Below, piece after piece: positions 1-48,838 of a stretch of 48,838 nucleotides of DNA; position 1 is the first letter of the stretch; each line of letters opens with the position of its first letter. Origin of the DNA: Planctomycetaceae bacterium (GTDB lineage Bacteria > Planctomycetota > Planctomycetia > Pirellulales > UBA1268). The DNA is taken from NCBI GenBank assembly GCA_011523305.1, contig WTHB01000151.1:1-48838 (forward strand), in the 5' to 3' direction. The notes beneath the pieces are model-generated. The model did not search any database and had not been told where the DNA came from. It worked only from the letters and a program-made list of their open reading frames with translations. The position numbers and the translations under genes are program-made.

Positions 1-33
1 GTGCTCACGTGTACTCACGAGAGGAATACCCTA

Positions 34-2463
34 ATGGCCCACCATGCCGCCCAGATCTGCCGACTGCCGCTGCTGACGTCCGGCTGCCGGGGTGCCATGA
101 CCGTGGCCCTTGCGTGCAGCCTCGTCGCTCTCGCGGCAGCCCCAACCGCTGCCGCAACGGTTTACGTCGCCCCCACCGGCTCTGACGAAGGATCCGGCAC
201 CGCGGAACAACCGTTTCAGACGCTTGGCCGCGCACAGGCAGCGGTTCGCAGCAGCAAACTCCGCGGCCAAGAGCCCATCACGGTTGTCCTGCAGCAGGGA
301 AACTACGCCTTGCCTGACACCCTGGTCTTCACGGCTGCCGATGCTGGCACGGCAACCGCCCCCGTGACCTGGGCCGCTGCCCCAGGTGCCGAGGTGGTGA
401 TCAGCGGCGGCTCCCAGCTCACTCTCACCTGGAAACCCTTCCGTGACGGAATCTTCCAGGCTCATCTGCCTGACGACCGTGCCATCGACCAGTTGTTTCT
501 CAATGGCCAACGCCAATGGATGGCCCGCTACCCGAACTTCGACCCGACGGTCGCCGTTTACAACGGCTTCTCCGCTGACGCCTTCGCCCCAGACCGAGCC
601 GCCCGGTGGGCCAATCCCGTCGGTGGCTTCATTCATGCGATGCACCGACAGCGGTGGGGTGGCTATCACTATCGGATTACCGGGAAAACGGCTGACAGTC
701 AGGTGGTCTACGAAGGCGGCTGGCAAAACAACCGCCAGATGGGCATGCATGCCGAACACCGATTCGTCGAGAACATCTTTGAAGAACTCGATGCGGCCGG
801 CGAGTGGTACCACGACAGAGCCACCGGCACGCTGTTTGTCATCCCACCACCGGACGTTGACCTCTCTGCGGCAACCGTCGAGGTGGCCCGTCTGCGGCAT
901 CTGATTGAGTTTCAAGGCACGGGGCCGGAAGGTCCGCGGCACATCCACCTGCAGGGGCTGACCTTTCGCCATACCGCCCGCACCTTCATGGAAACCAGGG
1001 AACCGCTCCTGCGGAGTGACTGGACCATCTACCGGGGTGGTGCCGTGATGTTCACAGCCGCTGAAAACTGCAGCATCACCGACTGCGAGTTTGATCAGGT
1101 GGGGGGCAACGCAATCTTTGTCAACAAGGCGAATCGCCGGATTGTCATCCGTGGCACGCACATTCACGGGGCAGGGGGGAGCGGCATCTGCTTTGTCGGC
1201 AGCCCGACTGCGGTGCGAAACCCACTGTTTGAATACGGCGAGAAACAAGCGTACGCAGACATCGACCTGACTCCGGGGCCGCAAACCGACGACTATCCCC
1301 GCGACTGCACCGTGGACAACTGCCTGATTCATGACATTGGCATCGTCGAGAAGCAGGCTGCCGGCATCCAGATTTCGATGGCCCGGGGAATCACCGTTCG
1401 CCACTGCTCGATTTATGACATCGGCCGGGCGGGCATCAACGTCAGCGAGGGCACCTTCGGTGGCCACCTGATCGAATTCTGTGATGTGTTCGATACCGTC
1501 CTTGAGACCCATGACCACGGCAGTTTCAACTCGTGGGGGCGGGATCGCTTCTGGAACCTCACGAATGTTCCACCCGGCAAACTGCCGGAGTTGGCCCGTC
1601 TCGATTGCAAGAAAACCATCCTGCGGAACAGCCGCTGGCGGTGTGATCACGGGTGGGACGTTGACCTGGACGATGGCTCATCAAACTACGAGATCACCAA
1701 CAATGTCTTTCTGAGGGGTGGGCTCAAACTTCGCGAAGGTTTTTACCGGACCGTTCGCAATAACATTGCAGTCCAGAGCACACTCCACCCTCACGTCTGG
1801 TATGAAGACAGCGGTGATATCGTGACCAATAACATTTGGATGAGCAGATACCGGCCAGCCCGCATGAAACACTGGGGGAAGCAGATCGACAACAACCTGT
1901 TTCCCACTAAGGCGGACCGCGATGCCTTCCGCTCGCAGGGATGCGACCACCACTCGGTCGTGGGCGATCCCCAATTCGTGAACCCAGCCACCGGCGACTA
2001 TCGCGTCGGTCCCGACTCACCCGCCCTCACGATTGGGTTTGTCAACTTTCCCATGGATCAGTTTGGCGTGCAGACGCCGAAACTGAAGGCGATTGCCCGC
2101 ACACCCGTTCTCCCCAGTTCAACCCCGAATCCACCAGAACGCCGGGCAAGGCGGGCCCGAACCGTGTCCTGGCTGGGAGCCACGCTGGCCGACATCACTG
2201 GTGAAGGCTATTCGGCCTTTGGCATTGCCGAGGACGATGGCGGCGTCCACCTCGCGGCGGTGCCGACCACCTCGGCTGCCTTCCGAGCGGGCCTCCGGCC
2301 CGACGACGTCATCCAAGGTGTCGACGGCAGGGCAGTCAAAAATCTGGCTGCCTTTCGTGCCGCAGACGGGAAGGCCAAGCCGGGCAAACCGCGTACGCTG
2401 ACCATTGTTCGGGGCCAGCAACCGCAGGAACTCGTCATCCCGCCCCGTCGCATCAAGGACTAG
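34..2463 (+). CDS. Secreted GH141-like right-handed beta-helix protein with C-terminal PDZ domain
   Basis: Product of 809 aa. The ATG at 34 is chosen because a GAGAGGA ribosome-binding site lies just upstream; the frame is also open back to a GTG at position 1. The N-terminus has a hydrophobic signal-like stretch ending near ALAAAPTAAA, followed by YVAPTGSDEGSGT, the usual opening of secreted beta-helix glycosidases. The middle shows many short beta-strand repeats. Two blocks match what I remember of GH141 alpha-L-fucosidase/xylanase relatives: HDHGSFNSWGRDRFW (Asp494) and WDVDLDDGSSNYE (Asp544, Asp546, Asp547), the latter followed by GGLKLREGFYRTVRNN. Residues about 715-805 form a PDZ domain (GVHLAAVPTTSAAFRAGLRP, DDVIQGVDG). 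A PDZ on a beta-helix glycosidase is unusual. The neighbouring fucosidases and fucose genes support a role in removing fucose or cutting a fucosylated glycan outside the cytoplasm. The beta-helix fold is secure; enzyme specificity is inferred. Confidence 0.8.
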   Translation: MAHHAAQICRLPLLTSGCRGAMTVALACSLVALAAAPTAAATVYVAPTGSDEGSGTAEQPFQTLGRAQAAVRSSKLRGQEPITVVLQQGNYALPDTLVFTAADAGTATAPVTWAAAPGAEVVISGGSQLTLTWKPFRDGIFQAHLPDDRAIDQLFLNGQRQWMARYPNFDPTVAVYNGFSADAFAPDRAARWANPVGGFIHAMHRQRWGGYHYRITGKTADSQVVYEGGWQNNRQMGMHAEHRFVENIFEELDAAGEWYHDRATGTLFVIPPPDVDLSAATVEVARLRHLIEFQGTGPEGPRHIHLQGLTFRHTARTFMETREPLLRSDWTIYRGGAVMFTAAENCSITDCEFDQVGGNAIFVNKANRRIVIRGTHIHGAGGSGICFVGSPTAVRNPLFEYGEKQAYADIDLTPGPQTDDYPRDCTVDNCLIHDIGIVEKQAAGIQISMARGITVRHCSIYDIGRAGINVSEGTFGGHLIEFCDVFDTVLETHDHGSFNSWGRDRFWNLTNVPPGKLPELARLDCKKTILRNSRWRCDHGWDVDLDDGSSNYEITNNVFLRGGLKLREGFYRTVRNNIAVQSTLHPHVWYEDSGDIVTNNIWMSRYRPARMKHWGKQIDNNLFPTKADRDAFRSQGCDHHSVVGDPQFVNPATGDYRVGPDSPALTIGFVNFPMDQFGVQTPKLKAIARTPVLPSSTPNPPERRARRARTVSWLGATLADITGEGYSAFGIAEDDGGVHLAAVPTTSAAFRAGLRPDDVIQGVDGRAVKNLAAFRAADGKAKPGKPRTLTIVRGQQPQELVIPPRRIKD

Positions 2464-2646
2464 CCTCTGTTCCCGGAACGAGTTGTGAGCGTTCGTCTGA
2501 TCGACGCAGGCCCCCTCAGGTCGCGAAGCCACCAGTTTCGTCTCGCGTAGACTCAATACCGGGACCAGGACTCCTGAATCCCCACTGCTTCTTTGCACTC
2601 CGCCTTCCACCTCTGCCTTCCCTCCGAGCACGAAAAAGAGCCACTC

Positions 2647-4467
2647 ATGCCAGCCTCTCGCTTCCTGCCAGCCCTCCTCATCGGTAGCCTCGCCTTTGCC
2701 GCAAGGCTGCCAGCTGACGACGCCGACAGTCAGATTGCCATTCCCCAACTCAGTGAAACGCCTGCGGAGGCCGAGGCACGGCTGCAGTGGTTTCGGGATG
2801 CGAAATTCGGCCTTTTCATTCACTGGGGGCCTGCCACCCTCAGCGGTGAAGAGATCAGCTGGGGCATGGCCGATCGGATCGAGGGGGGCGAGCACCATAA
2901 AAAGGTCCCCCGCGAGACCTACATGAATCTGTACCGCACGTTCAATCCGGTGAAGTTTGATGCCGAGAACATCGTCTCACTGGCCGACAAGGCTGGCATG
3001 AAATATGTCGTTTTTGTCACCAAGCATCATGACGGCTTCTGCCTCTGGCCGACAGCAGAGCAACGTTTCCCCGAGGGAGACCAGTTCCCAGTCAACTATT
3101 CCATCGCCGACACACCCTACGCAGGAAACCCTGTCCGCATGATGCAAGAGGCGGCCAGAAAACATGGCCTGCGGATCGGCTGGTACTACAGCACCCGCGA
3201 CTGGACCCACCCCGACTACCTGCAAGGCGATCAGCCAGCCGACAACGAGGTCTACAACGACTACTACGAAAACCAGGTGATGGAGTTACTCACCGACTAC
3301 GGCCCGGTCGACATCATGTGGTTCGACCATGCCTTCGGCCGGTGGGATCAGTACACCATTCCCCGGCTCTTCAAGAAGATCTACGCAGTCAATCCAGGCC
3401 TCCTGGTGAACAACCGAGCGGCGAAGGGCCTGCGGGAGATTCCCAAGGGGTTCATGCCGCTTCGGCAGGGTGACTTTGACACTCCAGAAAATCGCATGGG
3501 GGCGTTTCAGCATGGCCGGGCCTGGGAGTCGTGCATGATCCTCTCACCGCATCCCGACCATGGTGGCTGGTCCTATCGACCAGAAGCCGTGACCCGCACA
3601 CTCACCGAGACCCTGCGACTGCTCTCGTCGTGTGTTACAGGTGACGGCAACATGCTCCTCAACATCGCTCCTCTCCCTGATGGCTCGCTGCGTCCCGAGG
3701 AACAGGCAATTCTAGAGGGCATTGCCCCCTGGATGGATCGCTACCGCGAGGCGATCTACAACACCCGGGGCGGTCCCTGGATTAACGGCACCTGGGGCGG
3801 CTCAACTTACCGGGGAGCAACGGTCTACCTGCATCTGTTTGAGCCTGACGACGGCCCCATTGAACTCAATCCGCTTCCGCAGCAGATCCTGGCAGCCACG
3901 ACGATCGACGGCACGCCGATTCCGTTTGCCGCCAACGAGGACCGGGGCACGGTGTCTCTGGAAGTTCCTGCGGAAGCCCGCGACCCCCACGTCACCATTG
4001 TGAGGCTGACCCTTGATGGCGAGGTGACCGGCGTGCTGTACGGGCCTGCGCGTGCCAACGAGACAGACCTTGTCGTTCCCGGCACGCTCACCTTTGCTCC
4101 AGTGGAAGCAACCCGAACCGGCACCGTAGAGGCAACCGGGGACGGGGCAGGGGCACGACTGACACACTGGACAGACCCAAAGAGCACGGCATCCTGGCCA
4201 CTGGAGATCGACAGCCCGGGAACCTATCGAATCGAACTGACCAGCTCAGCCCAGCAGGCGGGCGCGACCCTGGCCGTCCGCTGCGGCACACAGAACACGT
4301 ACGTTCATGTTCCCGGCACGGGTGGATTTGGCAACTTCCAGACCTACACTGCCGGCAGCGTGACGTTCCCGAACGCCGAAAAGCTTCGCCTGACACTCGC
4401 TCCGGTTGACCATGCCAGTTGGCAGCCGATCGACGTGAAGGTAGTCAGGCTCATCCCGGCCAACTAA
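2647..4467 (+). CDS. Secreted alpha-L-fucosidase, GH29
   Basis: Product of 606 aa. It hydrolyses terminal alpha-L-fucose from glycans. The ATG at 2647 begins a clear signal peptide (MPASRFLPALLIGSLAFAA); the frame is open upstream to a TTG at 2593, which would spoil it. The GH29 TIM barrel is recognisable: FRDAKFGLFIHWGP near the start, KYVVFVTKHHDGFCLWPT, then GPVDIMWFD, where Asp227 is the expected catalytic nucleophile. DFDTPENRMG and AWESCMIL follow. A C-terminal beta-rich region (about 400-606) resembles carbohydrate-binding or Ig-like accessory domains. It is co-directional with the GH141-like gene, 183 bp downstream of it, and convergent with the fucose cluster on the other strand. Family assignment is strong; the exact linkage cannot be read from sequence. 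Confidence 0.93.
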   Translation: MPASRFLPALLIGSLAFAARLPADDADSQIAIPQLSETPAEAEARLQWFRDAKFGLFIHWGPATLSGEEISWGMADRIEGGEHHKKVPRETYMNLYRTFNPVKFDAENIVSLADKAGMKYVVFVTKHHDGFCLWPTAEQRFPEGDQFPVNYSIADTPYAGNPVRMMQEAARKHGLRIGWYYSTRDWTHPDYLQGDQPADNEVYNDYYENQVMELLTDYGPVDIMWFDHAFGRWDQYTIPRLFKKIYAVNPGLLVNNRAAKGLREIPKGFMPLRQGDFDTPENRMGAFQHGRAWESCMILSPHPDHGGWSYRPEAVTRTLTETLRLLSSCVTGDGNMLLNIAPLPDGSLRPEEQAILEGIAPWMDRYREAIYNTRGGPWINGTWGGSTYRGATVYLHLFEPDDGPIELNPLPQQILAATTIDGTPIPFAANEDRGTVSLEVPAEARDPHVTIVRLTLDGEVTGVLYGPARANETDLVVPGTLTFAPVEATRTGTVEATGDGAGARLTHWTDPKSTASWPLEIDSPGTYRIELTSSAQQAGATLAVRCGTQNTYVHVPGTGGFGNFQTYTAGSVTFPNAEKLRLTLAPVDHASWQPIDVKVVRLIPAN

Positions 4468-4511
4468 CTGCCTCCGCATCGCTCTTCCGGCAGGTTCGCC
4501 CACGCCAAGGA

Positions 4512-4531
4512 CTGCCGCACGACATCGGCAG
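4512..4531. terminator. Weak hairpin between convergent genes
   Basis: A perfect 6-bp inverted repeat (CTGCCG / CGGCAG, 8-nt loop) lies in the 67-bp gap between the convergent GH29 and DUF6786 genes. There is no U-tract on either strand, so terminator function is only a guess from position. Confidence 0.25.
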
Positions 4532-4534
4532 GCC

Positions 4535-5797
4535 TCAGAATGCCGCGGCAATCGCCTCCAGGCTGACGCCCAGAAGCGCCTTCGCCAACGGATCGAGGGC
4601 CGCCTCGCTGCCCTGGAAGTGCCAGGTCTGCTGCACATGCCGCATCGTCTCCTGTGGTGCGAGCGCCGCTGCGGGTGAGGAGGTCTCCAGTTCATAAAAG
4701 GGCCCCAAGGGGTCTGCGCCCGGCTCCGGGGGGCCGTCGTTGTAGGCATTGAGCACATCGCCCTGATAGGGGTGGTCCTGATGCTCCCACATCGAGTTCA
4801 CGAAGCCGTGCGGGGCATCCTGCACGTTGTAGGTCACCACGGTCAGCACCTCGCCATCGGCGTCGTAACTCCCCGCAATGCCTCGCGACCGCAACGGACT
4901 CACTCCAATCTTGCCACGGCGTGTGCCATCGCCTCGGAAAAAGAGCACCCCATCCTCCAGCCGCAGGTGCTCTGGGGGGACCTTGCCAAAATACGTGTCA
5001 TTCACCGCCGGCCCCAGGCTCCCTTCATCACCGGCCCTGAACGGAATCACCACGGTCGTACGGGGGGAGGGATTGTACATGCCGAGCATCCAGATAGAGA
5101 GCAGCCCTGTCTCCGGCGTCCAGGCCTGCTGCCCGACATTGGTGATTGTGTTATCGGTTTCATAGCCAACCATCTGCACCGTCGGCGGCACCCCCGCTGG
5201 CAGGAGCCCCGTGACATCGGTCATGCCGAGCAGCCGCACCTGCCGACCAATCCGAACATCAAACCGAGTACCACTGTGATTGAGAAGACGGCACGAGTGC
5301 TCAAACGCAACCGCTTCATCTGATTGGTGCGTGATCGCAAAAGCATCCGTGTCAATCACAGCCGGCGTCTTCCAAGAATTAAAATCGAAGGCCGCCCCCG
5401 GCTCAAAAAAAATGGCGAACTGGCCACCTTCGGGTCCCAGCCAAAACCGCTCTTCCCCGCCGAAAATGTGAATATGTTCCTCAAGACGGCCCCGTCGCTG
5501 GGCCTCGTCAAGAACACCCTGGGCGATCACCGGGCGATTGATCCAGCCAAAACTTGGCCCGGTTTCTTGGTCGTAGGTGCTAGTCATGACGCGGCCCTGA
5601 TAGGCTGGCGCCACGGCAACCGCTGCCGCCTCTCGCTGCAGCACCACCAGTTTCGTGTGGGTCTGCAAAAACGTGACATCGTCGTGAAAACTCATCGGCG
5701 TCTGTAACTCCTGGTGTTCATGACCGCTGACCACGGGGCTCCACACACATGCAGGCAAGGCGGTGAGCACGCAAAAAAGCCAGTGGTGCTGTCGCAT
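4535..5797 (-). CDS. DUF6786-like secreted protein in the fucose cluster
   Basis: Product of 420 aa, started at the ATG at 5797 (MRQHHWLFCVLTALPACVWSPVVSG), which gives a signal peptide. An upstream extension to 5896 is open but looks non-coding. The segment HIHIFGGEERFWLGPEGGQFAIFFEPG is what I recall as the hallmark of the DUF6786 family, found in planctomycetes and Bacteroidetes near glycan-degradation genes. FEHSCRLLNHSGTRFDVRIGRQVRLL and VTYNVQDAPHGFVNSMWEHQDHP suggest a large beta-sandwich like those of aldose mutarotases and carbohydrate-binding domains. No catalytic residues can be assigned. It is last in the minus-strand series permease - isomerase - aldolase - GH29 - this gene, 126 bp after the GH29 gene. 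A role in handling the fucosylated substrate is inferred only from location. Confidence 0.75.
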   Translation of the reverse strand: MRQHHWLFCVLTALPACVWSPVVSGHEHQELQTPMSFHDDVTFLQTHTKLVVLQREAAAVAVAPAYQGRVMTSTYDQETGPSFGWINRPVIAQGVLDEAQRRGRLEEHIHIFGGEERFWLGPEGGQFAIFFEPGAAFDFNSWKTPAVIDTDAFAITHQSDEAVAFEHSCRLLNHSGTRFDVRIGRQVRLLGMTDVTGLLPAGVPPTVQMVGYETDNTITNVGQQAWTPETGLLSIWMLGMYNPSPRTTVVIPFRAGDEGSLGPAVNDTYFGKVPPEHLRLEDGVLFFRGDGTRRGKIGVSPLRSRGIAGSYDADGEVLTVVTYNVQDAPHGFVNSMWEHQDHPYQGDVLNAYNDGPPEPGADPLGPFYELETSSPAAALAPQETMRHVQQTWHFQGSEAALDPLAKALLGVSLEAIAAAF

Positions 5798-5923
5798 TGC
5801 AGTCTGTCTCCCCAACAGCCATGCCGCTCGAGGCAACCCCCTCTCCTTGCCACCACCGTCACTGCCCGCGGCGCTCCCCCGGTGCAAGGTGACCACAACT
5901 GGGCAGCATCCTCCGAGAACTGG

Positions 5924-7723
5924 TTACTGCACTGGCTCGATTTCAAGGGTGTGCAGGCTCGCCTTCGCTACGTCACCCTCAAGACACCGTACGGTGATGC
6001 GGTGGCGGCCAGCGGTCGGAAAATGCAGCCAGCCAACAGGAAAGGTCTGGTAATTGTGCGAGGAGTTTTGCTGATTCTGAATCTTCTCTCCTCCCTCGAC
6101 TTCAACGCCCCAGACGATGCGGCCCTCACCGGCGTAGTTCAGCGAAACCTGATACTCACCCGGCTCCAGCACATCGATTTCCCAGGACACGGCCCCGTCA
6201 CCCTCGAAGGCATGGGCGTGCACAATTCGCTTCCACTCCCCAAACTTTTCCATCCAGCGTTTTTCCGAGAGCTTCATCTGCTCAACCGTGGCGAACTCCA
6301 CCGGCAGTTCGGTGCCCGCCTCCGGATCGATGGTTAGCACGGTGTCAACCTTCGGCTCTCCTGCAAACCGCAGTTCGATGACAGACGCCAGTGCCTCAGG
6401 GGCCCGCGCTGGCAGGCTAAGCACCACATGCTTCCCACGCCGCTCCCAGCTGATGGCTGAACGTGATTCACCGTTGAGGAGCGCTGCCGCCTGCATCTCT
6501 TCTGACAGATTCGGCAAATAGAGTTCGCCTGATGCCGGCCACTCAAAGACAGTCAGAAACCAGGTATTTCCCTTCCGCGTGACATCCCCCCATGGCATGG
6601 CATGCCCCCAGGGTGAGCCGGCCACGTCATAGATCACCTGCGGATACCTGGCAACCCAGTCGCCAGCTCCCCGCAGGGCCCGCGCACACCGCGCCGACAC
6701 ACTGCCATCGCCCTGCGGTCCAATATTGAGCATGTACGTGCCGCCTCGCGCTACACAGGCAACAAGCCGCTCGAGAATCTGCCGCGGACTCTTCCAGTTC
6801 TCGTCATACCAGGCATAGGCCCACGAATCATTGGTCGTGTCAACGCTCTCCCAGAGCCCGTCGACATTGACGATCGGCACCTCCATATCGCCCAAGGTCT
6901 GATAGTCACCAAGCCCGTGGCCCGCCCGCCCAGAGACCAACGCACGGGGCTGGTTTTTGTGAACCACCTCAACCAACTGCTCGACGTAATGCTTCGGCAT
7001 GTTGCCCGGCGTATCAAACCAGACAATTTCAATGGGACCGTACTCAGTGGTGATTTCCTTCACCTGCGGGAGACACTTCTTCTCGAAGTAATCATCGAAG
7101 GTCGCCGGGTTCCCCTGCTCATCAACCTTTGGGCCATTCCCACCACCGGGAAACGTCCAGTCCTGGTTGTGCGAGTAGTAGAAGCCAAAGCCAAGGCCCT
7201 CAGCCTGACAGGCAGCCGCGAGGTCCTTCATCGGGTCCTTCTTCCAGGGCGTGGCATCAACAATGTTGAACTCACAGGCCTTCGAGTGGTACATCGCAAA
7301 GCCATCGTGGTGCTTGGCGGTGATCACGATGTACTTCATCCCGGCATCTCGTGCCAACTTGGCAATGGCCTTTGCATCAAACTTCGTGGGATTGAAGGTC
7401 TTGGCCAACTCCTTGTACTCGGCAATCGGGATGTCGGCCATTCGCCGATTCATGATCCATTCGCCAATGCCGTAGTAGGTCTTGCCGTCAACCAGGTTGC
7501 CGAGCTGGGAATAGAGGCCCCAGTGGATGAACATCGCGTAGTTGCCCTGATCAAACAGCTGCCCACGCTCCGCATTTTCCGCCCGCAGTTTGACGACCCG
7601 TGCACCCCACAGGCCATCCATGGCAGGTGACCCAGAACCCGCGGCTTCAGCAGCCACGCCCTGCGGCACAGCCCCAAATCCAGCGACCATGCATGCCAGC
7701 AGTAGAACAATCTGTCTTGTCAT
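5924..7723 (-). CDS. Secreted alpha-L-fucosidase, GH29 (second copy)
   Basis: Product of 599 aa. The ATG at 7723 is preceded by an AAAAGGA ribosome-binding site at good spacing and starts a signal peptide (MTRQIVLLLACMVAGFGAVPQGVAA). The open frame runs further upstream to 7858 without a good site. GH29 features in order: LFDQGNYAMFIHWGLYSQ, KYIVITAKHHDGFAMYHS, and GPIEIVWFDTPGNM with Asp237 as predicted nucleophile. LWESVDTTNDSWAY aligns with the general acid region, and there is a C-terminal beta domain. It diverges clearly from the GH29 at 2647, so the two are not a recent duplication and probably differ in linkage preference. It lies downstream of the aldolase gene (237 bp, with a strong hairpin between), so it may have its own promoter. 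Confidence 0.93.
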   Translation of the reverse strand: MTRQIVLLLACMVAGFGAVPQGVAAEAAGSGSPAMDGLWGARVVKLRAENAERGQLFDQGNYAMFIHWGLYSQLGNLVDGKTYYGIGEWIMNRRMADIPIAEYKELAKTFNPTKFDAKAIAKLARDAGMKYIVITAKHHDGFAMYHSKACEFNIVDATPWKKDPMKDLAAACQAEGLGFGFYYSHNQDWTFPGGGNGPKVDEQGNPATFDDYFEKKCLPQVKEITTEYGPIEIVWFDTPGNMPKHYVEQLVEVVHKNQPRALVSGRAGHGLGDYQTLGDMEVPIVNVDGLWESVDTTNDSWAYAWYDENWKSPRQILERLVACVARGGTYMLNIGPQGDGSVSARCARALRGAGDWVARYPQVIYDVAGSPWGHAMPWGDVTRKGNTWFLTVFEWPASGELYLPNLSEEMQAAALLNGESRSAISWERRGKHVVLSLPARAPEALASVIELRFAGEPKVDTVLTIDPEAGTELPVEFATVEQMKLSEKRWMEKFGEWKRIVHAHAFEGDGAVSWEIDVLEPGEYQVSLNYAGEGRIVWGVEVEGGEKIQNQQNSSHNYQTFPVGWLHFPTAGRHRITVRCLEGDVAKASLHTLEIEPVQ

Positions 7724-7887
7724 CAAAGATCCTTTTCCGGCCATGTGATTGCGAACAACGAGGCCAACTAGTTTTCCAACCGAGCCTCGCTTGAGGACAT
7801 TTCTTGAGTGGGCAGAAAACCTTTCCGCCTCTTTGCAGAAGTCACGTGGTGACCCCATCTTACCCTGTCATCCAGTGAATGTGACGG

Positions 7888-7911
7888 GGGGTCGGGTAAA
7901 CACCCGACCCC
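7888..7911. repeat. Perfect 10-bp-stem intergenic hairpin
   Basis: GGGGTCGGGT and ACCCGACCCC form a perfect 10-bp stem around an AAAC loop. GACGG (7883-7887) and CCGTC (7915-7919) extend the stem after a 3-nt bulge. It sits in the 237-bp gap between the aldolase and GH29 genes of the minus-strand cluster. There is no U-tract, so it fits an mRNA-stabilising or attenuating hairpin, or a dispersed palindromic repeat, better than a standard terminator. Confidence 0.6.
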
Positions 7912-7960
7912 ATGCCGTCGAAACTGGGGTCAACTCAAGCAGAACCCCGCTGGCGACCGT

Positions 7961-8713
7961 TTAGAGCTTCAACGCTCGCTGCCGGTAATGTTCATCCGTG
8001 CGATTGGCAATGCGCAAGACATTCTCGTGGCTCATGAACACTGGCCCACCCAGGGCCGCCGCCCCGACGAAAATCTGGGCCGCCTTCTGGGCCATCAGCA
8101 TCGCCGCTTTGACCGCACCGGCTGTCTTGCCCAGCGTGATAATGCCGTGGTTTTCCAGCAGGATCACCCGTGGTGGCCCACCGGTCTCTTCCAGAAACAC
8201 CTGGCACTCCTTCCGTATCGACTGGGAGAGCGTCAGGCCAGGATCGGTGTAGGGGATGAGGACCGATCGCGAGCCACAGCAGACAATCTCATCGGGAAAG
8301 AGCTTCCGCTCGGCAAACTGACTCGCCAAGGGAGAGCAGAGGATCTGATTGACCGCAATGCTGTGGGTATGCCCCACAAAGGCCACGCCGGGCAGCGAGA
8401 GCAGGTAGGCGTGAAACAGCGTCTCAACGGAGGGCTTCTTCGCCGCACTATCGACCCGACTGCCCAGCAACCGCTCTTCGATTTGCTCGTCTGTCAGACT
8501 CGATTCGTCAAGCATTGGCAACAACGAATCAAACCGGCAGGCAACCAGATCATCCTCCGCCAGCGTCTGAAGACAACTGCCGCTGGCCTTCACGAGAAAT
8601 GTCTCGTCATCGACCCTGGCGGAGGTGTTGCCTTCACCGAGGATCGCCAACTGGCGATCCTCTTCTCCAAGGAAATGAGAGAGTTCGAGCAAGGTTTCAA
8701 GGGTCGTTGTCAT
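7961..8713 (-). CDS. Class II aldolase, probable L-fuculose-1-phosphate aldolase
   Basis: Product of 250 aa. The ATG at 8713 follows a GGAG site; an alternative TTG at 8731 adds six residues. Class II aldolases of this type cleave fuculose- or rhamnulose-1-phosphate to dihydroxyacetone phosphate and lactaldehyde, using zinc. Visible features are the phosphate/substrate loop GEGNTSARVDDETFLVKASGS, the glutamate in VETLFHAYL, the zinc-ligand pair HTH in FVGHTHSIAVNQ, and the third histidine in LLENHGIITLG. It lies 65 bp downstream of fucI, which argues for the fucose pathway. Planctomycetes also use related aldolases inside a bacterial microcompartment for fucose and rhamnose, but no shell-protein gene is present here. 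The substrate assignment is from context; the class is secure. Confidence 0.85.
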   Translation of the reverse strand: MTTTLETLLELSHFLGEEDRQLAILGEGNTSARVDDETFLVKASGSCLQTLAEDDLVACRFDSLLPMLDESSLTDEQIEERLLGSRVDSAAKKPSVETLFHAYLLSLPGVAFVGHTHSIAVNQILCSPLASQFAERKLFPDEIVCCGSRSVLIPYTDPGLTLSQSIRKECQVFLEETGGPPRVILLENHGIITLGKTAGAVKAAMLMAQKAAQIFVGAAALGGPVFMSHENVLRIANRTDEHYRQRALKL

Positions 8714-8778
8714 GGTGCTCCAGTCTGACAAGTGAATATCACCGCCAGTGACTGACGGCAGGGCGGGGCCCTCTTGTG

Positions 8779-10587
8779 TTAGTTCCGCCCGTAGAGGGGG
8801 CCGAACGTCTGGCAGGCTCGGAAGTCTGCCCCTTCAAGCCCGTCCGTACCGAAGGCGTTCCAGGCGCTCGGGCGGAATACCCGGTCATCCGGCACATTGT
8901 GCATGTAGACCGGAATCCGCAGGATCGAGGCCAAGGTAATGAAGAGATGCCCGACATGTCCGGCGGTCATCACACAGTGATTGGCCCCCCAGTGATTCAT
9001 CACCTCGTAGGTCGAGGTGAAGGCCCCGCGGCCGGTGAGCGAGGGCACAAACCAGGTCGTTGGCCAGGTGGGATTCGTTCGCTGATCCAGCACATCATGA
9101 ACCGCATCGGGCAGCGCGACCGTCTGCCCCTCAGCAATCTGGAGTGCGGGGCCAAGACCCGCCACCAGGTTGATCCGCGTCATCGTGGCGGGCATCCCAC
9201 CCAGAGTGCGGTAGCGAGTGCTCAGCCCACCACCCGGGAAGTACTCGGTAATCGACGGGTGCCAGGTGGTCGCCTTGAGGCACTTTGACACCTCGTCATC
9301 CGTGATATCCCAAAACGGCTTCATCGTCGGCTTGCCGTCGGTTCCCGTCTGCTGGCCTGTGCCATCGAGGGCCGCCGGTCCCGAATTGATCAGGTGCAGC
9401 AGGCCGTCCGCAGCAGCCCCCTCGAGTTGATAGCCATCACACGCTCCGGCAACGGCCTCAGGGCTCCAGTACGTCCGCAGGTCTGCGAAAATCTGCGCCG
9501 TGTTGGTAAGCAGGTGCCCAAAGAGCATGGTGGCGGCGTTGAGGGCATCGTTTTCGGTCGCAACGATGTACGGCGCCCGTTTGCCATTCCAATCGAAGGA
9601 CGTATTGAGAATGGCCTCGAGGAAGTCACCGTTGGGGAAGTGATCGGTCCACTGCCGCTGCCCTTGAAAGCCAGACGCGATGGCACCGTGGCCGTGGGCC
9701 TGTTCCTGCAGGCCCATGTCCGCCAGCCGTTCGTTGCCCACCATCAGGTCCCGGGCAATCAACGACATCTTGACGGAATCCGACCACTCCGAATCGAGCT
9801 GTTCCCGTGACCGCTTGGTCTCGGGGCTGTTGTAGTCATCGCCTTCGGGGCAGTGTTCCTTGACCCAGGCCAGGGCCCGCTCGTACTCAGCCTGATCAAA
9901 CTGCCCCTTGTTCATGCGGCCAACAAACTCGGTCATGTCGATATCTTCGACCCGCATGCCCAGCCACTTCTCCCAAAACGCATAATCCACCATCGAGCCG
10001 GCAATACCCATCGACGTTCCGCCCATCGAGAGGTAGGCCTTGCCACGCATCAGTGCCGCTGCCAGACCGCAGCGGGTGAAGTCGAGAATCTTGGCACGCA
10101 CGTCGGCCGGCATATTCCCATCACCGGCATCCTGCACGTCGCGGCCATAGATGCCGAACGCCGGAATCCCCTTCTGCGTGTGGCCGGCAAGCACTGCCGC
10201 CAGGTAGACCGCCCCGGGCCGCTCCGTGCCGTTGAATCCAAAGACCGCCTTCGGACGAAGCGGATCCATGTCCATCGTCTCACTGCCGTAGCACCAGCAC
10301 GGCGTGACGGTCAGCGAGAGCCCAACATGCTCCCGCCGGAACAGATCGTCACAGGCAGTCGCCTCAGCAACACCACCAATGCAGGTCTCGGCGATCACAC
10401 AGGCGACCGGCTGACCGTTGGGGTACTTTAGTTCGCTGCTGATCAGATCGGCCACCCGCCTGGCCAGATTCATGGTCTGATCTTCGAGGGATTCACGGAC
10501 GCCGCCGAGACGGCCGTCAATCGTGGGGCGAATACCGACCTTGGGAAGAGAACCATTCCAGATTGTGGGAGCGTGATGTGCAGCCAT
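8779..10587 (-). CDS. fucI: L-fucose isomerase
   Basis: Product of 602 aa, close to the roughly 590 aa of the E. coli enzyme, starting at the ATG at 10587. It interconverts L-fucose and L-fuculose in the cytoplasm with a manganese cofactor. The catalytic residues known from E. coli can be located: Glu345 in [16 protein letters not shown], Asp369 in [13 protein letters not shown], and His537 in [41 protein letters not shown] and the N-terminal [21 protein letters not shown] are also typical. It lies 87 bp after fucP and 65 bp before the aldolase, so the three probably share a transcript. This gene is the strongest evidence that the locus is for fucose. Confidence 0.96.
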
Positions 10588-10674
10588 TATTTACATCCAA
10601 GCAAGAAAACGAAACGAAGAACCGTCAGAAAACCGAGAACCAGCCCCGGCAGACAACCCGGGGCCGGGATGAGA

Positions 10675-12102
10675 TCAGCCAGCCGCAGTCGCAGAGGCTG
10701 ACGAGTTCCGTGACCCCAGGAAGACCGCGAACCCGAAGATCGCAATCACCACAAAGCAAATCAGTGGCAGGAAGAACGAGACCCGCACAGACTCCAGGGT
10801 CTGGCCCGCGATAACCATGCTGGCGCCGTCGATCAATGCCCCCTGATACCGAGGCATGAAGGCACCACCGACGATCGCAAAGATCAGCCCTGCCGACCCC
10901 AACTTGGCATCATTGGGCGTCAGGCCATTCAAGGCAATTCCGTAAATCGTCGGGAACATCAGCGACATGCAGGCCGACACCCCGATCAGGCAATACAGCC
11001 CGGTCATGCCCTGCAGGAAAATCGCCCCGGCCGTCAACAGTCCACCACCGATGGCCAGCAGACCGAGCAACAGTCCCGGCGCCATGTACTTCAGGATGAA
11101 CGTGCAGATGAAGCGACTTCCCAGAAAGATACCCATCGCCAAAATGTTGTAGTTCTGCGCCTGGGCGGCACTCAGCCCGACGAGGGTCATGCCGTAGTGA
11201 ATGACGAATGTCCAGCACATGATCTGGGCGCCGACATAGAAGGTTTGGGCGATCACCCCGCCGAGGTACTGCCAGTTGGTGAAGAGGTTCCCGAGTAAAT
11301 GCACGACGTGAATCTGCTCTTCCTCATGCCCGGTATCAGGCAACTTGGCCACCACAAACATGACCAGCACGATCAACACGACCAGCGCGATCACGACGTA
11401 CGGAGTACGAACCACCTCGAGGTCGTGGGCCATCATTGCCTTGCGTTCTTCCGGCTTCGACTCCGCAAACTCCTCCATCGATTTGGTAATCAGCCCATCG
11501 ACTTCACTCGGCAGCATGGTGGCGTACTCCGGGTGAGCCGCAATCTCCTTCTGCCGGAAATCCGATACTTCCAGCCCCGGCAGAATGAACATGCTGGCGA
11601 CCACCATGCCGGTGAGTGAACCGATTGGATTGAATGCCTGCGCCAGATTGAGCCGCTGGGTCGCCGTACTCCGTGGGCCCATCGAGAGGATGTACGGGTT
11701 CGCCGTTGTCTCCAGAAATGCCAAGCCAAAGGTCAGCACATAGAACCCGACAAGAAAGACGTTGAACTCCATCATCAGGCTGGCGGGAATCGTCAAGGCG
11801 GCCCCAATCGCGTAGAGCAATAGGCCGATGATGATGCCGGACTTGTAGGAGACCTTGCGGATTACCAGGGCCGCCGGAATCGCCATGGTGGCATAGCCGC
11901 CATAAAAGGCCCACTGCACGAGGCTGCTCTGAGCGTTGCTGATCAGGAAGATTTCCTTGAATGCCCGCACCAGTGGATTGGTGATGTCATTCGCGAAGCC
12001 CCAGAGGGCGAACAGCGATGTCACCAGAATAAACGGCCCCACGTAGGCTGCCGGAACCACCGACTCTTGACCTGCACCAGGTGCCGACGACGACTTGTCC
12101 AT
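10675..12102 (-). CDS. fucP: L-fucose:H+ symporter-type MFS permease
   Basis: Product of 475 aa with about 12 hydrophobic segments. The ATG at 12102 is preceded by AAAGGAAG. The frame is open upstream to 12246, but that part is not membrane-like. The core VGPFILVTSLFALWGFANDITNPLVRAFKEIFLISNAQSSLVQWAFYGGYATMAIPAA was read from the sequence in pieces and is characteristic of the FHS/FucP branch of sugar MFS transporters, as is GLAFLETTANPYI. A loop of about 60 residues (EVDGLITKSMEEFAESKPEER) between the two halves is longer than in E. coli FucP (about 438 aa total). It is first in the cluster fucP - fucI - aldolase - GH29 - DUF6786. Fucose is the likely substrate by context; related FHS permeases carry glucose or galactose. 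Confidence 0.88.
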   Translation of the reverse strand: MDKSSSAPGAGQESVVPAAYVGPFILVTSLFALWGFANDITNPLVRAFKEIFLISNAQSSLVQWAFYGGYATMAIPAALVIRKVSYKSGIIIGLLLYAIGAALTIPASLMMEFNVFLVGFYVLTFGLAFLETTANPYILSMGPRSTATQRLNLAQAFNPIGSLTGMVVASMFILPGLEVSDFRQKEIAAHPEYATMLPSEVDGLITKSMEEFAESKPEERKAMMAHDLEVVRTPYVVIALVVLIVLVMFVVAKLPDTGHEEEQIHVVHLLGNLFTNWQYLGGVIAQTFYVGAQIMCWTFVIHYGMTLVGLSAAQAQNYNILAMGIFLGSRFICTFILKYMAPGLLLGLLAIGGGLLTAGAIFLQGMTGLYCLIGVSACMSLMFPTIYGIALNGLTPNDAKLGSAGLIFAIVGGAFMPRYQGALIDGASMVIAGQTLESVRVSFFLPLICFVVIAIFGFAVFLGSRNSSASATAAG

Positions 12103-12262
12103 GTTTGTCTTCCTTTGCACATCTTCATGGAGAGCAGTAAGGGTCAACCGGTCCCTCCCAGCGATGACCCGCTGGCCGCTGTTGTAGCACACCGTCGCCC
12201 CGATGGGAGCCACAACGGGGAAAAACCCGAGTCGACCTGCGACCATTCAGCCCGCGGGCTGA

Positions 12263-12459
12263 GAGAAATCAGCCAGACAGGAGCATCTTGCCGGCATCCG
12301 CAGGGCCGCACTCAGGCCAGGGCGTGGCGGAACACCAATTGCCGAATACCTGGCTGCCATCCGAGACGCGGCCTTCAAGGGTCCGTCAAGGCCAAACTGG
12401 AATACGCCGCACCGGCACAGCCCGACCAGATCACCGAGTGGATCACGGAGCCCTTTTGA
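12263..12459 (+). pseudogene. Possible frameshifted gene remnant
   Basis: The 488 bases from 12103 to 12590 hold no convincing intact gene. Within them, one frame from 12263 to about 12379 reads HLAGIRRAALRPGRGGTPIA then EYLAAIRDAAFKG with GC-rich third positions. Just after it a different frame reads VKAKLEYAAPAQPDQITEWI then TEPF and a stop at 12457. Joining them needs one frame change, and there is no start codon. This could be the 3' end of a decayed small gene, or chance. I do not recognise the family. Confidence 0.22.
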
Positions 12460-12487
12460 AGGGACGGACACAATTTTGCGTGCCCTT
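12459..12487. repeat. Decayed REP-like palindrome
   Basis: AAGGG ACGGA CAC at the left and GTG CCCTT at the right form an imperfect inverted repeat around AATTTTGC. The right arm would be complete if five bases (TCCGT) were restored between GTG and CCCTT. The sequence resembles the palindromes that accompany REP-associated tyrosine transposases in many bacteria. No transposase is nearby. Confidence 0.35.
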
Positions 12488-12558
12488 ACCTACCGCGGCT
12501 GACCAACTGCTTTGGTTCAACGCACATTTTCTTTCTCGCGCAGCCACTCTGCACGCGG

Positions 12559-12580
12559 CTTCCCGTCGCCTCGCGGGAAG
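12559..12580. terminator. Hairpin just downstream of the 98-aa gene
   Basis: CTTCCCG and CGGGAAG form a perfect 7-bp stem with an 8-nt loop, beginning about 10 nt past the stop codon of the minus-strand gene that ends at 12591. It lacks a U-tract; its position suggests a 3' end or a transcript-stabilising hairpin. Confidence 0.35.
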
Positions 12581-12590
12581 TACGTATCAC

Positions 12591-12887
12591 TCATCCGTCG
12601 AGTTGCCCCCGGATCGCCTTAAACCGCTGGTGATGCCGCCACCTCTCCCACAGGGTTGCCGCACGCAGCCTGGGATCGTTGGGATGGAACCGATGCTCTT
12701 TGCCGCGACGGGTCACCAACAGCACCTGACCATCCTCAAGCACCGTCTTTACCAACCAGTATTTATCGACCACGTATGCGTAATACTCGCCACGCCGGGA
12801 TGCATCGACCGTTCGGGAGCGCCGCCCAGGGGTAGTGCTGAACTTCTGCTTCGCAAAGACGACTCGATCACCGGGTTTCCATCGCAT
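12591..12887 (-). CDS. 98-aa conserved-looking basic protein of unknown function
   Basis: Product of 98 aa from an ATG at 12887. The opening MRWKPGDRVVFAKQKFSTTPG, then RGEYYAYVVDKYWLVKTVLEDGQVLLVTRRGKEHRF and a helical, arginine-rich end (LWERWRHHQRFKAI), suggest a small SH3- or KOW-like beta-barrel followed by a helix. I recall similar short proteins in other planctomycetes, but no function. It is rich in Arg, Lys and Trp, which would fit nucleic-acid binding. It is isolated, transcribed away from the Na/Pi transporter whose start lies about 120 bp away, so the two may share a divergent promoter region. Confidence 0.7.
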   Translation of the reverse strand: MRWKPGDRVVFAKQKFSTTPGRRSRTVDASRRGEYYAYVVDKYWLVKTVLEDGQVLLVTRRGKEHRFHPNDPRLRAATLWERWRHHQRFKAIRGQLDG

Positions 12888-13008
12888 GCTGCACGCACCT
12901 CAGGCCCTTATTGGGGCAACTCTGACTTCCCTTCCACTTCAGACAAGGTACAACACCGCCTGGGAAACAAGCGAGACCATTTCCTCCGCCACCGATCGGA
13001 GCACACCC

Positions 13009-14691
13009 GTGAACCTGTCAAATTTTTTTCATCTGGCCGGAGAGTTGATTGGAGGGCTCGGCATCTTTCTGTTGGGCATGAAGTCCATGTCCGAGGGAAT
13101 GCAGGCGGTCGCAGGAAGCAGCCTCCGCCGGCTCATCAGCACCGTGACTGGCAATCGCTTCTTTGCCATTATCGTCGGCGTCATCGTGACCTGCGTCGTG
13201 CAGTCAAGCTCGATCACCACCGTCATGGTGGTCGGGTTTGTCAACAGTGGCGTGATGAGCCTGAGCCAGGCCGTCGGCGTCGTCATGGGCTCGAATATTG
13301 GCACAACGATCACAGGTTGGATTCTCGTCCTGAAGATTGGCAAGTACGGACTTCCCCTGCTCGGCGTTTCGGCATTCATCTATCTGTTCACGAGGCAGGA
13401 CCGCTGGCGGTATTGGGCCATGGGATTCATGGGAATCGGCATGGTCTTCTTTGGACTGGAATTAATGAAGGATGCCTGCAGCCTGATTAGGGAGACCCCC
13501 GAATTCGCGAGCTGGTTCCAGACTTTTCAGGCTGACAGCTACCTCGGCGTACTGAAGTGCTGCATGGCCGGCTGCATTCTGACCACGATGGTCCAATCAT
13601 CTTCAGCCACCCTGGGAATCACGATCTCGCTGGCCTTCCAAGGGGTCATTTCCTACGAAACGGCCGCCGCTCTGGTGCTTGGAGAAAACGTGGGCACGAC
13701 CATCACCGCGTTTCTCGCATCGCTGGGGGCTACAACCAACGCCCGCCGCGCGGCCTACTTTCATGTGCTGTTCAACCTGATCGGCGTCTTTTGGATCACC
13801 CTCCTTTTCCCCTGGTACATCGAGTTGGTGCAGTGGGTCACGAATGTCGACGTTGCTGAGAGCGTGATGACGAACGGCAGCCTAACCTACCCCAACACCA
13901 CCCCAGCGATTGCTGCCACACACAGCATCTTCAATATCGCCAATGTGCTGCTGTTCATGCCTTTTGTGCCAGCGTTGGTCAACCTGCTGGAGCGGGTTGT
14001 GCCCGCGAAGGAATTCAAGGAAAAGCCACATCTCACCGATCTCGATATCCGCATGCTCGACACACCGACTCTCGCCATTGAACAGTCACACAAAGAACTG
14101 GAGCGGATGGGCGAGGGCTGTGAAAAAATGCTGCGCTGGCTCGCTGAATTACGTGAACAGGACGAACCTGACACCCAGTTGGCAAACCAGCTCAGCCGCC
14201 GCGAAGCGGTGCTCGACTCCATCCAGGATGAAATTGCCAGTTTCATCACGAAACTACTTTCCGGAACAGTCCCCCACAGCGTCGCCGATGAAGCCCGCAG
14301 ACAACTTCGAATGGCGGATGAATATGAGTCAGTGAGCGACTACATCGCCGACCTCGATCGCTTCGACCGCAAATTGCGACAAAACGGTCTTCGGTTCACC
14401 ATCGCCCAGCGGCAGGGCCTCGACGAACTGAACAACGATGTTCTCGCCTACCTCCATCGCGCGAATATTGCCCTGCGGCAGGAGAATCACAACATTTTTG
14501 TTGAAGTGGCCCCGGTCGCGAAGCGGATTCGCTCCCACATCAAACAGCTCCGCCGGCACCATCTTGACGATCTTTCCAGCGGCGAGATTCCGCCGTCGGT
14601 CAATATTGCTATGTTGGCCTCCCTGAACGCCTACGTGCGGGTTCTCGATCACTCGGAAAACATTGCCGAATCGATCTCGGGCGAAAAATAA
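13009..14691 (+). CDS. Na+/phosphate cotransporter (NptA family) with PhoU-like C-terminal domain
   Basis: Product of 560 aa. The GTG at 13009 is chosen because GGAG lies 8 nt upstream and the protein then begins directly before the first membrane helix (NLSNFFHLAGELIGGLGIFLLGMKSMSEGMQ). The frame is open to 12835 but that part overlaps the divergent gene. The two inverted QSSS repeats of the family are clear: VVQSSSITTVMVVGFVNSG and MVQSSSATLGITISLAFQG, each followed by a GxNxGTTIT motif (MGSNIGTTITG; LGENVGTTITA). Residues about 350-560 are helical and charged, like PhoU. It imports phosphate with sodium at the inner membrane. The following glpK is 47 bp away, so phosphate uptake and glycerol phosphorylation may be co-expressed. 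Confidence 0.92.
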   Translation: MNLSNFFHLAGELIGGLGIFLLGMKSMSEGMQAVAGSSLRRLISTVTGNRFFAIIVGVIVTCVVQSSSITTVMVVGFVNSGVMSLSQAVGVVMGSNIGTTITGWILVLKIGKYGLPLLGVSAFIYLFTRQDRWRYWAMGFMGIGMVFFGLELMKDACSLIRETPEFASWFQTFQADSYLGVLKCCMAGCILTTMVQSSSATLGITISLAFQGVISYETAAALVLGENVGTTITAFLASLGATTNARRAAYFHVLFNLIGVFWITLLFPWYIELVQWVTNVDVAESVMTNGSLTYPNTTPAIAATHSIFNIANVLLFMPFVPALVNLLERVVPAKEFKEKPHLTDLDIRMLDTPTLAIEQSHKELERMGEGCEKMLRWLAELREQDEPDTQLANQLSRREAVLDSIQDEIASFITKLLSGTVPHSVADEARRQLRMADEYESVSDYIADLDRFDRKLRQNGLRFTIAQRQGLDELNNDVLAYLHRANIALRQENHNIFVEVAPVAKRIRSHIKQLRRHHLDDLSSGEIPPSVNIAMLASLNAYVRVLDHSENIAESISGEK

Positions 14692-14738
14692 GAACAGGGT
14701 GATGCCCCCAGCCCCACCGCGAAGGATCTGGTCTCAGC

Positions 14739-16247
14739 ATGCGTGCCATCCTTGCCCTCGACCAGGGAACCACCAGTTCCCGTGCCATTCTCTTCTCGCA
14801 TGAGGGCGATGTTCTGGGCGTCGCGCAGCGGGAGTTCCAGCAGTTCTACCCGCGGCCAGGCTGGGTGGAGCACGATGCCGAAGAGATCTGGGAATCCCAA
14901 CTGGCAGTGGCCCGTGACGTGCTTTCCCGCACCGGCATTTCGGCCGCAGAGATCGCTGCTATCGGAATCACCAATCAGCGAGAAACAACCGTCCTGTGGG
15001 ATCGCCAGACCGGGAAACCGATTCACCGGGCCATCGTCTGGCAAGACCGTCGGACGGCTGAACTCTGTGACCAACTCCGAGAGGCGGGCCATCAGCCGCG
15101 CGTTACCGAGCGGACGGGGCTGGTCATCGACGCCTACTTTTCCGGCACAAAAATTCGTTGGCTGCTCGACAACGTTCCCGACGCGCGACGGCGTGCCGAG
15201 CGGGGCGAGTTGGCATTCGGCACGATCGACTCGTGGCTGCTCTGGAACCTGACCGGCGGCGACCTGCATATCACCGACACAACCAATGCCTCGCGAACCA
15301 TGCTGATGAACCTGGAGACCCAACAGTGGGACCAGGACCTCCTTGAGATGCTCCAGATTCCGGCCCAGGTGCTTCCCGAGATCCGTCCCACCAGCCAGGT
15401 CTATGGCGTCACGACTCCGACCTGCTTCGGGCAGCCGATTCCGCTTGGCGGTGCCGCTGGCGACCAGCATGCAGCCCTCTTCGGCCAGAACTGCATTGAG
15501 CATGGCATGGCAAAGAACACCTACGGCACGGGCTGTTTCATGCTGATGAACATCGGCGACACGCCGCGACCATCGACCCAGAAACTGCTCACGACCGTGG
15601 CCTGGACCACTGCAACCGAAACCGCCTTTGCGCTCGAAGGCAGTGTCTTCATTGCCGGTGCCGCAATCCAGTGGCTTCGAGACGGCCTCGGAATCATTCG
15701 CTCCTCGGCTGACGTCGAGCCGCTCGCCAGTTCCGTACCCGACACGAATGGCGTCTATCTTGTGCCGGCATTCGCCGGACTCGGCGCGCCTCACTGGGAC
15801 GCCTACGCCCGCGGCACCATTGTCGGCCTCACACGGGGCACCTCGGCGGCCCACCTCGCCCGCGCGGCGCTTGAGGGCATCGCCTTTCAGGTGGCCGATG
15901 TTCTCACTGCCATGCAGCGCGATGCCGGCATCACCATCCCGGAACTCCGAGTTGATGGCGGCGCATGCGTCAACAATCTGCTGATGCAATTCCAGGCAGA
16001 CATTCTGCAGACTCCCGTGGTCCGACCAACGGTGGTGGAAACCACCGCCCTGGGTGCCGCCTTCTTTGCCGGCCTCGCGGTCGGCTTCTGGAACGATGCC
16101 CGGCAGATCCAGACGCTGTGGCAGACTGATCGCATCTTTGAGCCCCAGCTCACGGCTGACGAAGCCCAGCACCGCCGGACTCGTTGGAACGATGCCTTGG
16201 GACGCTCCCGCAACTGGGAACGCCCCGAATTCTACCCCGAAGCCTAG
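14739..16247 (+). CDS. glpK: Glycerol kinase
   Basis: Product of 502 aa, the same length as E. coli GlpK (about 502). It phosphorylates glycerol with ATP to sn-glycerol 3-phosphate. Recognisable throughout: [102 protein letters not shown] and [18 protein letters not shown]. It is a close GlpK match rather than a generic FGGY sugar kinase, so I do not consider it the missing fuculokinase. It is followed 55 bp later by glycerol-3-phosphate dehydrogenase. No glpF facilitator is seen. Confidence 0.97.
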
Positions 16248-16302
16248 ACGAGCCTCACAGCAGCCGCCCTTGCGCTCTTTCACGTCCCAGCAGACCCCCG
16301 TC

Positions 16303-17886
16303 ATGGATCGACTCGGCACCCTCAGGGCGATTGGCAACCAGCCCGGCCCTTTCGACATCGCAGTCATCGGTGGCGGCGCGACAGGGGCGAGCATTGCCCT
16401 CGATGCGGCAACCCGTGGGCTGAAGACCGTCCTGTTTGAACAGGCCGACTTTGGGCAGGGCACCTCGAGCCGTTCAACAAAACTGGTGCACGGCGGTGTT
16501 CGGTATCTTGCCCAGGGAGACATCCGGCTTGTCCGAGACGCCCTGCGTGAACGCGGTCGCCTCCGCCGCAACGCCCCGCACGTCGTGCATGAACGGGCCT
16601 TCGCACTCCCCTGCCAGCACCTCTGGGAGAAATGGTGGTACCGCGCCGGCTTCTGGTGCTACGACCTGCTTGCCGGTGCAAGCAGCTTTCCTCGCGCCCG
16701 CTCACTCACCGCCGCCACCTGCATGGCGAACCTTCCCACCGTCATGCCAAAGCGGGCCCGAGGCGGTGTGCTCTACAGTGACGGTCAGTTCGATGACAGC
16801 AGGCTGCTGATCAACCTTCTGCAATCTGCTGCTGATCACGGAGCGTTGGTCATCAACTATGCGAGGGTGAATTCGCTGAAAAAAAATGACCGTGGCAGAA
16901 TCGTCGGCCTCGGGGTGACTGACGCGGAAACCGGCCACGGAATCGAAGTCGACGCCCGCTGCGTCATCAACGCAACCGGCCCCTTCTGTGACGCCGTGCG
17001 GCAGCTCGATTCCCCCACGACAACACCCCTGGTGGCGCCAGCGCAGGGCATTCACCTTGTCTTTCGAAAGCAATTTTTTCCTGGTGACACGGCGATGATC
17101 ATCCCCAAGACCCCGGACGGGCGGGTCTTGTTTGCCATTCCCTGGCACGACCACGTTGTCGTCGGCACCACCGACACCCCAATCGCTCGGGTGACGCTGG
17201 AGCCAACGCCCCTGGAGTCAGAGGTTCGTTTCCTTCTCGATACGCTGGGCCAGTATCTTTCCCCCGCTCCCCAGGCAGAGGACATTCTGAGCGTCTTTAC
17301 CGGTATCCGCCCCCTGGTTTCAAAGCAGGGGCACACCAAGAAGACGTCCTCGCTCTCGCGGGACCACACCATCCTGACCAGTCCCTCCGGGCTGATCACC
17401 ATCACCGGTGGCAAATGGACGACGGCCAGAAAGATGGCAGAGGATTGCGTTGACCAGGCGATCGCAGCAACAGGCCTTGCCGCCGCGACCTGCCAAACAG
17501 ACACGCTGCCCATTCATGGGGCCCCGCAGCAGACGGTCGCCACCGGACCGCTGGCCATTTACGGCACGGATGCTGCTGCGATCGCGGCCATCCAGCAATC
17601 AACCACCGACGGGGCGGTGCCGCTCGTTCCCGGACACACGCTGACGCCGGGAGAAGTGCTCTGGTATGTCCGCAGCGAGATGGCCCGCACGGTCGAGGAT
17701 GTCCTCGCCCGTCGTCACCGCATGCTGTTCCTCGACGCGGCCGCCGCAGAGGCAGCAGCCCCTCATGTCGCCCACCTGATGGCAGCGGAACTCGGCTACG
17801 ACACCGCCTGGGAAGAGCACCAACTGCGGGCCTTTTCGGCCGTTGCCAAGCACTTTCGTTGGAACGCTACCGCCTGTCGTTCATAG
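16303..17886 (+). CDS. glpD: FAD-dependent glycerol-3-phosphate dehydrogenase
   Basis: Product of 527 aa from the ATG at 16303; the frame is open far upstream only because it overlaps glpK in another frame. It oxidises sn-glycerol 3-phosphate to dihydroxyacetone phosphate and passes electrons to quinones at the membrane. The FAD-binding motif IAVIGGGATGASIALDAATRG is at about residues 19-39, followed by QGTSSRSTKLVHGGVRYLAQGD, a strong GlpA/GlpD signature. GVLYSDGQFDDSRLLINLL, FAIPWHDHVVVGTTDTPI, FTGIRPLV and ITITGGKWTTARKMAEDCVDQ complete the family pattern. A helical C-terminal domain follows. With glpK it forms the usual two-step glycerol catabolic pair. Confidence 0.95.
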   Translation: MDRLGTLRAIGNQPGPFDIAVIGGGATGASIALDAATRGLKTVLFEQADFGQGTSSRSTKLVHGGVRYLAQGDIRLVRDALRERGRLRRNAPHVVHERAFALPCQHLWEKWWYRAGFWCYDLLAGASSFPRARSLTAATCMANLPTVMPKRARGGVLYSDGQFDDSRLLINLLQSAADHGALVINYARVNSLKKNDRGRIVGLGVTDAETGHGIEVDARCVINATGPFCDAVRQLDSPTTTPLVAPAQGIHLVFRKQFFPGDTAMIIPKTPDGRVLFAIPWHDHVVVGTTDTPIARVTLEPTPLESEVRFLLDTLGQYLSPAPQAEDILSVFTGIRPLVSKQGHTKKTSSLSRDHTILTSPSGLITITGGKWTTARKMAEDCVDQAIAATGLAAATCQTDTLPIHGAPQQTVATGPLAIYGTDAAAIAAIQQSTTDGAVPLVPGHTLTPGEVLWYVRSEMARTVEDVLARRHRMLFLDAAAAEAAAPHVAHLMAAELGYDTAWEEHQLRAFSAVAKHFRWNATACRS

Positions 17887-17912
17887 CTAACCCAGCCTAA
17901 TGCTCGTTTGCA

Positions 17913-18623
17913 TCAGGCCGCTGCGAGGCTCAGGCGTTCGTCCATCCGCTCAACGTCATCGCAGCTGAGCGTATGGTCAGGATGGGTCACGGCAACCAAC
18001 AGCACCGACTCCACCAACCGCTGAACCATTCGGGGAATGCCCGCGGCGATTTCATGCACCGTGAGCGGCACCGCGGCAGCCCAGCCGCCGACGCCGGTGG
18101 TCGTCAGGCGATCACACACATAAGCCTCCGTCTCGGAAGGCGTCCACGGTGGCACAACCGCTCGCAGCAGCACCTGCTGTTGCAGATCCTGCTCGCGGGC
18201 TATCAGCGTCAGCAGGCGGCCTCGCCCCGCCAGAACAATGCCTCTCGCTTCAGATTCCGCCTGCAGACCCGCCACCAGATCTGCCAGTGCCGCCGCATCC
18301 ACCAGGTGGGCATCATCCAGCAGGAAAACTTGGTGCGCCGCTGGTCGTCCACCACGCACGAACGCAGGAGCCTGTGGCGTCAGATTATGTTTGAAGTCTC
18401 GGCACGAGAGCCGCACCACGCTCGAGCCAGCAGCTAGAAGATCCTCCGAAAGCTGTGTCAGGAGCGTCGTCACACCCGTCCCGCCGGGCCCGCACAGCAC
18501 GGCCATTCCGCCGGGCTGTCGCACCGCGTAGAGCAACCGCGCCAGCGCCGCCTGCTGCGGCTTGGTCAAGTCGACACCGACGGTGGGATCACCGCCACTA
18601 GCCAGTGCCCCCAACTGACTCAT
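17913..18623 (-). CDS. ExeA-like AAA ATPase with altered Walker A motif
   Basis: Product of 236 aa. Its ATG overlaps the stop of the upstream gene (ATGA), so translation is probably coupled. The layout is that of ExeA/AAA_22 ATPases associated with exopolysaccharide or secretion loci: P-loop region VLCGPGGTGVTTLL (residues 43-55), Walker B VFLLDDAHLVD (99-109), then a sensor-like GIVLAGRGRL. In the P-loop the invariant lysine before Thr is valine (Val51), encoded by GTG; a change from a Lys codon needs two substitutions. ATP hydrolysis may therefore be weak or absent. The C-terminal helices (IAAGIPRMVQRLVESVLLVA) match the winged/helical end of ExeA relatives. It is third in a three-gene operon. 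Confidence 0.75.
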   Translation of the reverse strand: MSQLGALASGGDPTVGVDLTKPQQAALARLLYAVRQPGGMAVLCGPGGTGVTTLLTQLSEDLLAAGSSVVRLSCRDFKHNLTPQAPAFVRGGRPAAHQVFLLDDAHLVDAAALADLVAGLQAESEARGIVLAGRGRLLTLIAREQDLQQQVLLRAVVPPWTPSETEAYVCDRLTTTGVGGWAAAVPLTVHEIAAGIPRMVQRLVESVLLVAVTHPDHTLSCDDVERMDERLSLAAA

Positions 18624-19306
18624 GCCGCCCTCGCGTGCGCAGCAGGGGCAAAACTGACTACCTCGCCAATCAACTGCACCCCGGTCGCAGCCAACGCCTG
18701 CTCAGACGCAGGGCAAGGGGGAGCATCATGATGCCGCACCATCAGCACCGCATCGAATCCAAAGGTGGCATTCCGGAGCTGGTGGATCCGCAGAGGCCCG
18801 GGCGGAAACCAGATACCCGCATCGACCAGCACGACATCACGGTCACCCTCAATCGCCTGCTGCCGCCACTGCCAGGTTGCCGCGTCGCCGATCAATTCCC
18901 GCCACCAGGCCGTGGCCGACTCAACCATCTTCACCTGCCAGTCGAGGTGCTCCAGCATGACCGCCACGCCACGCATGAGGGTGGTGCGTCCCTCACCCGA
19001 CTGATGGCCAGCGATCGCAATCACCCGGTGCCCCGCTTCGCGGGCCGCGCAGACTCGATCAGCCACCGTCCACCACTGTTCGGGATGGTCTTCCAGCAGC
19101 CGGGCCAGCACCGCATCAGCCGCCGAGAGCGCCACCGGTTCCTGCGCCCCGTCCGCAGCCGCCACCGCAGGCCTCGACGCCTGCACCGATGCGTGAACCG
19201 CAGCATCACCACGGGCATTCGCCACCCCGGCTGGTGCACCACTCACCTCACCTGGTCGGTCTGCGGCGTGCTGCACAAATGCCTGATCGAGTAGATCAAA
19301 GGTCAT
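18620..19306 (-). CDS. Tyrosine-autokinase-like (CpsD/Wzc-type) P-loop protein with Arg in Walker A
   Basis: Product of 228 aa. The ATG at 19306 follows GGGAGGAG and overlaps the stop of the preceding gene (ATGA). About 90 N-terminal residues are low-complexity and alanine-rich. Then comes VIAIAGHQSGEGRTTLMRGVAVML (95-118), which has the layout of the BY-kinase P-loop (usually S-x-x-P-G-E-G-K-S/T) but with Arg107 in place of the invariant lysine. DVVLVDAGIWFPPGPL (157-172) corresponds to Walker A-prime/B, and VLMVRHHD follows. No tyrosine-rich C-terminal tail is present. In characterised systems such proteins control polysaccharide chain length together with a membrane partner, which may be the gene upstream. 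Function here is inferred. Confidence 0.7.
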   Translation of the reverse strand: MTFDLLDQAFVQHAADRPGEVSGAPAGVANARGDAAVHASVQASRPAVAAADGAQEPVALSAADAVLARLLEDHPEQWWTVADRVCAAREAGHRVIAIAGHQSGEGRTTLMRGVAVMLEHLDWQVKMVESATAWWRELIGDAATWQWRQQAIEGDRDVVLVDAGIWFPPGPLRIHQLRNATFGFDAVLMVRHHDAPPCPASEQALAATGVQLIGEVVSFAPAAHARAA

Positions 19307-19857
19307 CGTACGCTCCTCCCGCCGGTGGATTCTGGCTCTGCGGCCAGCCGCACAACCGGCTCGCCCGTCTGCGGGGATGCTGGCCCGCGATATTCCACGG
19401 CGAGGACCGCCGCCCACACGAGTGCCGCCACGACCGCCAACACGGCGACGCCACCCCAGCGACCAGGCTGGGGCCGCTCACGTGACGGCTTGCGTGGGCC
19501 CACGGGTCGCGACCGGCGTCGTGGAGTAGCAGCCAACGGATGAGACGGCTCCGACCGAACTGCCGTCTTGCGGCCTTGTGCCTCCGGCCCCGACTTCAAG
19601 CATTCTGTCTTCAAGCATTCTGCGGCACCATCACAGCCAGCGTCTGCGACAACGGCGGTCGCGGACACTGTAGGCGACGCAACCTCGACCGCTGGCATCG
19701 CCAGTGGCTCTGGAGCCGGTTCCACGGCCGCAGGCAGAGGCGTTTCAGCCTGCTGCACCACCGGCGCCGGCAACGGCGGCACAAAATCCTCAAGCCGACC
19801 CCGCAGGTGCCGTTCCGATGGCGTCCCAACGGCTCGGAATGTCGCAATCGTCTCCAT
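19303..19857 (-). CDS. Single-pass membrane protein, first gene of the P-loop operon
   Basis: Product of 184 aa from the ATG at 19857, which follows a GGGGA site; the frame is open to 20055 but the extension looks non-coding. Residues 1-100 are Pro/Ala/Glu-rich and probably disordered. A basic stretch (PRRRSRPVGPRKPSRERPQP, 112-131) precedes one hydrophobic segment (WGGVAVLAVVAALVWAAVLA, 134-153), then about 30 residues. This predicts N-inside, C-outside topology. I recognise no domain. A 15-bp tandem repeat encodes ECLKT/ECLKS near residue 80. Its stop overlaps the start of the kinase-like gene, so it may be the membrane anchor or activator for the two P-loop proteins, as Wzz-like activators are for BY-kinases. 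That role is inferred. Confidence 0.65.
   Translation of the reverse strand: METIATFRAVGTPSERHLRGRLEDFVPPLPAPVVQQAETPLPAAVEPAPEPLAMPAVEVASPTVSATAVVADAGCDGAAECLKTECLKSGPEAQGRKTAVRSEPSHPLAATPRRRSRPVGPRKPSRERPQPGRWGGVAVLAVVAALVWAAVLAVEYRGPASPQTGEPVVRLAAEPESTGGRSVR
19594..19622. repeat. 15-bp tandem repeat inside the membrane-protein gene
   Basis: CTTCAAGCATTCTG occurs at 19594-19607 and again at 19609-19622, period 15. It is in frame and gives a five-residue duplication (ECLKT, ECLKS), in a region that looks disordered. Confidence 0.8.
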
Positions 19858-20177
19858 ACGCACCGATCCCCTTTGATGTTGCTTCGTCTCCCCAGCAGGG
19901 AGCACTTGAGGCGACGCCCAGCCCCACGCACAGGTTGCCAGGCCAGCGGTTTCCTGCATCTGAGAAAGGCCCTGCGTCACACACCCAAAAAAGCCCCTCC
20001 CGAGTGAACCGCCCGCCTTCTTCCAGCGGCCCCAATCGCCAGCCCCCGGTATCACGAGCGGACAGCCTCGCCTATAGTGGAGTGAATTAGTCAGCCGGCA
20101 CCGCTGACAACGCCGAGGGCGTTGGCGGCTTGCCGAAGTCGCAAACCTTGCCCCGTATTTCCCCGCACGAAAGCCTG
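19858..20177. promoter_or_regulatory. Divergent intergenic region between the P-loop operon and metH
   Basis: These 320 bases hold no gene that I can support. A possible -10 element TATAGT (20073-20078) faces metH, without a convincing -35. A perfect 6-bp hairpin (AACGCC, GAG loop, GGCGTT) lies at 20109-20123, about 55 nt before the metH start. I do not recognise a cobalamin, SAM or SAH riboswitch consensus, though an unusual variant cannot be excluded by eye. Confidence 0.35.
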
Positions 20178-23100
20178 ATGCCCAGTTCTCAGCCCCCCCG
20201 CACGGAGACCCTCCTCAGCCTTCTTTCACAACGCATCGCCATTCTGGATGGCGCCATGGGAACGATGGTGCACGCCCTCGAATTGGATGAACAGGGCTTT
20301 CGGGGTAAGCCATTCCGGGACCATGCCCGCGACCTCAAGAACTGCATCGATGTCCTCACGCTGTCGCAGCCGGACGCGATTCGCACGATCCACACCTCGT
20401 TTCTCGAGGCTGGCGCCGACATCATCGAGACCAACACGTTTGGGGCAACGCCGGTTGCTCTGGCCGACTTTGGCCTGTCCGAACGCACCCGGGAACTCAA
20501 TCTGGCTGCTTGCCGGATCGCCCGCGAGGCGGCTGACGTCGTCACCGCCCAGAATCCCGACCGGCCCCGATTCGTCGCCGGCTCGATCGGCCCCACAAAC
20601 AAGCAGTTGTCGATTGCCGGCAACGTGGCCGACCCTGGCCACCGCGACGTCACCTTTGACGAAATGGTCGCCTGCTATCGAGAGCAGATCGAGGCCCTGC
20701 TTGAAGGGGGCGTCGACCTGCTCCTGGCCGAAACTGCCTTTGACACCCTGGTGCTCAAGGCAGCCCTCTTCGCCATCGAAGATGTCTTTCAGACGACCGG
20801 CATCCGCCTGCCGGTGATGGCCTCCTTCACCGTGTTCGAAGGGGGCCGCACCCTTTCGGCCCAGACTGTTGAGGCCTGCTGGCAAAGCGTCGCCCACGCC
20901 GACCTGCTCAGCATTGGTATCAACTGTGCCCTCGGCCCGGAAAAAATTCGCCCCTACCTGGCCGACCTTTCCCGCATCACCCCACGGCTGGTCAGTTGCT
21001 ACCCCAATGCCGGGCTCCCCAACGCCCTCGGTGGCTTCGACGAAACCCCTGAAATGATGGCCTCGGTCATCGGGGAGTTCGCCCGTGACGGGCTGCTCAA
21101 CATTGTGGGCGGCTGCTGCGGCACCACCCCCGACCATATCCGCGCGATCGCCGAGGCAGTCGCTCCCTATCCGCCGCGCCGGCCGGCGGAGCCTCCGCGA
21201 TTAAGCCGCTACTCCGGCCTCGAACTCCTTGAGGTTCGGCCTGAAAGTAGTTTCACCATCATTGGTGAACGAACCAACGTCACTGGCTCACGGGCCTTTG
21301 CCCGCCTCATCAAGGAAGAAAACTACGAGGCCGCCCTCAGCGTGGCCCGTCAGCAGGTCGAAAATGGCGCGAATCTCATCGACGTAAATGTCGATGAGGG
21401 CATGCTCGATGGCCCGGCCGTGATGACCAAATTCCTCACGCTCCTGTCGAGCGAGCCTGACGTTTCCCGGGTGCCCATCATGATTGACTCCTCCCGCTGG
21501 GAGGTACTTGAGGCTGGCCTGAAGTGCATCCAGGGCAAAGGGGTCGTCAATTCCATCAGCCTCAAGGAGGGCGAAGAAATCTTCCTCCGGCAGGCCCGGA
21601 CGATCCGACGCTACGGCGCGGCGGTGGTCGTGATGGCGTTCGATGAAGAGGGACAGGCGACTGACATCGAACAGCGTGTGGCCATCTGTGAGCGGGCCTA
21701 CACCCTACTCACCGAACAGGCCGGCTTCCCCCCGGAAGACATCATCTTTGATCCCAACATCCTCACCGTGGCAACCGGGATGGAGGAACACAACCGGTAC
21801 GCGATCAACTTCATTGAAGCCACCCGCGAAATCAAACAGCGAATGCCCTTGGCCAAGATTTCTGGCGGCGTCAGCAATATTTCGTTCTCGTTCCGGGGGA
21901 ACAATGTTGTTCGCGAGGCGATGCACGCCTCCTTCCTCTACCATGCGATCAAAGCCGGCCTCGACATGGGCATTGTCAATGCTGGCCAACTGGCGGTCTA
22001 TGAGGAGATCGAGCCCGACCTCCTCGAAAAAATTGAGGACGTCCTCTTTGACCGGCGGCCCGATGCTACCGACCGGCTGATCGACCATGCCGAGCAGGTC
22101 AAAGGGCAGGGGGGCAGCGCCGCCGCCAAGACTGACGCCTGGCGGAGCCTCGGTGTGGAAGACCGACTGGCCCACGCGCTGCTCAAGGGCATCACCGACC
22201 ATGTCGAGGAAGATGTCGAGGCCGCCCGGGGCGAGTACGACACCAGCCTGGAAATCATCGAAGGGCCGCTGATGCGGGGCATGCAGACCGTCGGCGACCT
22301 GTTCGGAGAGGGCAAGATGTTCCTGCCTCAGGTCGTCAAGAGCGCCCGAGTCATGAAAAAGGCGGTCGGCTACCTACTGCCCTACATGGAAGAGGAACGC
22401 AAAGCCCAGGGGAACGAGCAGACCAAACGCGGCAAGGTGCTGATGGCCACGGTCAAAGGTGACGTGCATGACATCGGGAAAAACATCGTGGGGGTCGTTC
22501 TCGGCTGCAATGGCTATGAGGTCGTTGACATCGGCGTGATGGTTCCCTGCGCGACGATCATCGACAAAGCGCGCGAAGAACAGGTCGATATCGTCGGGCT
22601 CTCCGGACTGATCACCCCAAGCCTCGACGAAATGGTCCAGGTCGCCAAAGAGTTTGAGCACGACAAGATTGGCGTTCCGCTGCTGATTGGCGGCGCAACC
22701 ACCTCTGCCCGGCACACGGCAGTAAAGATCGCGCCGGTCTATTCCGGAGACGTCGTTCATGTCACCGACGCGTCCCGGGCGGCAGGTGTCGTTGAAAAAC
22801 TGCTCAATCCAGCCTCACGAGACGAGTTCGTCGCCGCCAATCGTGCGGCCCAGGCCCGGGACGTGGAAAACTTTCAGAAGCGGCAGCAGGCGACCCTGGT
22901 GCCCTATGCCACAGCGGTCTCCAAACGCTGGACCACCGACTGGTCGGTGGCCGAAATTGCCACGCCGACCTTCCTGGGCGTGCGGCCACTCCCTACGGTG
23001 CCGCTGGCCGAACTGGTGCCGTTTATCGACTGGTCACCCTTCTTCATGGCCTGGGAACTGCGGGGCAAGTATCCAGCCATCTTCGATGATGCCACAGTCG

Positions 23101-23873
23101 GCACAGAGGCCCGCAAGCTCTTTGCCGATGCCCAACGGATGCTCGATGAGATCGTCGCCAACGACCTGCTTGAGGCTCGGGGCGTTTACGGATTCTTCGC
23201 AGCCAACAGCGACGGCGATGACATTGTGCTCTACAGCGACGATGAACGTACTGCCGAATTGGGCCGGGTCCACACGCTCCGACAACAGTGGGAACGCCGG
23301 GGCCAGGAGACCTTCCACGCGCTGGCTGACTTCATCGCTCCTGTCTCAAGCGGCCGAAAGGATTACCTCGGCGGCTTTGCCTGCACGGCCGGCCACGGCT
23401 GCAGTGAGATCGCGGCCCGCTACGACCGCGAGCACGACGACTACAACTCGATTATGGTCAAGGCTCTTGCTGACCGGCTTGCCGAGGCCTTTGCCGAATG
23501 GCTGCACAAGCGGGCCCGTGATGACTGGGGCTTTGGCTCCACAGAGGCGCTCGACAACAATGCTCTGATTGCCGAAGCCTACCGGGGTATTCGCCCGGCT
23601 CCCGGTTATCCGGCTTGTCCCGATCACACGGAAAAGCCCGGACTCTTCCGGTTGCTGGGGGCAGAAGAAGCCGCTGGCATGCAGCTGACGGAAAGTTTTG
23701 CTATGACGCCAGCCGCCAGCGTCTGTGGGCTCTACTTCGGTCATCCTGAAAGCCGATACTTCGCAGTGGACCGGATTACCCGTGACCAAGTTGAAGCCTA
23801 CGCCGCTCGCAAGGACATGCCGGTAGTCGACGTGGAGCGGTGGCTTGCCCCCAACCTCGGCTACGACCCGTAA
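20178..23873 (+). CDS. metH: Cobalamin-dependent methionine synthase
   Basis: Product of 1231 aa, nearly the length of E. coli MetH (1227). It transfers the methyl group of 5-methyltetrahydrofolate to homocysteine through methylcobalamin. The ATG at 20178 is preferred to an upstream in-frame TTG at 20130. All four modules are present: homocysteine domain with the zinc cysteines GGCCGTTP (Cys313, Cys314); pterin-binding domain starting near [20 protein letters not shown]; cobalamin domain with [22 protein letters not shown], where His764 is the cobalt ligand; and the SAM-binding reactivation domain containing [15 protein letters not shown] near the end. It stands alone, followed 55 bp later by the recombinase gene. 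Confidence 0.97.
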
Positions 23874-23928
23874 CCATCACGGGCGGAGATCCTTGTCCGC
23901 GTTGCCGGCAGCTTCTGAGGATCGTTTC

Positions 23929-24930
23929 ATGCCCCGCCGTCACCCCACTCCTGAGGCTGCCTCGCCAGCGACCGCCCCGCCACGGCGGTCACGGATTCGG
24001 CGGATCGCTTACGACGGCGGCCAAGTCAAGCCACTGGCACAGGTCCGCTTCGCCGAGCTCGCTGACAGGTTTCTGGCGTACGTCACGCACGAGCGGGGCC
24101 TGGCTGAGAACACCCAGGCCGCCTATCGACGAGACCTCGAAACCTTCGCCCGCTGGCTCGGCGGCCGGAACCCGCTGCGGGTGACGATTCAGGATCTCGG
24201 TGATCACCTCAGCGACCTGTCCCGCCAGGGTCACGCCCGGACCAGCATCGCCCGCCACGCGGCAACGCTGCGGAGTTTTCATGCCTTCCTCCAGTTGGAG
24301 GGCGTTCGGGCCGACAATCCGGCAGAGCAACTCGTCCTTGCCCGCCCGGACGACACCATCCCTGGCGTCCTCACACCTGCTCAAGTCGACCGCCTGCTTG
24401 GTAGCCCGTCGGCCTTCACCGCTGCCGGCAGTCGGGACCGGGCACTCCTCGAACTGCTCTACGCCACTGGCTGCCGGGCATCCGAAGTCTCTGCCCTCCG
24501 ACTGGACGACCTGCATCTGGACGAACAGTTCTGCACCTGCCAAGGGAAAGGCAACAAGGAGCGGGTCGTGCCACTGGGGGGACGGGCCTGCACTGCGATC
24601 TCGACATGGCTTGAGGACCATCGGTCAGATCTCGCCGATCGTGGCCGCGAGCCCGGCTGGGTCATCCTCTCAAGCCGGGGCAACCGCCTTTCGCGGATGC
24701 GAATCTGGGAGATTGTTCGCCACCATGCCTCCGCGGCAGGGCTTCCTCCGGACATCTCCCCGCACACGCTCCGGCACAGTTTTGCTACCCACCTCGTCGC
24801 TGGCGGCGTCGACCTGCGACATGTGCAAGAGATGCTCGGCCATGCCAGCATCGCGACGACCCAGCGGTACACCCATGTCGACTCAGGCCGACTCAAGAGC
24901 ATCCACGACCGGTACCACCCCCGGCGATAA
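23929..24930 (+). CDS. xerD: Tyrosine recombinase XerD-type
   Basis: Product of 333 aa. The ATG at 23929 follows TGAGG at good spacing. It catalyses site-specific recombination, for the Xer family resolution of chromosome dimers at dif. The N-terminal SAM-like core-binding domain (FLAYVTHERGLAENTQAAYRRDL) is followed by the catalytic domain with all expected residues: Arg in ATGCRASEVSALRL, Lys in GKGNKERVVPLGG, His-x-x-Arg in HTLRHSFATHL, His in MLGHASIATTQ, and the nucleophile Tyr in RYTHVDSGRLK. The first 45 residues are an Arg/Pro-rich extension beyond the usual roughly 300 aa. No integrase-associated genes or att-like repeats are nearby, so a housekeeping Xer role is more likely than a mobile element. 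Confidence 0.9.
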   Translation: MPRRHPTPEAASPATAPPRRSRIRRIAYDGGQVKPLAQVRFAELADRFLAYVTHERGLAENTQAAYRRDLETFARWLGGRNPLRVTIQDLGDHLSDLSRQGHARTSIARHAATLRSFHAFLQLEGVRADNPAEQLVLARPDDTIPGVLTPAQVDRLLGSPSAFTAAGSRDRALLELLYATGCRASEVSALRLDDLHLDEQFCTCQGKGNKERVVPLGGRACTAISTWLEDHRSDLADRGREPGWVILSSRGNRLSRMRIWEIVRHHASAAGLPPDISPHTLRHSFATHLVAGGVDLRHVQEMLGHASIATTQRYTHVDSGRLKSIHDRYHPRR

Positions 24931-24956
24931 GGCCAGCGGCCCACCGGTCGGCCGCA

Positions 24957-25430
24957 TCATTCAGCCGACGGTGGCGCAAAGGTGATCTTCTTGATCATCT
25001 CGATCAGCCGCCCATCATCAATTCGCCCCGACACCGCTGTAATCGCACTGATCACATTGGCGTAATCCAGGTCATAGTCGCAGTCGAGTTCCAGTTCGAG
25101 ATCGCCAGCCGATGCTCCCGCATCATCGACAAGTCCGGCCACCAGTTGCCGCAGTTCACTGAAACCTTCGACCGGCCTGCCATCCACTCTGATACTAGCC
25201 AAACTGCCGTCAGGCTGGGCATCCAGCCGCACTTTGATCGGCGGCACTTGCAGGTCTTCGGTCGGCTGCCCTGCCGACTTCCCCAGCGGCATCCGGACAT
25301 CAAAGTCGCCCTCGGGAGCGATGATGTTGAGCGTGAGCATGAAAAAGATCATCAACTGAAACACGACGTCGATCATCGGCGTCATGTTGATGGCGACTTT
25401 TTCGAGGCGGCGGCGGGGCAGGGCAGGCAT
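24957..25430 (-). CDS. ExbD/TolR-family protein (second copy)
   Basis: Product of 157 aa. I chose the ATG at 25430 because GGAG lies 7 nt upstream; an in-frame ATG at 25448 would overlap the preceding gene and has no such site. The single membrane helix carries the essential aspartate (INMTPMIDVVFQLMIFFMLTLNII). A short tail of two-strand, two-helix type ends in a periplasmic domain. ExbD proteins form the rotor core inside an ExbB pentamer and convert proton flow into mechanical work across the envelope. The gene begins 4 bp after the first exbD ends, so the two are translated together. Two different ExbD proteins beside one ExbB suggests a heterodimeric core. Confidence 0.9.
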   Translation of the reverse strand: MPALPRRRLEKVAINMTPMIDVVFQLMIFFMLTLNIIAPEGDFDVRMPLGKSAGQPTEDLQVPPIKVRLDAQPDGSLASIRVDGRPVEGFSELRQLVAGLVDDAGASAGDLELELDCDYDLDYANVISAITAVSGRIDDGRLIEMIKKITFAPPSAE

Positions 25431-25434
25431 GAGA

Positions 25435-25911
25435 TCACTCCGGCTCATAGTGGGCACGGAGGGCAAATCGCTCAAAGCCCTCTTCCTGACAGGCACGAAT
25501 CACCCGCTGGACATCACCCGTGCTGGCCCGGCCATCAGCTCGGACGATCACGGTGGCCTGCTTGGGGTCTTTGCCTGCGGCAACGATGATTTCCCGCTCC
25601 CGCCGGAGGGGCGTGGTGATCTGATCGACCGGCACAATCTCACCGGCGTAGAGCACGCCACCCGTCGCGGTCAACTGCATCGTGATCGGTGTCTCAAGCA
25701 CGCCTTCGGCAGGCTTCGCCAACTGACTGGCCGGCAGCTGAATCCGCTCATCCTGCTCCGCTTCACTGAAGTTTAGCACGAACATGAAGAACGTAATCAG
25801 CTGAAACGTGACGTCGATCATCGGCGTCATGTCATTCTCAACGGTCGACGGGCCGGTGGTTTTTCGTGTCACGGTTGCGTCATCCTCATCTCTGCCAGCA
25901 GGCACGCCCAC
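25435..25911 (-). CDS. ExbD/TolR-family protein (first copy)
   Basis: Product of 158 aa if started at the GTG at 25911. A GTG at 25872, with GAGG upstream and a product of the more usual N-terminal length, is an equally possible start. The transmembrane segment with catalytic aspartate reads VENDMTPMIDVTFQLITFFMFVLNF. The periplasmic part (ATVIVRADGRASTGDVQRVIRACQEEGFERFALRA) matches the ExbD/TolR fold well. It is located 13 bp after the ExbB-like gene and 4 bp before the second exbD. The two ExbD proteins share the membrane motif but differ in the periplasmic part, so they are not recent duplicates. Confidence 0.9.
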   Translation of the reverse strand: MGVPAGRDEDDATVTRKTTGPSTVENDMTPMIDVTFQLITFFMFVLNFSEAEQDERIQLPASQLAKPAEGVLETPITMQLTATGGVLYAGEIVPVDQITTPLRREREIIVAAGKDPKQATVIVRADGRASTGDVQRVIRACQEEGFERFALRAHYEPE

Positions 25912-25924
25912 CAGCGAACGGGCA

Positions 25925-26749
25925 TCACTTCTTCACCACAGGCACCTTTGCAATCAGCCGCACTCCTTCTGCCTCAATATCACTGGTAAATCGCTCCAAC
26001 CAGTTGCGAAACAGACTGAAGCAGGCCACCGCCGGAATCGCCAGCCAGAGCCCAATCAGCGTGGTGACGAGCGCCTGTGAAATGCCTGTCGCCAGTTCCG
26101 CCGGCTTTGGCTGGGTGGCCGACTGGGCAATCACCGTGAAGGCACTCACCATGCCGCTGACGGTGCCGAGCAGGCCAAACATCGGCGCAAGCGCCCCGAC
26201 CAACGAGACATAACTGATTTTGTGCTCCAGCCGCATCGTTTCCTCGCCCTGGGCCTCCCGCATGGCTTCGAGCGATTGCTGGTAGCCGACCTGAAGCTTC
26301 ACCAGTCCCGCAGCCAGCACCCGGCCAAGCGGGGAATCGTCTGCTTTGGCAAGTTCGTAGGCCTGCTGAAACTCTTTCCTGCCCAGATGCGACTCAAACC
26401 CCTCGATCAGATCTGGGGGCATCAGCACAGCCCGTCGCAGCTGCAGGAAACACATCACCAGCAGGGCCACCAACGCAAACGACAGCCCCAGAAAGACCAT
26501 CACGAACGTGGGGCCGAGCGCCCTGACGTAGTAGACCAGCAAGTTCGGCGGTGCTGCCGGGGTCGCGTCGATCACCGGGGCGGGGTCTGCCATCCGACCG
26601 GCCGGCGGTGCCACCTCACCGACGGCTCTTCCTACTGCGGCATCTCCGGGCGCCGCCGATTCCTGGCCACGCCCCTGGGTTGCCCAGAGGGTGCTACTCA
26701 AGCCAACTACCAGGACACCTACCCACAGCCGGGCGCTGCTTGTTTGCAT
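25925..26749 (-). CDS. MotA/TolQ/ExbB proton-channel protein
   Basis: Product of 274 aa from the ATG at 26749, with GGAG upstream. A signal-like N-terminus (LWVGVLVVGLSSTLWATQG) and a Pro/Ala-rich linker precede the ExbB core. Three membrane helices follow: VYYVRALGPTFVMVFLGLSFALVALL; the family signature region YVSLVGALAPMFGLLGTVSGMVSAF; and ISQALVTTLIGLWLAIPAVACFSLF. The N-terminal signal-peptide form is common in planctomycete and Bacteroidetes relatives. It would form the pentameric stator around the two ExbD proteins encoded next. With the TPR genes upstream it may make an envelope machine that does not use TonB; no tonB, tolA, tolB or pal is present here. Confidence 0.9.
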   Translation of the reverse strand: MQTSSARLWVGVLVVGLSSTLWATQGRGQESAAPGDAAVGRAVGEVAPPAGRMADPAPVIDATPAAPPNLLVYYVRALGPTFVMVFLGLSFALVALLVMCFLQLRRAVLMPPDLIEGFESHLGRKEFQQAYELAKADDSPLGRVLAAGLVKLQVGYQQSLEAMREAQGEETMRLEHKISYVSLVGALAPMFGLLGTVSGMVSAFTVIAQSATQPKPAELATGISQALVTTLIGLWLAIPAVACFSLFRNWLERFTSDIEAEGVRLIAKVPVVKK

Positions 26750-26795
26750 CGCTGCTCCATCCCTGACGTCTTCCGGTCTGCCGCCGACACGCATC

Positions 26796-26807
26796 CTGAC
26801 GCGTCAG
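26796..26807. promoter_or_regulatory. 12-bp perfect palindrome upstream of the ExbB gene
   Basis: CTGACGCGTCAG is a perfect 12-bp palindrome, 47 bp upstream of the ExbB-like start, with another TGACG half-element at 26764. It would suit a dimeric regulator, but no regulator gene is linked and it may be chance. Confidence 0.25.
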
Positions 26808-26873
26808 CTTCACGGCCCACCAGAACTCACAGGATACCGTCAGCAGCAGAACCACGCCAAGCCGAGCCTAGGG

Positions 26874-27998
26874 TCAACTGCCATCGGCCGACAAGGCAGC
26901 GGACCACCGACTGGCAGGATACTGCTGCTCAAGGCGACGGCGGGCCTCGGCCGCCCGTTGCGGGTAGCCTCCCTCACGCCAAAGCGCGACCAGGTGCGCA
27001 AGCGCCTCGGCATGCAGGCCAGGATCACTCGGATAGACCAGATCGACTGTCAGGTAGGCCACCAGCGCATCCTGCTGCTGGTCGGCTGCCAGACAGGCCT
27101 TCCCGAGCAGGCCGTATCCCGCGGCGATCAGCCGCTCCGCCTGCCGATCACCGCTGGCGGGAACCTCGGCTGCGGCGAGCACTTGGCGAATCGCCGCCAC
27201 CGCCTCAACCGGACGCTGCTGCGTGACGAGGCTACCGGCAACCCCCAACTCTGCCGCCCATTTCTCGCGCTGACTGGCGGCATCACCCGCCCGAATCGCC
27301 AACGCCCGCTGGAACGCCGCCGTCGCTTCCTGCGGCTGTCCCGCTCCCAGCAACGCATCGCCCTCCAGACGGGCGGCCCGAATCGCCACCGCCGGCGGGC
27401 CGGATGCCAGTTCCTGATAGCGGGCGATGGCCGCCTCGACGTCTCCAGCAGCCAGTGCAAGCCGACCGGCCAGTTCGAGCATTGCATACCGATGGATTGT
27501 CCGGCTGTAGCGGTCGAGAAACCCCTCAACCAGCTGCTGGGCTGCCGGCAGTTCGGTCCCGGTCGCCAGGGCCTGCCCCGCCGTCGCGGCAGCGCGAACG
27601 TAGTCCCCCTCCGCCCGAATCGCGACGACCGCCTCATCGAGATCGGCCGTCTCAACCCCAGCCAACGCCGCCAAGGCAGCGGCATAGTCGTCCTCAAGCA
27701 GCAGCCGCTTGGCGTCGGTTACGGCCCGCGGCTCATCGCCGAATTGCACCATGACGATGTCGGCAACGCTGATCTTCTGCCGCCCCCCCCGCGTGCCGTC
27801 AAAATCGATGGCATCAGGTGAGATATCAGTAATCGTGCCAAACATGGTCCCCTCACTGGTCACCAGCTGATCGGCTGCCACCGCACGACCAGCTGAACCG
27901 ACAGCCACCAGGCCGATCGTCAGACAGCCTGCCATGAGCACCCAGCGTCCGCCGTAACGCAGCCGCTCCTGCCATGACCGTGTCAGTGCATTCCTCAT
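26874..27998 (-). CDS. Secreted TPR-like protein coupled to the 1032-aa gene
   Basis: Product of 374 aa. Its ATG overlaps the stop of the gene before it (ATGA). A signal peptide (VLMAGCLTIGLVAVGSAGRAVAA) is followed by a short beta-domain (TSEGTMFGTITDISPDAIDFDG and KISVADIVMVQFGDEPRAV). Helical repeats of TPR type then run to the end (AMLELAGRLALAAGDVEAAIARYQEL, ALLGAGQPQEATAAFQRALAIRAGD, LLGKACLAADQQQDALVAYLTV). It is probably periplasmic. Position between the large repeat protein and ExbB-ExbD-ExbD suggests it is a partner of that motor. No catalytic motif is visible. Confidence 0.8.
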   Translation of the reverse strand: MRNALTRSWQERLRYGGRWVLMAGCLTIGLVAVGSAGRAVAADQLVTSEGTMFGTITDISPDAIDFDGTRGGRQKISVADIVMVQFGDEPRAVTDAKRLLLEDDYAAALAALAGVETADLDEAVVAIRAEGDYVRAAATAGQALATGTELPAAQQLVEGFLDRYSRTIHRYAMLELAGRLALAAGDVEAAIARYQELASGPPAVAIRAARLEGDALLGAGQPQEATAAFQRALAIRAGDAASQREKWAAELGVAGSLVTQQRPVEAVAAIRQVLAAAEVPASGDRQAERLIAAGYGLLGKACLAADQQQDALVAYLTVDLVYPSDPGLHAEALAHLVALWREGGYPQRAAEARRRLEQQYPASRWSAALSADGS

Positions 27999-30900
27999 GA
28001 TGCCGCTCCTTTCAGGGCCGCCAGTTCCTGTTGAATCAGGGCCTTCATCTGTTCAAACGCCACCCGCAGCGCCTCTCCCCCAAGGGTCGGATGCAGTCTC
28101 GCTTCGATGTCCAACTCGGCTCCCGCCTGCTCCAGCAACCGACGGCGACGGGCAGGGTCCGCCTCCCGTTCAGCCCAGGCTAGCCGACAGCCCGCCAGCC
28201 GCAGGCGGGCCTCGAAGTAGTCGTGTTGCAGATCACGGGCGGACGGATCGCTTCCACCGAAGGCCTGGCCCGAGATCCGGCTGGCCAGACCACCCCAACC
28301 CCAGACAACAGCCGTTCCCGCGGGCACTGTGCTGGTGCGACCAACCGCCGCCTCCCGAAACCGCTGACAGGCCAGGGTCGCGTCCGCCGTTTGGCGGGCA
28401 GACGCCTCGAGGACAGCCGCCGCCTGTCGCTGCACCGCCACCGACCGGGACGCCGTATGATCTGCAAGCACTTGCTCCACCTGTTCAAGTGCCTCATCCC
28501 ATCGCCCCAGCTCAGCCCACACCTCCACCAACTGCTGCCGCAGGGCGGTTTGCTGCCCTCCAGTGGCATCCGCGAGGAGACGCTCTGTGGCTGTGGCTGC
28601 GAGCCTCAGCAGGGTCTGCCGGCGATCCCGGGATACGTACGGCTGCAGAGGACCTGAGGCTGCCCCAAGCTGCCGCAGGGTCACGGACGCCCAGGCGGTC
28701 ACCGACCGTGGACCTGGCAGACGAACCGCCGCCGTCAGCAGGGCCTCAAGGAGATCAAGTCGAGTCGGATCGGGCCCCGAGGCGTCGCCGCTGGTCTGTT
28801 CAGGCAGGCCCTGTTTTAGTTCTTTGACCAGCCTCTGCCCGAGCATGGCGACGGTACTGGCCAGGCGAATGGCAGCGGCCCGATCACTCGCCAGACGATC
28901 GACCAGCGTGGCAAGCGCTGCGACGGCGAGATCATTCCTGCCACCAGCCGTGAAGCCTTGCAAGCAGGTGGTCAGCCCACGCTCACGGAGCGGCTCCGGT
29001 ACCGGCGAGGACGGATCCTTCAGCACTGTCCACGGCCCCCACACGGGCTGCGTCAACAGTTCATCAAGCCGTGAACCAGGAGTCCCACCAGATTCCAAGA
29101 GCAGCCTACAACGGGCCACAGCTGCTGCCACGGCCACCGGCAGTGTGTCGGCCGGGACTGCCGCTTTCATTACGATCAGCCCCAGCCCTTCGTCCAGCTT
29201 GTCTGCCGCCCGTACCCGCCACTGGCCGCCGGCTTCCGCCGAACGCTCTGCAAGCTGCCAGAGGGCCAGGCCGCCCCGCAGCAGCACCATGGCTCGGGCC
29301 GGAACCCGCTCATCCACGCCAGCAAGCACCGCATCTATCGCCTCACCATCACCGGCTGCAGCAGCGACCTCGATGGCGAGCATCGCCGCTGTTGCCGACT
29401 CAGCATCGGTCGGCCACCGCCGCATGATCGCTTCAGCCAGACCGGCCAAATGCCCGACAGCCTCCGCGCCCCAGGCTGCCGTTGGCTGTTGCCGCAAGGC
29501 CTGCCAGCTCGCCAACGCGATCGTCGCCGCCTTGCGGGTGATCGGCTCATGCGGTGCCGTTGCCAGTAAATACTCACCGATGACAGCAGCCTCGTGGTAC
29601 CGCTGGCCCTCATAGAACAGCGATGCCAGTTGGTATCGCAGCTGGTGCACCTGCCGCTGCCGATCAGCCGCCTCCTCTGCAGGACCGCTCTCGCTTGCTG
29701 CAACCGCTACCCGTACAAGGCCAATCGCCTCCTCACGCCGGCTGGGCGTCGGCTGGGCCCGCACGCGGGCCAGCGCCGCCTGCACCCGCTCAACGGCCGC
29801 TTCAAACGATTGTCCCAGACGCTCTGCGGCTGCCGCGCCACGATGATCAAGACGTGCCAGCAGCTCGCGGGCAGCAGCGGCATGGTCGCGGCCGGCCTGG
29901 GCAACATCGCTGGCCAACCGGCGGATGTCCTCCTGCAGGCGGGCCCGTTCACGTCGCTCGAGGTCCGTGTCGGCGGCAGCCCGGCGGGCGAGCAGCTCCG
30001 CCGCCCGAACCTTGGCTGTGAGGGCATCCGCGTCAAGTTCATCGGGAGGCCCCAGCCGCAGCAACCGCTGACGCAGGCGTTCACCAAACCCAGCATCATC
30101 GGCTAGGCCGGGCGTCACCAACCAGGCGTCGAGCATGGCCGCAACCGCGCGGACCTGGAGCCGCTCAATGAGCGGCTCGGTGGCGGGCAGCTCAGTGACG
30201 GCTTGAAGCAGCGCGAGCCCACGGGTGGACTCGCCCAGTTCCAACAAGGTGCGGCCCTCCTCAATCTGGGCCCAGAGACCAGCCGCCCGGGCCTGCTGCT
30301 GCTGACCTATTTCGTGATAGCGGGTCACTGCTTTCGCCAAAGCCTCCCGCCATGCGGGCGACTGCTGCGGAAAGCACCGGGCTCGTTCCGCACAGGCCTC
30401 GGCGGCGAGCAAGAGCACCTGCAAGGCCCGTCCCCGCACCTGCTCCCGTTGCTCTTCAAGCCGATCTCGGACTCTCCGTTCAGCCAGGCGAACCACTCGG
30501 CGTTGCCGATAGCCAGCGAGTTCCTGCTCGATCTGCTGCTGCACCTCGGCAAACGCCTGCTTTGCCGTGATGGCGGCGGACGGCCCGATCAACGCGACCC
30601 CCGCCTGCCTGAACAGGTCTGCGGCCTCACCCCCGCCGGACTCAGCGGCAGCGAGCCGAGCCAACCGACCCTGCTCACGCAACAGCACCCCACGTTGGAG
30701 CGCCGCCTCGGCAGTGAGGCTGGCGTCGGCCTGTCCCGCGAGTAGCCCCTCGATCTCGCCCCGGGCAGCCGCATAGACCTGCTGCCGCTTGTCAAGATCC
30801 GGGTCGTGGCGAATCAGTGCAATCTGCTCGGCCGCGCGGCGAAGCGGCAGCGACTCTCGAAACGCCACTGACAGGTTCGGCTCATTCGTGAGGCGGTCGA

Positions 30901-31093
30901 GCACGAGGATCGCGGTGTCGTGATATCCCCGCTCGGCAAGCGCCTCAAGCAGTCGCCGAGAAGCCTGCTCCGGCACGCTTTCGGGCCGCTCGACGTCTGC
31001 CGCCACAAGTGGGCGGCCACCGAGCACGAGCAGGGCGAGCAGCCCAGCCCAGGCAGCGTTCCCGACGCGTCGCTGGCAGCTGAGCAGTGCCAT
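27995..31093 (-). CDS. Large secreted helical-repeat (TPR-like solenoid) protein
   Basis: Product of 1032 aa from the ATG at 31093, with an N-terminal signal sequence (AAWAGLLALLVLGGRPLVAA). The rest is almost all Ala/Leu/Arg-rich amphipathic helices with degenerate TPR-like pairs (AERGYHDTAILVLDRLTNEP; LAELGESTRGLALLQAV-type repeats; VWAELGRWDEALEQVEQVLADH). It looks like a long alpha-solenoid in the periplasm. I recognise no enzyme domain. It is translationally coupled to the 374-aa TPR protein and heads the cluster that continues with ExbB and two ExbD genes. It may be the scaffold or the driven component of that machine. Confidence 0.8.
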   Translation of the reverse strand: MALLSCQRRVGNAAWAGLLALLVLGGRPLVAADVERPESVPEQASRRLLEALAERGYHDTAILVLDRLTNEPNLSVAFRESLPLRRAAEQIALIRHDPDLDKRQQVYAAARGEIEGLLAGQADASLTAEAALQRGVLLREQGRLARLAAAESGGGEAADLFRQAGVALIGPSAAITAKQAFAEVQQQIEQELAGYRQRRVVRLAERRVRDRLEEQREQVRGRALQVLLLAAEACAERARCFPQQSPAWREALAKAVTRYHEIGQQQQARAAGLWAQIEEGRTLLELGESTRGLALLQAVTELPATEPLIERLQVRAVAAMLDAWLVTPGLADDAGFGERLRQRLLRLGPPDELDADALTAKVRAAELLARRAAADTDLERRERARLQEDIRRLASDVAQAGRDHAAAARELLARLDHRGAAAAERLGQSFEAAVERVQAALARVRAQPTPSRREEAIGLVRVAVAASESGPAEEAADRQRQVHQLRYQLASLFYEGQRYHEAAVIGEYLLATAPHEPITRKAATIALASWQALRQQPTAAWGAEAVGHLAGLAEAIMRRWPTDAESATAAMLAIEVAAAAGDGEAIDAVLAGVDERVPARAMVLLRGGLALWQLAERSAEAGGQWRVRAADKLDEGLGLIVMKAAVPADTLPVAVAAAVARCRLLLESGGTPGSRLDELLTQPVWGPWTVLKDPSSPVPEPLRERGLTTCLQGFTAGGRNDLAVAALATLVDRLASDRAAAIRLASTVAMLGQRLVKELKQGLPEQTSGDASGPDPTRLDLLEALLTAAVRLPGPRSVTAWASVTLRQLGAASGPLQPYVSRDRRQTLLRLAATATERLLADATGGQQTALRQQLVEVWAELGRWDEALEQVEQVLADHTASRSVAVQRQAAAVLEASARQTADATLACQRFREAAVGRTSTVPAGTAVVWGWGGLASRISGQAFGGSDPSARDLQHDYFEARLRLAGCRLAWAEREADPARRRRLLEQAGAELDIEARLHPTLGGEALRVAFEQMKALIQQELAALKGAAS

Positions 31094-31162
31094 CGCTTCA
31101 CCTGGTAGGGAACACGCCTCTGCGTTCCAATGATCCCCCGGGCAGTCGCGGAAACCGCCCCC

Positions 31163-32803
31163 TTAGCCGCGTGCGGACGAACCGGCCAGCCAGTAAGGCA
31201 ACTGGCCTGCCGCCGGCAGGCTGCAGACTCGAGCCGAACAGACTCCTGTACAGGCCCGTACCTTGGCAAGTGCTTCAGCGGATGGCTCTTGATCAAGACT
31301 GAGCACACCGATCGCATCTCCCCCCGGCGCCGACCGTCCAACCGTCATCTGGGCGATGTTCACACCGCTGCCACCGAAGGCTGTCCCCACGTTTCCGATG
31401 ATCCCAGGAACGTCCTGATGCGTGAACACGAGCAGCGTCCCATCGAGGTAGGCCTCCAGCCGATGGCCTTCCAGCTGAACGAGCCGAGGCATCGAGCGGC
31501 CAAAGAGTGTGCCGGCAGCCCGGTGCACCTGATCACCGGCAACCAGATCAACAGCCACCACAGAACTAAAGGCGCCCGGATCGGTGCGGCTCTGCTCAAC
31601 CAATTCAATGCCCCGCTCCCGCAGCAGCATCTCGGCATTGATGATATTGACATCCTCGAGCGCCGTCTCGAGCAGGCCCGCGGCAAAAGCCGCCGTCACC
31701 AGCCGCGTATTCCGCGACGCAATCTCACCTCGATAGGCAATCGATACCGACTTCGGCGGATGATCATCGAGCTGCGACAGGAGCACGCCGAGCCGCCAGC
31801 CCAAGTCGAGGAAGCCGCGTACTCCTTCGAGCGCCGCCGGGTCGATCGGGCTGGAGTTGACCGAATGCCGCACCGTACCCGTCCGCAGAAAGTCTGTCAG
31901 CAGGCCAACCCCCTCGATCGCAACCTGCGACTGCGCCTCTTCCGTGCTGGCGCCCAAGTGGGGCGTGACCAACACACCAGGCATGTCGAACAAGGGGCTC
32001 TCAGTGCAGGGTTCGTCTTCAAAGACGTCGAGCGCGACGCCGGCAATCACACCATTGGAAAGCCCCTCAACCAGCGCAGCCTCGTCATAGATGCCGCCCC
32101 GGGCGCAGTTGATCAGCCGGGCCCCCGGCTTGAGGATCGCCAGTTCTTCCTTGCCGATCAGGTGCCGGGTGTCTGCCGTCAGCGGCGTATGGACGGTGAG
32201 GTAGTCCACCTCGGGCAACATATCTCCCACACTTCCAACCAGTTCGACGCCAAGCTCTCCCGCTCGTTCGGCGGCCAGAAACGGGTCAAAGCAGACCACC
32301 CGCATGTCAAAGGCCCGGGCCCGCTGGGCCACGGCCTGCCCGATTCGCCCCATCCCGACGATGCCAAGGGTCTTGCCCGCGAGCTGCACCCCCATGAACT
32401 TGCCCCGTTCCCAGCGATGCGACCGCATGCTGGCGTCTGCCGCGGCAATGTTCCGCGACAGGGCCAGCAGGAGAGCGAAGGCATGCTCGGCCGTGCTGAC
32501 CGTGTTGCCCGCGGGCGTGTTCATCACCACGATGCCCTGCCGTGTCGCAGCCTGTTTGTCGATGTTGTCGGTGCCGACCCCGGCCCGCACGATTGCCCGC
32601 AATCGTTGGTTGCCCGCTAATGCCTCGGCGGTGATCTTCACCCCGCTCCGGCAGATCGCCCCGTCATGGCGAGCCAGTGCCTCCCGCAGGTCGTCACCAG
32701 CCAGTCCCGTCTGGACCTCGTAGGTAATTCCAGAGTCGGCTGCCGCATCAAGGAGGGCAAGGCCGTCAGAACTGAGTTTGTCGAGCACAATGATCGAAGG
32801 CAT
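31163..32803 (-). CDS. serA: D-3-phosphoglycerate dehydrogenase
   Basis: Product of 546 aa, the long form of the enzyme. It catalyses the first step of serine synthesis, oxidising 3-phosphoglycerate with NAD. The ATG at 32803 (MPSIIVLDKLS) gives the usual N-terminus; ATG at 32812 is also possible and neither has a clear ribosome-binding site. Visible are the NAD-binding GKTLGIVGMGRIGQAVAQRA, the catalytic Arg in INCARGGIYDEAAL, Glu in DVFEDEP, and His in VTPHLGASTEEAQ. An intervening regulatory domain and a C-terminal ACT domain follow (LLVFTHQDVPGIIGNVGTAFG), which usually allow feedback by serine. It follows serC by 134 bp on the same strand. Confidence 0.96.
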   Translation of the reverse strand: MPSIIVLDKLSSDGLALLDAAADSGITYEVQTGLAGDDLREALARHDGAICRSGVKITAEALAGNQRLRAIVRAGVGTDNIDKQAATRQGIVVMNTPAGNTVSTAEHAFALLLALSRNIAAADASMRSHRWERGKFMGVQLAGKTLGIVGMGRIGQAVAQRARAFDMRVVCFDPFLAAERAGELGVELVGSVGDMLPEVDYLTVHTPLTADTRHLIGKEELAILKPGARLINCARGGIYDEAALVEGLSNGVIAGVALDVFEDEPCTESPLFDMPGVLVTPHLGASTEEAQSQVAIEGVGLLTDFLRTGTVRHSVNSSPIDPAALEGVRGFLDLGWRLGVLLSQLDDHPPKSVSIAYRGEIASRNTRLVTAAFAAGLLETALEDVNIINAEMLLRERGIELVEQSRTDPGAFSSVVAVDLVAGDQVHRAAGTLFGRSMPRLVQLEGHRLEAYLDGTLLVFTHQDVPGIIGNVGTAFGGSGVNIAQMTVGRSAPGGDAIGVLSLDQEPSAEALAKVRACTGVCSARVCSLPAAGQLPYWLAGSSARG

Positions 32804-32937
32804 GGTCTGCATGCAGCGGCTCGTGCCGCTGTTCCAAAGGATTCTCATTCGTGAGTGAGTGGTTGCCGAGGGAAGCGGCGGATGACGCCATCGATTCGCC
32901 GCCAGCCCCCTCGCCGTGGCCGACAGCGGAGCGTGGG

Positions 32938-34041
32938 CTAACCCCGAGCATTCCGAAAGTCGTTCATGAACTCCCGCAGGGCCTGCACGCCCTCCACTGG
33001 CATGGCATTGTAGACGCTGGCGCGAATTCCCCCCACCGATCGGTGGCCCTTCAAATCAGAAAGGCCCTGGGTGGCAGCCTCGGCGATGAACGCCTGATCG
33101 AGTTCGGGGCTGGGCAGCCGGAAGGTGACATTCATTGCTGATCGACACTGCGGCTGGGCATGCCCCTGATAAAACCCATCAGAAGCATCGAGCGTTTCGT
33201 AGAGAAGGGCAGCCTTGGCAGCACTCTGACGGGCGACAGCCTCAAGCCCACCCACCTCACGGAGCAGCCAGTCGCACACGAGCCCCAGAACATACACCGC
33301 GAACACCGGCGGCGTATTCGGCCGGGATCCCTTGGAGACAAAGGTGCGATAGTCAAGCATCGCAGGCAGGCTGTCTGGTGACCGCTCGAGCAGATCCTTG
33401 CGGATCACGACCACTGTCACCCCGGCGATCCCGGCATTTTTCTGAGCACAGGCATAGAGCAGGCCGTACCGCGAGATGTCGACTGGTGTCGACAGAAAAT
33501 CGCTCGAGGAGTCGCAGACCAGCGGAGCCTGGCCGACGTCTGGCAACCTCGGCCACTGAACGCCCTGAATGGTCTCGTTGCTGGTGATGTGGACGTAGGC
33601 TGGGTTATCTGAAAGGGCGATTTCATCCGCATTCGGCAGCCGATCGTAGTTGGTCGCGCCGCCGTCCCAGGCAACATGAGCCGCCCCCACTCGCTGGGCT
33701 TCCTTCAGTCCACCTTTTCCCCAGGTGCCGGTCAGGATGTAATTGCCGGCCCCAGGCTGCCCGGGCAACAGGTTCATCGGCACCATCGAGAACTGCAAGC
33801 TTGCCCCACCCTGCAGCAGCACAATCTCATGGTCAGCGCCAACGCCGAGAAGTGCCTTCAGATCAGCAAGCGTTCGCTCAAGAATCGCATCGAACGCGGG
33901 GCTGCGGTGACTGATTTCAAGAACTGACATGCCCACGCCGGGCAGGCTCAGCAGTTCTTCACGCGCCCGCTCGAGCACCGCTACAGGCAGCACGGCTGGA
34001 CCCGCGGAGAAATTAAAGACCCTGTCAGCCACCGTCGCCAT
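32938..34041 (-). CDS. serC: Phosphoserine aminotransferase
   Basis: Product of 367 aa. The ATG at 34041 has a near-perfect GGAGG site upstream. It transfers an amino group from glutamate to 3-phosphohydroxypyruvate, the second step of serine synthesis, using PLP. FNFSAGPAVLPVAVLERAREELL is the typical start; LLQGGASLQFSMVPMNLL and YACAQKNAGIAGVTVVVIRKDLL, containing the PLP lysine, are diagnostic. The C-terminal NVTFRLPSPELDQAFIAEA and GHRSVGGIRASVYNAMP confirm the family. Together with serA downstream it gives two of three serine-pathway steps; the phosphatase serB is not in the window. Confidence 0.97.
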   Translation of the reverse strand: MATVADRVFNFSAGPAVLPVAVLERAREELLSLPGVGMSVLEISHRSPAFDAILERTLADLKALLGVGADHEIVLLQGGASLQFSMVPMNLLPGQPGAGNYILTGTWGKGGLKEAQRVGAAHVAWDGGATNYDRLPNADEIALSDNPAYVHITSNETIQGVQWPRLPDVGQAPLVCDSSSDFLSTPVDISRYGLLYACAQKNAGIAGVTVVVIRKDLLERSPDSLPAMLDYRTFVSKGSRPNTPPVFAVYVLGLVCDWLLREVGGLEAVARQSAAKAALLYETLDASDGFYQGHAQPQCRSAMNVTFRLPSPELDQAFIAEAATQGLSDLKGHRSVGGIRASVYNAMPVEGVQALREFMNDFRNARG

Positions 34042-34168
34042 GTACTCCTCCGTTGAGGTCCGAAACCGACTCGCCTGCACCGGCGCCCGCGTCGTCAAGC
34101 CCATTCTCGCCCTGCCACATGCAGAGACGCGACGTTTTCCCACCGATCCGCGGACACGTTCCCGTCAG

Positions 34169-34190
34169 CCGGCGGGCAGAGCCCCGCCGG
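34169..34190. terminator. GC-rich 8-bp-stem hairpin upstream of serC
   Basis: CCGGCGGG and CCCGCCGG form a perfect 8-bp stem with a 6-nt loop. It lies in the 219-bp gap between the TPR lipoprotein gene and serC on the minus strand. No U-tract follows; it may end the lipoprotein transcript or lie in the serC leader. Confidence 0.35.
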
Positions 34191-34260
34191 TGAGCAAGGA
34201 ACCTGTGAGGATACGGCTATGCAGGGAGCAGGGTCAACGGGCGGCCGTTTCCTCCCGCAT

Positions 34261-35007
34261 TCAACGCGGTGCGTATGCCGCACCGGTTCCCGCCGGCCTG
34301 GTGGCGAGCACCGTTGCACCACCCCCACCAGAAAGGGTCGTCACTTTTGCAGCCACCGTCGGCTGGTTCCGGTCGATTTCCAGTGCCCTTTCGTAGTTGG
34401 CAAGCGCCAGCTGTGCATCTCCGGTCGATTCCCGAATCTGCCCGAGCGCGACGAGGGCCCGCGGGTTCTCGGGATCGAGCGCCACTGCCTCAACCAGATA
34501 GTTTTCTGCGTCGAGGCGGTCCCCCTGTTCCTGGCAGATGCGAGCGAGTTCGATGCGGGGCTCCGGATTCTCGGGCTCCCGGGCTGCCCACTGCTGCAAC
34601 TGCCCGATCGCCTCCGCCGGGCGTTCGGTCTCGATCAGCAACACCGCCAGCCCCCGCTGACAGGCGGGATGGTTGGGGCTCCGGGCCAGACAGAGGTGGT
34701 AATACTGCTCTGCTGTTTCCAGATCACCGGGGCGGCCAAAGAGTTTGGCCTGCTGATGATAGGTCGCTCCGAGATTGTAGAAGCAGTCAGGATTCCCTGG
34801 CTGCGCAGCGAGTGCTCGCTGAAACGAATTGACCGCGCCGAGGTAGTTCCCCTGCTGGTACAGCCGCACCCCTTCACTGGAGTCGGAGCCGGTCAGGCGG
34901 CCACAGCCTGCGAACACCACGGGCAGACACACCACCAGCAGTCGCCAGTTCGGCCAAGACGATTTGAGGGAAAAGATCGAAGCTCGCACCACGGGTGACT
35001 CCACCAC
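34261..35007 (-). CDS. TPR-repeat lipoprotein
   Basis: Product of 248 aa from a GTG at 35007; a stop lies two codons upstream, so the start must be here or at one of the following GTG codons. The N-terminal hydrophobic stretch ends in a lipobox-like sequence (LPVVFAGCGRL), predicting lipid attachment at the cysteine. About five TPR units follow: LYQQGNYLGAVNSFQRALAAQPGN, LGATYHQQAKLF, GDLETAEQYYHLCLARSPNH, LIETERPAEAIGQLQQWAA and LGQIRESTGDAQLALANYERALEIDRN. It is probably an outer- or inner-membrane-anchored protein-interaction module. Gene neighbours (serC, a 69-aa protein) do not suggest a specific pathway. Confidence 0.85.
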   Translation of the reverse strand: MVESPVVRASIFSLKSSWPNWRLLVVCLPVVFAGCGRLTGSDSSEGVRLYQQGNYLGAVNSFQRALAAQPGNPDCFYNLGATYHQQAKLFGRPGDLETAEQYYHLCLARSPNHPACQRGLAVLLIETERPAEAIGQLQQWAAREPENPEPRIELARICQEQGDRLDAENYLVEAVALDPENPRALVALGQIRESTGDAQLALANYERALEIDRNQPTVAAKVTTLSGGGGATVLATRPAGTGAAYAPR

Positions 35008-35125
35008 CGCTCAAACAGGTTCACCTCCCACGCCGCCAAACGGCAGCCAGCGGGACGACCACCAGACCCTATCGATCTGGCCCAGCAACCAGCAAGATCG
35101 GTTCCGGCCCCAGCTCAGGTCCTCC

Positions 35126-35153
35126 GGGAAAAAGCACGTCAGGGCTTTTTCCC
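35126..35153. terminator. Hairpin with A5/T5 arms after the 69-aa gene
   Basis: GGGAAAAAGC and GCTTTTTCCC form a perfect 10-bp stem around an 8-nt loop. It begins 9 nt beyond the stop codon of the minus-strand 69-aa gene. The T5 run is inside the stem, so on either strand it could act as a terminator of the bidirectional type. Confidence 0.5.
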
Positions 35154-35161
35154 AGGGAGGC

Positions 35162-35371
35162 TTAGGTTGCGGCATCAACCGGCAGCACTCGGACATAGCC
35201 GAGCGACCGGACCACGCCGAGAATTTCGCTGCAGGTCGGAAATCGCCGGCCGCTGGCTTGCTTGTAGTGCTCAAGCGCCTGCATGAACTCGACTTCGGCG
35301 GAATCGTAGTCCCGCTCGCACGTGGCAGGATCGACACAAAGGCGGCGGGAACGGGGCAGGGTGGCAGGCAT
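35162..35371 (-). CDS. 69-aa conserved-looking small protein
   Basis: Product of 69 aa. The ATG at 35371 follows GGAGA by 7 nt; a longer open frame to 35557 lacks a comparable site and its extra sequence looks non-coding. The core reads [47 protein letters not shown], read here in overlapping pieces. It looks like a compact three-helix protein. I recall very similar short hypothetical proteins in other planctomycetes, where RRFPTxxEILxVxxSLGY is the constant part. Function is unknown. It has its own hairpin downstream and is probably monocistronic. Confidence 0.7.
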
Positions 35372-35559
35372 GGGGCTTCTCCGAAAGGCGGTCTGGGGCG
35401 AGGGGCAGACACCCCGTCTCCTCAGGCAAAAGCCTCCGGTAGACCGGGTCGTCACGGAAGTATTACTCACGTAACGAAGCGAAGCGGCGCCGGTCAGCGG
35501 AAAAAACCAGGCCGTTCGGGTCGTACGGCCTGCAACGTTTTCGCAGGCCAGCGGCACCG

Positions 35560-36225
35560 TCAGCGATTCCCGAAGTATTTCCGCAACGCGTCCGCAGCCG
35601 CATCACGGCTCGTCCCACCCAGCTTGGCATCCTTGGGCAACTGGCCCGGTTTCGAACGGGATTTCAAGATTTCCTCGACAGCCCGTCCGTGAGCAGAGAT
35701 GTCTGAGTCATCTTCAGCCTTCGTTCCATCCCCTCCCTTGGCCTTTTCAAGCGACTCGGACGAGATCGCCGTGGTGGCCGCTGCATCCTTGTCCTGTAAT
35801 TCGGCTGTTCCGTGCACAATCGCCGAGTCGTCCGCCGCCTGCAGCGACCGAGTGGTGTCGTGCATCCCCGCTGGCTGATCACCCCCGAGGAGCAGGCGGG
35901 AGATGTCTTCCTCCGTCTCCAGCGGAGGCTCGACCGCCACCGACACCTTCAGTTCGAGCGAGCCAACCCGCACCAGATCACCATCGGCAAGCTGCTGCGG
36001 TTCACTGATCTTGAGCCCATTCACGAACGTCCCATTGCGACTGCGGAGATCTTCCGCCCACAAGGCATCGTCTCGCTTCGTGATCGCACAGTGCCGGCGA
36101 CTGACCTCTTCACTGAGTGGCCGCAGGTCACACTCTTCGGCGCGACCGATCAGCAGTTTGTCCCGTTTCATCGAAATCGCCCGTCCGGCGCGTTTGCCGG
36201 AGGCGATGATTAGTTTGGCGTTCAT
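35560..36225 (-). CDS. FHA-domain protein
   Basis: Product of 221 aa using the ATG at 36225; an ATG three codons upstream at 36234 is also possible. The forkhead-associated domain occupies about residues 1-95 and binds phosphothreonine peptides. Its conserved positions are present: [25 protein letters not shown] (Gly-Arg, and Ser-Arg-Arg-His) and [16 protein letters not shown] (Asn-Gly). The rest is an acidic, Ser/Thr-rich linker and a C-terminal helix ([14 protein letters not shown]), which resembles the tail of many planctomycete FHA proteins. No Ser/Thr kinase is encoded in the window, so its partner is elsewhere. Confidence 0.88.
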
Positions 36226-36426
36226 ACACCCCATCTCGAACCATACTGTTCACCTGAACTCCCCCTGGTCGCCACTGATGAACCGGGACAAAAAAAGAAG
36301 AACCCAGCATCGACCAGTAGACGAACGCTAGCACGATCACCGTCGCGAGTCCAGCCGGAACACGACCACTCCCTTAGGTGAGGGGTGACGCCGACCTGTT
36401 GTTCTGCCGCGGTACAACCGGAGGTT

Positions 36427-37215
36427 TTACCGGCGATTGAGCCATGCACTGCTGGCATAGCGGGCGGCTCGCGGGGCCAGGTCGACGGCATGCGATTTCC
36501 ATGAAGACCCGGCATTCTCAACCAGCCCGCCGCCGAGTCGGTCCGCAAGTCGCTCCAGCCACTGATCGATAACAGCCGCTGTGCCGACGTCTCGATCACC
36601 AGCCAGATCCTCAATGCCCGGATGGCTCCCCGCGCCCGTCATCTCGGGATGCCGCCGGAGCAAAAGGCTACCGTGCTGCAACACGACACCCGCCAGCCGT
36701 CGCTGAGCACTGCCGAGCACCTTGTCGTCACCGGCAGCATCACTCGCACGTTCAATCACCACATCGCCAAACGACCGGCGATTGAAGCAGAAGAATTCCT
36801 CTGCGGCCTGCGTCGACACCGGGGTCGCGAGGCGGGCGGCAAGCCCTCGCTCCCTCAGGACCTCGACCAGGGCCGAATGAACCGCCGCATAAAGATCTTC
36901 CGCCCGGCGACCCCAGGGATGGCCCGTTGGCACAGCGAGTCCATACGTGAGGTCCGTCCCATGCACCAGCGTGCCGCCCCCACTCGATCGCCGCACCACC
37001 GGCCAACCAGCCACCTGCGGGACATCACCAAGGGTGGCGGCCTGCTGGAAACTACCGAGTGAAAGCGTTGCCGGCTGCCAGCCATACAGCCGCATCAGCA
37101 CCCGCCCCGTCTGCTCCGCAAACTGAGCCAACCCCTCATCAGCAGCCATATTCCAACTGCCTTCCCCCGGCGGATCACGCCAGAGCGTCAGGCCACAGGC
37201 ACCGCCCCCGGTCAA
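36427..37215 (-). CDS. Lipoyl/octanoyl transferase (LipM/LplA family)
   Basis: Product of 262 aa from a TTG at 37215 that overlaps the gcvH stop, implying coupling. It belongs to the biotin/lipoate ligase fold: WNMAADEGLAQF, VVRRSSGGGTLVHGTDLTYGLAV and KVLGSAQRRLAGVVLQHGSLLL, with Lys165 as the conserved lysine. A cysteine at position 143 in FFCFNRRSFGDVVI aligns with my recollection of the acyl-carrying cysteine of LipM-type octanoyltransferases, which favours acyl transfer from ACP over ATP-dependent ligation. Position directly behind gcvH suggests the H protein is the acceptor. The family is strong; the exact reaction is inferred. Confidence 0.82.
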   Translation of the reverse strand: MTGGGACGLTLWRDPPGEGSWNMAADEGLAQFAEQTGRVLMRLYGWQPATLSLGSFQQAATLGDVPQVAGWPVVRRSSGGGTLVHGTDLTYGLAVPTGHPWGRRAEDLYAAVHSALVEVLRERGLAARLATPVSTQAAEEFFCFNRRSFGDVVIERASDAAGDDKVLGSAQRRLAGVVLQHGSLLLRRHPEMTGAGSHPGIEDLAGDRDVGTAAVIDQWLERLADRLGGGLVENAGSSWKSHAVDLAPRAARYASSAWLNRR

Positions 37216-37598
37216 TGCGACCCACTCCCCGTGAGGGCGTCGTAGGCAGCCTGATCGAGTAATGACTCAAGCTGGGCTGGATCATCTGGACGGATCCGAA
37301 TCACCCAGCCGGCACCGTACGGATCACTCCCGAGGGTTTCGAGGTTTCCGGGAAGATCGGCATTGGCGGCGACCACCTCGCCAGAGAGTGGCGCGTAGAG
37401 ATCACTGACCGCCTTCACACTTTCGATTTCACCGAACGATTCCCCAGCCGTCACCGTCGCGCCCACCTCGGGCAGCTGCATGAAGACGAGGTCCGTGAGG
37501 GCTTCCACTGCATAGGCAGAAATACCGATGGTGACCGTGCCGTCGTCTTCAAGACGGGCCCACTCATGTGACTTGGCATAGCGACGCGGGTGATCCAT
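37212..37598 (-). CDS. gcvH: Glycine cleavage system H protein
   Basis: Product of 128 aa, normal for the family. The ATG at 37598 follows GGAG; an earlier in-frame start is less well placed. The H protein carries the lipoyl arm that shuttles the aminomethyl group between P, T and L proteins. RYAKSHEWARLEDDGTVTIGIS opens the barrel, and the lipoylated lysine is Lys62 in GEIESVKAVSDLYAPLSGEVV. NADLPGNLETLGSDPYGAGW is also typical. It lies 44 bp after gcvT and overlaps the start of the lipoyl/octanoyl transferase gene, forming a gcvT-gcvH-transferase operon. Confidence 0.97.
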   Translation of the reverse strand: MDHPRRYAKSHEWARLEDDGTVTIGISAYAVEALTDLVFMQLPEVGATVTAGESFGEIESVKAVSDLYAPLSGEVVAANADLPGNLETLGSDPYGAGWVIRIRPDDPAQLESLLDQAAYDALTGSGSH

Positions 37599-37642
37599 CA
37601 GGGTTTTCTCCAGAGTGCACAACAGGGATAAGGCTCTTCGCC

Positions 37643-38842
37643 TTAGTCGGCTCCACGCGACCGACGATAAAACGGAAGGGGTACCACCCGGACAGGCAGC
37701 GGTGTGTTTCGGACGACCACCTCAAGCTGCGTTCCCGGAACGGCAACAGCGGCATCGACAAACGCAAGCGCCACGCCGCACCCTATGGTGGGTGCAAAAC
37801 TGCCGCTGGTCACCATGCCGCAGGCCGCACCGGCTGGCACGTTCACCTGATCGCCCTGACGGGCCGCTCGCCGGGACTCAAACTGCAGCCCAACCCGCTG
37901 CTGGGACAAGGCATCACGCTCCGCAGCAAATGCAGCAGCGCCGGGGAAGCTTCGACCATCAAGATTGACTGCCAGTCCGAGGCCGATGGCAAATGGATTG
38001 GAGGTTTCCACCAGTTCATGTCCGTAGAGCGGCATGCCAGCTTCAAGCCGCAGGGTATCGCGACTGCCGAGCCCACAGGCCCGCACGCCTGCCGCCGCAC
38101 CAGCATCAAGGAGTTGTTCCCACACGGTCGTCGCCACGCTGGCTTCAACCACGAGTTCAACACCATCCTCACCGGTATAGCCGGTCCGACTGACGGTGGC
38201 TGGTGCTCCAGCAATCGTGGTCTCCAGACCAGCATAGACAGGAAGCGATGCCACCGCCGCAAGCACCTCAGCCGGCAGGATCGCCGCCAGTGGCCCACTT
38301 GCTACCGCCTCTGCCGTAGTGCCGAACACCACCGGCCCCTGCACCGCAATCATCGCTGTTGCACTGGAGCAATCGGTGAGCGTCACACCTGTCTCGGGCA
38401 ATCTGTGCTCCAACCACCGCAGCACCCGCGATCGATTGCTGGCGTTGACCACCAGCAGGTAGCGGGGCGTGGCATCTTTGGCATCTGCCAGCCGCGTGAT
38501 CAGGGCATCGTCGAGAATGACAGGATCAGACGACGCTACCTCTCCTTCTGCTGCCTCCAGATCGATACCCGCCACCAGCGTATAACGGGCCCGCCCGACT
38601 GGCAGGTTGTCGACCCGCCTCGTGAGCAGGCCCTCGAGCCAGGCGGTTGAGTCCGGCCCTGCAATCATCAGTCGCCCCATGTGCGAAACATCAAACAGCC
38701 CGGCCGCCTGCCGGGTGGCCACATGCTCACTGACAATCGACTCGTACTGCACCGGCATCGACCAGCCGGCAAAATCGACCATGCGGCCGCCGTGTGCCTG
38801 ATGCCAGTCGAACAGGGGCGTTTGCAGGAGTGTGTTGTTCAT
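37643..38842 (-). CDS. gcvT: Aminomethyltransferase (glycine cleavage T protein)
   Basis: Product of 399 aa. The ATG at 38842 has GGAG upstream; the frame runs open much farther, to 39409, but that part is antisense to rnr. It transfers the methylene group from the H protein to tetrahydrofolate and releases ammonia. TPLFDWHQAHGGRMVDFAGWSMPVQY is the classical N-terminus, followed by GLFDVSHMGRLMIAGPDS, RTGYTGEDGVELVVEA and GLGSRDTLRLEAGMPLYGHEL. The product is about 30 residues longer than typical. gcvP and the lipoamide dehydrogenase are not in the window. Confidence 0.97.
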   Translation of the reverse strand: MNNTLLQTPLFDWHQAHGGRMVDFAGWSMPVQYESIVSEHVATRQAAGLFDVSHMGRLMIAGPDSTAWLEGLLTRRVDNLPVGRARYTLVAGIDLEAAEGEVASSDPVILDDALITRLADAKDATPRYLLVVNASNRSRVLRWLEHRLPETGVTLTDCSSATAMIAVQGPVVFGTTAEAVASGPLAAILPAEVLAAVASLPVYAGLETTIAGAPATVSRTGYTGEDGVELVVEASVATTVWEQLLDAGAAAGVRACGLGSRDTLRLEAGMPLYGHELVETSNPFAIGLGLAVNLDGRSFPGAAAFAAERDALSQQRVGLQFESRRAARQGDQVNVPAGAACGMVTSGSFAPTIGCGVALAFVDAAVAVPGTQLEVVVRNTPLPVRVVPLPFYRRSRGAD

Positions 38843-38913
38843 TGGGCTCCATCCCAGACCGATGGCGTCAGCCTCCCTCAAGGGACTTCGCCGGGTGATC
38901 GCGTGCATCCCGC

Positions 38914-38949
38914 CAGGCAATCGTGCCTGCGACCCCACTCGACGGGTCG
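38914..38949 (-). ncRNA. Two abutting hairpins in the gcvT leader
   Basis: Read on the minus strand, CGACCC/GGGTCG (6-bp stem, 8-nt loop) is followed without a gap by CAGGCA/TGCCTG (6-bp stem, 4-nt loop). The pair lies 72-107 nt before the gcvT start. It does not match the glycine riboswitch consensus I know. It could be a structured leader or chance pairing in GC-rich DNA. Confidence 0.35.
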
Positions 38950-38969
38950 TGATCCAATCAACGCTTGCG

Positions 38970-38975
38970 ATTGTA
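38970..38975 (-). promoter_or_regulatory. Possible -10 element for gcvT
   Basis: On the minus strand TACAAT lies about 20 nt upstream of the twin hairpins, so transcription from it would include both. No convincing -35 is seen at 17 nt, so support is weak. Confidence 0.25.
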
Positions 38976-39029
38976 CGGGTTTCGCAAAATGCGACCACCC
39001 TGTCGCCGGCAGTGGCAGAGGCCCGATGG

Positions 39030-41147
39030 TCACCGCCGCTTCCGGCGTTTTGATCGGGGGGGTGCGGGCGGGCCACTGGCCGCGTTTCGGCGTTCGCTTC
39101 GCCGACGGCCACGAGGTTCGCGGGGCTGCGATCGGCCCGCCCCGGCCCGCTGCCCGCCGCCAGCCCGACGACTCTTCCAGCTCCGTCGTTGGACAACAGC
39201 CAACTCCAACAGTCGCTGCTCCAGATCAACCGCTGCGACCCGGACCCGCACCCGGTCGCCGAGCCGATAGGCATTGCCTGGCCGGTGCCCACTGAGCGTG
39301 TGAGCCGCTCGATCGTAGCGATACCGATCATCCGGGAGATCGGCAACCGCCACCAGCCCCTCGGCGGGCAGTTCAATGCCCTGCACAAACAGCCCAAAGC
39401 GTTCCACACCGGTCACAACGCCGTTGAGTTCCATACCGATTCGGCTGCTGAGAAAGTGCAGCAACTTGAGTTTGACCAGTTCCCGCTCCGCCGCCTCCGC
39501 CCGGCGTTCCAACTCGGAACACTGTTCCCCCAACTGGTTCAGCCCATCACGGGGTGGCCGCCGGCCAGCAGCCAACAGATCGAGTGCCCGATGGACCGTC
39601 AGATCGGGATACCGCCGGATCGGGGAGGTGAAATGACAGTAGCAGTCACTGGCCAAGGCATAGTGGCCGTCTTCCTGGGGGCCATAGACCGCGCGGGAGA
39701 GGCTCCGCAGCACCGCATAGTGAACCGCATGTTCTTCCGGGCAGTGCCGCACCCGGGCCAGCAACCGCTGGAGTTCAAACCGGCTTTCAAGCGAGTCCAC
39801 CTCGAACCCGAGTTCCGTAACAAACTCAGTCAACTGCCTCAGTTTGCGGAGATCAGGGGCCGGGTGGATCCGCCGGAGGAAGCCGGCCTCTCCCTCCGCG
39901 AGCGCACGGGCGACCGCCTCATTGGCTGCCAGCATAAACTCCTCGATGATCTGGTGGCTCTCGGTGTACTCAACAACGTGCGCCCCGCTGACCCGCCCCG
40001 CCGCATCAAGATCAATTTTGACCTCGCGCATGTTCAATTCGAGTGCACCCCGGTCGATCCTTCGCTGGCGGAGGAGCCGGGCCAGATCCCGCATCCGTCC
40101 CAGCAGTCCCCGCACGGCCCCGGTCATCTGCACCACGGTGGTACGGGGATCGGCCAAGAACTGATCGACTTCTTCATAGCTGAACCGGCGTCGGCTTTTG
40201 ATGGCCGTCCGTTCAATCGTGGTGGCGATCGGCACACCCTCGGCCGAAAACTCAATCCAGCAGGTCCGGGCCAGTCGGACATGACCGGGCTGCAGGCTGG
40301 CGAGATTGTTCGAGACAATCTCTGGCAGCATCGGAATGACACGATCCGGCAGATAGACGCTGGTGCCCCGAGCCAGCGCTTCCTGATCGAGGGGCGAGCC
40401 CTCCCGCACGAAATGCGCGACGTCGGCAATGTGCACCCCGAGCAGCCAGTGGTCACGCTCAATCCGCTTCAGTGAAATCGCGTCATCGAAGTCCCGGGCA
40501 TCGACCGGATCGATCGTCACCACGACCTCGCCGGTCAGATCGCGTCGGTCACTGGGCACCTCATCACCAAAGGCCGCCGCCTGCCGCCGGGCATCCTCCA
40601 GCACCACGTCGGGAAAGTCTCCCGGCAGGCCGAATTCAGCAATCACCACGCGGGTGTCGACTCCGGCCTCTCCGGCCGCCCCCAGTACTTCGACAATCAC
40701 GCCTTCGCCGTCTCGCACCAGACTGGGGAAGCGGATCAGTTCGACCACCACCTTGTTGCCGGCATGCGCCGACTTGGCCCCCGGATCACCCACCCAGACC
40801 GCCCGTGGAAACTGAGTGCCATCGACCTGCACCCAACACTGGCCGGCTGACTCAAACGCCGTGCCGACAAACCGGGTAGTCTGCCGCTGGAGCACCTCGA
40901 TCACCTCACCCGCCAGCCCCGGACGACCGATATTGCGGCTCTTGCTCAGCCGCACGCGGACCGTGTCGCCATTGGCGGCATCGAGCGATGCTGCGGCTGG
41001 TACCCGAATATCTGCCGCGCGGTCCCCGGGAGGGGTGTCAAGAGGATGAACAAACCCATATCCCTGCCGACTCCGTCGAAAGCGGCCGACCACCACTGAG
41101 GCCGACCCGGACGGACGGGGCGGAGAAGAGGAGCGATGTCGATTCAT
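39030..41147 (-). CDS. rnr: Ribonuclease R (RNase II family 3'-5' exoribonuclease)
   Basis: Product of 705 aa. Its ATG overlaps the stop of the yhaM-like gene (ATGA). It degrades RNA processively, including structured RNA. The RNB catalytic region is clear: VVTIDPVDARDFDDAISLKRIE supplies the metal-binding aspartates. GVHIADVAHFVREGSPLDQEALARGTSVYLPDRVIPMLP and FMLAANEAVARAL follow, then CHFTSPIRRYPDLTVHRAL. N-terminal cold-shock-like domains precede it. An S1 domain (MELNGVVTGVERFGLFVQGI) and a basic tail ending KRRKRR complete it. The N-terminal helix-turn-helix of E. coli RNase R is missing, which explains the shorter length. Confidence 0.95.
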   Translation of the reverse strand: MNRHRSSSPPRPSGSASVVVGRFRRSRQGYGFVHPLDTPPGDRAADIRVPAAASLDAANGDTVRVRLSKSRNIGRPGLAGEVIEVLQRQTTRFVGTAFESAGQCWVQVDGTQFPRAVWVGDPGAKSAHAGNKVVVELIRFPSLVRDGEGVIVEVLGAAGEAGVDTRVVIAEFGLPGDFPDVVLEDARRQAAAFGDEVPSDRRDLTGEVVVTIDPVDARDFDDAISLKRIERDHWLLGVHIADVAHFVREGSPLDQEALARGTSVYLPDRVIPMLPEIVSNNLASLQPGHVRLARTCWIEFSAEGVPIATTIERTAIKSRRRFSYEEVDQFLADPRTTVVQMTGAVRGLLGRMRDLARLLRQRRIDRGALELNMREVKIDLDAAGRVSGAHVVEYTESHQIIEEFMLAANEAVARALAEGEAGFLRRIHPAPDLRKLRQLTEFVTELGFEVDSLESRFELQRLLARVRHCPEEHAVHYAVLRSLSRAVYGPQEDGHYALASDCYCHFTSPIRRYPDLTVHRALDLLAAGRRPPRDGLNQLGEQCSELERRAEAAERELVKLKLLHFLSSRIGMELNGVVTGVERFGLFVQGIELPAEGLVAVADLPDDRYRYDRAAHTLSGHRPGNAYRLGDRVRVRVAAVDLEQRLLELAVVQRRSWKSRRAGGGQRAGAGRSQPREPRGRRRSERRNAASGPPAPPRSKRRKRR

Positions 41148-42163
41148 GAGTGGGCGGTGCGGCCCCGGAAGAATTTGCGGCCCAGATTGGGATGGTACTG
41201 CGTCCAGCCATCGTCGAGCGCCGCCTCGGACTGAAACAGTTGCAACGTTCCCGCCATGCGCGCGTCGAGGGCATCCAGGTGGTGAAGCGCCAAGGCCTCG
41301 AGGGTCATCGGCAACTTCGGCGCTCCATAGGCGTATTCGCCATGATGGCTGGCCACCATGTGCTTGATACGATTGCGCAGTTCATCATCAAAGGGATGAC
41401 CCATGCGGAGTTCGACCGCATGAATCTTCTCCTCCACGATGTCGAGCCCCAGCAGCACATGCCCCAGCAACTGCCCGGCCTCGGTGTAGGAAAATCCTTT
41501 TTCGTTCTCGAGCTCGACGGTCTTGCCAATATCGTGCAGCAACACGCCGACGAGGAGGAGATCACGATCGAGTTCGGCATAGAGCGGTGCGATGCGATCG
41601 GCCAGGCGAAGCAGCATGACCACATGTTCCAGCAGGCCGCCCGCATAGGCATGATGCTGCTTGACGCCAGCGGGGCACCGCTCAAAGGCCTCCATCAACT
41701 CGGTGTCGGCCAGCAGTTCTTCCGCGAGCAGTTTCAACAGGGGGTGTTCCAGCGATGCGGCAAAACCATCGAGCTCTTTCCGGAGTTCCTGAACGGCTGC
41801 CCGCGGCAAGACCCGGAAGGCTGACTCATCGACGCTGGTAGGATCGACCCGTTCAATCGCCGTAAAGATGATCTGCAGGGCACCCGAGTAAAGCTGGGTC
41901 ACGCCGATGACCCGCACATAGTCGCCCTCCTCGAAGGCTGCAAAGTGCTCGTCCGAGGCGTTCCACATCCGGCCGGTGATCATCCCGCTGCGGTCGGCCA
42001 GTTCCACCTGCAAATAGAGCTGCCCGTGACGATTCGGCCGCAACTGCTTGCGAGTGGCCAGAAAAACCTGGTTGATCTCCGCCTGGGCCGCTAGTTCCGT
42101 GACGCACTTGCGGCGGTTCCGCGACGGCGACAGAACATCACGAAACGGCGAGGCAGGGGGCAT
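41144..42163 (-). CDS. YhaM-like 3'-5' exoribonuclease (OB fold plus HD domain)
   Basis: Product of 339 aa from the ATG at 42163; a TTG at 42190 and a GTG at 42103 are alternatives and none has a clear ribosome-binding site. The N-terminal OB fold (INQVFLATRKQLRPNRHGQLYLQVELADRSG) is that of YhaM/CvfD-like nucleases. The HD phosphohydrolase domain has its metal ligands in KQHHAYAGGLLEHV, LLLVGVLLHDIGKTVEL and VASHHGEYAYGAP, and ALALHHLDALDARM follows. In Firmicutes YhaM trims mRNA 3' ends. Here its stop overlaps the start of rnr, so two 3'-5' exonucleases are made from one transcript. It is divergent from proS. Confidence 0.9.
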   Translation of the reverse strand: MPPASPFRDVLSPSRNRRKCVTELAAQAEINQVFLATRKQLRPNRHGQLYLQVELADRSGMITGRMWNASDEHFAAFEEGDYVRVIGVTQLYSGALQIIFTAIERVDPTSVDESAFRVLPRAAVQELRKELDGFAASLEHPLLKLLAEELLADTELMEAFERCPAGVKQHHAYAGGLLEHVVMLLRLADRIAPLYAELDRDLLLVGVLLHDIGKTVELENEKGFSYTEAGQLLGHVLLGLDIVEEKIHAVELRMGHPFDDELRNRIKHMVASHHGEYAYGAPKLPMTLEALALHHLDALDARMAGTLQLFQSEAALDDGWTQYHPNLGRKFFRGRTAHS

Positions 42164-42259
42164 GCAACCAATCCGACGCGGGCAGGGCAATTCGCCGGCA
42201 TGGAGTTCGCCGACCTCCGGAGTCTAAGGCCGGGCGGCCGCGGGAAACAACCAAGTCGC

Positions 42260-42265
42260 TACAAT
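42260..42265 (+). promoter_or_regulatory. Possible -10 element for proS
   Basis: TACAAT lies 71 bp upstream of the proS ATG in the 172-bp gap between the divergent yhaM-like and proS genes. No good -35 is present at standard spacing. Confidence 0.25.
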
Positions 42266-42335
42266 CGGCGGCGACGGGCCGCAGCCCGTCAGCGTCCTGT
42301 TCCGCCACCCCCGAAACCCGAGGCTGCCGACCCCC

Positions 42336-43835
42336 ATGCCCAAACATGCGATTTCGCCCACCCGTCACGAAGACTATCCCGAGTGGTATCAACAGGTGGT
42401 TCGGGCTGGTGATTTGGCCGAAGCCTCCCCGGTGCGGGGCTGCATGGTCATCAAGCCGCACGGCTTCGCGGTCTGGGAGCGAATGCAGGGCATCCTCGAC
42501 GGCATGTTCAAGGCGACCGGCCATCGCAACGCCTACTTCCCGTTGTTCATTCCGCTCTCCTACCTTGAGCAGGAGGCGAAGCATGTTGAGGGCTTTGCCA
42601 AAGAGTGCGCGGTGGTGACGCACCACCGGCTGGAACTCGGCCCTGACGGCCGGCTGATTCCGACCGGCAAACTCGAAGAGCCACTGGTTGTGCGGCCTAC
42701 CAGTGAAACCATCATCGGGGCGATGTATGCGAAGTGGATCCAATCGTGGCGGGACCTCCCGGTCCTGATCAATCAGTGGGCAAACGTGGTCCGCTGGGAG
42801 ATGCGACCCCGCGTATTCCTGCGAACCGCCGAGTTTCTCTGGCAGGAGGGGCATACCGCCCACGCCACCGAGGCCGAGGCGATCGAGGAGACGCTCCGGA
42901 TGATCGACGTCTACGCGACCTTCGCCGAACGCGACCTGGCCATGCCGGTCTGGAAGGGCCCCAAGCCCGCGTCGGAACGGTTTCCCGGTGCGGTCGACAC
43001 GTATTCCATCGAAGCGATGATGCAGGACGGCAAGGCGCTGCAGGCGGGCACCTCGCACTTCCTTGGACAGAACTTCGCCCGAGCCCAGCAGATCACCTTT
43101 GCCGACACCAACGGAAGTGAATCGTTCTGCTGGACCACCTCCTGGGGCGTCTCAACCCGCTTGATCGGCGGGCTGATCATGACCCATGCGGATGATGACG
43201 GACTGATTCTGCCGCCGCGAATTGCGCCCGAGCAGATCGTGCTCCTGCCGATCTACCGAAGCGACGACGACCGGGCTGCCGTCCTTGCCTGCTGCGAGTC
43301 TCTCAAGACGCAACTTGAGGCCTGCCGGTGGCGGGACGAACCCGTACGGGTGCGGCTTGATGACCGCGATCTCCGCGGTGGCGACAAGGTCTGGCAGCAC
43401 ATCAAACAAGGGGTTCCCCTTCGGGTCGAGATCGGGCCTCGCGATCTGGCAGCCGGCGCCGTCAGTCTTTCCCGCCGGGATGCGCCACCCAAAGAACGGC
43501 AGGCGTTGTCGTGCGAGGCGTTTGTGGCTGAAGCAGCCACCCTGCTGGAGTCGATCCAACAAAACCTCTTCAACCGGGCCGTCGCCTTCCGTGAAACCCA
43601 CTCGGCCCGGCTCGACAGCCAGGCCGACGTCCATGCCGCCTTCGCCCCGGACGGTGATCGGCAACTCGGGTTCGCCCATGTCCATGTCGCCGATGACCCC
43701 GCCGTTGCTGCCGCGCTCGACCCGCTGAAGGTGACGGTGCGGTGCACCCCGATGGACTGGGACGAGGAGCCGGGCACCTGTCTGTTCACCGGCCAGCCGG
43801 TGGCCCGGCGCAGCGTCATCGCCCGCTCGTACTGA
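42336..43835 (+). CDS. proS: Prolyl-tRNA synthetase, archaeal/eukaryotic type
   Basis: Product of 499 aa from the ATG at 42336. It charges tRNA-Pro with proline. The short form, without the bacterial editing insertion and with a distinct C-terminal zinc-binding-like domain, marks the archaeal/eukaryotic (type 3) enzyme. Class II motifs are visible: RGCMVIKPHGFAVWERMQGILD, VVRPTSETIIGAMYAKWIQSWRDLP, WANVVRWEMRPRVFLRTAEFLWQEGHTAH, and GTSHFLGQNFARAQQITFAD plus CWTTSWGVSTRLIGGLIMTH. The anticodon-binding domain begins near PPRIAPEQIVLLPIY. The C-terminus ends in a tyrosine, as in many members of this type. Confidence 0.96.
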   Translation: MPKHAISPTRHEDYPEWYQQVVRAGDLAEASPVRGCMVIKPHGFAVWERMQGILDGMFKATGHRNAYFPLFIPLSYLEQEAKHVEGFAKECAVVTHHRLELGPDGRLIPTGKLEEPLVVRPTSETIIGAMYAKWIQSWRDLPVLINQWANVVRWEMRPRVFLRTAEFLWQEGHTAHATEAEAIEETLRMIDVYATFAERDLAMPVWKGPKPASERFPGAVDTYSIEAMMQDGKALQAGTSHFLGQNFARAQQITFADTNGSESFCWTTSWGVSTRLIGGLIMTHADDDGLILPPRIAPEQIVLLPIYRSDDDRAAVLACCESLKTQLEACRWRDEPVRVRLDDRDLRGGDKVWQHIKQGVPLRVEIGPRDLAAGAVSLSRRDAPPKERQALSCEAFVAEAATLLESIQQNLFNRAVAFRETHSARLDSQADVHAAFAPDGDRQLGFAHVHVADDPAVAAALDPLKVTVRCTPMDWDEEPGTCLFTGQPVARRSVIARSY

Positions 43836-43929
43836 TCTCCCACCAGCGGGCGACACAGCCGAGAAAAAACCTCATACTGATTAAAGAGCGGTCCCTTGAG
43901 CCGCCATGGAGCCAGCGAGGATCAGAGCC

Positions 43930-45123
43930 ATGTCAGTTCGCCTACCCTCTCCCTGGATTGTTGCCGTCATCGCTGCCTTTCTCGGCAGCCTGACTGGTGG
44001 CGGAACAGCCCTTCTGCAGGCAACGCTCACGCCGCTGCGGGCGGGGTCGCTTGTCGGAACTGGAGCCGATCACAGTGGCCCCCGGCCTCAGGTCGAGGTG
44101 CCGGAAACCCTTCACAATTTTGGACGGGTAAGCGTGGGCGGGACCGGCAACCATGCCTTCACGCTTCGCAACGTCGGCATGGCACCGCTTGTTGTGACAA
44201 AGGGCTCAACCAGTTGCACCTGCACAGTGAGTGACTTCGAAGGGGGCAGTGGTGATAGTTCCAGTCGCACCATTCCTCCTGGGGCCGCGACCACGGTCCG
44301 GATCGAATGGAAAGGGAAGGGCAGTGGCGGCCCGTTCCGACAGCAGGCCACGATTTTCACCAACGACCCGGCCCGGCCTGAGGTTGCCTTCGCGATTGAA
44401 GGTGAGGTGATTCCTGTCTGGAAGGCCGTTCCCCCGCTGATCGGCCTGACGGGACTCTCAGCCGGCACTCCAGCCGCAGCCGCCTTCAACCTCTACACCT
44501 ACGCGAATGAGCCCCCAAAACTCACTCGGATCGGTATCGCCGATGAGAAACTGGCCGACGCCATTCGTGTCACTGCCGAACCGTTGGCGGCGGCGGCTCG
44601 CGCCGACGAACCTGCCGCGACCGGTGGCTTTGCGGTGTCGATCGACATCGCCCCCGGCCTCCCGCTGGGAAAACTGCGAACCGATGTCGAAGTGGCGTTT
44701 GGCTTTGCCGGTGAGGAGGTCCTGGCGACAGTGCCCCTTGAGGGCGTGGTGACTGGCGACCTGACGCTTGTCGGGCCCACCTGGGACCGCCGTAGCAAGG
44801 CCGTGCGGCTGGGCACGGTATCCCGACGCAAGGGGCTCTCCACCAAACTCTTCCTGACGGTGAAGGGGGCCTCCCGTGAGCAGATACGGCCGGTGCTGAA
44901 GGAGGTGATTCCGGCTGGTCTGCGGGTCGACATTGGCGAACCCACCTCGATTGGGGGAGGCGACCTCGTGCGGATCGGGCTGACCCTTTCGGTTGATGCA
45001 GATTCCCCCCAGGCGAACAACCTCTGCACGAACGCCGCCTCTGCCGGCCGGATTGTGCTGGAAACAGGCCATCCTGACTCACCAGAATTGTCAATTCCGG
45101 TCTGTGTTGCCATTGCCGAGTAG
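43930..45123 (+). CDS. DUF1573-domain envelope protein
   Basis: Product of 397 aa. The ATG at 43930 follows GAGG by 9 nt; one at 43906 is also in frame. A signal anchor (WIVAVIAAFLGSLTGGGTALLQ) precedes an Ig-like DUF1573 domain: VPETLHNFGRVSVGGTGNHAFTLRNVGMAPLVV, then KGSTSCTCTVSDFEGG, IPPGAATTVRIEWKGKG and ATIFTNDPARPEVAFAIEGEV. The CTC cysteines are typical of the family. About 200 further residues form more beta-sandwich domains. Planctomycetes carry many such proteins and their roles are largely unknown. It lies 56 bp before the cytochrome fusion gene on the same strand, so the two are probably co-transcribed. Confidence 0.85.
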   Translation: MSVRLPSPWIVAVIAAFLGSLTGGGTALLQATLTPLRAGSLVGTGADHSGPRPQVEVPETLHNFGRVSVGGTGNHAFTLRNVGMAPLVVTKGSTSCTCTVSDFEGGSGDSSSRTIPPGAATTVRIEWKGKGSGGPFRQQATIFTNDPARPEVAFAIEGEVIPVWKAVPPLIGLTGLSAGTPAAAAFNLYTYANEPPKLTRIGIADEKLADAIRVTAEPLAAAARADEPAATGGFAVSIDIAPGLPLGKLRTDVEVAFGFAGEEVLATVPLEGVVTGDLTLVGPTWDRRSKAVRLGTVSRRKGLSTKLFLTVKGASREQIRPVLKEVIPAGLRVDIGEPTSIGGGDLVRIGLTLSVDADSPQANNLCTNAASAGRIVLETGHPDSPELSIPVCVAIAE

Positions 45124-45179
45124 GCCGGGATCTGCTGGTATCTGCTGTGGGTTCACTGTTTCTCCATCAGGTCGCTGCC

Positions 45180-46787
45180 ATGCGGATGCTCTTTCACCAC
45201 GCCTCAGCCAGATCAGGCCGCACCGTTCGCCTCACCAGACGTTGGTGGGGCAGGCTGGGCTGCCTGGCCGCCATGGCAATCATGGCGGCATCTTCTGTCT
45301 GCGTGCTGGCGGCCACACCCGACCGCGGGGCAGGGGTGAGCGATGAAATCGAAACTGAGTTTCGCACGCGGAACGGTCGCCTGTTCACCGACTGGCCCAC
45401 CCCCCGCGCAGTCCTGGCAATCACTGGGGAACTCGATGGCTACATCGAGCCGTGCGGCTGCACTGGGAAGGAAAATCAAAAGGGCGGTCTCAGCCGCCGG
45501 CAGAACTTTCTGCAAGCCGTGAAAACAGCTGGCTGGCCAGTAGTCGCAGTTGACCTTGGCGGACTGGTGAAACGCTTCGGCCGACAGGCCGAGGTCAAGT
45601 ATCAGGCCGTCGCTGACGGCATGCGGCAGATGCATTACAGCGGCATCGGCTTCGGGCCGGCCGACCTCCGTCTTCCGGCCGAAGAGCTTGTTGCTGCAGT
45701 CGCCGCCGTCGGCAATGAGCCGACCCCGTTTCTTAGTGCTAACGTGGGGCTCCTCGGGCTCGACGCCAACATCACCCCGCGTTTCCGGGTCGTCGAAATT
45801 GGCGGACTCCGGATCGGCATCACCTCGGTGCTCGGTGACGGGGAACAAAAAGGCATTCGCAACGCCGCAGTTGAGATGGCTCCGGCGCGAGCGGCCCTGG
45901 CAGACGTTGCCCGGCTCCTAGAGCAGGGGGACTGCGACCATCAGGTCTTGCTTTCTTGGGCGAGGCCAGCCGACACCCGTGAACTCGCCGCAGCATTTCC
46001 CCAGTTCGACATTGTGATTACGGCGGGAGGGGCGGATGAACCACCAGCCAGCCTGCCCGAGCTTCCAGGGGGCACCCGGCTGGTCGAACTTGGCCACAAA
46101 GGCATGTTTGCTGTCGCGATCGGCTTCTTTCCTGGCAGCGACACCCCGCTGCGAAGCCAACGGGTGCCACTCGACGCCCGCTGGGGAGAGGCGAGTGACA
46201 TGATGCAACTACTGGCGAGTTATCAGCGACAACTGGAATCGCTCGGGCTCGACGGCCTCGGTCTGACCGCTGTTCGGCATCCAACCGGCCGGCGGTTCGC
46301 AGGGAGTGCCGCCTGCAGCGACTGCCACGCCTATGCTTATGAGGTCTGGGAAGGATCCTCCCACGCCTACGCATTGACAACCCTGGAGGAGCAGACACCG
46401 CCACGAGATGCTGACCCGGAATGCCTCTCCTGCCATGTTGTCGGCTGGGCGGCGCAGCGGTTCGAGCCCTACGAAGGCGGGTTTCTCAGCATGCCAAAGA
46501 CGCCCCACCTGGCTCACAACGGCTGTGAAAACTGTCATGGACCAGCGGCCGCCCATGCTGCCGTTGAACGCGGTGATGTCCGGGCCAGCACCGGCGAACG
46601 CGATCGACTGCGGCAGGAGTTGGTCTTGTCGCTCGACACTCCGGAAGGCAAGCAGCGAGCAGTTAACAACTGCCTCGAGTGTCACGATCTCGACAACAGC
46701 CCGGCCTTTGACTTCGATGAATACTGGCCGTCGGTTGATCACACCGAATCAGATGAATCGCCTGCTGCAGACAGCCCCGCGTCCTAA
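45180..46787 (+). CDS. 5'-nucleotidase-like domain fused to tetraheme cytochrome c
   Basis: Product of 535 aa from the ATG at 45180; a GTG at 45147 and an ATG at 45186 are alternatives. A hydrophobic N-terminal segment (LGCLAAMAIMAASSVCVLAA) directs export. Residues about 60-355 resemble the metallophosphatase domain of UshA-type 5'-nucleotidases (LAITGELDGYIEPCGCTGKENQKGGLSRRQNFL, then FLSANVGLLGLD and IGITSVLGDGEQ), but the usual Asp/His metal cluster is not obvious. Residues 379-502 contain four CXXCH haem motifs (cysteines at 379, 415, 449, 498), like cytochrome c554 family proteins. The product would be a periplasmic electron-transfer protein, perhaps with a bound substrate domain. Function is unknown. 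Confidence 0.85.
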   Translation: MRMLFHHASARSGRTVRLTRRWWGRLGCLAAMAIMAASSVCVLAATPDRGAGVSDEIETEFRTRNGRLFTDWPTPRAVLAITGELDGYIEPCGCTGKENQKGGLSRRQNFLQAVKTAGWPVVAVDLGGLVKRFGRQAEVKYQAVADGMRQMHYSGIGFGPADLRLPAEELVAAVAAVGNEPTPFLSANVGLLGLDANITPRFRVVEIGGLRIGITSVLGDGEQKGIRNAAVEMAPARAALADVARLLEQGDCDHQVLLSWARPADTRELAAAFPQFDIVITAGGADEPPASLPELPGGTRLVELGHKGMFAVAIGFFPGSDTPLRSQRVPLDARWGEASDMMQLLASYQRQLESLGLDGLGLTAVRHPTGRRFAGSAACSDCHAYAYEVWEGSSHAYALTTLEEQTPPRDADPECLSCHVVGWAAQRFEPYEGGFLSMPKTPHLAHNGCENCHGPAAAHAAVERGDVRASTGERDRLRQELVLSLDTPEGKQRAVNNCLECHDLDNSPAFDFDEYWPSVDHTESDESPAADSPAS

Positions 46788-46859
46788 CTGGGCTGCATCA
46801 GCGCGAACCCGGCTCAGTTCAGTTTGCTCGGCCCGTGGCCTGCCCAGGCTTCTCTGTGG

Positions 46860-47609
46860 TCAGCCGAGTTGTGCGAGGGCTGCTTCAGGGATGTTGAAAT
46901 TTGCTGAAACACTCTGCACGTCATCGTGATCGTCAAGACGCTCCATCAAATCGAGTACCTTGCGGGCTATCTCGATATCTTCAACATCGACGGTCGAGGA
47001 GGGGATGCGGACGATCTGGTTTGACTCGACCGGCAGTCCAGCCGCTGTCAGCGCAGCGACCACATCGCTCATCACCTGCGGATCACAGCTCACTTCCCAG
47101 TGATCGTCGTCCCCGCGGACATCTGCAGCTCCTGCTTCAACCGCGATTTCGAGCAGGCGGTCTTCTTCGCAGGCATGCTGTGGCACCCGTACCACTCCCG
47201 TTCGGGTAAAGAGATAGGCGACGCAGCCAGTCGCCCCGAGCTTTCCATCGCAGATTTCGAACACCTTCCGAATTTCGGGGGCCGTTCGATTCCGGTTGTC
47301 GGTGAGAATCTCACAGAGCACCGCCACGCCACCGGCTGCATATCCCTCGTAGACCGACTCCTCAAGGTTCCCACCTTTGAGTTCGCCGCAGCCAGCTTTG
47401 ATCGCCCGTTGGATATTGTCCTTGGGCATGCTAACCGCCTTGGCTGCATCGATGGCATACCGCAGTTTGAGGTTGGCATCGGGGTCGGGGCCACCATGCT
47501 TTGCCGCGACAATGATTGCCTTGGCGAGCTTGCTCCAAAGCTTGCCGCGTTTGGCATCAACCAACGATTTTTTGCGGGCGATATTCGCCCAATGGGAATG
47601 ACCTGCCAC
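46860..47609 (-). CDS. YebC/PmpR-family regulator
   Basis: Product of 249 aa from a GTG at 47609 with GGAGG upstream. The start MAGHSHWANIARKKSLVDAKRGKLWSKLAKAI and LKLRYAIDAAKAVSMPKDNIQRAI are diagnostic, as are YEGYAAGGVAVLCEILTDNRNRT, IRKVFEICDGKLGATGCVAYLF, and the C-terminal DDVQSVSANFNIPE. Family members are widespread DNA-binding or translation-associated proteins (TACO1 in mitochondria; some YebC paralogues are reported to help ribosomes at proline stretches). It is convergent with the cytochrome gene and follows no obvious partner; the downstream gap of 72 bp shows nothing clear. Confidence 0.95.
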   Translation of the reverse strand: MAGHSHWANIARKKSLVDAKRGKLWSKLAKAIIVAAKHGGPDPDANLKLRYAIDAAKAVSMPKDNIQRAIKAGCGELKGGNLEESVYEGYAAGGVAVLCEILTDNRNRTAPEIRKVFEICDGKLGATGCVAYLFTRTGVVRVPQHACEEDRLLEIAVEAGAADVRGDDDHWEVSCDPQVMSDVVAALTAAGLPVESNQIVRIPSSTVDVEDIEIARKVLDLMERLDDHDDVQSVSANFNIPEAALAQLG

Positions 47610-47685
47610 GATTCCTCCTCTGCTCCCGTCCGCGACCGCCGGCGGCCTCCACCGTCATTCCGACAGCCAGCCGAGCGATCGAAGG

Positions 47686-48838
47686 CTACCGGGGTTTCTT
47701 CTTAGCCAGTTTTTGGGTATGACTGCCACCCTTCTTGGAATCCGCCTTGGCCGCTTTACCAGCCTTCGGCTTGGCTTTCTTGCTCGCATCGGCCTTGGGC
47801 TTCGCCTTGGCTGACTTCTTCGCAGCCGCTTCTGCGGCGTCTCGCTGGGCTGCGAGTTCAGGCTTGATGGTGATCGACCGCGCCATGTTCGGCTTCACCA
47901 CAAAAGGCTTAGGACCTGAACGCGTGCCAATCGGTGTGCCATCGGCATCACGTTTCGGCCCTGATCCAGGCGGTGGCTGCGGGGTCTTCCCCGCTGGTCG
48001 GGCCGCCGCCTGTGGGCCGGCGGGACGATGCTTTTCAGCAACACCAGCGTCATCCCGCTGCGTCACCGCCGGAGGCTGGGAGACCGGCAGCGGCTCGCCA
48101 CGCTTCGGCATCCGCTCTTTCACGTCGGCACTAATCTCCGCCAGAATTCCCTTCACCTTGTTCCCGTGGAGTGAGGCGACTAGATCGGCTCCGAACTGAT
48201 GTAGGAGCGACCCGAACTCGCGACCAACCTTCTTGGCAACCAATCGGTCAAGCCCCGGCGCTGCCGCCTCTTGGTAATCCTCAAGGGAGATGACCCCGGC
48301 CAGATAGAGCGCCCCGAGGCTTCCCTGATCGAGCGGCACCCCATGCCCGCCAAGCGCCGTTGACGTAATGAACACCAACGTGAAGGGGGTCAACGCCTGC
48401 AACCCATCGAGCGTCTTCACGCCCTGTGAGACCGCTCCCTTTTTTGCATGGTCGAGTGTGAAGTTGTAGGTTGCCTCGAAGACACTCTGCAACACCCGTC
48501 GCAGGGCCAGTGCGGCCCGTGACGGATCCGGAAGACCGGTCAGCACTTCGGCAAGTTCCGCCACCGTGGTGACCCGGACTTCATTGAGGTCAAACGTGGT
48601 TTCAAGCAGTTGCGTAAATGCCTTCTCAGCCTGGTCGTAGTGGGCATTCTCGAGGCAGGTGGCAAACAGCACCTGCTCCAACAGCGGACGCGACGTATCG
48701 GGTAATCGCGGTGTGTAATGGCTCTTGAGCACCTTGTGCAACGTGGCGACCCGTTTCTGCCGCTCGGCTGCGGTCAGCGTCGGCTTCAGCGGAGCCGCGG
48801 GCTTCTCGGCCTTGGGTGCGGGCGGGGCCTTCGCCGCC
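47686..48838 (-). CDS. HhH/endonuclease-III-like protein with H1-like lysine-rich tail (partial, N-terminus beyond window)
   Basis: The reading frame runs off the window at 48838, so the N-terminus is missing; about 384 residues are visible. The central part (KVLKSHYTPRLPDTSRPLLEQVLFATCLENAHYDQAEKAFTQLL, read in pieces, with GLPDPSRAALALRRVLQSVFEA and FTLVFITSTALGGHGVPLDQGSLGALYLAGVIS) resembles the helical core of endonuclease III-type HhH proteins. The catalytic lysine of the HhH and the 4Fe-4S cysteines are not seen. After residues rich in Pro/Gly comes a tail of Lys/Ala/Pro repeats (KAKPKADASKKAKPKAGKAA), like bacterial histone H1. DNA binding is likely; enzyme activity is doubtful. Confidence 0.6.
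   Translation of the reverse strand, partial: AAKAPPAPKAEKPAAPLKPTLTAAERQKRVATLHKVLKSHYTPRLPDTSRPLLEQVLFATCLENAHYDQAEKAFTQLLETTFDLNEVRVTTVAELAEVLTGLPDPSRAALALRRVLQSVFEATYNFTLDHAKKGAVSQGVKTLDGLQALTPFTLVFITSTALGGHGVPLDQGSLGALYLAGVISLEDYQEAAAPGLDRLVAKKVGREFGSLLHQFGADLVASLHGNKVKGILAEISADVKERMPKRGEPLPVSQPPAVTQRDDAGVAEKHRPAGPQAAARPAGKTPQPPPGSGPKRDADGTPIGTRSGPKPFVVKPNMARSITIKPELAAQRDAAEAAAKKSAKAKPKADASKKAKPKAGKAAKADSKKGGSHTQKLAKKKPR

Follow-up and report, generated by a model that had tools for sequence, protein, structure and literature searches.

Two adjacent P-loop proteins that both lack the Walker A lysine are encoded by a single planctomycete operon, and the two losses have different histories. 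In B, a relative of the BY-kinases, absence of the lysine predates the split between the order of this organism and a further family of the same class (f21). In A, a protein of the AAA+ fold, loss of the lysine is recent, recurrent and confined to one family. Pseudo-enzymes are usually found singly. Here, one conserved operon would combine a pseudokinase distributed throughout the order and beyond with an AAA+ partner that is found at every stage of losing catalysis.

Architecture of the operon

The window, that is the whole stretch of 48,838 nucleotides analyzed, is a contig from the 3.5-Mb metagenome assembly of a planctomycete (G000). Gene C (19303–19857), gene B (18620–19306) and gene A (17913–18623) lie on the reverse strand and are joined by ATGA junctions at 19303–19306 (B/C) and 18620–18623 (A/B). 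The first-pass annotation proved accurate with respect to coordinates, strand, junctions and both degenerate Walker A motifs, which are GEGRTT in B (18980–18997, reverse strand; Arg107 at the lysine position) and GTGVTT in A (18465–18482, reverse strand; Val51 at the lysine position). Chance and sequencing or assembly error were rejected as causes because the same state is present in independent genomes.

Gene C encodes 184 residues, comprising a conserved N-terminal peptide, a disordered Pro/Ala-rich part, one transmembrane helix and a 28-residue tail. The helix (approximately residues 136–154; 19396–19452, reverse strand) has a hydropathy of 2.74 over 19 residues, in agreement with the earlier description of C as a single-pass membrane protein, and a basic stretch ahead of it suggests an N-in topology. 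The N-terminal motif, METIATFRAV (19828–19857, reverse strand), corresponds to VIARFPRL, VLLRVPDC and VLIRLPDL in relatives, and conservation of this hydrophobic-R-hydrophobic-P motif supports the assigned start of C. No match to C was obtained in Pfam or NCBIfam, and no co-polymerase domain was found with Pfam. A sub-threshold match to the Rfam NiCo family within C was taken as chance; at the gathering threshold, Rfam gave no match in the window or in the C-metH intergenic region.

Gene B encodes 228 residues that form an N-terminal helix, a linker and a BY-kinase-fold domain. Its start is supported by conservation of M-x(1–4)-LDQAF across the order, where the helix motif (MTFDLLDQAFV in the window; 19274–19306, reverse strand) has the consensus MSxLDQAFIKAY. 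Outside the window, only some gene starts were fixed. The conserved N-terminal motifs of B and C may serve as interaction peptides, but their partner might be encoded outside the operon, which would count against the complex of the three proteins proposed below. Gene A encodes 236 residues and is a shortened XrtA-ATPase/ExeA-like AAA+ protein. The divergent metH gene (B12-dependent methionine synthase; 20178–23873, forward strand) is a conserved neighbor for which no claim of membership in the system is made. The gene order metH, tyrosine recombinase (XerC-like), ExbD, ExbD and ExbB-like (20178–26794) is kept next to the operon in many of the family genomes. Assignment to a defense system was rejected, PADLOC having given weak P-loop matches only.

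Distribution and gene neighborhood

The distribution of the operon was assessed in 72 genomes of the window's family, including that of the window, and in 147 genomes searched for the order, many of the sampled genomes being incomplete metagenome assemblies. Orthologues of B within the operon were present in the window's genome and in 64 of its 71 family relatives, and six of the seven misses were in genomes that were at most 82% complete. Across the order, almost every family yielded B orthologues, which were separate from the Wzc-type kinases of 750–850 residues; the genera g40, g36 and g54 of the order are without the operon. Within the same class B orthologues were also present in f21 and in three genomes of family f24, and in a sample of genomes from elsewhere in the phylum no B match passed an E value of 1e-19.

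The first-pass description of the three genes as an operon was upheld. At all 148 loci where both genes were identified, B and A lay on one strand and in this order. The B-A ATGA overlap was present at 33 of 65 family loci, and the C-B overlap at 46 of 65 family loci and 20 of 96 of all other loci; gene C was followed only where this latter overlap occurred. The operon adjoined metH at 58 of 65 family loci, the remaining seven having no upstream sequence. In the other families of the order, 12 loci extended far enough upstream to judge, and metH was the neighbor at 10 of them. No polysaccharide genes were found adjoining the operon, whether Wzz, glycosyltransferase or exosortase. The earlier remark that glycosyltransferases are absent was supported; where sequence suffices, most loci sit beside metH instead. 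In f24, the B orthologues (L199, L200 and L201) occur without A and away from metH, one of them near argininosuccinate synthase, which suggests that B may work without A. Elsewhere in the window's genome (G000, contig C54, approximately 35760–39932), an ExeA-like protein (590-residue frame) and a MinD/BY-like P-loop protein (282-residue frame) are encoded approximately 3 kb apart.

B is a BY-kinase relative that lacks the Walker A lysine

Homologues of B from outside the family scored best against the BY-kinase families TIGR01007 (7e-25) and TIGR03018 (XrtA-associated tyrosine autokinase). The best PDB matches of the B profile include CapB, BceF, Etk, VpsO and Wzc. The predicted fold of window B matched the CapAB chimera and Wzc kinase domains, with moderate support (TM 0.4–0.46; mean pLDDT 72). 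Together with the matches described below for A, these profile and fold results agree with the initial view that a BY-kinase relative stands beside an ExeA/XrtA-ATPase relative.

The Walker A lysine was missing in 160 of 161 B orthologues; as a control, 15 of 17 Wzc-type BY-kinases from the sampled genomes retained it. The position was occupied in the window's family by Arg (47), Cys (10) and others, and in other families of the order by Arg (30), Cys (23), Ala (10), Val (5), Thr (4), Gly (2), Ser (1) and Lys (1). It was Arg in all 17 f21 proteins and Ala or Ser in f24. The Gly preceding this position was retained in 159 of 161 proteins and the Walker B Asp in 157 of 161; in group g11 the remainder of the P-loop has also gone. 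Some P-loop proteins with Arg at the lysine position can still bind nucleotide. Transfer of the lysine to another residue of B was considered and rejected, since no general K/R column was apparent beyond the P-loop Arg and scattered positions. The single lysine-bearing B (GTGKTT; L169 1459–2253, genome G125) is a genuine orthologue beside metH, with no A found alongside, and was counted as the exception; its lysine may be a reversion tied to loss of A.

The Walker A' motif (DxDxxxP) was absent from B in 65 of 65 loci of the window's family, and in its strict form was present in 43 of 76 proteins from other families of the order and in 17 of 17 from f21. Within the window's family, B has gained a strong signature, VDAGxWFPPGP, which in the window opens with the Walker B-like segment VVLVDAG (Asp162; 18815–18835, reverse strand). 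There is no C-terminal Tyr cluster in window B and no Tyr in its C-terminal part. Window B thus shares fold and sequence relationship with active BY-kinases and has none of their Walker A lysine, Walker A' motif or Tyr cluster. In combining such a fold with degenerate catalytic motifs and the lack of a Tyr tail, it resembles BY pseudokinases of the EcpK/HfsB type. B was assigned as a putative BY pseudokinase, the prefix reflecting its motifs.

A has lost catalytic residues within one family

Outside the window's family, homologues of A are full ExeA-like proteins with the motifs MYxxYW...PF and GxxGxGKT/S, and they matched TIGR03015 (XrtA/PEP-CTERM ATPase) with E values of up to 1e-51. Window A scored 47 bits against this profile and full-length homologues 116–176 bits, all below the curated cut-off of 324.5. 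A has the AAA+ fold, and its structural matches were AAA+ proteins. Matches of A and B to nSTAND_NTPase5 were under the cut-off, and this assignment was discarded.

The Walker A lysine was present in all 83 A homologues outside the window's family (67 of 67 from other families of the order and 16 of 16 from f21) and in 37 of 65 inside it, where the only substitutes were Val (14) and Thr (14). When mapped on a tree of A and B from which the lysine columns had been left out, this distribution needed at least six changes. The Walker B catalytic Glu was present in 61 of 66 proteins from other families of the order, 11 of 16 from f21 and 2 of 65 from the window's family; corresponding values for the sensor-2 Arg were 64 of 65, 16 of 16 and 6 of 64. 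Given that loss of the Glu is family-wide and loss of the lysine is scattered, the Glu was probably lost before the lysine. In window A, Val51 and the Asp104 that replaces the catalytic Glu in the Walker B motif LLDDAH (18306–18323, reverse strand) depart from the intact motifs that most homologues outside the family possess. The sensor-2 Arg, Arg198 (18030–18032, reverse strand), is missing in most of the family and retained in window A. A retains the Walker B Asp and the Thr/Ser that follows the lysine position.

Simple pairwise estimates of dN/dS over profile-matched codons were 0.09–0.40 for pairs of lysine-less A and 0.20–0.46 for pairs of lysine-bearing A. Values in this range (0.09–0.46) indicate that the genes are maintained under purifying selection. 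Local decay, with lysine at both positions in close orthologues, was not seen; the degenerate state is conserved, and each of the eight orthologous loci obtained for the genus, that of the window among them, combines Arg107-type B with Val51-type A, the lysine position being Arg in the former and Val in the latter. Beyond the genus this conservation extends to B, in so far as it lacks lysine almost throughout, but not to A. The suggestion that both lysines were lost together as a shared adaptation was not supported, the loss in B being the older. The pseudo-ATPase reading is strengthened by the losses, across the family, of the Glu and sensor-2 Arg from A and of Walker A' from B. Elsewhere in the order, A is full-length and motif-complete. 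As B is already lysine-less there, the ancestor probably possessed one pseudo-enzyme and one probable ATPase.

A membrane-anchored complex as the proposed explanation

The explanation we favor, with confidence a little better than even, is that C, B and A form a membrane-anchored complex in which C is the anchor, B a pseudokinase scaffold and A a component held by B and disabled in the window's family. Here, the single-pass protein C would fix B at the membrane, and B would link C to A without tyrosine phosphorylation. Over most of the order, where its catalytic motifs are all present, A would probably drive remodeling at the expense of ATP. In the window's family A would have been disabled stepwise: it was shortened and, in most members, deprived of the Glu and sensor-2 Arg, and then lost the lysine on at least six occasions. 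The module of the window organism is predicted to act by assembly, perhaps with sensing of nucleotide or phosphate, without normal ATP hydrolysis. Conservation, motif losses, fold assignment and purifying selection were read from the sequences themselves; interaction of the three proteins, the scaffold role and the membrane topology are what we infer.

EcpK and HfsB have been described as BY pseudokinases and proposed to be scaffolds (PMC12004946), and this precedent implies that a BY-kinase fold can scaffold without catalysis. The likeliest origin of the module is a regulator of an exopolysaccharide co-polymerase, namely the pair of BY-kinase and XrtA-ATPase. It is also conceivable, if rather doubtful, that a two-ATPase module was turned stepwise into a non-hydrolyzing assembly, with the lysine-less scaffold arising first, repeated convergent loss of lysine, Glu and sensor 2 following, and an Arg moved to sensor 1 compensating in part of the cases. 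If true, such a conversion would supply a natural series of steps leading from an ATPase to a protein with a structural or nucleotide-sensing role. The matched natural variants make it possible to ask what a P-loop protein does once ATP hydrolysis stops, in a module that appears to be kept under selection while its ATP chemistry is dismantled. The range of BY pseudokinases, whose recent description concerned exopolysaccharide systems, would also be extended to a widespread planctomycete operon without adjoining polysaccharide genes.

Sensor 1 of AAA+ proteins sits by the γ-phosphate, and so Arg134 of A, at the sensor-1 position (18222–18224, reverse strand), might stand in for the missing lysine. 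On this hypothesis A would still hydrolyze ATP slowly or bind it tightly, and B would bind nucleotide via Arg107. Sensor-1 Arg was present in 20 of 28 lysine-less and 1 of 37 lysine-bearing A proteins of the window's family. Three separate gains are seen, all of them within clades that lost the lysine. In one case, an early branch of group g7 (L091) has the Arg with the lysine still present, so that the gain visibly precedes the loss. Retention in A of the Walker B Asp and of the Thr/Ser after the lysine position and the invariant Arg of f21 B point the same way. However, the sensor-1 column was picked after a scan of all columns, and with a rough chance of 0.03 for three gains on lysine-less branches before that selection and no power in the independent-pairs test, the covariation is suggestive, not significant. 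The remaining lysine-loss lineages have Gln, His or Glu at this position, and the catalytic Glu of A is also missing, such that replacement of the lysine by a relocated cation is judged unlikely.

If the module were losing function in the window's family, with constraint relaxed and the genes turning into pseudogenes, this would account for the shortening of A and B there, the loss of several motifs and the eroded P-loop of g11 B. This slow decay is nevertheless very improbable in view of dN/dS values that are alike for lysine-less and lysine-bearing A, reading frames that are nearly all open, an operon whose few absences fall mostly in incomplete genomes, and a lysine replaced by Val or Thr only amid retained P-loop residues. 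B could also act in trans on the polysaccharide co-polymerase of the genome, as EcpK would, with C and A as localization partners. Descent of B and A from an exopolysaccharide-associated pair favors such a role, as does the joint action of EcpK and HfsB with a co-polymerase (PMC12004946). The sole Wzz-type co-polymerase found in the genome is, however, fused to its own lysine-bearing kinase with an intact motif; the known client of a BY pseudokinase is therefore missing, and a straightforward role like that of EcpK is not evident. The operon lies, moreover, beside metH. We give action in trans little weight, and favor the complex of C, B and A.

Comparison with known systems

No literature on planctomycete BY-kinase/ExeA loci, and no earlier description of the operon, was found. 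EcpK of Myxococcus xanthus and HfsB of Caulobacter crescentus resemble B in being stand-alone BY-kinase folds with catalytic motifs lost and a proposed scaffold function without Tyr phosphorylation (PMC12004946). EcpK has no Walker motif at all, whereas B retains its other P-loop residues together with the Walker B Asp and, unlike EcpK, has its own N-terminal helix motif. In exopolysaccharide loci the partner of EcpK is a co-polymerase; the partners of B, beside metH, are a single-pass anchor devoid of a Wzz domain and an AAA+ protein. A kinase-less co-polymerase, the partner expected for the EcpK/HfsB type, was not found, C having no Pfam match and the only Wzz found in the genome being kinase-fused.

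The XrtA/PEP-CTERM pair, TIGR03018 and TIGR03015, consists of the same two kinds of protein as B-A, and these were the best-scoring families (with TIGR01007 for B), although the scores of B and A homologues were under the curated cut-offs. The operon departs from this pair in the missing lysine of B and in the degraded lysine, Glu and sensor 2 of A in the window's family. In the ExeAB complex of type II secretion, ExeA/GspA is an AAA+ ATPase that works with a single-pass, Pro-rich membrane partner. A is of the same broad AAA+ kind and has a partner of similar form. By contrast with ExeAB, neither a transmembrane nor a peptidoglycan-binding part is predicted for A, no GspB domain is recognized in C, and a BY-kinase-like protein is added. 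B homologues also gave a weak match to NF047398 (KGGVGR-motif variant AAA ATPase), a P-loop family of the ParA/MinD-like kind that is named for an Arg in place of the Lys; this match was under the cut-off and concerns a different subfamily, the best B matches being BY-kinases.

Among the full-length Wzc-type BY-kinases, L212 (G041) and L207 (G026) lack the Walker A lysine (EGRTT and EGTTT, respectively) and have an intact Walker A'. In f23, a further family of the class, short BY-kinase-like proteins of 319–326 residues (L221 and L222) have DAGTTT or QAGTTT P-loops.
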